Shown here: positions 1 through 37,881 of the stretch, one piece after another
How the letters are laid out: the number at the start of each line of letters is the position of its first letter
Position numbering within the stretch: position 1 is the stretch's first letter
Assembly: GCA_016934735.1 (NCBI GenBank)
Contig: JAFGSG010000082.1
Coordinates: 1-37,881, forward strand
Direction of reading: 5' to 3'
Source: Spirochaetota bacterium
GTDB taxonomy: Bacteria > Spirochaetota > UBA4802 > JAFGDQ01
DNA: 37,881 nt
Translations under genes and position numbers: made by a program
Notes under the pieces: model-generated
Told to the model about the DNA's origin: nothing
Database searches by the model: none
Seen by the model: the letters and a program-made list of their open reading frames with translations, nothing else

Positions 1-67
1 CTTGAGAATTTCCTATTTTAATCGGATTTTATAAGATTTATTCCTTAATGATCAAAAAAGGCAATTG

Positions 68-85
68 AGTTAAGAAACAAGTCTA
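68..85 (+). repeat. solo terminal repeat of the 118-bp TIR family
   Basis: This 18-mer matches the right terminal repeat of the element at 11697-11814 at 15 of 18 positions, and the right end of the element at 37456-37569 at 16 of 18. No matching left end is visible in the 67 bases upstream, so either the element continues beyond the window or only one end survives. It abuts the point where coding sequence of the following regulator gene begins, which suggests that it marks a rearrangement breakpoint. Confidence 0.6.
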
Positions 86-124
86 ATCAATGAACGGGCT
101 ATTGAAAACAGTGATATATCAAAA

Positions 125-583
125 GTGATATTTGAGCATCACATAATAAATCCGGAGATTGATAAACTGCTCGAAAATAAGTTTAAAACTTTTTCATGCA
201 GGATAAATTTCCTGATGAATAACAAAGAAAAAATACCAGTTGACGCGATATTTTCAGCCGCGAGGGATAAATACGGCGATGTGCTGGGAATACTGATAAT
301 CGGAAATGAACTTAAAGGATTAAAACAGTTAAAATTATTCTTTAAAATAACCACAAGAGAAGCTGAAATTATCCAGGAACTGGTTGATGGATTTACAAAT
401 ACAAATATCGCAGATCATCTGGGTATCAGCGAAAACACATTAAAAAGACATATTGCGAATATATACCTTAAATTAGAAATTAATAACAAGGTAGAACTCC
501 TGAATTTTTTAAAAGATTTTAATCTTATTCCCAGTTTTAAAGCGGAAAGAACCCTGCTGAGGTTGAATAAGGAAGATGAATAA
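125..583 (+). CDS. C-terminal part of a PAS-LuxR transcriptional regulator, probably 5'-truncated
   Basis: The product (152 residues from a GTG start) is a DNA-binding regulator fragment. Residues 80-140 form a LuxR/FixJ-type helix-turn-helix with the usual order: TTREAEIIQELVDG, then NIADHLGISENTLKRHIANI, then a dimerisation helix. Residues 20-70 look like the last strands of a PAS sensor domain (NNKEKIPVDAIFSAA, DVLGILIIGNE). The reading frame stays open and protein-like upstream of the GTG (codons from 86 give INERAIENSDISK), and it runs into the repeat terminus at 68-85. There is no ribosome binding site before the GTG. I infer the remnant of a longer sensor-regulator, perhaps with an N-terminal membrane domain, truncated by an element insertion or a deletion. 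It could still be expressed as an HTH-only protein. The HTH call is firm; the truncation is inferred. Confidence 0.75.
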   Translation: MIFEHHIINPEIDKLLENKFKTFSCRINFLMNNKEKIPVDAIFSAARDKYGDVLGILIIGNELKGLKQLKLFFKITTREAEIIQELVDGFTNTNIADHLGISENTLKRHIANIYLKLEINNKVELLNFLKDFNLIPSFKAERTLLRLNKEDE

Positions 584-989
584 TTCTTTAAACTTTTAAA
601 AGCATTCGTAAATGTTCAATTACCTCACCTCCATTTTACTTCAATGATAAGCTATAGATTGATTTAACTCCTTTCATACATTGATATAATTTCATTTCAA
701 AAAATTCATTTTCTACATATTTCGGGTGATGGCACAATCTTAAAGCAGAACTATACTATATTGATGATTAATTGAATTATTATAATTTTTTAAAAGGCGG
801 GTCCGGATTCTTTATCAGGAATGTGCCAGTTGTTATTATAATAATATCAAATTTAAAGATTTTTATACGACGAAGCAACCACCGACGAAAAAATTTTTGT
901 GACGATTTAAGCGAAATTAGAACTCATTATTGATGGTTATATAAAAAGTAATAAAAATATTATTTATTACAAATGATTCAGGAGGATGC
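584..989. other. AT-rich intergenic region, no gene seen
   Basis: There is no credible reading frame in these 406 bases. The only structure noted is an A/T palindrome at 948-970 (arms GTAATAAA and TTTATTAC), just upstream of the lipoprotein gene. It could be an operator or chance in AT-rich DNA. A strong Shine-Dalgarno sequence (AGGAGG) lies before the ATG at 990. Confidence 0.5.
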
Positions 990-2720
990 ATGAAAAACTT
1001 TTTAATAGCATTAGGGATAATGCTGGCTACAGTATTTATTATTATTTTTAGTTCCTGCGGAGGAGACGGCAGCGACAGCGGCGGCGGGACGCCTGCAGGG
1101 ACGTTCACTAAGCAGTCCAGCGTCATCAATAACGTTTCATATATGGGTCCATTCAGTGATAGCACTGATAGTAAAGACCAATTCCTATATACTGCATCTC
1201 AGATAGGTGCCAGCGGCAAGATAACAAAAATTAGAATGAGGCATAGATACGCCATAACGACTGCAGTAAGCTGTCCGAATATTACCATTAAAATGGGCCA
1301 CACAAGCCTGGACACACTTACAACAACTTTTTCCGGCGCAGGCGGCAATGTTGAAGAGGGCTGTGGCTCCGAAAAAACCGTTCTCGACAATGCAGCCCTA
1401 ACCATCCCTGTCGCAGCCGCGGAAAACTGGTTTGAAATTTCATTAAGTGCGCCTTTTGACTATAACGGCGTTGATAACCTTGTAGTCGATTTTGAAACAA
1501 AAACAAAGTGTTCGAATGTCATTTTAATGACTACAACAACCACCGGCACAGACCGCAACGCATACTTTGCAGCTGTTGATAATGAACCAGGAATTGCCGA
1601 GTTTAATCCAACTACAGCAGCCGGTGTTCAGAACTCTTTACTCTGGATGCAATTCGTTTTTGAAGGCGGAGATAACGGTATAGTCTGCGCAGACGGAGGC
1701 GCTGTAAACGGCATTGCGCTTGCTCCCGGCAGTACGGGACGTACGCAGATGCTGATACTCGCGTCCGACATTAAAGGAAGCGGGCTTATTACAGGCATGG
1801 CAATAAATCCGTATGATTATACCAATGCAGCGCAAATATCCGATATGAGTGTAAAAATCGCGCATATACCGGCAGCAACTACGGTGCTGACTACTGACTT
1901 TGCGGCAAACTACGGCGGAGCTAACCCGGTTGTCGTTACGCAAAATCTTTCGTATAATATTCCTGTCGACCAGCCGTCCGCGGTCTGGATTCCGTTTAAC
2001 AGCAGCGATTTTAATTATGACGGCACAAGCAATCTGCTTATCGATATTTCATGCATGGTTATTTCCGGCAATTATCTGATATTAGATACCGAAGTTCCGG
2101 AGAACAGGCTTTTATATTCAGCTTCGCCGAATGCCCTAACCGGCTCATTCCCTGCAGGTCCGCGTGCTGTTGAGCCTGTATTTCGTTTTTACGGCAGTAC
2201 TATTAATGTTGTGGCTCCGGGTTCGCCTGCAACTATATATTATCCATTCAATGAGTCTAATAATAATACACTTCAGTATTTATTTACAGCCTCAGATCTC
2301 GGTGTAAACAGTTCGATAAACAGAATTGCCCTTCGTCTATCATCAGACGTTTCAACAGCCTCATCCTATGATAATTTTACTGTAACCCTCGGCCAGACCG
2401 AAAACACAGTTTTAGGCGATACTTTATTTTCAGCAAATTTCAACGGAACCCGGATTTCATACAGCGGGACTTATAATGTTACCGGCGGATTGATAAAGGG
2501 CGACTGGATAGAAATACCTCTTCAAACTCCGTTTGCATGTGATCCAGCAAAGAACCTGGTTGTGCAGTTTTCCGGTCATTCCGGAACAGCAAGGAATTCC
2601 ATTGTCAGGGAGGTTAATAATACCCGTTATCTTAACAGGCAGGCTCATGCCGACAGCGTTACGGATACTGTCGCCGGAACCAACAACTGCCTCGCAGATA
2701 TTAAACTGGAGGTCAGATAG
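990..2720 (+). CDS. secreted lipoprotein with three repeated beta-sandwich-like domains
   Basis: A 576-residue lipoprotein. Residues 1-22 form a hydrophobic signal peptide ending in a lipobox (FSSC, Cys23), followed by a Gly/Asp/Ser-rich linker. The rest divides into three related segments of about 160-180 residues, starting near residues 45, 235 and 410. Each repeats the same order: a 'YTAS.IGASGKITKIRMR'-like strand pair (compare LILASDIKGSGLITGMAI and FTASDLGVNSSINRIALR), then 'ITIKMGHT / VKIAHI / VTLGQT', then 'FDYNGVDNLVVDF / FNYDGTSNLLIDI / FACDPAKNLVVQF'. This is an internal triplication of an extracellular domain. No enzyme motif is visible. ATG 990 has AGGAGG five bases upstream. It is followed 46 bases later by a second lipoprotein gene, and the two may be co-transcribed. 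The role is unknown; surface binding or adhesion is only a guess from the architecture. Confidence 0.85.
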   Translation: MKNFLIALGIMLATVFIIIFSSCGGDGSDSGGGTPAGTFTKQSSVINNVSYMGPFSDSTDSKDQFLYTASQIGASGKITKIRMRHRYAITTAVSCPNITIKMGHTSLDTLTTTFSGAGGNVEEGCGSEKTVLDNAALTIPVAAAENWFEISLSAPFDYNGVDNLVVDFETKTKCSNVILMTTTTTGTDRNAYFAAVDNEPGIAEFNPTTAAGVQNSLLWMQFVFEGGDNGIVCADGGAVNGIALAPGSTGRTQMLILASDIKGSGLITGMAINPYDYTNAAQISDMSVKIAHIPAATTVLTTDFAANYGGANPVVVTQNLSYNIPVDQPSAVWIPFNSSDFNYDGTSNLLIDISCMVISGNYLILDTEVPENRLLYSASPNALTGSFPAGPRAVEPVFRFYGSTINVVAPGSPATIYYPFNESNNNTLQYLFTASDLGVNSSINRIALRLSSDVSTASSYDNFTVTLGQTENTVLGDTLFSANFNGTRISYSGTYNVTGGLIKGDWIEIPLQTPFACDPAKNLVVQFSGHSGTARNSIVREVNNTRYLNRQAHADSVTDTVAGTNNCLADIKLEVR

Positions 2721-2766
2721 AAAGGAATTGGTTTTTATATATTATATAATTTAATGGAGGCTATTT

Positions 2767-4005
2767 ATGAAAGCTCGATCAGTTTATTTTATATTTCCTA
2801 TTGTTCTTTTACTTCTGATTTTTACATTCGCCGGCTGCGGCAAAAGTGAAAACGAAGAAAGGGATTCAGTCATAAGCTACGCGGGCAGCATGCCTGTGGG
2901 AGATTTTATAGTGATCCATCTGGACAGAGCCGGTTCTCTGGTCCGGCATATCAATTACACGACCGGCGAGGACAGCGGCTGGCTGCCGTACACATCGGTA
3001 GCAGCAAGCCATGAAGACGCGCAGGGATTTTCGATCCTTAAAAGGGTTGAGCTTCCGGGCGGAAATTATGTTCTTTTCGCCGAGTTCCCGAATACAGCGC
3101 TGACATATCAGGAGTTTGATTCAACAGGAACTACTGTCGGATGGCCGGTCTAGGTCGTTCTACGTAAATCGGTGGATAGAAGCGTGTATTATGAAAACGC
3201 CTATAACTGGATGAGGTTCAGAATCGAGGAAATACCAGCTACGGATTCCGATATGGAAGCCGGGTTCGCAGCTTTTGACGCAGCTTCAAATGAAGGCTTG
3301 CTTTATGGCGCGGGATACTATAGCGCGGGCGACAGCATTAGTGATATTAATTCGAGTGATGCATCCAAAGTTAATTCATTTATGTATAATCCCGAGCTGG
3401 TTGCCAATACAATGTGGCAGGGCGCGGTCGGGGATATGAATAACGCGGTAACGCTTACAGGCACAGCGACAGGCACAAACATGCTCGACTTCGGTCCGGA
3501 TGTCGGCGGGGGAGGATCCGGGCTCGCAATCCCTCAGTCCGATATAACGCTTGCTGAAGCGGCAGGGACATATTTTTTACTCTGTTATGAAAACGATCAG
3601 ACTTCTCATTCAAATTCCGTTAATCCCATGAAGCTGGTCATTTCCGCTACAGGCCAGCAAATTAAAATTTTTCAATATTCCGACAGGACAGACACCGGCA
3701 TACCTGGATTCAGCGACAGTCTTACTGCAGTTGCAGATTTAACCGCAGACGAATCTCCCGGGGGAACAACTGCCATAAAAGATCAGTATGCAGACATATC
3801 CGGAAATGCCGATGCCAGTTCAGCTGTTGTCCGGAATGCTCATTATTGCCTGGGATCATTCGTCGCACAGGAAACGGATCAGGTAATCAATATAATATTT
3901 GATCCGTCAGGAGCATTCTGCGGCTTTACAATGTTTGATACTACAGGAAACGATATTATCCGCTTTGGTTTTGGAGTAAAGGATGCCGGTTATGTAAATC
4001 AGTAA
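2767..4005 (+). pseudogene. lipoprotein gene interrupted by an in-frame TAG at 3151-3153
   Basis: The frame from ATG 2767 encodes a signal peptide with lipobox FAGC (Cys24) and a 128-residue product ending at TAG 3151. The same frame then stays open, without another stop, to TAA at 4003-4005, giving a further 284 residues of ordinary-looking protein. The first in-frame start after the TAG is GTG 3172, which has no Shine-Dalgarno sequence. The simplest reading is one 412-residue lipoprotein gene broken by a single nonsense codon, or a sequencing error or readthrough. The downstream half has low-complexity Gly/Ser stretches and ends with FGFGVKD; no catalytic family was recognised. A good ribosome binding site (GGAGG) precedes 2767. 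The two parts may appear separately in other annotations as 2767-3153 and 3172-4005. Confidence 0.75.
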
Positions 4006-4378
4006 AGTCCTATATCAGTTAAAAAATTACCATGAGGAGCTGGCTATTAATTGCAGCCTGTTCCTCATGGAGAAGAATATAAATAATTATTTTAAGTCAT
4101 TTGTAATTATGCTTATCACGGCATAATAACATGGCTCTTAGGAAGTATGAATTAAAATTAATTAAATTTGCTGCCTTTTATCGTGACGTTTCAAGCAAAA
4201 CAAGAACTACATTAATAGAAGGATGTTTAACAAGCATTTTTTCCACAAAGCAAGCCCCCGGGCTTATTATTTAACAATTATGGGGAAAATCCTTAAGGTT
4301 CATAAAAAAATTCCATGGTTAATAATTAATAGCATATAAGAACAGCGGATCTATTTCAGGTCTAATCAGGAGATAAAG
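4006..4378. other. intergenic region downstream of the lipoproteins
   Basis: No protein gene is visible. It contains the hairpin at 4030-4070 described separately. The rest is AT-rich. Confidence 0.4.
4030..4070. terminator. hairpin after the lipoprotein gene, possible terminator
   Basis: Arms CCATGAGGA (4030-4038) and TCCTCATGG (4062-4070) pair perfectly over 9 bp. Further inner pairs (GGC with GCC) extend the stem. The plus-strand 3' flank has no T-run. A six-A run upstream would give a U-tract if transcription came from the minus strand. Its position 25 bases after the TAA still suggests a 3' end for the lipoprotein transcript. Confidence 0.4.
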
Positions 4379-4483
4379 ATGTTCATAGGAAAAGTTATCT
4401 TGGCCGGCAAGATATTAACACTTATAGCTGTCACACTCATTCTAATCTTTTTAAGCAATCCGAACATATGCTCAATCCGGTAA
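4379..4483 (+). CDS. possible 34-residue single-span membrane peptide
   Basis: ATG 4379 is preceded by CAGGAG at a sensible spacing and opens a 34-codon frame ending at TAA 4481. The peptide is one hydrophobic helix (roughly residues 5-25, with LTLIAVTLILIFL) bounded by Lys near the N-terminus and a short polar tail NPNICSIR. Size and shape fit small membrane peptides, including type I toxin-like peptides, but no family was recognised. A strong terminator follows at 4615-4654, leaving about 130 untranslated bases. The ribosome binding site and hydrophobicity are seen directly; that it is a gene is inferred. Confidence 0.35.
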   Translation: MFIGKVILAGKILTLIAVTLILIFLSNPNICSIR

Positions 4484-4614
4484 AACACCATCCACACTTT
4501 CAGTAATGACTGGAGAGAAACATACCATGGATTGGATGTTAATAATATTTTAGAGCGAACTCTACAAGAGCGATATTGCTCAGAGATTAAAAAATCATTT
4601 AAATATTAATGATA

Positions 4615-4654
4615 CATAAAGAAAGCCTGCGTTTCCGCGCAGGTTTTCTTTATG
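4615..4654. terminator. strong bidirectional intrinsic terminator
   Basis: Arms CATAAAGAAAGCCTGCG (4615-4631) and CGCAGGTTTTCTTTATG (4638-4654) form a 17-bp stem with one G-T pair and a 6-base loop. The outer part of each arm is A/T-rich, so a U-rich 3' arm exists in both directions. It would end plus-strand transcripts from the 4379 region and could also stop read-through from the minus-strand gene at 4767-5051. Confidence 0.7.
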
Positions 4655-4766
4655 TAATAATCGATACTACCTGATTTTTTTAATAATGTTAAATGCTGCC
4701 GGTAAAATATAATCAGAAATACATTTGCCGCATCAGGAATCGGTACTGTTTTACAACCGCGGATTT

Positions 4767-5051
4767 TTATTTTCCGATCGCCTTTTTAATGATCCCGACA
4801 ATTATCATCAGTACAGCTCCACCAACGCCGCCGCCTGCAACGCTGCCGACTATGCTGCCGACATCTATACTGCCGCCGGATACGGCAACCCCGACTGCAT
4901 TCAGTATCACACCGCCAATCCCGCCTCCTACAATCCCGGCAATTGAATTGCCGACCGTACCCAAAGACTGATCCTTCAGCAAACTACCGGCAATATTCCC
5001 GCCAGCCGCGCCGCTGATCAGTTGGATAATGACAGGTAACCATGTTTCCAT
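4767..5051 (-). CDS. small glycine-zipper membrane protein of unknown function
   Basis: A 94-residue protein almost entirely of Gly, Ala, Val and Ile, with repeated GxxxG/GG patterns (GAAGGNIAG, GIVGGGIGG, GSVAGGGVGG) and a short basic C-terminus (IIKKAIGK). The pattern predicts two or three tightly packed membrane helices. It resembles widespread small uncharacterised glycine-rich proteins that carry a SLGTxGNSIAGxxGG-like segment; no function is known to me. ATG 5051 has an excellent AGGAGG upstream. It stands alone: the lipoproteins lie on the other strand, and the nearest upstream minus-strand gene ends 300 bases away. A bacteriocin-like role is possible on composition but unsupported by neighbours. 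Confidence 0.75.
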   Translation of the reverse strand: METWLPVIIQLISGAAGGNIAGSLLKDQSLGTVGNSIAGIVGGGIGGVILNAVGVAVSGGSIDVGSIVGSVAGGGVGGAVLMIIVGIIKKAIGK

Positions 5052-5351
5052 AAGAATCCTCCTTCGAATTTAATAAGAATTTTCTCTGCTGCAATTAACT
5101 TAAATACCTTCTCGCATCCGAATAATAAACATAAATGACCGGGGATAAAATAGCAACTAATAAATAAAAATAAAATGTATAATATTTTACTTTAATATAA
5201 TTTTTATTTTACAAACGGGGCATTAAAAAAGCAGAACAGAAAGACATCATCAGCACATTAACGCGAAAAGTCAATTTGCATAATTATTGGACAAGATTGA
5301 TGTTTGGATTACCGTGAGCAATTAAGAAAAAAGTCATTCAGACTGATCCCA

Positions 5352-6749
5352 TCACTCATACCGGCTGCCGCCTGAAAAGAAAATACGCTTTAATCTTGCA
5401 GGCCAGTTGCGGGGGCTGCGCAGCCTGCTCCATGCAGAGCGGGCATCTGCTATCATTCCCCGCGGAAGATTTATTCCTCCGTATACTTCGCTGTTAAATG
5501 CATTTACTATTAAGTCAATATCGTTCTTTAAGCGGGGGAATCTGAGTCTCAGCCTTGTACCGTATTCAAGCGGTGTCTCACTTATAGAGCCGGCAACACC
5601 GCTTCTCCGCCCCCATGCCATAAGCATCCGGTATAATTCAGCAGCTTTATGATAACCGCTTAGTTTTCTTAATATCACCTTAAAGATTGAAACAAAAAAA
5701 GCCCATAAACGTACATACCATGGAACTTCTTTGTCTGCTTTATCAATTTCGCGTCGTATTACGGCTGTCTTTTTAAAAAGCCATCTGAATAAATAGTACA
5801 AAACAATCCCTGCTATAATTACAATCATCATAACAGCGATTATTTTTATTCCCCATTTAAAAATATTTTCCAGAACTTCAGGCCACTTGCTGCTTTCGGA
5901 AATCCAATGCAAAGTATCGTCTTTCGGGGAACCGACAGCCGGTTCACTCTGCATAGACCTGGGCGCGAAAAGAAAACGCAGAATGCTGATTACGGCCGGC
6001 ATAATAAAGCCTGCTCCGCTTTTAAGAATATTGAAACTTATTTCTGCTGTCCTGGTCAATAAAGGCATAAGAAAAAGAACAATAGCAGCGGATAAGATAA
6101 CGATAAGTATTATACTCATAATGATTCCAACACCACGGAAGCCGGGCAGGAAATTTTTTTGAGCATTTTGAGTTTTAACAGCACCGATAGCCAGAAGGCT
6201 GAATAAAAAAAACGGAAAGAGCAATGAAAATGAATTATCGTCTATTCTTATGCCGCCCTTTACAAGCAGGATAAATTTAAGAAGGAATAAACAAAAAAAG
6301 GCTGTGATGCCTATATCGAATCGTGCGCAGAGTTTATAATAAGTATTTGTTCTTTTAGAAAAAAAGCTTCCGCTGATCCAGAATAGAACGCAAAAAAAAA
6401 TGATCAGGATAAGATTCAGCCATTCAAAAGGCGACCGTACGGCTGTAAAGAATTCGACAAGCCGTACTTTGTTGAAAAATGGATATGAAGAAAAATACGT
6501 GATATATATACTTATGGAAATCGCAGTCACGAAAGTAAGCACCTGAACCGCGATCAAAGAAATAATGCGCCATCCCCTGCCCGATGTAAAATGCATAATA
6601 CATGCTCCGGCAATAAACCCGATCAGAGCCACCGAAACCGGAAAGAACCCGCCTGCAGAAGTCATGGAAAACGCAGCTAATGCGTACAGCCAGCATATCT
6701 CCATGCCGGCGCAGAGAAAAACAAGAACAATATCCTTTCTTTTTTTCAT
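5352..6749 (-). CDS. DUF4129-domain membrane protein of a MoxR/DUF58 operon
   Basis: About 465 residues. The first half has several membrane segments (roughly residues 5-230), with another near residues 305-330, followed by a cytoplasmic C-terminal domain. The last 90 residues fit DUF4129: AAELYRMLMAWGRRSG, then SETPLEYGTRLR, then IVNAFNSEVYGG. That domain normally occurs at the end of transglutaminase-like membrane proteins next to moxR and DUF58 genes; here no transglutaminase domain precedes it. A TTG at 6770 would add seven residues and overlap the DUF58 gene. I prefer ATG 6749, seven bases after that gene's TGA and preceded by a purine-rich GGGTGAGGG. It is the last gene of the minus-strand trio. 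The inferred role is an envelope- or cell-wall-related membrane partner of the MoxR system. Confidence 0.8.
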   Translation of the reverse strand: MKKRKDIVLVFLCAGMEICWLYALAAFSMTSAGGFFPVSVALIGFIAGACIMHFTSGRGWRIISLIAVQVLTFVTAISISIYITYFSSYPFFNKVRLVEFFTAVRSPFEWLNLILIIFFCVLFWISGSFFSKRTNTYYKLCARFDIGITAFFCLFLLKFILLVKGGIRIDDNSFSLLFPFFLFSLLAIGAVKTQNAQKNFLPGFRGVGIIMSIILIVILSAAIVLFLMPLLTRTAEISFNILKSGAGFIMPAVISILRFLFAPRSMQSEPAVGSPKDDTLHWISESSKWPEVLENIFKWGIKIIAVMMIVIIAGIVLYYLFRWLFKKTAVIRREIDKADKEVPWYVRLWAFFVSIFKVILRKLSGYHKAAELYRMLMAWGRRSGVAGSISETPLEYGTRLRLRFPRLKNDIDLIVNAFNSEVYGGINLPRGMIADARSAWSRLRSPRNWPARLKRIFFSGGSRYE

Positions 6750-6756
6750 ACAACCC

Positions 6757-7932
6757 TCACCCTTCGTCAACAGGAGGTGTTACATCTGCCGAATCCCCTC
6801 TTAAGACAAGGATATTCTCATATGTATACAATAAGGCCGGAGCATTACGACGCTTTAGATGTCCCATAACAGAATTTGTTCCAGCATCACTTCTATAGAC
6901 AAAAAGGACACAGGTTGTTCCCGAAGGCACCCGTACTGTGCGTCTTAGAAAATCAATGAGCGGTTCACACCGCTCCATCTTCAGTCTCGCCATTGCCTCG
7001 AGAATTGAGCTAAGCTGCGCCGATGTCCTTGATACAGGCACAATACGTGAAGCTTCTGCGCCGGTAAGGATGCCGTTAGCGGCGAAGCCCACTGCAGAGC
7101 CGCGGCGCCTTAAATGCACAGCCATTGAGGCAGCAACTTCCAGTGTCTTTTCAAAGGCCTCTGCCGCTTTATTTTCAGCAAACTGCTCCACATCCAATAT
7201 AATAAAAATCTTCTCCTGTTCCGTGGAGTCAAAAATTTTTTCCTGCAGGCGGCAATGACGGGCGCTTGCCTTCCAGTGAATATACTTCGCAGGTCTGCTG
7301 TAATGATAGTCCGCTGTGCCGAGTATATATACCGGATCATGCACCGGATGTTTGCCGCCCGGAACACCAAAAAAATCCCGTTTAGGAATGGAAAACGGTT
7401 TTAGCGGCACAAGTCTTGGATACACTATTACCTGAACCGACTCCCCGTTTTTTATTTCTTTCTGAAAAAAACCGAAAAGATCGCCCGTAGCCATCCTGAG
7501 CGGGCCTATGCTGTAAGCCCCCCTCGCTTTTGCCTGCAGCTTCCAGTGGAAAAGCGCCCTCTGATTCCAGAGAAGGGTATCCTCGGCTTTTAACTCCGCG
7601 TTGCCGGAAAACCAGTGCAGAATCCGGCTTGCGGTAACGTCGAGCTGGACTCCGACAGGCAGGAACTTGCCGTTCTCCACGCTGATCATCAAGGACAGCT
7701 GATCACCGGCAAAAAGCCTCTTTCTGTCTATAAGTATGGAAGATCGTATTTTGAAACGGCTGATATGCGTCCAGAGTTTCATAGATCCTGTCAGGCCGAA
7801 AATAATGATTGAGAGAACAGCCAGTTCGCTTCCGTCATTCAAGAGGGCTGCAAAAAAAATAATAGCTATTATTATCAGTAGGATTAAAGTGGTGTAAAGG
7901 CTCGATACCCTGCGGTCATATACTGTATCCAT
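6757..7932 (-). CDS. DUF58 family protein
   Basis: A 391-residue protein with two N-terminal membrane segments (about residues 12-50). The DUF58 core includes 'YSRPAKYIHWKASARHCRLQ' near residues 210-230, the signature of the family, followed by a von Willebrand A-like strand (EKIFIILDVE) and RRGSAVGFAANG. DUF58 proteins are encoded beside MoxR ATPases in most bacteria and are thought to be their substrates or adaptors. The start at ATG 7932 has CGGAGA upstream and lies 12 bases after the MoxR stop, which indicates an operon. Biochemical function in this family remains unclear. Confidence 0.88.
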   Translation of the reverse strand: MDTVYDRRVSSLYTTLILLIIIAIIFFAALLNDGSELAVLSIIIFGLTGSMKLWTHISRFKIRSSILIDRKRLFAGDQLSLMISVENGKFLPVGVQLDVTASRILHWFSGNAELKAEDTLLWNQRALFHWKLQAKARGAYSIGPLRMATGDLFGFFQKEIKNGESVQVIVYPRLVPLKPFSIPKRDFFGVPGGKHPVHDPVYILGTADYHYSRPAKYIHWKASARHCRLQEKIFDSTEQEKIFIILDVEQFAENKAAEAFEKTLEVAASMAVHLRRRGSAVGFAANGILTGAEASRIVPVSRTSAQLSSILEAMARLKMERCEPLIDFLRRTVRVPSGTTCVLFVYRSDAGTNSVMGHLKRRNAPALLYTYENILVLRGDSADVTPPVDEG

Positions 7933-7944
7933 AACAGTTCTCCG

Positions 7945-8877
7945 CTACACTGCCGGCACCGGTATTTGATTTATTATCTCTTCCAGGACAGACTCCCTGG
8001 TAAGGCCGCGGAGTTCGTCTTCTTCTTTCAGAATTAGCCTGTGTGCAAGTACGGGGACTGCCAGGTATTTTACATCATCCGGAAGCACATAGTCCCTGTC
8101 GCGGAGAGCGGCGAGCGCCTGTGATGTTCGCATAAGCCCGAGAGAGCCCCGGGGACTGGCGCCGAGACGCAGAGCTGCGCTCTTTCGGGTGGCGGCCGCA
8201 ATGCTCACAATATATTCCTTAACAGGCTGCGATATGTGAATCGTTTTTCTTGCCTGCTGCATTTCTGAAATTTCCTTTGGTTCAGCAACGGGCGCAAGTT
8301 CTAAGAGCGGATCCTTTTGCTGAAACCGGTCTAATATGTTGATTTCCTCATTCTGATCCGGATAACCGAGCCGTATTCTAAGCAAAAATCTGTCCAGTTG
8401 AGCCTCCGGCAGCGGGAATGTTCCTTCAAGCTCTATCGGGTTTTGAGTTGCCATGACAAAAAACGGATGAGGCAGCGCATAAGTCTTGCCGTCAACTGTC
8501 ACCTGGCGCTCTTCCATGCTTTCAAGCAGGCTTGACTGCGTTCTGGGAATTGTACGGTTGATCTCATCGGCCAGGAGCACATGTGTCATGACCGGCCCCG
8601 GCTGAAAGACAAATTCACCCGAATGCTGATTATATATATTAAATCCGGTAATATCTGCAGGAAGAAGATCCGGTGTAAACTGAACTCTTTTAAAGGAGGC
8701 GCCTATGCTTTTCGCAAGTGATTTTGCAATCAAGGTCTTGCCGAGTCCGGGAATATCTTCCAGAAGGACATGGCCGTCCGAAACAAGTCCGACCATAAGG
8801 AGTTCGATAGAAGGAAGCTTGCCCACAATTACGCGGGAAATATTGTCAACAATGCGTTTGCATAAACTGAAATCCAT
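7945..8877 (-). CDS. MoxR-family AAA+ ATPase
   Basis: A 310-residue AAA+ ATPase of the MoxR group. The P-loop is at residues 44-48 (DIPGLGKT), Walker B at about 100-107 (LLADEINRT), the sensor at ATQNPIELEGTFPLPEAQLDR, and the C-terminal lid has GASPRGSLGLMRTSQA. MoxR proteins act as chaperone-like remodelling ATPases that activate or assemble protein complexes, usually with a VWA/DUF58 partner. This is the first gene of the three-gene minus-strand operon and has GGAGG ten bases before ATG 8877. Family assignment is certain; the client complex is not. Confidence 0.93.
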   Translation of the reverse strand: MDFSLCKRIVDNISRVIVGKLPSIELLMVGLVSDGHVLLEDIPGLGKTLIAKSLAKSIGASFKRVQFTPDLLPADITGFNIYNQHSGEFVFQPGPVMTHVLLADEINRTIPRTQSSLLESMEERQVTVDGKTYALPHPFFVMATQNPIELEGTFPLPEAQLDRFLLRIRLGYPDQNEEINILDRFQQKDPLLELAPVAEPKEISEMQQARKTIHISQPVKEYIVSIAAATRKSAALRLGASPRGSLGLMRTSQALAALRDRDYVLPDDVKYLAVPVLAHRLILKEEDELRGLTRESVLEEIINQIPVPAV

Positions 8878-8942
8878 AATAACTTACCTCCTTATGCAAT
8901 TACCGCCAAATTATCAGGGAGGTAAATAATATCAAGAGAATT

Positions 8943-10214
8943 TTATAAGAATTCCGTTACTCTTTTTACGAACGGATAAACAAGCAAAATGATAGTTAAT
9001 AATATAAGGACAGTGATTGTTATAATTCCGATCGCATTCTGTGTCCGGTTGTTTACATACTCTCCCATTATATCAGCTTTATTGATCACAATGATCATGC
9101 ATATAAGGACAACCGGAAGGAGAATCCCGTTCAAAACCTGAACTGCAATCGTAATATCGATCAGTGGCGCATCAGGCAGCAGAATTATTATAATCGATAT
9201 AAGTATGATAGAAGTAAAAAGAAGATAAAACTGTGGCGCTTCGCTTAATTTTTTATCTATGCCGGCCTCGAATCCGAATCCTTCACACACAAAGAACGCG
9301 GTTGCAATCGGCAGTATAGTTGCGGAAAAAATAGAAGCAATGAAGAGCCCGAAAGAAAACACGACAGACGCGAAATTGCCTGCTAAAGGCTTGAGCGCCA
9401 TTGCCGCGTCTTTAGCCTCAGTAATGGCCACGTTATTCACATGAAGAGTTGCCCCGCATGCGACCATAATGAAAAAGGCAACCACTACTGTTGCAATTGC
9501 CCCTACTACCACATCCACGAGAGCAAATTTATAATCGCCTATCTTGATTCCTTTTTCAATTACCGAAGACTGCATGTAGAACTGCATCCATGGACATATT
9601 GTTGTGCCCACAATCCCAAGAACCAGTGTGAGATATTCTTCATTGTACTGGATTTCGGGGCTGACGATTGCCTGCCCGATCTCAGACCAGTCAGGCCTGG
9701 CTAAAACAGCAGAAATTATATATGAAAGCAGGCAGAAACTGAACAATAAAAATATTTTTTCCGTTTTTTTGTAATCCCATTTTACAACAATTATCCATAC
9801 GACTATTGCAGAAACAGGAACAGAAATATATTTACTCACATTGAATACCATAAGGCTGCCGGCTATTCCTGCAAACTCGGTCGCAGTGTTGCCTATATTC
9901 GCTATGAGAAGACATGCGAAAATATAAAACGTGATCTTTACGCCGAAATTTTCCCTTATAAGATCCGCAAGCCCTTTGCCGGTCACTATGCCCATCCTTG
10001 CATTCATCTCCTGCACGGCTATAAGCACAATAAAAGAAGGGATCAGCGTCCAGATAAGGTGATATCCGTATTCTGCGCCTGCAACAGAATAAGTAGTAAT
10101 ACCGCCTGCGTCGTTATCGACACTGCCTGTGATAATGCCGGGGCCCATTACACTGAAGAAAATTATAATATTTCTCAAATATGCGTTTTCTTTTATTTTT
10201 TTTATCAGGAACAT
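8943..10214 (-). CDS. Nramp-related metal-ion transporter with non-canonical metal-site motifs
   Basis: A 423-residue polytopic protein with about eleven membrane segments. The start, GPGIITGSVDNDAGGITTYS, is a clear Nramp TM1, but the canonical DPGN is replaced by D-N-D-A-G-G (residues 33-38). TM6 reads TTICPWMQFYMQS (about 204-216) where classical Mn/Fe Nramps have a Met-Pro-His motif. These changes place it in the divergent Nramp-related clades, some of which carry magnesium or have unknown selectivity. It is encoded 81 bases downstream of a PRC/MgtE_N/CBS protein, an arrangement familiar for this clade. Substrate is therefore uncertain; Mg2+ or another divalent ion is plausible. Two spaced palindromes lie upstream at 10239-10275. 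The Shine-Dalgarno is weak. Confidence 0.88.
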   Translation of the reverse strand: MFLIKKIKENAYLRNIIIFFSVMGPGIITGSVDNDAGGITTYSVAGAEYGYHLIWTLIPSFIVLIAVQEMNARMGIVTGKGLADLIRENFGVKITFYIFACLLIANIGNTATEFAGIAGSLMVFNVSKYISVPVSAIVVWIIVVKWDYKKTEKIFLLFSFCLLSYIISAVLARPDWSEIGQAIVSPEIQYNEEYLTLVLGIVGTTICPWMQFYMQSSVIEKGIKIGDYKFALVDVVVGAIATVVVAFFIMVACGATLHVNNVAITEAKDAAMALKPLAGNFASVVFSFGLFIASIFSATILPIATAFFVCEGFGFEAGIDKKLSEAPQFYLLFTSIILISIIIILLPDAPLIDITIAVQVLNGILLPVVLICMIIVINKADIMGEYVNNRTQNAIGIITITVLILLTIILLVYPFVKRVTEFL

Positions 10215-10238
10215 GTTGTTTATTACCGGATCTTTTGA

Positions 10239-10275
10239 AATTCTTTAAGAATTAAAATATAATTCCGTAAGAATT
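10239..10275. promoter_or_regulatory. paired palindromes upstream of the Nramp-like gene
   Basis: AATTCTTTAAGAATT (10239-10253, perfect 7-base arms) and AATTCCGTAAGAATT (10261-10275, 5-base arms) start exactly 22 bases apart, about two helical turns. They lie 25-61 bases upstream of the Nramp-like start codon, within the 81-base gap. This could be a tandem operator for a dimeric regulator, or a weak hairpin pair after the upstream gene. There is no direct evidence for either. Confidence 0.35.
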
Positions 10276-10295
10276 ATAGAAATAAAAAATTTTCC

Positions 10296-11585
10296 TCAGG
10301 ATATTTCCTCAGTTTCTTCCCTGATCTCAGGAAACACTGCTTCCAGCGCGTCTTTAATAGTTATTATTCCTACCAGTTTTTCTTCTTCATCAACTACAGG
10401 AACAACCACAAAATCATATTTAAAAAATATCTTCGCCACAACGTCTATATGGGTATTTACTTCCACACTGATCACTTTCTCCCGCATAAGGTCCGCCACC
10501 TTTGTCTCAGGATCAGCAGTTAAAAGCTGTTTTAATGATACGACTCCGGTTATCCTATCGTCCTTGTCAATTACATAAATATAATAAATTGTCTCAAATT
10601 CTTCGGCTTCGTATCTGATGACATTAAGAATATCCGACACATTTATTTCGCGATTGATAGCAATGAATTCCGTATTCATCAGACTGCCGGCTATGTTGCC
10701 CGAATGCTGGAGAAGATCTTTTATCTGCAGAACATCCTTCAGTGGTAAAATTTTGAACAGGGCATTCCTTGTTTCCAGCTTTATCTCTGCGAAGAAGTCG
10801 ACAATTTCATCCATCGGCATTTCCATCAGGATCCTTGCAAGATCTTCAATATTCATCAGCTCGGTAATCTGCAGTTTTATTTTTAAAGGCAATTCCTGAA
10901 AAGTCCCGGCAGCTGTCTCATTATCAAGAGATAATATTACATTTATCTTTTCTTCTATTCCCAGGTCTATAAGAATATCGGCAAGATCAGCTGGATGAAG
11001 TTCATTAAGGCTGGAAACCGGAACCTTTAACGATAAATATTTCAATTTATCCGAATCAGCCAGAGGATGGACAAATTTCCATGATATGAATTTATCCTTT
11101 ATCTCATAATCAAAGAGCCATCTTATTATACCCCCGAAAAATCCAAGCCAGCCAAGCCTTCTGAGCAGCCCTTTTATCCCGATATCGACATGTATAACCC
11201 AGAGGCTCATTTTTTCCCGTAGAAGATGCAGATCATTAACGCGGACGACCTTTGATCCATGGGTGTCTACAATCTGCTTATCCCAGAAAATCTTCTTAAG
11301 CCGGAGTTCACTCACCGCGACAATATAGCTTTGGCCGACAAATGCTGTATAATCTCCGATAATGATTGATCTCCGCTCGTTTACCAGCTTAACGCACGAC
11401 CAGGGTATGCGGAAACGCATACCATTTTTCTGCATGACAATTAATGCAACAATGCGCGGATACATTTCCTTTATTTCGACAACAAAATCATCAAGCATCC
11501 CGATTTTTTTTCTGCTTTCGCTGTCGAGTATTGGCAGGTCTATTATCTGCGAAAGAAATGAAAATGCAGGCGCAGTGTTGGGCAT
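10296..11585 (-). CDS. PRC-barrel / MgtE N-terminal / CBS-pair protein, Nramp partner
   Basis: A 429-residue soluble protein with three parts. The N-terminal ~170 residues contain one or two PRC-barrel-like segments (DSESRKKIGMLDDFVVEI; VVRVNDLHLL). An MgtE_N superhelical domain covers about 195-300 (LNELHPADLADILIDLG, the HPADLAD signature). A CBS pair covers about 300-425 (GSLMNTEFIAINREINVSD; VADLMREKVISVEVNTHIDVV). The MgtE membrane pore domain is absent, so this is not itself a channel. In MgtE the N and CBS domains sense Mg2+. Being encoded just upstream of an Nramp-related transporter, it probably gates or senses for it. ATG 11585 has AAAGGAT upstream. The first gene of a two-gene unit. 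Confidence 0.88.
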   Translation of the reverse strand: MPNTAPAFSFLSQIIDLPILDSESRKKIGMLDDFVVEIKEMYPRIVALIVMQKNGMRFRIPWSCVKLVNERRSIIIGDYTAFVGQSYIVAVSELRLKKIFWDKQIVDTHGSKVVRVNDLHLLREKMSLWVIHVDIGIKGLLRRLGWLGFFGGIIRWLFDYEIKDKFISWKFVHPLADSDKLKYLSLKVPVSSLNELHPADLADILIDLGIEEKINVILSLDNETAAGTFQELPLKIKLQITELMNIEDLARILMEMPMDEIVDFFAEIKLETRNALFKILPLKDVLQIKDLLQHSGNIAGSLMNTEFIAINREINVSDILNVIRYEAEEFETIYYIYVIDKDDRITGVVSLKQLLTADPETKVADLMREKVISVEVNTHIDVVAKIFFKYDFVVVPVVDEEEKLVGIITIKDALEAVFPEIREETEEIS

Positions 11586-11978
11586 ACTAAAAATCCTTTT
11601 TTTGAGAATCTACATCTTCGCGATATTATAACACGGCCCATTATTGCAATCAAAATTTATTATTATAATTAAAATAATTTCTATAAATACTTTCAGTAGA
11701 GTTGTTGCATAACTCAATATAACATATGATATAAGAAGTCCGGGGAAATTCCCTCCCCCGCCTGCGACGGGGGAGGGAATTTCCCCATTATTTCTTAGTT
11801 TTGCAACAAGTCTAGTATAATCAAGCACTAATTATAAGCATTTAAAAAACGCCGGAAAAACACAGAATTTATTATACAAAAGAGAGAATTTTTGGAGGCA
11901 AGTGTTAAGGATACCGACAAAGTAAAAATTTATTTTCATACTTTGCCGGAATGATATATTTAATACTTTCAGTATATC
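11586..11978. other. intergenic region carrying a palindromic element
   Basis: These 393 bases contain no credible gene. The centre (11697-11814) is the TIR-bounded hairpin element described separately; the rest is AT-rich. Confidence 0.5.
11697..11814. repeat. 118-bp TIR-bounded hairpin element (MITE-like), copy 1
   Basis: The ends TAGAGTTGTTGCATAACT (11697-11714) and AGTTTTGCAACAAGTCTA (11797-11814) are inverted repeats matching at 16 of 18 positions. They begin and end in TA, which could be a target duplication. The core is a perfect G/C-rich hairpin: the 18-base arm 11742-11759 pairs completely with 11769-11786, extended by one more pair around the loop CCTGCGA. A relative with the same plan lies at 37456-37569 and a lone end at 68-85. 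It has no coding capacity. I infer a non-autonomous element mobilised by a transposase elsewhere; the core hairpin could also act as a terminator. Confidence 0.75.
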
Positions 11979-12473
11979 TTATTTAATCTCTCCGCAGTCG
12001 GAAATAACTATCTTTTTGGATGTTCTCCCGCTCTGCGAACCGAATTTTTCTATTTCTTTAACAACATCCATTCCTTCAACTACCTTACCGAAAACAACAT
12101 GTTTACCGTCAAGCCATTCTGTTTTAACAAGTGTAATAAAAAATTGAGAGCCGTTGGTATTCGGGCCTGCGTTTGCCATGCTTAAAATTCCCGGACCTGT
12201 GTGTTTCAATTTAAAATTCTCATCGGCAAATTTTTCTCCATAGATCGATTTGCCCCCTGTTCCGTTATGGTTCGTAAAATCGCCGCCCTGGCACATAAAA
12301 TCGTTAATCACTCTGTGAAAAGAACTTCCTTTAAAGCCGAATCCAGGTTCGCCTGCGCATAATGCCCTGAAATTCTCAGCAGTTTTCGGAACCGTATCAT
12401 TATCAAGTTCAAAAACAACTTTTCCCAACGGCTGATCATCAGCAGTAATATCAAAAAAACATTTTATACTCAT
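11979..12473 (-). CDS. cyclophilin-type peptidyl-prolyl cis-trans isomerase
   Basis: A 164-residue cytoplasmic cyclophilin that catalyses proline cis-trans isomerisation. Family motifs run through the protein: [20 protein letters not shown] (the catalytic Phe-His-Arg region), [20 protein letters not shown], and [19 protein letters not shown]. There is no signal peptide. I chose ATG 12473 because AAAGGAG lies seven bases upstream; a longer version from 12506 would add eleven residues ([11 protein letters not shown]) that are mostly ribosome-binding-site sequence translated. Stands between hisF and the Nramp unit with no functional link visible. Confidence 0.93.
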
Positions 12474-12561
12474 AATTTTCTCCTTTTGTTCCAGAGTACG
12501 TTCCAAAACCTCTTCGACAATACCAGTGTATGGACATACCTGATCCTGTCACAGTTATTCA

Positions 12562-13326
12562 TTATAATATAACAGGCAATCCTTTTTTCTGCAGATACTC
12601 TTTCACTTCCCTGATACTGAATGTCCGGAAATGAAACACCGAAGCTGCTAAAAGTATCTGTGCCCCGCCCTGAACAGTTCCTTCGTAAAAATGTTCCAGC
12701 TTTCCAGCGCCGCCTGAGGCAATTACGGGAACGTCAACCGCATCCGATACTGCCTTTGTAAACTCCAGGTCATATCCGGCTAAAGTTCCGTCGCCATCCA
12801 TGCTTGTAGGCAGAATTATGCCTGCGCCAAGCTCCCGGCACTCGCCTGCCCACGCAACAGCATCTTTACCTACCGGTTTTGTTCCGCCCGAAACCACCAG
12901 TTCGAATCCGGACGGCATTTTTATGTTCCTTCTCGCATCGATCGCCACAACTATTTTTTCAGAACCGAATGCTGCAGAACCCTTTTTTATTATATCCGGG
13001 TTCGCAACAGCCGCGCTGTTCATGGAAACCCTGTATGCGCCGGCATCCAGCACCAGTTCAATATCCTGCATCGAAGATATCCCTCCCCCTACAGTTAATG
13101 GTATATTTATTACCGAAGAGACGTTTTTCACCCACTCCAGGCGCGTTTTCCGGTTTTCTAACGTAGCGGCAATATCAAGCATTGCAAGCTCATCCGCGCC
13201 TTCTTTCTGGTAGAATTCCGCATTTTCCACAGGATCACCGGCATCTTTAATATCCACAAAATGTATACCTTTCACAACCCTGCCGTTCTTCATATCAAGG
13301 CAAGGCATAATTTTTATTGTTTGCAT
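12562..13326 (-). CDS. hisF: imidazole glycerol phosphate synthase subunit HisF
   Basis: A 254-residue (beta-alpha)8 barrel, normal length for HisF, the cyclase subunit that turns PRFAR plus ammonia into imidazole glycerol phosphate and AICAR in histidine synthesis. The catalytic aspartates are at the exact usual positions, Asp11 (IMPCLDMKNGRVVKG) and Asp130 (VVAIDARR). Phosphate-site glycines are present (LTVGGGISS, VIASGGAGK). One oddity is that the usual TSxDRDG loop reads TSMDGDG, with Gly replacing Arg. The partner hisH and other his genes are absent from the window, so it stands as an orphan here. ATG 13326 has CAGGAG upstream. Confidence 0.9.
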   Translation of the reverse strand: MQTIKIMPCLDMKNGRVVKGIHFVDIKDAGDPVENAEFYQKEGADELAMLDIAATLENRKTRLEWVKNVSSVINIPLTVGGGISSMQDIELVLDAGAYRVSMNSAAVANPDIIKKGSAAFGSEKIVVAIDARRNIKMPSGFELVVSGGTKPVGKDAVAWAGECRELGAGIILPTSMDGDGTLAGYDLEFTKAVSDAVDVPVIASGGAGKLEHFYEGTVQGGAQILLAASVFHFRTFSIREVKEYLQKKGLPVIL

Positions 13327-13669
13327 AAAATCTCCTGTTTTAATGGCTACAAGAAATCATGTTTTAAATGTTTTTGTCAAGCAGTGTAATACTAAACATG
13401 ATTTTTTTCAAAATCCATCTAAAGGATATAAATTTATACGGATTACATGGCATTGAATGAAAAACATTACAAAATTTTTTGCGGGATAATGCCTTCATTG
13501 TTATTTTATTTGTTTCCGAATACTTTTACTTCAGACCTGAAAGGCGTTCCTGTATATTTTATAATGTATTTCATTTAATCAGGGAAAGCAATTCTTAAAA
13601 TAGCCTTAATGAAATGATCCGATGTGCGGTTTTTGTTGAAGAATATATGAAGTATTATATGAATTATAC
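13327..13669. other. intergenic region carrying a family-2 palindromic element
   Basis: There is no gene in these 343 bases. It holds the 120-bp inverted repeat at 13456-13575. Confidence 0.5.
13456..13575. repeat. 120-bp palindromic repeat, family 2, copy 1
   Basis: The left end AATGAAAAACATTA and right end TAATGTATTTCATT are inverted repeats, with A/T-rich continuation of the arms. The sequence shares blocks in the same order with 19178-19298: CATTACAAAATTTT, then TGCGG, GCCTTC and CCTGAAAGGCGT (identical 12-mer near the right end). Both copies are intergenic and near-equal in length (120 and 121). No coding capacity. Likely a dispersed MITE-like or REP-like element. Confidence 0.7.
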
Positions 13670-14689
13670 TCAGACGAGGGCGGAATAAACCGGATGCCTT
13701 CTTGCAGCCAGATTTATGAGGCAACTGGCGATTGCCCCATATGAAAGGCCGGAAATCTCAGCAGCATAGATTGAGCTGGTATCAGGACTGAAATCCGAGT
13801 TCGGATTTATATCAAGAACATAGTAAATACCGTTTTCCATTCGGATGTCTACGCGGGCATAATCCCTGCATCCTATTGCCCTGTATGCCCTTATAGCCGT
13901 ACGATTGAGAAGCTCAAGCTGCTCTTCATCCAGTTCGGCCGGAATGCGCAGAATTATATTCTCATAATGCGATGAACCGGGCGTGAATTTTGAATCAAAT
14001 GTACAGACACGGTCCTTAATATCTTTAAATGCAGCGAAGTCCATTTCAGCAGGCGGCAATGCATGAATAGTGCCATTACCCCACAGCGTAACATGAAACT
14101 CGCGTCCGTCAATAAAATCTTCCACCATGGCGGGCTGCTGTAAATTATCATTAACAAACCGTACCTGATGTTCAAGTTCGTGCTTGTCCATGACAACAGC
14201 GTCTCCTGTAATGCCGAGGCTGCAGTGTTCAAAAGTAGGTTTTACTATTGCAGGGAACCTGTCCCACTCCTCAATATTATCCTCGTTAACCACCATTGCA
14301 GCAGGAGTTGGGATGCCTTTACTCAGAAGAAGTTTCTTTGTAGCGGCCTTGTCCCAGCTGAAAGCGAGCACTTCAGAACAAGCACCGGTATAAGCAAAAT
14401 TAAGATTTTCAAGAATTTCAGCGACCACATTCTCGCTGCGCGGCAGGCCAGGCAATCCTTCGCACCAGTTGAATACTACATAATCATCCGGATGAAACGG
14501 CTGCAGAGCTTCCTCAAGCGCATGATCTAGTAACGGCACATCAATGACAGGATGCCCTTCATTGCGCAGTTCGGTTTTAAGCTTTTCCACAGCTCCAAAC
14601 GCGCTTGCTTTTTCAGACGACTCCCATGCAGGGTCAATATCGTGAAGCATCAAGACTGGTATATCTGTTCTTCTTTGTGTCGGTTCCAT
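13670..14689 (-). CDS. ATP-grasp ligase related to D-alanine--D-alanine ligase
   Basis: A 339-residue ATP-grasp enzyme. The N-terminal part has a DYVVFNWCEGLPG strand-loop typical of D-Ala-D-Ala ligase relatives. The central ATP-grasp domain contains FPAIVKPTFEHCSLGITGDA (nucleotide lysine and glycine-rich loop) and PAMVEDFIDGREFHVTLWG. The metal-binding end is DYARVDIRMENG, then YYVLDINPNSDFSPDTS, where Asp and Asn ligate Mg2+. This divergent group often occurs as orphan ligases of unknown amino-acid or peptide substrates, distinct from cell-wall Ddl. No mur genes are near. ATG 14689 abuts a GAGGAG sequence with almost no spacer, so the exact start is slightly uncertain. Confidence 0.82.
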   Translation of the reverse strand: MEPTQRRTDIPVLMLHDIDPAWESSEKASAFGAVEKLKTELRNEGHPVIDVPLLDHALEEALQPFHPDDYVVFNWCEGLPGLPRSENVVAEILENLNFAYTGACSEVLAFSWDKAATKKLLLSKGIPTPAAMVVNEDNIEEWDRFPAIVKPTFEHCSLGITGDAVVMDKHELEHQVRFVNDNLQQPAMVEDFIDGREFHVTLWGNGTIHALPPAEMDFAAFKDIKDRVCTFDSKFTPGSSHYENIILRIPAELDEEQLELLNRTAIRAYRAIGCRDYARVDIRMENGIYYVLDINPNSDFSPDTSSIYAAEISGLSYGAIASCLINLAARRHPVYSALV

Positions 14690-15085
14690 CTCCTCTCTTA
14701 TTGCAATTCACTCTGCCGGATTATTTTTTTTAATTGCTTCTTTGTATTAATATCGAAAAGATACATTAAAAATCAAATGAATTTTTAAAATGATAAAAAA
14801 AAATGGATAAAAAAATTTAAAAATATTTTTTTCGGTGAAATTTTATTTTCAGTTGAGAGAGTTGGCGGGCAGAATGAAAATATTTTTTTCTGAATAGAAA
14901 CGATTGAACTACAAAGAAAAATTCATTATTTTTTTATGTCACATACTTTTTAATAATTCATATTACATCCGGGGATTATTCATTATTTTCCGGAGATTTC
15001 GGATTTTGTTCTGATATTTAAAGCTCATTGCAGAAAATCAGCAGTGACAGACATATGTTTTAAAACACAGTCAGAATAATAATCC
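14690..15085. other. AT-rich intergenic region, no gene seen
   Basis: These 396 bases are very A/T-rich with homopolymer runs. I see no coding frame, clear promoter or strong hairpin. Confidence 0.4.
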
Positions 15086-16924
15086 TTAGCGTATTACTTC
15101 ATATCTGGTTTTCAGCATTTCAATTTCTTTTTGTTTAATAGAGGTTATTTCATCCTGCCTGCTGCTTAAAATCGTATCGATTACTCCCATCAGATTTGTT
15201 GCAGACAATATACGAGGGATAAACACATAATCCGCTCCTTCAGCATACATTTTCAATGCACGCTCAATACTTTCCGCATTTACGATCACTTTTGCATAAG
15301 GGCAGATATCCTTCATGTGTTTAATGATTTTTAAATTATTGGTTCCGACCAGTATCGTGTCCGGAATAGTGGAAATCACAACTTTAACATCATGAATACC
15401 GGCATGATGCAGAGTATCAAGATGGCTGATATCCCCATATACGACTTTGACCCCAAGGCTTTGAAGAGATTCATGTACTTCAGGATTGAAATCGATCACA
15501 ACGAGTTTATCCTTCAATGCAATATCAGGATTGCCGCTCTGAACATCCAGTATTTCATGAAGCAAAGAACTTGCTGTCCTGTAGAATCCAAGCAATGCTA
15601 TTTCTTTACCCGGAGCCGCGTTATCTTCCTCTTCGCCGGATTGAATTTCCTTTAAGCCGATCATCTTTAGAGCAGCGGCTGCTGTTTTCTGTATAAAATT
15701 GTTATACTTAATCATATATGTTGATAGAATTGAAGTAATTACGAAAATAAATATAATTATGCTCATAGTATCATGAGTTATATGGCCTGCAGATACTCCC
15801 AGGGATGCAATTACCAGGGAAAATTCGCTTATTTGCGACAAATTGATGGGAGTAAGCAGGCTTACACGAAGCCCGTTCTTTAATGAATACAATACAGGAA
15901 AAATAGAAATAAACCTTGATGCAATTAGAAATAAGGTCGCCACTGCAACTGTTATAAGAAGCGAGGGATTATCCAGAGGATTAGGTATCTGCATGCCTAG
16001 CGAAACAAAAAACAGCGTAACAAAAAAATCTCTAATGTTGACAATCTTTGCTATTACATCAAGATTATAAGGGAAAGTTGATATTGATACACCCGCGATC
16101 AGCGCTCCCATTTCCAGCGACAGGTTAAAAAAAGCTGCTCCGCCGCATACCAGAAAACACCATCCGAGCGAAGAAACAAGGATAAGTTCAGGCACTTTCG
16201 CGATCGATTTGAATATTCTGGGAAGAACGTACCTGCTCAGAAGCATGCTGACAGCCACAAGCAGAAAGCCCTCTCCGAAAGACAGAATTATCTGCAGTAC
16301 ATCCGGGTTGCCCAGATTAGGCTGTATGCCAAGCAATACAATTGCCCATATATCCTGAAACACAAGAATGCCGAGCGTTATTCTGCCTGCAAGCGTATCC
16401 AGTTCGAATTTGCCGTACAGCAGCTTTACTACAATTGCGGTACTGCTTAAGCTGCAGCACGCTGCCAGATACACGAGATCATAATTACCGCCTCCGAACG
16501 CATATCCAAGCAGCAGAAAAAATCCGATTCCCGCAGCTGCATTTACAGGGAACTGCAAAAGCCCGCTTAACACAAGGGATTTGCCCGACTGCTTCAGCTT
16601 TTTAATGTCAATCTCAAGTCCGATTAAAAAAAGCAGAAGAATAAGTCCGAATTCGGATATTTTTTCAATATCGTCAAAATTTTCAATCAGCCCGAACCCT
16701 ATCCTTGGGCCGATTATTACTCCTGCGGCTATATATGCCAGGAGAAGCGGCTGTTTAAGAATATGCCCGATGTATGCCATAGCAGTTGCTGCCAATATGG
16801 CAATCCCTACACTGCCGACAATAGTGCTGTGGCTGTTATTCCCGGAGCCTTCGGCAAATAACGGAACAGCACAAAACAAGAAAATAATAATTAGACTATA
16901 ATAACGCGATTTTATTTTCATCAC
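15086..16924 (-). CDS. Kef-type CPA2 cation/proton antiporter with degenerate TrkA-N domain
   Basis: A 612-residue CPA2-family antiporter (K+ or Na+/H+ exchange). An N-terminal signal-like segment (residues 1-24, ending FAEG) precedes about twelve membrane helices; YIAAGVIIGP and GLILLLFLIGLEID are typical of the family. The cytosolic part from residue ~441 is a TrkA-N/RCK Rossmann domain: IALLGFYRTASSLLHE, LVVIDFNPEVHE, VVYGDISHLDTLHHAGI. The nucleotide GxGxxG loop has decayed to GFYRTA, so NAD binding may be lost or changed. A cleavable N-terminal signal is unusual for this class but known in some bacteria. Start at ATG 16924 or the adjacent ATG 16921. No KefF-like partner is nearby. Confidence 0.88.
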   Translation of the reverse strand: MMKIKSRYYSLIIIFLFCAVPLFAEGSGNNSHSTIVGSVGIAILAATAMAYIGHILKQPLLLAYIAAGVIIGPRIGFGLIENFDDIEKISEFGLILLLFLIGLEIDIKKLKQSGKSLVLSGLLQFPVNAAAGIGFFLLLGYAFGGGNYDLVYLAACCSLSSTAIVVKLLYGKFELDTLAGRITLGILVFQDIWAIVLLGIQPNLGNPDVLQIILSFGEGFLLVAVSMLLSRYVLPRIFKSIAKVPELILVSSLGWCFLVCGGAAFFNLSLEMGALIAGVSISTFPYNLDVIAKIVNIRDFFVTLFFVSLGMQIPNPLDNPSLLITVAVATLFLIASRFISIFPVLYSLKNGLRVSLLTPINLSQISEFSLVIASLGVSAGHITHDTMSIIIFIFVITSILSTYMIKYNNFIQKTAAAALKMIGLKEIQSGEEEDNAAPGKEIALLGFYRTASSLLHEILDVQSGNPDIALKDKLVVIDFNPEVHESLQSLGVKVVYGDISHLDTLHHAGIHDVKVVISTIPDTILVGTNNLKIIKHMKDICPYAKVIVNAESIERALKMYAEGADYVFIPRILSATNLMGVIDTILSSRQDEITSIKQKEIEMLKTRYEVIR

Positions 16925-17212
16925 CTTAACCGTTGTAACCTTTTTCCCTGAAATATAATAATCCGGCTGAATATCAATATTTTATTAAATTATCGTCAAT
17001 AATAAATAAGTACTGGAACATATCCTAAAAATAAAAATTTTTAAAGCTAAATGAGTATTAAACAGAATAAATTTCATTTTATCAGGAAAAAATTATTTTT
17101 GAGATAATTAATATAATAACGAAATGTCCGACTTTTCAAAGGGGATATAATATTTTAATGATGGATTATATTATTTTTTAATAAATCTTCGACAGAAAAA
17201 GCAGCCGGAAAA

Positions 17213-17992
17213 TTATGCGAATCCTTCGCAGAAGGAATCTACATTCACACCGATCATTCCGTGATTATAGCCGCCCTCAAGAATCGCATATCTTCGCCCC
17301 ATACAATGTTTTTCCGAGTAAACCTTCATCAGGCGTCCGAGCTCTTCGTAATCCTCAGGATAAAGAAGACCGCCCCAATCTTCAACTCCCTGGTCAAAAC
17401 CTGCTGATGCTGCGAAAATATCGACACCCGAAAGGCCTTTCATGTATGCTTCGGCTTCTCTGAGATAATCGCCTCTATCCTGGGATGCAGGATTGAGTAT
17501 TGAGACCGTGAATCCGTCTTTGCGGTTCTCCAGAATGTTGATATTCCCGTCTCCGGTATGAAGGTCAAAATCAAGGATAAAGGCTTTTTTGATCTTTTTT
17601 TCCGAATAAAGCCTGAGAAGGCTTATTGACATATTGTTAAAACAGCAGAATCCCCAGCATAAGTCTGCAGAAGCATGATGCCCCGGAGGCCGTATTACTG
17701 CAAAAGCTGTGTCTCCGTCATATGCCTTTTCTGCTGCCATGATCGCCCCTCCCGCAGCTAATGCGGATAATTCATACAAAAGAGTATCCCTTCTGATATA
17801 CTCATAATGATCCCTGCTGTGCGCTCTTAGAATATCTTCTTCGCCAGCCGGTTCAGGAGTAATTATTTCATACAGTTCCGGCTTTCTTTCAATAATTTTC
17901 ATTATCCCTTCTAGACGCCCCTCGTAAGCCGCAGGGTCAGAAGAATAATCAGAGTTGTAATAGCGCTCATGGAAAACGATTTTTATGCTCAT
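17213..17992 (-). CDS. histone-deacetylase-family (acetylpolyamine/AcuC-like) deacetylase
   Basis: A 259-residue zinc hydrolase of the arginase/deacetylase fold. It keeps the catalytic His pair in RPPGHHAS (residues 105-106), zinc ligands in LDFDLHTGDGN (Asp143, His145) and ASAGFDQG, and the C-terminal catalytic-Tyr region ILEGGYNHG. Bacterial members deacetylate polyamines, acetyl-CoA synthetase or unknown small molecules. At 259 residues it is shorter than most (around 300-340). I chose ATG 17992, because GGAG lies six bases upstream; the ATG at 18004 has no ribosome binding site. It stands alone; substrate unknown. Confidence 0.88.
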   Translation of the reverse strand: MSIKIVFHERYYNSDYSSDPAAYEGRLEGIMKIIERKPELYEIITPEPAGEEDILRAHSRDHYEYIRRDTLLYELSALAAGGAIMAAEKAYDGDTAFAVIRPPGHHASADLCWGFCCFNNMSISLLRLYSEKKIKKAFILDFDLHTGDGNINILENRKDGFTVSILNPASQDRGDYLREAEAYMKGLSGVDIFAASAGFDQGVEDWGGLLYPEDYEELGRLMKVYSEKHCMGRRYAILEGGYNHGMIGVNVDSFCEGFA

Positions 17993-18351
17993 GTCTGTCT
18001 CCATAAGATAAAATATTATAAATTCCTGAATCTATTATTACATGGAAGGATATGGAGTCAATTTAAAAAACAAGATGTAATGTTAACATTATTTTGCCTG
18101 ATATTGACCTTCCCCGCAAAATATTAAAAAATTCTCCCTAAAGTTGACAATTTATTAAATTTATTTTATTTTTTATAGAATTATTAAATTCATAATGTTT
18201 GGACTTAAAATCCTGCACAAATATCTGCCGATCATTTTTATAATTCTGCTTTTCCATCAATGTCCATAGTCCGCTTTTCTCTTGACCCGGCTTTTCATAA
18301 ATGTAAATATTACAATATACAAAAATTTTTTACAGAGCGAAAAGGTGATTT
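17993..18351. other. divergent intergenic region between deacetylase and amidohydrolase
   Basis: There is no gene in these ~359 bases. The one supported item is a sigma70-like promoter at 18144-18172 facing the amidohydrolase. Confidence 0.4.
18144..18172 (+). promoter_or_regulatory. sigma70-like promoter, TTGACA-17-TATTTT
   Basis: A perfect -35 hexamer TTGACA (18144-18149) is followed, after 17 bases, by TATTTT (18167-18172, four of six matches). Transcription would start near 18180 and leave a leader of about 170 bases before ATG 18352. The AT-rich setting makes chance -10 matches common. Confidence 0.4.
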
Positions 18352-19095
18352 ATGGAATTCAGCATTATAATAGACAGCCACACTCACTGGGGATATTCAG
18401 ATTCAATGGGCACGAATGTTACGACCGGCGAGCTTTTGAGACAGAAGGAAGAAGCAGGCATTACCCATGTAATGATAATGCCCTTCCCTTCCACTGCCAT
18501 TGACAGCACTGATATAAATACAAAGGTTCTCGATGAGACAAAAAAGATAAAACACTTTATCCCCTATCATTACATAAGAGAGGATTATTACAGGGATGGT
18601 TTCGACCCAATACCTGAACAGTATTACGGAGGTAAGTGGCACTGGATGAGGGGCGTGCAGGACGCCTCGTCGAATTACAGCGTGCTCAATGACAGCGCAC
18701 TGCCCGGGCTTATCGAAAAGCTCGCGCGCACTGGCAAGCCGGTTATCTTTGAAGAGGAGCTTTCTTTCACTGAACGATTTGCCGCAATGGCGCACGGGGT
18801 CAGACTCATTATTCCGCATCTCGGCCTTCTGGGCGGCAGCCCTTACGACTTTTTAAAAGCGTTTAAAGACAATAAAGATATTTATTTTGATACTGCCCTT
18901 GCTGACAGGTCAGCGATCATGGAATTTGTCCGCACAATAGGCCCGGAGAGAGTATTATTCGGCTCAGATGTGCCTTTCGGTTCGATGAAGAACGAAGTAT
19001 CCAAGATAATCTCTTTACAGATACCTGATGAAGAAAAAGAGATGCTGCTATATAAAAATTTTATCAGGCTTACAGGATATAAACCTCGAGCTTAA
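18352..19095 (+). CDS. amidohydrolase (TIM-barrel metal-dependent hydrolase)
   Basis: A 247-residue protein of the amidohydrolase_2 group. It begins with the metal-binding HxH strand (IDSHTHWGYSDS), has the mid-barrel His in IIPHLGLLGG, and ends with the catalytic Asp in ILFGSDVPFGS. These proteins hydrolyse or decarboxylate small carboxylated substrates; the specific substrate is not predictable. ATG 18352 has AAAGGTG upstream. The gene is flanked by an HDAC-family gene on the other strand and a palindromic repeat after its end, and appears monocistronic. Confidence 0.85.
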   Translation: MEFSIIIDSHTHWGYSDSMGTNVTTGELLRQKEEAGITHVMIMPFPSTAIDSTDINTKVLDETKKIKHFIPYHYIREDYYRDGFDPIPEQYYGGKWHWMRGVQDASSNYSVLNDSALPGLIEKLARTGKPVIFEEELSFTERFAAMAHGVRLIIPHLGLLGGSPYDFLKAFKDNKDIYFDTALADRSAIMEFVRTIGPERVLFGSDVPFGSMKNEVSKIISLQIPDEEKEMLLYKNFIRLTGYKPRA

Positions 19096-19177
19096 TTTTA
19101 TATTCTACATCGCCTGAATATCGCATTAATAAGAGCCCGCCTAAAAAAAATAAATTTATATGCTCTGACAGTTATAA

Positions 19178-19298
19178 ATTGAAATACATTACAAAATTTT
19201 CTGCGGAATCAGGCCTTCCTGGTTAGTTTTTCATGTTTTTGAGGGATTTTGCATCAGGCCTGAAAGGCGTCCTCAAAAATTTTGTAATGTATCTCAAT
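19178..19298. repeat. 121-bp palindromic repeat, family 2, copy 2
   Basis: ATTGAAATACATTACAAAAT at the left end and its near-perfect inverse at the right (ATTTTGTAATGTATCTCAAT) form terminal inverted repeats of over 20 bases. The interior carries TGCGGAATCAGGCCTTC and CATCAGGCCTGAAAGGCGT, matching copy 1 at 13456-13575 in order and spacing. It fills much of the 330-base gap between the amidohydrolase and CsgG-like genes. Confidence 0.75.
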
Positions 19299-19353
19299 CT
19301 TACGTTTATACCGGTTAATTTTTAGATGACTTGTAAATATAATGGAATTTACA

Positions 19354-19380
19354 TTGACTTTTTATAAAAGTAATTATCAT
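19354..19380 (+). promoter_or_regulatory. possible promoter, TTGACT-15-TATCAT
   Basis: TTGACT (19354-19359) and TATCAT (19375-19380) each match five of six consensus bases, but the 15-base spacer is short. A start near 19387 would place the ATG at 19426 about 40 bases downstream. Confidence 0.3.
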
Positions 19381-19425
19381 GATGAATATCAAATTTTATA
19401 ATTTCCCAAGGAGCATTATCCGGTT

Positions 19426-20574
19426 ATGAATAAAAATATAACTAAACTCTTCCTGGCATTTATTATTGCGATACTTCCGGCAGCGATCCATGCAAAGACA
19501 ATTGCATTTGTCGGGGCGCAGAATCTTTCGGGCAATTCAGCATATGATTATTTAGGCGCGTATATTGAAGGAGTAATCCTTTTCGACATTTCAAACGTTA
19601 AAGACATTACAATAGTGGAAAGAAGCCGACTTGAAAAAATAATTTCCGAGCAGCAGCTTCTGGCCGCAGGCCTGACAGCAGAAGGCAGGGAGAAACAATC
19701 AATACATATCGGACGTCTCCTTGCTGCCGATTATCTTGTGTCGGTTGATTACACGATGGTCGGGAGCGAAGCCTCGTTTACGCTCCGGCTTGCGGATACG
19801 GCTACAGGAGCAGTGCGGGTTTTCTCCTCACGCGGATCAACAGAAAACGACATCCATTCACTGGCAGAAGGGCTTGCCAAAGCACTTTCCGGGAAGGATC
19901 ATGTATTTGTAAACAAGGCCGAGAAGAGAAACCTTCTTACCCTGCGCGACATGACGCCCGGATCAGTAACCCTGTACTGCAATCTCGTCAATGCTGAAAT
20001 ACTTCTCGACGGAAAGTTTGCCGCATATTCCAAAGGCAACCTCTATGCCCCCCTTCAGATACCGGATATTGATCCCGGAACATACACAATGAAAATACGT
20101 TTATCAAATGATTTCGGAATGGTAAAGCTCCCGGAATTCACATTTTCAGACTGGGAGGAAAAGATTACGATCAAGCCCGGAAGGGCTACCGTACTGCGCT
20201 CGGTCATCCGGCATTTCAATGATGTTATTTACGAACACTCCAGGCTGCTGGACGGAGATTATCAGCTTACGGATAAAAATTCGAAGATCAGAACCGAAAA
20301 GGATGTATCATTCATTGACCGTACCGGCAAAACTATTCCGGTTAAGTTCACGCTTTCCGGGACCCGCACCGGCAGCGGAAGTACGGCAGAATGCGTGCTC
20401 CAATACGAGGGGCAGAAACATATTTTAAAAATATCGAAAGAAAGCCCCGAAGTAAAAAAAAAAATAGGAAAGATAAAAATTGAATTTAAACTGGATACTT
20501 CCGGTTCTCAAAAGGATAAAATATCTCTGGATATTACGCGTACGGACATCCGCCAGGGTATGCATAGGGAGTAA
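19426..20574 (+). CDS. periplasmic CsgG/LpoB-like protein with PEGA-like domain
   Basis: A 382-residue exported protein. A signal peptide (about residues 1-23, AIHA before Lys24) has no lipobox. Residues 24-155 resemble the CsgG/LpoB fold: TIAFVGAQNLSGN, ITIVERSRLEKIISEQQL, GRLLAADYLVSVDYTMVG. The middle (about 178-235) looks PEGA-like: GSVTLYCNLVNAEILLDGK, then DIDPGTYTMKIRL. The last third is charged and beta-rich. Such proteins commonly assemble at the outer membrane or modulate envelope complexes. The gene is followed by only four bases before the TPR gene at 20579, so it likely heads a four-gene unit. AAGGAG lies about a dozen bases before the ATG. Confidence 0.75.
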   Translation: MNKNITKLFLAFIIAILPAAIHAKTIAFVGAQNLSGNSAYDYLGAYIEGVILFDISNVKDITIVERSRLEKIISEQQLLAAGLTAEGREKQSIHIGRLLAADYLVSVDYTMVGSEASFTLRLADTATGAVRVFSSRGSTENDIHSLAEGLAKALSGKDHVFVNKAEKRNLLTLRDMTPGSVTLYCNLVNAEILLDGKFAAYSKGNLYAPLQIPDIDPGTYTMKIRLSNDFGMVKLPEFTFSDWEEKITIKPGRATVLRSVIRHFNDVIYEHSRLLDGDYQLTDKNSKIRTEKDVSFIDRTGKTIPVKFTLSGTRTGSGSTAECVLQYEGQKHILKISKESPEVKKKIGKIKIEFKLDTSGSQKDKISLDITRTDIRQGMHRE

Positions 20575-20578
20575 ACCT

Positions 20579-21418
20579 ATGAGCTATAATCTAAGCGAAT
20601 TACAGGGTGAAATCGACAGGCTGATATCTCTCGGCAGATATGGTGAAGCTGTTCAGCTTCTGAAAAAAGAGGCGGATGCCAGATACGATGATAACGGCGT
20701 TCATGGAGCTATTCTGAATGAATTAGGCGGGCTTTGCAGATCAATGGGCTTATACGCGGAATCCGAGTCTGCTTTTAAAAAAGCGATGGAAGTCATAAAG
20801 GATGACCCCGGAAAAGACGACCCTGATTACGCGACAACGCTTAACAATCTCGCGGGAACATACCGGCTGATGCGCGAACATGCCCTCGCAGAATCGCTTT
20901 TTATAAAAGCTGCAGACATTTATGCAAAGACCCTCGGAAAACAACATTTCCTTTACGCAAGCGCGCTCAACAATCTCGGCCTTCTTTACCAGGATATAAA
21001 AGCATTCGATAAAGCAGAAAACATGCACCGCGAAGCTCTCGACATTGTGCGCAAAGACAAAGAGAATCAGATCGCGTACGCTACCACGCTCAACAATCTC
21101 GCAGGCCCTCTCAGAGAGACAGGAAAACACGAAGAGGCGTTTAAACTTGCAGAAGAAGCACTGGAAATATACAGAAAGCTGCTTGGAACAGACAATCCCA
21201 TGTACGCGGGCGCGGTCAATAACCTGGCATCCGTCTATGTTGCAAAAGAAGATTACAAGAGCGCTGTCCCGCTCTACGAACAGGCTCTGGATATATGCAG
21301 AAAGATATTCGGGGACAGGCACCCGAACTCCATTTCAGCTGCAAACAACCTGATTTTCACACATAAGAAAATGGGAGAGCACGACAAAGCAGAATCTGTA
21401 CGCAAAAGTATGATCTAA
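20579..21418 (+). CDS. tetratricopeptide repeat protein (kinesin-light-chain-like)
   Basis: A 279-residue protein built from about six TPRs. The central ones have the 42-residue spacing of kinesin-light-chain-type TPRs, with the repeated start YATTLNNLAG / YASALNNLGL / YATTLNNLAG / YAGAVNNLAS and closing helices such as ALEIYRKLLG and ALDICRKIFG. No signal peptide. I chose ATG 20579 (GGGAG upstream, four bases after the preceding stop); a longer frame from 20480 overlaps the upstream gene and adds no TPR sequence. Presumably a scaffold that binds a protein partner, most likely one of the two DUF proteins encoded next. Confidence 0.88.
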   Translation: MSYNLSELQGEIDRLISLGRYGEAVQLLKKEADARYDDNGVHGAILNELGGLCRSMGLYAESESAFKKAMEVIKDDPGKDDPDYATTLNNLAGTYRLMREHALAESLFIKAADIYAKTLGKQHFLYASALNNLGLLYQDIKAFDKAENMHREALDIVRKDKENQIAYATTLNNLAGPLRETGKHEEAFKLAEEALEIYRKLLGTDNPMYAGAVNNLASVYVAKEDYKSAVPLYEQALDICRKIFGDRHPNSISAANNLIFTHKKMGEHDKAESVRKSMI

Positions 21419-21449
21419 AATTTTATTTAATTAGGAAAGCACGGGAAAC

Positions 21450-22391
21450 GTGAAAGGTTTAGAACTCAGCCGAAAATATTTCTTCGATACAGGCGCTCCG
21501 ATGATAGCGGATAAATTCCCACAATACCGCGAGCATATAGCCGCAGGCCTTGTGGGAGACGGCTCAGAATGCTTCGGCTTTGACGATGATCTTTCCATGG
21601 ATCATGACTGGGGGCCTGCATTCTGTCTGTGGCTAACAGTACAAGACTACAAAGCCATTGGCCTTTCTCTGCAGAATGAAATAAATAAACTCTCCGGAGA
21701 ATATGCAGGTATTACGCGGCAGACGAGCAGCTGGGGAAAAGGAAGAACAGGCGTTTTTGAAACGGGACGGTTTTACGAACGGTTTATCGGTTTTAATCAT
21801 GTTCCCGAAACAATGGAAGAGTGGCGGATAATCCCAGAGGAAAATCTCGCCGCAGCAACAAACGGAATGATATTCACTGATCCGCCCGGCGAATTTACAG
21901 CTTTCAGAAACAAACTGAAAGAATATTATCCGGAAGATATCAGATTAAAAAAGATAGCTTCGCGATGCATGGCCATAGCCCAGTCAGGGCAGTATAATTA
22001 TACGCGCTGCATAAAGCGCAGGGAATTTGTGGCTGCCCATTATGCTGAAGCACAATTTTTCAACAGCGCTATTTCCATGATTTTTCTGCTTAATAAGCGA
22101 TACAAGCCTTTTTATAAATGGATGCATAGATCATTGAAAGAGCTTTTAGTCCTGGGCAGCCTATTGTATCCGCTTTTTTCGGACATTGCCATACCTTCAC
22201 CCGATTTATCTGAATCATTATATAAGAAAAAAAGCCGGCTTATAGAAGAGATATGCGGGCATATTATACAGGAACTTAAAAGACAAAATCTCAGCGATTC
22301 AGGCAGCGATTTTCTTTTAGACCATGGCCCGGCTGTACAGAGTAAAATAAGAGAGAGCAGCATACGGAACCTTGATGTCTGGATAGATTAG
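21450..22391 (+). CDS. DUF4037 protein, nucleotidyltransferase-like N-terminus
   Basis: A 313-residue cytoplasmic protein of the DUF4037 type. Residues 32-60 carry the hallmark GLVGDGSECFGFDDDLS followed by DHDWGP; the Gly-Ser and spaced acidic residues recall a nucleotidyltransferase active site, which is my inference. Later RCIKRREFVAAHYAEAQFF and a Lys/Arg-rich helical C-terminus complete the domain. Starts at GTG 21450; a purine-rich AGGAAAG lies further upstream than usual. It sits between TPR and DUF4125 genes with gaps of 31 and 11 bases. Domain call firm, activity unknown. Confidence 0.82.
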   Translation: MKGLELSRKYFFDTGAPMIADKFPQYREHIAAGLVGDGSECFGFDDDLSMDHDWGPAFCLWLTVQDYKAIGLSLQNEINKLSGEYAGITRQTSSWGKGRTGVFETGRFYERFIGFNHVPETMEEWRIIPEENLAAATNGMIFTDPPGEFTAFRNKLKEYYPEDIRLKKIASRCMAIAQSGQYNYTRCIKRREFVAAHYAEAQFFNSAISMIFLLNKRYKPFYKWMHRSLKELLVLGSLLYPLFSDIAIPSPDLSESLYKKKSRLIEEICGHIIQELKRQNLSDSGSDFLLDHGPAVQSKIRESSIRNLDVWID

Positions 22392-22402
22392 ACTGGTTTA
22401 TT

Positions 22403-23029
22403 ATGATGACAAAAGAAGAATTAGTAAAAAAAATTTCTGATATGGAATGGAAGATGTTCCAGGATGTTCCCAATATCGGGGGGAAAGCTGCATGTCAGGA
22501 GGATAAGCGTACGTTCGAAATAATGCGGCAGAGCCAGTCAACATCATGGTCAATGGAAATGCTTGAAAGCTATCTTGACGATCTCACTCTTGCCGAACAG
22601 AACGGGAAGAACCTGCTCACGGAAAAATACGCCCGTATGATGGAATCGACCTCGCCAGCCGAATTTGCTCGCATCAGGCACACGCTTCCTCCATTGAGCC
22701 CAGCAGCAGCAACCCTGATCGATGATATCATGAAGATTATACTGCAATGGGAGGACGAGCTTCTTAAAAAATATCCTCATATACTGGGAACGGGAAGGCC
22801 GATCCACAGATCCGGAGATACACCTTTTGAAACTTCTCTCGAAACATATCTCAGGAGCGAACTGGCGACCTATTCGCTTAAAACGCTTGAGAGATATTAT
22901 GAAAATATTCTAAGGCAAAATTCGGAAGGCGATAACGCAGCAGCCGTTACTCTTGAATATACAGTAAAACAATACGGTTATAAATCACTGGAAGAAGCAG
23001 AAGCGGTTCTTAGGAATAGGGTTAAATGA
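22403..23029 (+). CDS. DUF4125 family protein
   Basis: A 208-residue, mostly helical protein with the DUF4125 pattern: EWKMFQDVPNIGGKAACQED, TFEIMRQSQSTSW, NLLTEKYARMMESTSP, and PHILGTGRPIHRSGD. No signal peptide or membrane segment. Start ATG 22403 or the adjacent ATG 22406; only 11 bases separate it from the DUF4037 gene, indicating co-translation. DUF4125 and DUF4037 are conserved, uncharacterised families; being adjacent implies a joint function, perhaps small-molecule or protein modification with the TPR protein as adaptor (inference). Confidence 0.82.
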   Translation: MMTKEELVKKISDMEWKMFQDVPNIGGKAACQEDKRTFEIMRQSQSTSWSMEMLESYLDDLTLAEQNGKNLLTEKYARMMESTSPAEFARIRHTLPPLSPAAATLIDDIMKIILQWEDELLKKYPHILGTGRPIHRSGDTPFETSLETYLRSELATYSLKTLERYYENILRQNSEGDNAAAVTLEYTVKQYGYKSLEEAEAVLRNRVK

Positions 23030-23082
23030 CTGCCGGAGTGAATTTTTTATTATAAGCAGCCTTACCCTTATACATTTAATTA

Positions 23083-23385
23083 TTACATTATATTCAGGAA
23101 TTTTGTCAGGTTCAGCGTTTTAATCGTGTTTCTTATAATCGGGGCAACGTTAATAATCGACATCTTCTTTTTTGATCCTGCCAGTGACTGCACCAGTTTT
23201 ACAAGCATAGCAATTGCAGATGAATCAAGAAAATCCACATTTACCAGATCTATTGCAATTTCCTTTGCGGAGCTTGCAGAAACCGTCTTTTTTATATCGT
23301 CGCGGAGAATATCCGCATTATTGATATTTACAGACTTGTCAAGAATTGTAATCACAAATCCATTATCGTTACTAACTGAGATCAT
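23083..23385 (-). CDS. STAS-domain protein (anti-sigma factor antagonist-like)
   Basis: A 100-residue single STAS domain. The phosphorylatable serine lies in VDFLDSSAIAMLVKL (Ser55/Ser56), preceded by the usual KEIAIDLVNV strand. Such proteins are anti-anti-sigma factors or partners in phospho-switches controlled by a serine kinase and a PP2C phosphatase. No kinase or phosphatase gene is nearby. Minus strand, converging with the DUF4125 gene (53-base gap). A ribosome binding site (GGCAGG) precedes ATG 23385. Confidence 0.88.
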   Translation of the reverse strand: MISVSNDNGFVITILDKSVNINNADILRDDIKKTVSASSAKEIAIDLVNVDFLDSSAIAMLVKLVQSLAGSKKKMSIINVAPIIRNTIKTLNLTKFLNIM

Positions 23386-23743
23386 TCTATCCTGCCTTTT
23401 ATTTGAAATATTATTTTGAGTGCGCCCTAAAAGCTCTTAGCAAATTCAGCAATATCCGGGCATATCATAAATTATCTCTGGTGTAAATCAAACATCTTAT
23501 GCGGCTTTCCCGCAAAACCAGCTTTTTATAAGAAAGTTACATAGCATATTAAATTAAGATTCAAGTAAAAAACCTGATTTAACTTTTATCTAGAGCAATT
23601 AACTTTTGCCTGTTCACTTTCAGATAATTGGCTAAAATTGCCAAAGATTGAAATATATTTAATTTTTAGTGTATCTCGAACCCTGCTGAGAAGTAATTAG
23701 TGAACCTTAAAAAAAAGCTCACCTATTTAATTTATATCAATTG
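23386..23743. other. intergenic region, no gene seen
   Basis: These 358 bases contain no credible frame. There is a CGGCTTTCCCGC segment near 23502 and otherwise AT-rich sequence. It lies downstream of the barrel gene and upstream of the STAS gene, so the STAS promoter should be here; no confident hexamers stand out. Confidence 0.4.
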
Positions 23744-25060
23744 CTAAAAAAAGCAAACAATTGAAGCATAAAAAAGAGAGTTCCTGGAAAAAATTTCAAA
23801 ATCGGATGTGTTTGAGGCGCCTTCAAAGACATGCCCTGCCAGAATGCCGGCCATAATATCGACATTCTGGAACGCGTTATATTTAAGCGAAGGGTTGATC
23901 AGCATGCCCCTGCCCTGCCAGTCATAAATAATAAACAACTCTCCTCTTATGAGAGCACTGATATCATAACCGGACAATATGCCCGAATAATGCTGATTAT
24001 ATGTAATGAACTGATTAGCAAGATAACCATAACTGCCTTCATCCATCCCCAGCATCCGGCTTTTAAAAAATGCGCTGCTTATACGTTTATTGTAATTAAG
24101 ACCTGCCTGGTTATAAAAATACTCCAGTAAAAAATAAAGTCCAAATGCAAAATTGTATTCATACCCGGAGCCGGCAACGGAATATGCCCTGCCTTGCTCC
24201 GGATGCGAGTACAAAATACTTCCGCGCAGAGTTCCGTCATACAGGATAACCGATACATCCGCTCCGCCAACAGCGCGCTCGGCAACTTTACCTCCGAGCA
24301 CTGCAAGTTCGGTCTCGCCTATCGTTGTCCTTGCTCTGCCTATCAGATTGCTGTTCTTCTCCGGAAAGTCCGGATCCCCCAGCCTATCATTGACCCTCTT
24401 CCCGTCAATTATAATCCCGATTTCGGTTTTATCATCAGGATAATATTCAAGCCTTAATGCGTCGGTGCCTTTCTGTTCTTCAGCGCCTTCAATACCCAGC
24501 GGATCAACCGGGTTCAGAATGTCCAGGGGATTCCAGAGTCTGCCGCTGCCGAATCTTATCTGCTGTCTGCCGATTGTCGCAGTCAGGTTGCCGGTTGTGA
24601 GCTTAGCATATGCCCTGTGCACTTTTGTACGGTAATATATCTTCTTATCGTAATGCGGTTCCCGGGAATTGTGAAAAAGATCATTGTAATCCGATGTTCT
24701 CCATGATTCATCAAATTCCCTGCTCTTAAGGTAATTCCCGGCTATAAATTCATTATCATAATCAACATGGAGCAGAAGAATATCCGAAAGATTCAGCTCG
24801 GGGGAAAGCCTCAGCCGGGCAAGATTCGCGATCAGCTTTTTGGGATCTCCTGTCTTTGAATATTCATCGGTCTTTGTCTGCACATACAGATTCTTAACCT
24901 GACCTTTGAATAAAAATATACTGTTTGATTCAAGCATGTCTTCGGATTCCTCTGTCTCATCCGGATCGGCCGCATCCGGTTCATCTGCATGCAGAGGATA
25001 GATTGGCAGGAAAACAAAAAACATGGAAACAGATAACAACAGCCTAATAATATTTTTCAT
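23744..25060 (-). CDS. outer-membrane beta-barrel protein (DUF1302/porin-like)
   Basis: A 438-residue exported protein. A signal peptide (about 1-25, ending LHA) is followed by an acidic linker (DEPDAADPDETEESED) and then alternating beta-strand sequence to the C-terminus, which ends in Phe, as barrels recognised by BAM do. The segment YAKLTTGNLTATIGRQQIRF and RLWNPLDILNPVDPLG matches the conserved front of DUF1302/alginate-export-like barrels. It is the last gene of the minus-strand envelope operon; its ATG overlaps the CDF gene's stop by four bases (ATGA), so the two are translationally coupled. Probable outer-membrane channel of the system. Confidence 0.85.
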   Translation of the reverse strand: MKNIIRLLLSVSMFFVFLPIYPLHADEPDAADPDETEESEDMLESNSIFLFKGQVKNLYVQTKTDEYSKTGDPKKLIANLARLRLSPELNLSDILLLHVDYDNEFIAGNYLKSREFDESWRTSDYNDLFHNSREPHYDKKIYYRTKVHRAYAKLTTGNLTATIGRQQIRFGSGRLWNPLDILNPVDPLGIEGAEEQKGTDALRLEYYPDDKTEIGIIIDGKRVNDRLGDPDFPEKNSNLIGRARTTIGETELAVLGGKVAERAVGGADVSVILYDGTLRGSILYSHPEQGRAYSVAGSGYEYNFAFGLYFLLEYFYNQAGLNYNKRISSAFFKSRMLGMDEGSYGYLANQFITYNQHYSGILSGYDISALIRGELFIIYDWQGRGMLINPSLKYNAFQNVDIMAGILAGHVFEGASNTSDFEIFSRNSLFYASIVCFF

Positions 25061-25995
25061 ATTGAATTCTGCTTTAATTTTGACGGATGATAATGAATAT
25101 AAACTTTCCTCAGTAATTCAATCTCACTGCAAAGAAGCTGTTCAATCCTGTCGGCAATTGCATCACATTGAAAAACGGTTAAATCGCCTTCAACTCCAAT
25201 TGTTATATTTACCATGTAATACGGACCGAATCTATGGGCATGAACACATTCAACGCTTTTTACCTGCTCGACTTCAGCAAGCAAAGTCCTGATTTTTGAA
25301 TCCATTTCTTTACCCGGGACAGTATCCATCAGTTCTGCAGCAGATTCACGCAGAATATCGATCCCCGTTTTCACTACAATTACTGCAACCAGCGCGCTTG
25401 CAAGAGGATCAACCCAATCCAGTCCGAAAAGACTTAAAGATATGCCCAGCGCAGCAGCTGATGATGCAAAAATATCATTACGGTGATCCCGTGCAAGGGC
25501 AGATACCGCAATATTGTCTGTCTTCCGGCTTACAGAGAATGCATTTATCATTAATAGGATTTTAACAACAATTGTGGCAACAGACACAATGAGAGTAAAA
25601 AACCGGATTGTTTTTCCACGTTCATTTCCGGATAACAAATCAAAAAATGAATTAATGGAATCCCAGAATATGGCAATACCGGTTGTAATGACAAAAGCTC
25701 CTATAACTACGGCCGCTATTGTCTCAAACTGATGATGTCCGTATGGATGTTCTTCGTCAGCCGGTTCCCCGGAAAGCTTTACAAGCAATTTTACCAGAAT
25801 AAAATAAACTGTATCTGAAACTGAATTTATACCGTCAGCCAGCAGAGCTTTGCTGTGACCCAATAGGCCTGCCGCAACCTTGACAACCGCCAGTAAAACA
25901 TTTGCAGATAAACCAAGATTAACTACCTGGCTAGTCTGCTGCTGACGTCTCTTTGTCTGTAAAGAATTTGCAGTTTTTAATAAATCGAGTTCCAT
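25057..25995 (-). CDS. cation diffusion facilitator (CDF) family metal transporter
   Basis: A 312-residue CDF transporter with six membrane segments (about residues 25-210) and a C-terminal cytoplasmic metallochaperone-like domain (residues 220-305, VECVHAHRFGPYYMVNITI). Family motifs: KALLADGINSVSDTV in TM2, EHPYGHHQFE, and ARDHRNDIFASSAAALG in TM5, which supplies the metal-site Asp pair. CDFs export Zn, Fe, Mn or Co in exchange for protons. The TM2 site reads D-x-x-N-x-x-x-D rather than the classical His-containing form, pointing away from a standard zinc exporter. It is encoded 63 bases after an ABC ATPase and is coupled to the barrel gene. Confidence 0.9.
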   Translation of the reverse strand: MELDLLKTANSLQTKRRQQQTSQVVNLGLSANVLLAVVKVAAGLLGHSKALLADGINSVSDTVYFILVKLLVKLSGEPADEEHPYGHHQFETIAAVVIGAFVITTGIAIFWDSINSFFDLLSGNERGKTIRFFTLIVSVATIVVKILLMINAFSVSRKTDNIAVSALARDHRNDIFASSAAALGISLSLFGLDWVDPLASALVAVIVVKTGIDILRESAAELMDTVPGKEMDSKIRTLLAEVEQVKSVECVHAHRFGPYYMVNITIGVEGDLTVFQCDAIADRIEQLLCSEIELLRKVYIHYHPSKLKQNSI

Positions 25996-26058
25996 TATAT
26001 TGTTATAACTCCCCCGGTTACTGCTAGTTTTCCACTGGCTAATGATTCATATCAGATA

Positions 26059-26796
26059 CTAATTACTTTTCTTTTTACTTTTTTTCTTTATCTTATTATC
26101 TTTAAAATGACCGTGACCCCTAAAAGTATCGGAATTGCTTGTTCCGTCTGTCAGATAAACCAGCCTCCGCGCTTTCTCCATGACCATCTGATCGTGTGTT
26201 GAGAATAAAAACGTGATATTTTTCTTATGATTGAGATCGTGCATAAGGTCAAGAAGCAAAGCGCCGGTCTTCTGGTCGAGATTAGCGGTCGGTTCATCCG
26301 CCAGAATTATTTCCGGTTCGGAAACGATTGCACGCGCAACTGCGACTCTCTGCTGCTGTCCGCCGGATAACTCCTTTGGAAAACGATTAATATATTCTCC
26401 AAGACCGACTTCTTCTAATATCCTGGTGGATCTTGTAGTTCGTTCTTCCTTAAGAACACCCTGAAGCAGCAATACATATTCGACATTCTCAAGTGCTGTA
26501 AGAACCGGTATAAGATTATAAGCCTGGAAAATAAATCCAATCCTGTGCAGCCTCAAATCCGATAGTTCCTTCTGATTCAGTTTGTTAAGATCGTCATTCC
26601 CAACCCGTATTTCTCCGGCGGTCGGCCTGTCGAGGCCGCCGATTATATTCAACAGTGTGGTCTTTCCCGAGCCGGACGGTCCGGCTATTGCTGAGAATTC
26701 TCCTTTTTTTATTGTTAGGTCAATGCCTCTGATAGCCGGCACTTCGAGACCGTTAAGCTGGTAATTTTTATAAAGATTTTTGATAGATATCTGCAT
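26059..26796 (-). CDS. ABC transporter ATP-binding protein (LolD/MacB type)
   Basis: A 245-residue ABC ATPase of the LolD/MacB/FtsE group. Walker A is at residues 39-47 (GPSGSGKTT), the signature at 143-149 (LSGGQQQ), Walker B at 163-168 (ILADEP), and the H-loop at His201 (STHD). It should power the two FtsX-type permeases encoded upstream. The C-terminal 22 residues are an unusual tail: [10 protein letters not shown] followed by a Lys-rich [11 protein letters not shown], absent from typical LolD. AAGGAG precedes ATG 26796. The gap to the permease gene is 12 bases. Confidence 0.93.
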
Positions 26797-26808
26797 AAAT
26801 TGTTCTCC

Positions 26809-28044
26809 TTATACGTAATTCAGCGCTTCCAGAGGCTTTATTCTTGCAGCCTTTACTGCAGGATACAGAGCAGCAACTATGGTTGTTGACATTACGATAA
26901 CTGTCGCCATAACAATATCCATTGTTTTAATAGACGGGTATATTATGCTTCCTGTGCCCCACATCCTCATTGATTCGATAAAGAAGGAGAAGTCCAGCCC
27001 AACATTCGACAATACCATTGTGCAGATCGTTCCCATAGAAACACCTGCAGCAAGACCGATTAGGCCGAGATTGACGGCTTCAAAGATTACAATGAAAAAT
27101 ATCCATGACGGTCTGGTACCTATGGATTTCATTACACCTATCTCGTGGAAACGTTCCATTATTGCCATTACGAGAGTATTCGCAATAGAAAAAATGACTG
27201 TAATAAATATAATTGAAAAGAAAATGTACATCATTGCATCCATGAATTTGACTGCACTCACAAGATTGGGAACCATGTCTTTCCATGTCAGTATTTCAAG
27301 ATCCGGATTGCCGATCTTTGAAATCAATAATTTCTTAACAGCATCGACATCCTTTTTATCTTTAAGAAGTATATTGATCTCGGTAATATTTTTATCAAGC
27401 CCGGTAATCTCCTGCATTTTTCTCATCCCGGCAAACACAACGAATTTGTCAAAGCTGTCCACAGGCGTCTGGAAAAATCCCTTTACTGTCATTCCGATTC
27501 CGACGATTTCGTTATTCTTATCCTGAATCATAAGCACTAGCTTGTCGCCTATTAAAAGGTCCAGCTTTTTTGCCATTGATTTTGAAATAAGGATAGAGCC
27601 TTCTGATGGGGAATCGAGAAACGCACCGCCGTCTTCTTTTATCGTATAATCGCTGATCTTTGATATTGTTTTTTCTTTTTCAGGGTCTATTCCATAGACC
27701 AGTACTCCGCGTGAGGCTTCGGCTGAGCGCACCATGGCCTGCACCTTGAGACGCGGGGCATATGAACTGACATAATTTTCTTCCATGATTATTTTTTCAA
27801 TTCCCCTGGCAGGAAGAAAATTATATTCAAGCTTCATGGTATCCTGGAATCCTTTTTGATGAATGGCTATGTGACCGATGGATGTGCTTATGGTGTTTTC
27901 CACAGCCTGATTTATCATTCCGTTAAGCAGACCTATAGACAGAATCATCGCAAATATTCCAAGCCCTACAGACAATATGACGATCAGGGATCTTCGCTTC
28001 TGCCTCCACAGATTTCTCCAGCTAATCAGTATTAATGTTTTCAT
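26809..28044 (-). CDS. FtsX/MacB-type ABC transporter permease (second of pair)
   Basis: A 411-residue permease with the LolC/MacB layout: one N-terminal membrane helix (about 20-45, SLIVILSVGLGIFAMILSIG), a large periplasmic domain (~50-265), and three C-terminal helices. The FtsX signature is FHEIGVMKSIGTRPSWIFFI. It is related to, but clearly distinct from, the permease at 28140, which suggests a heterodimer like LolC/LolE. It lies 95 bases after that gene and 12 before the ATPase. GGAAAGG precedes ATG 28044. Confidence 0.9.
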   Translation of the reverse strand: MKTLILISWRNLWRQKRRSLIVILSVGLGIFAMILSIGLLNGMINQAVENTISTSIGHIAIHQKGFQDTMKLEYNFLPARGIEKIIMEENYVSSYAPRLKVQAMVRSAEASRGVLVYGIDPEKEKTISKISDYTIKEDGGAFLDSPSEGSILISKSMAKKLDLLIGDKLVLMIQDKNNEIVGIGMTVKGFFQTPVDSFDKFVVFAGMRKMQEITGLDKNITEINILLKDKKDVDAVKKLLISKIGNPDLEILTWKDMVPNLVSAVKFMDAMMYIFFSIIFITVIFSIANTLVMAIMERFHEIGVMKSIGTRPSWIFFIVIFEAVNLGLIGLAAGVSMGTICTMVLSNVGLDFSFFIESMRMWGTGSIIYPSIKTMDIVMATVIVMSTTIVAALYPAVKAARIKPLEALNYV

Positions 28045-28139
28045 AAGTTAATTTCCTTTCCAGAGCATTGCTTCATGACTCAAATTGTATAAAATACCTT
28101 TCTTCATCTCGGCAATAGTAACTTCTAAATACTATCTCC

Positions 28140-29381
28140 CTATAAATGCCTTATCGCATCAATAGGATTTAACTTTGCTGCCTTTCTGGCAGGGAATACC
28201 GAGAACAGCAGGCACAATATAAGTGTAACCATTGCAGTTACTATGCCGTTCAACATGCTTGCATCCGCAGGTACCACGAGCATATTAATTGATAAAACCG
28301 CCATTTCATTTGCATAACCCGAAAAATCCAGCGGATTAACATAGAAATAATAACATACAGCATATCCCAGTCCCAGACCGCCGATTATTCCAAGTATTGT
28401 TATTATCAGTGATTCACACAGCACCATTCCCATTACCTGCCGCGGCGCTGTGCCTATTGAAAGCATAATACCAAACTCGCGCATACGCTCGAATATCGAC
28501 ATATGTATTGTGTTCAAAATCCCGAAAGCAACTATCATAAAAAGTATAAAGTCAAATATATATGCATTGACATCATCCATCACGATGAACTGAACCATCT
28601 CCGGCATAAGTTCCTCCCAGCCGAGAACCTCAATGATTTTATTATCGATGTGCTTTTTAATATTCCCCCTGACGACGCCAGTATCGGATGAAGATCTAAG
28701 CCTGAGCGCAATGGAATGGATATATCCCATCATGCTGAATGTTTCTTCCGCCTGGGAAATCGGCATGATTATCATCCCCTGATCATACTCCTGGTTCCCG
28801 GCATTGAATAAGCCGACAACCGTGAGTCTTTCCGCGGCTATTGATCCGTCAAAACCCTGCGATATCATCGATATTGTATCTCCGACATTTGCTCCAATAT
28901 TTTTCGCAAGAGTCATACCCATTATAATACTGTTCCTGTCTCCGGGAAGCAGATATCTGCCGCCTTTGAGTATCTTCGAATGCAGGTTGGAAACGCTTTT
29001 CTCCGTTACAGGATCAACTCCCTGTATCATTGTCCCGGCCGTGGAATTTTTAAAGGAAAGAAGACCTTCAGCATGAACACGCAATGTGTAACCCGAGATT
29101 CGTTCATCGTTTTTCAGGGCGTTGATAAGCTTATTCTCCGGCTGAAAGGCATAGTCGATTGTTCTGTTATCCCAGTAACCTTTTTCGTGTATCTGGATAT
29201 GTCCGGTATTTGTTGCGGCAGCATCTTCTATCATCCGGTCATGGCCGCCTTTTGCAACGGCGTTCTGGAACAGGATTACGCTGCATCCCACAATTATAGT
29301 CAGGAGGGTGAGAATCGTACGCCTTTTATTCCGCCAGACATTTCTCCATGCGAGTTTTAATACAATCTCACGATTCTTCAT
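28140..29381 (-). CDS. FtsX/MacB-type ABC transporter permease (first of pair)
   Basis: A 413-residue permease of the same fold: N-terminal helix (about 20-45), periplasmic domain, three C-terminal helices, and the signature MREFGIMLSIGTAPRQVMGM. The N-terminus, LAWRNVWRNKRRTILTLLTI, is typical of LolC/E-like permeases. The 5-base gap from the LolA-like gene indicates co-translation. Such permeases extract lipoproteins or other lipophilic cargo from the inner membrane rather than forming channels. Confidence 0.9.
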   Translation of the reverse strand: MKNREIVLKLAWRNVWRNKRRTILTLLTIIVGCSVILFQNAVAKGGHDRMIEDAAATNTGHIQIHEKGYWDNRTIDYAFQPENKLINALKNDERISGYTLRVHAEGLLSFKNSTAGTMIQGVDPVTEKSVSNLHSKILKGGRYLLPGDRNSIIMGMTLAKNIGANVGDTISMISQGFDGSIAAERLTVVGLFNAGNQEYDQGMIIMPISQAEETFSMMGYIHSIALRLRSSSDTGVVRGNIKKHIDNKIIEVLGWEELMPEMVQFIVMDDVNAYIFDFILFMIVAFGILNTIHMSIFERMREFGIMLSIGTAPRQVMGMVLCESLIITILGIIGGLGLGYAVCYYFYVNPLDFSGYANEMAVLSINMLVVPADASMLNGIVTAMVTLILCLLFSVFPARKAAKLNPIDAIRHL

Positions 29382-29386
29382 TCCTG

Positions 29387-30157
29387 TTATTTCCTTTGAA
29401 GATTCTGCAGTGTGAATATTTTATCCGGTATCGGCTTATTGTATACCGCATCCTTTATTTTCATAATGGTGAACTGATCATCTTTATTGACAGACTGCAT
29501 CTTATATAGAGTCGGTATAACCCTGTCGTGCATGGTTTTGAACTGTGAAAGTGTAAGTACCTTTTTCTTCACTCCATGCTCATTGTAAAATTCTTCCAGT
29601 AAAGGGAGATAATCGCTTTCCCTTGCATAATAAATTATCTTACCCCAGACAACTGCTGCATCGGGTTTGGGCGTAAGCTCTATCTTATAACATTTCTGAT
29701 TATTGATTGTCTCCATTCCGATTATTTTATGAGTATAGTCTATTTTAATGCTCGATTCTTTTACTATATCGTCGTTTGAAAAATCGGACCCCATCCATGA
29801 CTGGAGCATCATTGAGGGCGAAATCTTTATTGTCTGCTGAAGCTTCGGGACATACTGCCACATATTCTTTCCGATAAGCAGAAAGCGGTTACCGGCGTCT
29901 TTTTGAGGGGCATATATTTCAGCAAAAGATTTTCTCCGGGACGAAATCTCAAAGGATTTAAGCTTCATAGTCCTTGTCCATCTACGCGTTTTCACTGTAA
30001 TTTCCATGATCGCCTGCTGGGTGTCTCCCCGCATTGCCTTATCTGACTTTTCAATTATCTCATATGCGCTTATTTTTTCCTCAGGCACAGCATTACTCAT
30101 AACCGCAAACAAAAGTGATGCGATCATAATCGTATATTTACCTATATTTATCAGCAT
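29387..30157 (-). CDS. LolA-like outer-membrane lipoprotein-sorting protein
   Basis: A 256-residue periplasmic protein. A signal peptide (about residues 1-23, ending SNA) precedes the LolA/LolB-like half-barrel family often labelled 'outer membrane lipoprotein-sorting protein'. Visible family features: the SDKAMRGDTQQAIMEITVKT start, NRFLLIGKNMWQYVPKLQQT, a MMLQSWMGSDFSNDDI segment and KCYKIELTPKPDA. These hydrophobic-cavity carriers shuttle lipidated or hydrophobic cargo. This is the first gene of the six-gene operon ending in the barrel. ATG 30157 has AAGGGTA upstream. Confidence 0.88.
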   Translation of the reverse strand: MLINIGKYTIMIASLLFAVMSNAVPEEKISAYEIIEKSDKAMRGDTQQAIMEITVKTRRWTRTMKLKSFEISSRRKSFAEIYAPQKDAGNRFLLIGKNMWQYVPKLQQTIKISPSMMLQSWMGSDFSNDDIVKESSIKIDYTHKIIGMETINNQKCYKIELTPKPDAAVVWGKIIYYARESDYLPLLEEFYNEHGVKKKVLTLSQFKTMHDRVIPTLYKMQSVNKDDQFTIMKIKDAVYNKPIPDKIFTLQNLQRK

Positions 30158-30459
30158 AAAACATTACCCTTGATTATTATTTTTTACTAATATTATAATA
30201 TCTTTAAAATAATATTTCATATATATTCATGCAGAAATATGATTTTATCTATACGTCTCCATGGGGCAGTCAGATACCATATATTATAAACTGCATTATG
30301 ACATATTTCTTCAACTAATAATTTAAATATTTATAAAAAATGTCATGAAAATTCTATTAATTTCTTTAACTTTTAATTCGAAAATATCAATATAACTGTT
30401 GTGACCTAATTTATACGCTATAATTCAAACAGATACTATAAATAATCAGGAATAAAAAT
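30158..30459. promoter_or_regulatory. divergent promoter region between the envelope operon and the symporter
   Basis: These 302 bases separate the minus-strand LolA operon from the plus-strand symporter gene, so both promoters must lie here. Facing the symporter, a perfect TATAAT is at 30419-30424 with a weak -35 (CTGTTG at 30396-30401, 17-base spacer). Facing the operon, a TATAAT occurs on the minus strand at 30192-30197 without a clear -35. No strong operator palindrome is visible. Confidence 0.4.
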
Positions 30460-32211
30460 ATGCATTTAGCTCCGGTAGATTACTTTTTAATACTGATCTA
30501 TTTTATCATAACTTTCATTATTGCTATTTTCTTTTACAAAAGATCCGGGAAAAACACCGAAGAATTTTTTCTTTCCGGAAGAAACCTCCCATGGTGGATT
30601 GCCGGAACCACGATGGTTGCAACTACATTTTCCGCCGATACTCCTCTGGCCGTTACAGAGCTGGTAGCACAGAAAGGAATAGCAGGCAACTGGCTCTGGT
30701 GGAACATGGTAGCAGGCAGTATTTTTACCGTATTCTTCTTTGCAAAATTATGGCGGCGCGCAAATGTCATGACTGATGTTGAATTCATTGAGATAAGATA
30801 TTCCGGAAGACCCGCAGCTTTTCTCAGAGGTTTTAAGGCTGTTTATCTTGGTCTTTTTATGAACTGTATTATTATGGGATGGGTCAACGTAGCGCTTGCT
30901 GAAATATTAAAAAATATTTTCGGACTTAGTGAATATTTTGTAATTATCGCAGTTGTGATCTGCATGCTGATAGTTGGACTGTACTCCGCCGTATCCGGAC
31001 TATGGGGGATCGTAAAAACAGATTTATTTCAGTTCATCATGGCAATGGCAGGATGCATTATCCTTGCTGTAATTACAATCAACCTTCCGCAGATAGGGGG
31101 CATAGCCGGATTAAAAAATTCCCTTCCAGCCGGCACTTTTAATTTTCTCCCGGATGTGGGCTTAAACGCCAATCAAATAACAACCGGCATTATGACTATC
31201 TCAGCGAGCGCCTTTTTAGCGCACATATTCGTGCAATGGTGGGCATCATGGTATCCGGGTGCGGAGCCGGGCGGCGGAGGATATGTTGCCCAGAGAATGA
31301 TGTCGTCCAAAGATGAAAGGCATTCTCTGCTCGCAACTCTCTGGTTCTCAATTGCCCATTATGCGCTTAGGCCTTGGCCGTGGATCATTGTAGCATTGTG
31401 TTCGCTGGTGCTTTATCCTGACCTGCCTTTAGCTGAGAAAAAAACCGGGTATGTCCTGGCCATGAGAGATTATCTGCCTTCGGGGATCCTCGGGCTTCTC
31501 ATTGCCGCATTCCTTGCTGCATATATGTCTACGATTTCCACGCATCTTAACTGGGGCAGTTCCTACATTATGAACGACCTTTACAGAAGGTTTGTCAAAA
31601 AAGATGCGGCAGAAAAGCATTACGTAATCGCATCCAGAATAATCACCCTTGTTCTGGTCCTTGTGTCCAGCCTTTTGATACTTGTGATCAAGTCAATATC
31701 AGGCGCATGGTCATTCATCATTGAATGCGGAGCAGGCCTCGGACTTGTACTTATTTTGCGCTGGTACTGGTGGAGAATAAACGCATGGTCCGAAATAACA
31801 GCAATGATAGCTCCTTTCATAGCCTATACTGTTACAAAATATGTATTAAAAATTGAATTCCCCGAAAGCCTGTTTTTCATTGTATCATTCACAACTTTGG
31901 CATGGATAATTGCCACATTTATTACAAGACCGACAGACATGAATCATTTAGTTAATTTTTACAAAAGAGTTACTCCCGGAGGCATCGGCTGGGAAGCTGT
32001 CAAAAGATCCGGAAACTTGGCAGGCAGCTCCGATAAATTATTAAGCCTACTCGTTGACTGGATAATCGGAATAATAGTAATCTACACAGCCCTGTTCGGG
32101 ATAGGAAAAATTATATTAAATGATTATTTCACCGGCGGCCTTCTTTCAATTATTGCTGTAATTCTTTTCTGCTGGATGGGTTTTAGGCTCAGGCAGCATA
32201 AGAGTCTCTGA
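30460..32211 (+). CDS. sodium:solute symporter (SSS family)
   Basis: A 583-residue protein with about thirteen membrane segments. The start is typical of the family: DYFLILIYFIITFIIAIFFY, then NTEEFFLSGRNLPWW and the FSADTPLAVTELV stretch. The conserved core has MSTISTHLNWGSSYIMNDLY. SSS proteins use the Na+ gradient to take up sugars, amino acids, organic acids or other solutes; the solute here is not predictable. ATG 30460 has CAGGAA upstream. It stands alone and is followed by a converging cupin gene. Confidence 0.9.
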   Translation: MHLAPVDYFLILIYFIITFIIAIFFYKRSGKNTEEFFLSGRNLPWWIAGTTMVATTFSADTPLAVTELVAQKGIAGNWLWWNMVAGSIFTVFFFAKLWRRANVMTDVEFIEIRYSGRPAAFLRGFKAVYLGLFMNCIIMGWVNVALAEILKNIFGLSEYFVIIAVVICMLIVGLYSAVSGLWGIVKTDLFQFIMAMAGCIILAVITINLPQIGGIAGLKNSLPAGTFNFLPDVGLNANQITTGIMTISASAFLAHIFVQWWASWYPGAEPGGGGYVAQRMMSSKDERHSLLATLWFSIAHYALRPWPWIIVALCSLVLYPDLPLAEKKTGYVLAMRDYLPSGILGLLIAAFLAAYMSTISTHLNWGSSYIMNDLYRRFVKKDAAEKHYVIASRIITLVLVLVSSLLILVIKSISGAWSFIIECGAGLGLVLILRWYWWRINAWSEITAMIAPFIAYTVTKYVLKIEFPESLFFIVSFTTLAWIIATFITRPTDMNHLVNFYKRVTPGGIGWEAVKRSGNLAGSSDKLLSLLVDWIIGIIVIYTALFGIGKIILNDYFTGGLLSIIAVILFCWMGFRLRQHKSL

Positions 32212-32241
32212 AATAATATTTAATCTGTAATATAATATTAA

Positions 32242-32559
32242 TTATGATTTAATCATTGTTAAAAGCATTTTAAAGTTTTCAACAGCTTTTAATGCATGCG
32301 GTTCATGGGCAGGCATTATGATAATTTCACCCTGTTTTAAAAAGTAAGGCCTGCCTGAAATCCTGATTTCCGCCTCTCCGTCGAGAATCTGGACAAGCGC
32401 ATCGAAAGGCGCTGTATGTTCGCTTAAACCCTGTCCCTTGTCGAACGCAAATATGGTAACGGTGCCTGTCTTCTTTTCGATAATTGTTTTACTGACCACC
32501 GCATCTTTCTGATAATTTATCATATCAGGCAGATAATTCTGAATCAATTCATTGCTCAT
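32242..32559 (-). CDS. small single-domain cupin protein
   Basis: A 105-residue cupin barrel. Motif 1 is around SEHTAPFDALVQILDGEAEI and motif 2 around GEIIIMPAHEPHALKA, with His and Glu positions able to bind a metal. Small cupins of this type bind or sense small molecules or act as isomerases; no specific role is indicated. AAGGAG lies eight bases before ATG 32559. It converges with the symporter gene, 30 bases away. Confidence 0.85.
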   Translation of the reverse strand: MSNELIQNYLPDMINYQKDAVVSKTIIEKKTGTVTIFAFDKGQGLSEHTAPFDALVQILDGEAEIRISGRPYFLKQGEIIIMPAHEPHALKAVENFKMLLTMIKS

Positions 32560-33024
32560 TTTTATATCTCCTTAAAATTTCAAAAGCAACCATAAAAATA
32601 CAATTACTAATGCATTTTACAATAAACCATCTTAAAAATATAAATTTATATAGCTTTCCAAAAAAAATTATTTTTGATATAACTTGTAAAGAAAAAATAT
32701 TAAAATACTTATATTTTCCGGCAAGTTGAAGAAAGGATACTCTATTGTATGATTAATACAAATATTAACTCGTTATCAACAATAATCCTGATTCGATGAT
32801 TATCAAATTCCAAGTTATATCCAGTGTTTATTGCTGAATATACTTATAAAGAATAAAAGCATTAACATATTCGGAATATTTTTAAGCAATCAATAACATT
32901 TCCTGTAAAATATTTCTTTTATCGCTTCATTCGATGGAACAGCCTTTATATTCTCCATGGGAATACATATTTAAAAGGAGCAGGCCCGTTTGTCTGCTCC
33001 TTTGTATTTGCATGCGGATTTTTA
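32560..33024. other. intergenic region with terminator for the ArsA-like operon
   Basis: These 465 bases are AT-rich without a credible gene. The only clear feature is the terminator at 32974-33003; the promoter of the cupin gene should also lie here. Confidence 0.4.
32974..33003 (-). terminator. intrinsic terminator of the ArsA-like operon
   Basis: AAAGGAGCAG and CTGCTCCTTT pair perfectly over 10 bp around a 10-base loop. On the minus strand the stem is followed by TTTTAAATA. It lies 21 bases after the stop of the second ArsA-like gene. Confidence 0.7.
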
Positions 33025-34002
33025 TTATGCAAACAGATGCCCGATCATTCTGTTAAGCATATGCCCGCCTTTTACTTCTGTCTCGAGGAGCGGGATGGTT
33101 GCGCGCACATTGTCCTTGAATATGTCCCATATCTCTGCCATATGTTCGTCCTGCATTTCCACCCTGTGACGCACAAATTCGGCAGCATCCTTACCCACCT
33201 GTTCCTTCTGAATGATACCATTCACGATTACACCTCCTACGGGAATGCCGAATTCGACGAACCAGTTGATGAAGCGCGTAATAACAGCGATAGGCAGGCT
33301 TTCAGGAAGAGTCACGAAGAAAAACGATGTCAGATCCTTATTCGTTAGCAAAGACTGTGCACGTGCCATCCTGTCCTTGAAGTTCAGCAGATAATCCATA
33401 AGAGGATCAGCCTGTTGTTTTTTCGAGAAAGAAAGCAGTTCGCGAAGGGACTTTGCCTCTTCCCTGCTTTTCAGCATTTTATCCACCCAAAGAGAATAGA
33501 CCTTTGACATGCCGAGAAGCCTTCTCGCGTTCGCGGTAGGTGCAGTGTCGAACACATAGAAATCGTATTCATCCTTAAACATAATGTCCGTCATGTTCTC
33601 AAACATTGCGGATTCCTCGAATGCTGGATTCATTGTGGCAGATTCCACAAACTCGTCCGCCTTTGTTGTAAGATCAGCGAACTTAAGGAACCAGTTTATC
33701 TTTTCGCGTATATCCTGCTTCGAACGCTCAATAGTATCCTTTGTGTCTATTTCGAAAGCATGGCAGAGTTTTTCATCACACACAACAGCAACTTTACCGA
33801 ATACATCACATTCAAGAAGATTCGACAGGCTATGGACAGGATTAGTGGACGCAAGCAGAGTTTTCCTGCCCTGCTTGGCAGCCCACAGCGCAGCAGTGCC
33901 TGCCATCACAGTTTTGCCGACCCCGCCCTTGCCGCCGAAGAATATATATTTTAACTTCGGATGTTCTTTCATGTACTGAGTCATACCTGTTGTAATACTC
34001 AT
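33025..34002 (-). CDS. ArsA/Get3-like ATPase B, with catalytic Asp replaced by Asn
   Basis: A 325-residue single-domain ATPase of the ArsA/Get3 (SIMIBI, MinD-related) family. The deviant P-loop is intact at residues 23-31 (GGKGGVGKT). The switch I motif, normally STDPAHSLSD, reads STNPVHSLSN: the Asp equivalent to yeast Get3 Asp57 is Asn54, the same change as the known ATPase-dead Get3 D57N. Switch II, normally DTAPTGHTLR, reads DTAPTANARRLL. No CxxC zinc motif or arsenite cysteine triad is evident. It follows ATPase A, with a 150-base gap holding a large inverted repeat. I infer it binds nucleotide but hydrolyses poorly alone, working as a heterodimer with ATPase A. AAAGGAG precedes ATG 34002. 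Not an arsenite pump component by context. Confidence 0.85.
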   Translation of the reverse strand: MSITTGMTQYMKEHPKLKYIFFGGKGGVGKTVMAGTAALWAAKQGRKTLLASTNPVHSLSNLLECDVFGKVAVVCDEKLCHAFEIDTKDTIERSKQDIREKINWFLKFADLTTKADEFVESATMNPAFEESAMFENMTDIMFKDEYDFYVFDTAPTANARRLLGMSKVYSLWVDKMLKSREEAKSLRELLSFSKKQQADPLMDYLLNFKDRMARAQSLLTNKDLTSFFFVTLPESLPIAVITRFINWFVEFGIPVGGVIVNGIIQKEQVGKDAAEFVRHRVEMQDEHMAEIWDIFKDNVRATIPLLETEVKGGHMLNRMIGHLFA

Positions 34003-34042
34003 ATCAAGACTCCTTTAAAAATATTATCATCCCCCAGGTTGG

Positions 34043-34132
34043 CGGTTAAAACTATCAGTAATTTTTGAGGACTGTCCGAGTCATCCAAGTTATTGTTCGA
34101 GTTCCGCAGAAAATTACTGATAGTTTTAACCG
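34043..34132. repeat. 90-bp inverted repeat between the two ArsA-like genes
   Basis: The 23-base arms at 34043-34065 and 34110-34132 are perfectly complementary (CGGTTAAAACTATC at the outer end of the left arm), separated by 44 bases that contain smaller inverted motifs (TCCGAG, TTCGAG). It fills most of the gap between ATPase A and B, so the polycistronic RNA would fold into a long stem. It may be a MITE-like insertion or an element that sets the expression ratio of the two subunits. The sequence does not match the other two repeat families here. Confidence 0.75.
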
Positions 34133-34152
34133 GCCACTACTATGTAATACCT

Positions 34153-35136
34153 TTAAGCAAACATTACATTTGCGAGTTTTTCAATCATCTGAAGGCCTGT
34201 TACATCCCGTTCCATCTCGGGAACCCACGCATGGATATCCTTGAAGGTATCATTAATTACCTTTACATAATGCTCCTGCATGGAAATACGGTTCTTCAGA
34301 TATTCCGGGATATTCTGGTTCTTCAGTTCCTCCGGAAGCACCCTGTTTACTATATAGCCGCTCAGGGGAACGTCGAATTTCGCGAATAGTTCACCAGCCT
34401 TGACCGTATCGTTGATTATCATTTCTTCCGGTGTGATCACAAAAAAGAAAGCAGTCTTCTTTTTATCTGTTAGTATCCCGGATGACTTATTAATGCGGTC
34501 TTTGATGTAAAGAAGCTCATTCAGAATCGCATCCTCGTCCAGTTCCTTATCGCGCTTAATGACAGCAGCGACCTGATCGTACTCGCGCATCTGCTGTCGC
34601 AGATTGGTTATCTTGTCTATCCATGCGTCGTAGACAGAAGCCATGCTGAGATAATACAATGCATGCCCCAGAGGCACAAGATCGTAGATGTAGTAATCAA
34701 ATCCGCCTTTTACAACAATATCTACCACCTCGTCGAAGATGGCGCTTTCTTCCATAGCTGGCTCCGCAGCTGCAGCCTGAATATAGCTCTCGATCTCTTC
34801 AGGTATCTTATCCAGGCCGTACATGTCGAGTATCTTCTTGCGTATCTCAGCCTGATACTCCTTAACGCGGCGGTCTGCATCGATCTCCTGTGCATAAAGA
34901 TTCGGCATTATTTCAGTAGGCCCCTTGCCGAAGATGTCCCTTTTAAAAATATCGCTTAATGATGCCTGCGGATCAACGGAAAAAACCAGAACTCTCTTAC
35001 CCTGCTTAGCCAGATAATAGGCAGCAGCAGCTGAAAACGTTGTTTTGCCCAGACCGCCTTTTCCTCCGAACATGATATAACGGCGATCCGGATACTGTTC
35101 AAATATTTTTGTCAGTGAAATAGGAACCACCTCCAT
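34153..35136 (-). CDS. ArsA/Get3-like ATPase A, with altered switch II
   Basis: A 327-residue paralogue of the downstream ATPase B. The P-loop is at residues 24-33 (GGKGGLGKTT). Switch I keeps the catalytic-type Asp (SVDPQASLSD, Asp55) but lost the following His. Switch II, normally DTAPTGH, is degenerate: YDLVPLGHALYYLS. It shares with B the region MEESAIFDEVVDI and the segment DAWIDKI after switch II. Because A retains the Asp that B lacks, the pair looks like a heterodimer with complementary sites. The GGAGGTGG sequence falls just inside the ATG at 35136, and a TATAAT ends two bases before it, so the exact start is uncertain. The small protein at 35207 is encoded 70 bases upstream in the same direction. 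Confidence 0.85.
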   Translation of the reverse strand: MEVVPISLTKIFEQYPDRRYIMFGGKGGLGKTTFSAAAAYYLAKQGKRVLVFSVDPQASLSDIFKRDIFGKGPTEIMPNLYAQEIDADRRVKEYQAEIRKKILDMYGLDKIPEEIESYIQAAAAEPAMEESAIFDEVVDIVVKGGFDYYIYDLVPLGHALYYLSMASVYDAWIDKITNLRQQMREYDQVAAVIKRDKELDEDAILNELLYIKDRINKSSGILTDKKKTAFFFVITPEEMIINDTVKAGELFAKFDVPLSGYIVNRVLPEELKNQNIPEYLKNRISMQEHYVKVINDTFKDIHAWVPEMERDVTGLQMIEKLANVMFA

Positions 35137-35206
35137 GATTATATAACACCAATAAATAATACTGGTATATTATATAGTAAATTTGTATGATTCAATTTTA
35201 AAACTA

Positions 35207-35509
35207 TTACGCTAACGCGTCTGTTAAATCTTTCTCTCTTAGCATCCTGCGCTTCCACGTAGAAATCTGAGGAACAACATAAGGTAAAAGCCTCAATGAA
35301 TAATATGGAGGAAGGATGGGAACGCCCAGCATGTCTCCCATGGTGATCAGAATAAAAAGGTGTTCCATGCTTGCACGCGATTTAAGCGCGAAACGCGCCG
35401 AATCGTGCGCCGCTACTCCGTATACAAATTGTTTTACGGCATTTAAAAATCCGCCTTTCTTTTTTTCTTCCGGCTTTACATCTTCCGGGTTATTTTCTTT
35501 TTCTGACAT
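35207..35509 (-). CDS. small membrane-associated protein encoded with the ArsA-like pair
   Basis: A 100-residue protein of unrecognised family. The N-terminal 20 residues are charged and Lys/Glu/Pro-rich (NNPEDVKPEEKKKGG), followed by AVKQFVYGVAAHDSARFALK. The central to C-terminal part is hydrophobic, with MEHLFILITMGDMLGVPILP and YYSLRLLPYVVPQI, which may form one or two membrane segments, then a basic tail (WKRRMLREKDL). CAGGAG precedes ATG 35509. Its position ahead of two Get3-like ATPases suggests a partner or client in the membrane (inference). Confidence 0.7.
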   Translation of the reverse strand: MSEKENNPEDVKPEEKKKGGFLNAVKQFVYGVAAHDSARFALKSRASMEHLFILITMGDMLGVPILPPYYSLRLLPYVVPQISTWKRRMLREKDLTDALA

Positions 35510-35547
35510 AAAAAAGCTCCTGATTGATTAACTTGTGCCCTCATCTT

Positions 35548-35578
35548 CCTTCCCCTCTCCTTTCGGGAGAGGGGAAGG
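35548..35578. terminator. strong G/C palindrome after cstA, possible terminator or REP-like repeat
   Basis: CCTTCCCCTCTCC (35548-35560) and GGAGAGGGGAAGG (35566-35578) pair perfectly over 13 bp around TTTCG. It lies 32 bases after the cstA stop and 38 before the small-protein start, on their shared strand. There is no clean T-run. It could be an intrinsic terminator or a repetitive palindrome; its ends do not match the TIR family. Confidence 0.5.
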
Positions 35579-35610
35579 GGTAAGGTTATAAACTCATTGT
35601 TAATATTTTC

Positions 35611-37284
35611 TTACGCACTTTTCTTCTTCAAAGCTTTATATCTTTTGAATGCCTTTATACCTTCAACAGCCAGTATAATTGCAGCAACAACCAGATATAT
35701 GCCCACAAGGCCCATCAGAATATTTCCGACCAGCGCCTCACCTGAGACTGCCCCGGAAAAAACTTTTTCAAGCAGATTATAGGAAGTAAATGCCAGAGCC
35801 GCGATAGTTGTAATGAACATGAATATCATGGGGTAAAACGACCATGCATATGATTTTCCTTCGAACATCAGCCATGCTGTAATAAGCATTAAAGCCAGAG
35901 ACGCCATAAGCTGATTTGCTCCCCCGAAAAGGATCCACAGGTATTGCCACCATCCGGTTAGAACAAGGATAATGCCGAGAATGCTGGCTATCAAGGTGCC
36001 TATATGCGCATTTTTAAAAACAGCGCTCACATTTCCAAGCAATTCAGATGTCGCGATTCTCATGAAGCGGATAACAAGCTGCATTATTGTTATTGCCAGA
36101 ACTATCATCATAACGCTTCCATAAGATCTTCCAATATCAGCCGGCAATCCAAGCGCACCTAAAAAATTTGAGACGCCTGCGGCGAACATAGCGGCAGGCC
36201 CTTTTACTATTGCTTCACCGTATTCAGACGATGACGCAAAAATAGTACCTGCAATTATGAGTGCGAATAAAGCAAGCATCATCTCAACGAACATAACGCC
36301 TGCTCCGACCGGGCGGGCATCAAGTTCACTCTCAAGCTGTCTTGCGGTTCCCGAACTTGATACAATGCTGTGCCATCCCGATATAGCCCCGCATGCTATA
36401 GTGACAAACATAATGGGCCATAACGGTCCGATTTTAATATTAAAACCGGTGAATGCCGGAAGAGTAAAATTAGGATGAAGTACAAAAATTCCGATTATTC
36501 CGAAAAGCAGGCCTAAAAATACAATATAGGACGCAACATAGTTAATCGGCAGGGCAAAACGCCATATAGGCAGAACTGCAGCAAAATAGCAGAATACAAA
36601 CGCTATGATAGCCCACAGAATCCTGCTGTTGGACAGTCCCTCCCCGAGTATTGCATCCGAAGGGGCTATGGTGCCGACATAAATTCCCAGAAGGGCAATA
36701 ACTACCGTAACAACGGTTGTAAGTATTATATCCCTTTTCCATTTATAGATCATCTGGCCGGCAAGAATTCCGGCGATCGTCAAAAAAAGCCATGCCATGG
36801 GTGCTGCTTTTAAAGAAATGGCGGTACTAACTACAACATTGCCGAACGCGCCTGCAATTAAAAGCAGATAGAAGTAAATGAATGACAGAAGAATGACCCT
36901 TGCCCTTGGTGAGACCAGTTTATGGCTGAGGCCCCCGAATGATGCACCGTCATTGCGCATCGCAACCATCATGCTCGAATAGTCCTGGACCCAGCCTATG
37001 AAAAAAGTGCCTGCCAGAATCCATATCAGCGCAGGCAGCCATCCCCATTGAATCGCGACAATAGGCCCGATGATCGGGGCAGCACCGGCGATTGATTTAA
37101 ACTGATAGCCGAACAGAATGTTCTTGTTTGTCGGCATAAATTCAACACCATCCATATACATCTTTGCAGGTGTTGCGCGTTTTGCATCTGCCTTGATTAC
37201 TTTAGAATCAATATATTTGGCATAAACACGATAACCAAGGAAGGCGACAATGAAACCTAAAATGAGAACAACAATAGAATTCAT
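35611..37284 (-). CDS. cstA: CstA family carbon-starvation transporter
   Basis: A 557-residue polytopic protein with about sixteen membrane segments. Family landmarks are NKNILFGYQFKSIAGAAPIIGP near residue 55, IQWGWLPALIWILAGTFFIG, VQDYSSMMVAMRNDGASFGG, and GAISGWHSIVSSSGTARQLE mid-protein. CstA/BtsT proteins import peptides or pyruvate; the length fits the shorter bacterial type rather than the ~700-residue E. coli form. ATG 37284 has AAGGGGG upstream. A perfect 13-base palindrome (ACAATACTATTGT, 37327-37339) lies in its leader and may be an operator. The MITE-like element at 37456 lies further upstream. Confidence 0.93.
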   Translation of the reverse strand: MNSIVVLILGFIVAFLGYRVYAKYIDSKVIKADAKRATPAKMYMDGVEFMPTNKNILFGYQFKSIAGAAPIIGPIVAIQWGWLPALIWILAGTFFIGWVQDYSSMMVAMRNDGASFGGLSHKLVSPRARVILLSFIYFYLLLIAGAFGNVVVSTAISLKAAPMAWLFLTIAGILAGQMIYKWKRDIILTTVVTVVIALLGIYVGTIAPSDAILGEGLSNSRILWAIIAFVFCYFAAVLPIWRFALPINYVASYIVFLGLLFGIIGIFVLHPNFTLPAFTGFNIKIGPLWPIMFVTIACGAISGWHSIVSSSGTARQLESELDARPVGAGVMFVEMMLALFALIIAGTIFASSSEYGEAIVKGPAAMFAAGVSNFLGALGLPADIGRSYGSVMMIVLAITIMQLVIRFMRIATSELLGNVSAVFKNAHIGTLIASILGIILVLTGWWQYLWILFGGANQLMASLALMLITAWLMFEGKSYAWSFYPMIFMFITTIAALAFTSYNLLEKVFSGAVSGEALVGNILMGLVGIYLVVAAIILAVEGIKAFKRYKALKKKSA

Positions 37285-37801
37285 TTTACAACCCCCTTAA
37301 TATATTTTTAACGCATTATTTCAGCAACAATACTATTGTCTTTAAGAAAATCAATGAAATTTTAATGAATTTTTTAAATTTTATATAATACTTTTAAATA
37401 ACTTCTAAAATACTAAATACTTAAAAACTGATCCGGCTGCTTTAAGAGTAAACAATGGAGTTATTTTATAACTCATTTCTTATTGAGAGCGGGAGCATAA
37501 GTATTTCCTTCCCCGTTTGCGGCGGGGGAGGAAATACTTATGCTGAGTCCAAGTTAAGAAACATATCTAATGATCTTTGAAATATTGTTATTGATCTTTT
37601 AACAAAAGCATTATAAAACAAAAAAATAGTTGTTAAAAAATATTACAATTATTACTTTGTGACTATATTATAGCTATCCTTCGTTTAACAGATGTAATTA
37701 CTAATATAAATACAGCAATGGAACAATTACACTGTTTCTGTTTATAATTAGTTAGACCTTATTTAAAAAAACCAAATTACTTTTCATAAAGGAGGAATAA
37801 G
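37285..37801. other. divergent intergenic region upstream of cstA and the 3'-edge gene
   Basis: These 517 bases contain no complete gene. They hold the small palindrome at 37327-37339, the repeat element at 37456-37569, and the Shine-Dalgarno AGGAGG at 37791-37796 for the gene starting at 37802. Promoters for both flanking genes must lie here. Confidence 0.45.
37456..37569. repeat. 114-bp TIR-bounded hairpin element (MITE-like), copy 2
   Basis: The left end TGGAGTTATTTTATAACT (37456-37473) matches the left end of the 11697 element at 14 of 18 positions, and the right end AGTTAAGAAACATATCTA (37552-37569) matches the 68-85 site at 16 of 18. The core is again a long hairpin: 37494-37509 pairs completely with 37529-37544, continued by C/G pairs toward a loop near TTTGCGG, which resembles the CCTGCGA loop of copy 1. 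The hairpin arms differ in sequence between copies but pair internally, so the structure is conserved more than the sequence. Confidence 0.7.
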
Positions 37802-37881
37802 ATGTCATCAGTACCAACCACAATTAAAACATGGCAGATGGTTCAGCCCGCAGTATTCAACAAAGAAACAAAAACAAGTAC
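37802..37881 (+). CDS. 5' end of a dehydrogenase, possibly 6-hydroxycyclohexene-carbonyl-CoA dehydrogenase-like
   Basis: Only the first 26 codons are in the window. The start is clear: ATG 37802 with AGGAGG five bases upstream. The fragment, TIKTWQMVQPAVFNKETKT, resembles the N-terminus of zinc-type medium-chain alcohol dehydrogenases, most closely, from memory, the 6-hydroxycyclohex-1-ene-1-carbonyl-CoA dehydrogenases of anaerobic aromatic or alicyclic acid degraders. That specific match is tentative because the catalytic and Rossmann regions lie beyond the edge. Confidence 0.45.
   Translation, partial: MSSVPTTIKTWQMVQPAVFNKETKTS

Follow-up and report, generated by a model that had tools for sequence, protein, structure and literature searches.

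Get3 is a symmetric homodimer that carries the switch I aspartate in both subunits; in archaea and yeast it also binds zinc through CxxC motifs where the two subunits meet. Its two nucleotide sites lie at that dimer interface too, each being completed by the signature lysine of the partner subunit, and in laboratory work the D57N mutant has been used as a trap to dissect the cycle. Yeast Get3 cannot hydrolyse ATP without Asp57, and the D57N form keeps the nucleotide trapped (PMC12506534).

Single-domain ArsA homologues encoded next to the CstA transporter were described by Castillo and Saier in 2010, who reported cstA-cstX-arsA operons (clusters 14-18) and proposed an ATP-energised CstA and ArsA homodimers (PMC2963123). 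The same study listed two organisms in which two arsA genes lie side by side (31% and 25% identity) and noted that the D of the SXD motif can be N (PMC2963123). The Asn was not tied there to one member of a pair, a division of Asp and Asn between the members was not reported, and the study contained no experiments. In E. coli, CstA functions with no ArsA-like ATPase, and the small E. coli protein YbdD has a Cys-Cys tail. E. coli needs YbdD, an adjacently encoded and essential partner, for CstA-dependent pyruvate uptake (PMC5847655). We found no experimental follow-up of the 2010 ArsA-CstA association, and no further papers on CstX, in the literature searched.

BagA and BagB of mycobacteria (Rv3679 and Rv3680; PDB 6bs3-6bs5) are adjacent Get3-like paralogues that differ in their active-site motifs. 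As judged from sequence motifs and PDB entry listings, BagA keeps GKGG and reads VEVE in switch I (no Asp), BagB keeps TIDP and has lost the signature Lys (GAGG/GSGG), and chains of both occur in the same PDB entries. By the logic of a lysine that acts in trans, this pair may hold one composite live site. In the actinobacterial BagA/BagB loci (L237-L242), BagA is without the switch I Asp and BagB without the signature Lys.

The DNA analyzed here, hereafter the window, is a stretch of 37,881 nt from a Spirochaetota bacterium (GCA_016934735.1, contig JAFGSG010000082.1, positions 1 to 37,881). Its minus strand carries, in this order, cstA, cstX and the genes for two ATPases, A and B, with A and B distal and with gaps of 101, 70 and 150 nt. 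The first gene (35611..37284, minus strand) encodes a 557-aa membrane transporter of the CstA (pyruvate/peptide) family (Pfam PF02554, E 7e-141) and is the sole CstA match found in this genome. It is followed by the 100-aa cstX (35207..35509, minus strand), of the type that we call X1, by ATPase A (34153..35136, minus strand, 327 aa), the putative hydrolytic subunit, and by ATPase B (33025..34002, minus strand, 325 aa), putatively hydrolysis-dead and ATP-holding. The features that define the clusters of Castillo and Saier, an adjacent cstA, a cstX of about 90 aa and a single-domain arsA, are present in the window and in related loci. Elsewhere in the window (21450-23029), adjoining DUF4037 and DUF4125 genes, to which their domains assign no function, are preceded by a gene for a TPR protein.

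Both ATPases belong to the Get3/ArsA family. A and B score 237 and 213 bits against PF02374 (ArsA_ATPase; E 3e-70 and 8e-63, cut-off 24 bits) and 231 and 203 bits against TIGR00345 (GET3_arsA_TRC40; cut-off 135), and are 32% identical to each other. Their best solved relatives are archaeal (3ug6/3zq6) and eukaryotic Get3, client-bound forms included. When B was modelled with AlphaFold2 (pLDDT 86, pTM 0.83), the best PDB folds were archaeal Get3 3zq6 and 3ug6. With Get3/TRC40 (3zq6, 3ug6, yeast) the pair shares the fold and the deviant P-loop, but it consists of two diverged subunits, without CxxC, encoded in a bacterial CstA operon. BagA and BagB are distant from A and B: PDB matches have E values of ~1e-5 to 1e-7, and A and B reach 39-52 bits against the BagA/BagB models (NF053622, NF053621), whose cut-offs are 400 and 521 (43-52 against 400 for the BagA model). 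The mycobacterial pair also shows another combination of losses, and no CstA/CstX link was seen for it; it is an independent case of paired Get3-like ATPases.

Codon reading of the active sites bore out most of the motif changes named in the original prediction, which had been made from the window's letters. The deviant P-loop GKGGxGK with its signature lysine is kept, as claimed, in both paralogues: A reads GGKGGLGKTT (35038..35067, minus strand; Lys26) and B reads GGKGGVGKTV (33907..33936, minus strand; Lys25). In switch I, A retains Asp55 (GAT, 34972..34974, minus strand), the equivalent of yeast Get3 Asp57, whereas B has Asn54 (AAT, 33841..33843, minus strand) in place of the catalytic aspartate. 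Both residues align with the aspartate of STDPAHSL in archaeal Get3 3zq6/3ug6, so that B departs from the canonical Get3 pattern of an Asp in both subunits just where the prediction had placed the change. The CxxC motif of the Get3 zinc site is found in neither A nor B, and A is free of cysteine altogether. The switch II of B, said to have lost its Gly-His, indeed reads DTAPTANARRLL from residue 152 (33514..33549, minus strand), with Ala-Asn instead. That of A, which had been called degraded, is altered from the family norm DTAPTGHTLRLL to DLVPLGHALYYL (from residue 152; 34648..34683, minus strand), but nearly every one of its positions is letter-for-letter invariant in the main clade (81 sequences), which argues for a specialised motif and not for decay. 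The switch II of B is nearly invariant as well (78 sequences), and the second Thr of its P-loop is replaced, mostly by Val (68/79).

In order to see how far the Asp/Asn division extends, we combined the best 80 loci from one genome-collection scan with phylum-wide samples, which gave 97 distinct pairs from many phyla; the archaeal pairs named by Castillo and Saier are not part of this sample. The switch I residue is Asp in A and Asn in B at all 97 loci, the count for B including one sequence read by eye as LLASTNPVHRLSS; such regularity goes far beyond chance. The Asp55/Asn54 pairing is therefore conserved in orthologous gene pairs, as opposed to all homologues being canonical, and the asymmetry does not consist of local mutations. 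The signature Lys is likewise present in 97/97 A and 97/97 B proteins. The two genes are always adjacent, on one strand and with A first (median gap 37 nt), and mean identity across the 97 pairs is ~73%. The distance matrices of A and B correlate with r = 0.95, as expected for jointly inherited neighbours. Even a deep branch (L161-L164), in which B is only 46% identical, has the same Asp/Asn division; its switch II reads DMPPFGHGVRMV (DMPPFGHGV) in A and DTAAVANAVRLI (DTAAVANAV) in B. Recent pseudogenisation of B was also considered and is ruled out by the invariance across phyla.

Related ATPases outside the pair served as controls. Most members of a group of single-copy ATPases adjoin CstX, CstA or both in Bacillota, Actinomycetota and the phylum to which the window belongs; this group has the switch I Asp in 27/27 members and usually a canonical switch II. 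Among adjacent or fused pairs without a link to CstX, and further single ATPases, 26/26 domains carry Asp. This makes the Asn specific to B and the asymmetry proper to the pair, and its absence from the 27 single-copy relatives matches what a split of labour between two subunits would predict. A tree from which the switch I and II columns were omitted (quick search, SH-aLRT support only) places A and B as sister clades (99 each) within one clade (98) and calls for a single switch from Asp to Asn, located where the B clade begins. This topology points to one duplication with the asymmetry fixed alongside it. Read from these sequences, the pair arose by one ancient duplication, after which A kept the Asp and B has carried the Asn ever since.

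We identify the 100-aa gene as the cstX of Castillo and Saier by its size and position. Its product scores 36 bits (E 4e-9) against the cory-CC-star model NF041419, below the curated cut-off of 80, and is without the Cys-Cys C-terminus of that family; it is best described as cory-CC-star kin without the CC tail. A CstX homologue from a single-ATPase locus clears the same cut-off at 111 bits. None of 94 pair-linked CstX proteins ends in Cys-Cys, an ending found in most of those beside single canonical ATPases (Bacillota, Actinomycetota). The AlphaFold2 model of CstX (pLDDT 73, pTM 0.43) predicts helices at 20-60 and 68-91, the second with a hydrophobic tip, around a conserved Pro-rich turn (PILPP), and a fold search with this model of modest confidence gave no PDB match. 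By hydropathy, the most hydrophobic stretch (~48-66) lies near the C-terminus and is borderline as a membrane span.

Homology of CstX to YbdD/YjiX was considered and is ruled out, since the hhalign probability is 0.6% and CstX has no match to PF04328, the family of YbdD. A CC tail common to YbdD and to single-ATPase-linked CstX, two unrelated small CstA partners, would be unexplained. Some genomes hold a second type of CstX, X2, which is ~34-56% identical and often ends in EFDLHGV. It adjoins X1 at many loci, L070, L080-L084, L087, L221, L222, L231 and L232 among them, which suggests that CstX itself has duplicated and diverged. X2 is also present in some genomes of the Desulfobacterota sample in which A and B are absent.

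The association of A and B with X1 is close to one-to-one. CstX lies directly upstream of A in 79 of the 80 best loci, the exception beginning at a contig end, and was seen in 94 of the 97. One sample of 297 genomes has 31 with a B-type gene and 31 with X1, and 30 genomes hold both (Fisher p ~8e-39). The one genome with B and no X1 (G1051) and the one with X1 and no B (G979) both have these genes at contig ends, with a fragment of A adjoining each. Of 19 genomes checked for CstA, 18 have it. The remaining one (G059, locus L061, a Desulfobacterales chromosome record) has X, A and B and no CstA match, so that either the trio has another partner there or the assembly is without CstA. The putative link of A and B to CstA is purely one of neighbourhood. 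A small Cys-Pro-His-Cys protein (L072:4725-5204; cluster c4, 12 loci) is often encoded near CstA; it appears thioredoxin-like by eye and has no Pfam match.

Because A and B always occur with a CstX-type small protein and nearly always with CstA, they are probably parts of one lopsided machine on CstA. We think it reasonably likely that they form an obligate heterodimer of the Get3/ArsA type, docked on CstX, whose single-hydrolysis open/close cycle controls, energises or helps assemble CstA. Such a heterodimer would hold two ATPs and hydrolyse only the one in the site of A, which would be completed by Lys25 of B from across the interface. The site of B would only hold ATP, as a structural or regulatory site, and CstX would be the small helical-hairpin protein at the membrane on which A:B docks. 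The conservation of Lys25 in all 97 B proteins, whose own site would be dead, makes sense if this residue serves the site of A. Docking on CstX and action on CstA are suggested by operon logic and by the E. coli precedent of a small CstA partner (PMC5847655). Since no homology between YbdD and CstX could be detected, this parallel is a functional one only, and the fact that CstA of E. coli needs no such ATPase speaks against the model. The switch II of A is itself non-canonical, so A might hydrolyse ATP poorly. A wider version, which we put forward tentatively, is that CstX-A-B is a self-contained GET/ArsA-like machine that performs one hydrolysis per cycle, with one live subunit and one that never releases its ATP by hydrolysis, and makes the secondary carboxylate/peptide transporter CstA ATP-controlled or ATP-assembled.

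The main rival to the docked heterodimer is GET-like delivery of CstX, in which the A/B chaperone would shield the hydrophobic hairpin of CstX and bring it to the membrane to join CstA, CstX being a client. The near one-to-one co-occurrence of X1 with A/B would suit this arrangement, as would the client-bound Get3 structures among the best solved relatives and the single hydrophobic stretch of CstX, near its C-terminus between two predicted helices. Monotopic hairpin proteins, yeast Erg1 for example, are within the reach of GET (PMC9123286), and CstX, with its hairpin close to the tail, would be of a similar kind. However, the C-terminal 57 residues of X1 are near-identical across phyla, as would be expected more of a stoichiometric subunit than of a client, and six genomes of the 297 carry X2 paralogues without A/B. 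With the zinc-binding CxxC of Get3 missing from both ATPases and the hydropathy of CstX borderline for a membrane span, we regard GET-like delivery as rather unlikely.

It is possible, if distinctly improbable, that A and B form separate homodimers with different roles, A as a slow ATPase and B as a nucleotide-binding regulator, which share partners and never combine. Get3 itself is homodimeric, and homodimers were what Castillo and Saier proposed for the single-domain CstA-linked ArsA proteins (PMC2963123). Against such independence, A never occurs without B, nor B without A, except at contig ends, and their evolutionary distances match. The lysine that acts in trans has survived in every B beside an Asn site, where it would be most useful for completing the site of A, and for another pair, BagA/BagB, the solved structures 6bs3-6bs5 contain both proteins. 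Finally, an arsenite pump from a degenerate ars operon, to which membership of PF02374 and TIGR00345 might point, is hardly credible: A and B are single-domain proteins and not two fused domains, they score 95-101 bits against the ArsA equivalog TIGR04291 (cut-off 650), they have no CxxC, A has no cysteine at all, and their neighbours are CstA/CstX in dozens of loci. A Pfam scan of the larger ORFs in the window gave no ArsB, ArsC, ArsD or ArsR family member, which agrees with the original prediction both on the absence of arsB, arsC, arsD and arsR and on a role other than arsenite export.

The genes for A and B and their two neighbours look, from sequence comparison, like a horizontally acquired cassette that has moved between phyla together. 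Neither A nor B was found in 58 relatives, and a sample of 296 genomes from the phylum gave no other intact adjacent A/B pair. The one resemblance there is in G021, a genome of the window's order, where adjoining broken pieces of A and B (172 and 72 aa; L230 8534-9245) look like a copy of the pair in decay. A, B and CstX of the window are 89-98% identical to those of Syntrophorhabdus and CstA is ~80% identical; the GC content of the cassette is 44% versus 41%. A permease gene of the same contig (28140-29381), in contrast, is 58-59% identical to homologues in its own order and family and ~29% to that of Syntrophorhabdus, so that the contig appears native and the cassette foreign. Taken together, the Syntrophorhabdus-like genes, their absence from relatives and the native neighbour indicate that the four genes were probably acquired as a unit. 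Assembly misbinning, considered since the 58 relatives are without the pair, is ruled out by the native permease gene.

The core idea of the original prediction is strengthened by these results, with the CstX/CstA context and the prior literature added; the CstX/CstA genes immediately upstream, the tight co-occurrence with CstX, the horizontal acquisition and that literature had all been missed. The gene neighbourhood, the single-domain ArsA homologues, the adjacent pairs and the D-to-N change were already present in the clusters of Castillo and Saier. What is added here is an invariant, apparently live/dead division, its single origin in one ancient duplication, the controls, and an almost strict tie to a single CstX subtype. 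No paper reporting such an invariant division was found in the literature searched, and the fixed one-active, one-dead architecture in the CstA-linked clade appears to be new.

The equivalent of the D57N trap has apparently been fixed by nature in one subunit, once, and kept across many phyla. The pair is a ready-made system in which to ask whether one hydrolysis per dimer can drive a cycle of the Get3 type, and what role falls to the ATP that is not hydrolysed. For the ArsA-CstA association of 2010 it offers a concrete, testable role, and it suggests ATP control of some bacterial CstA transporters.
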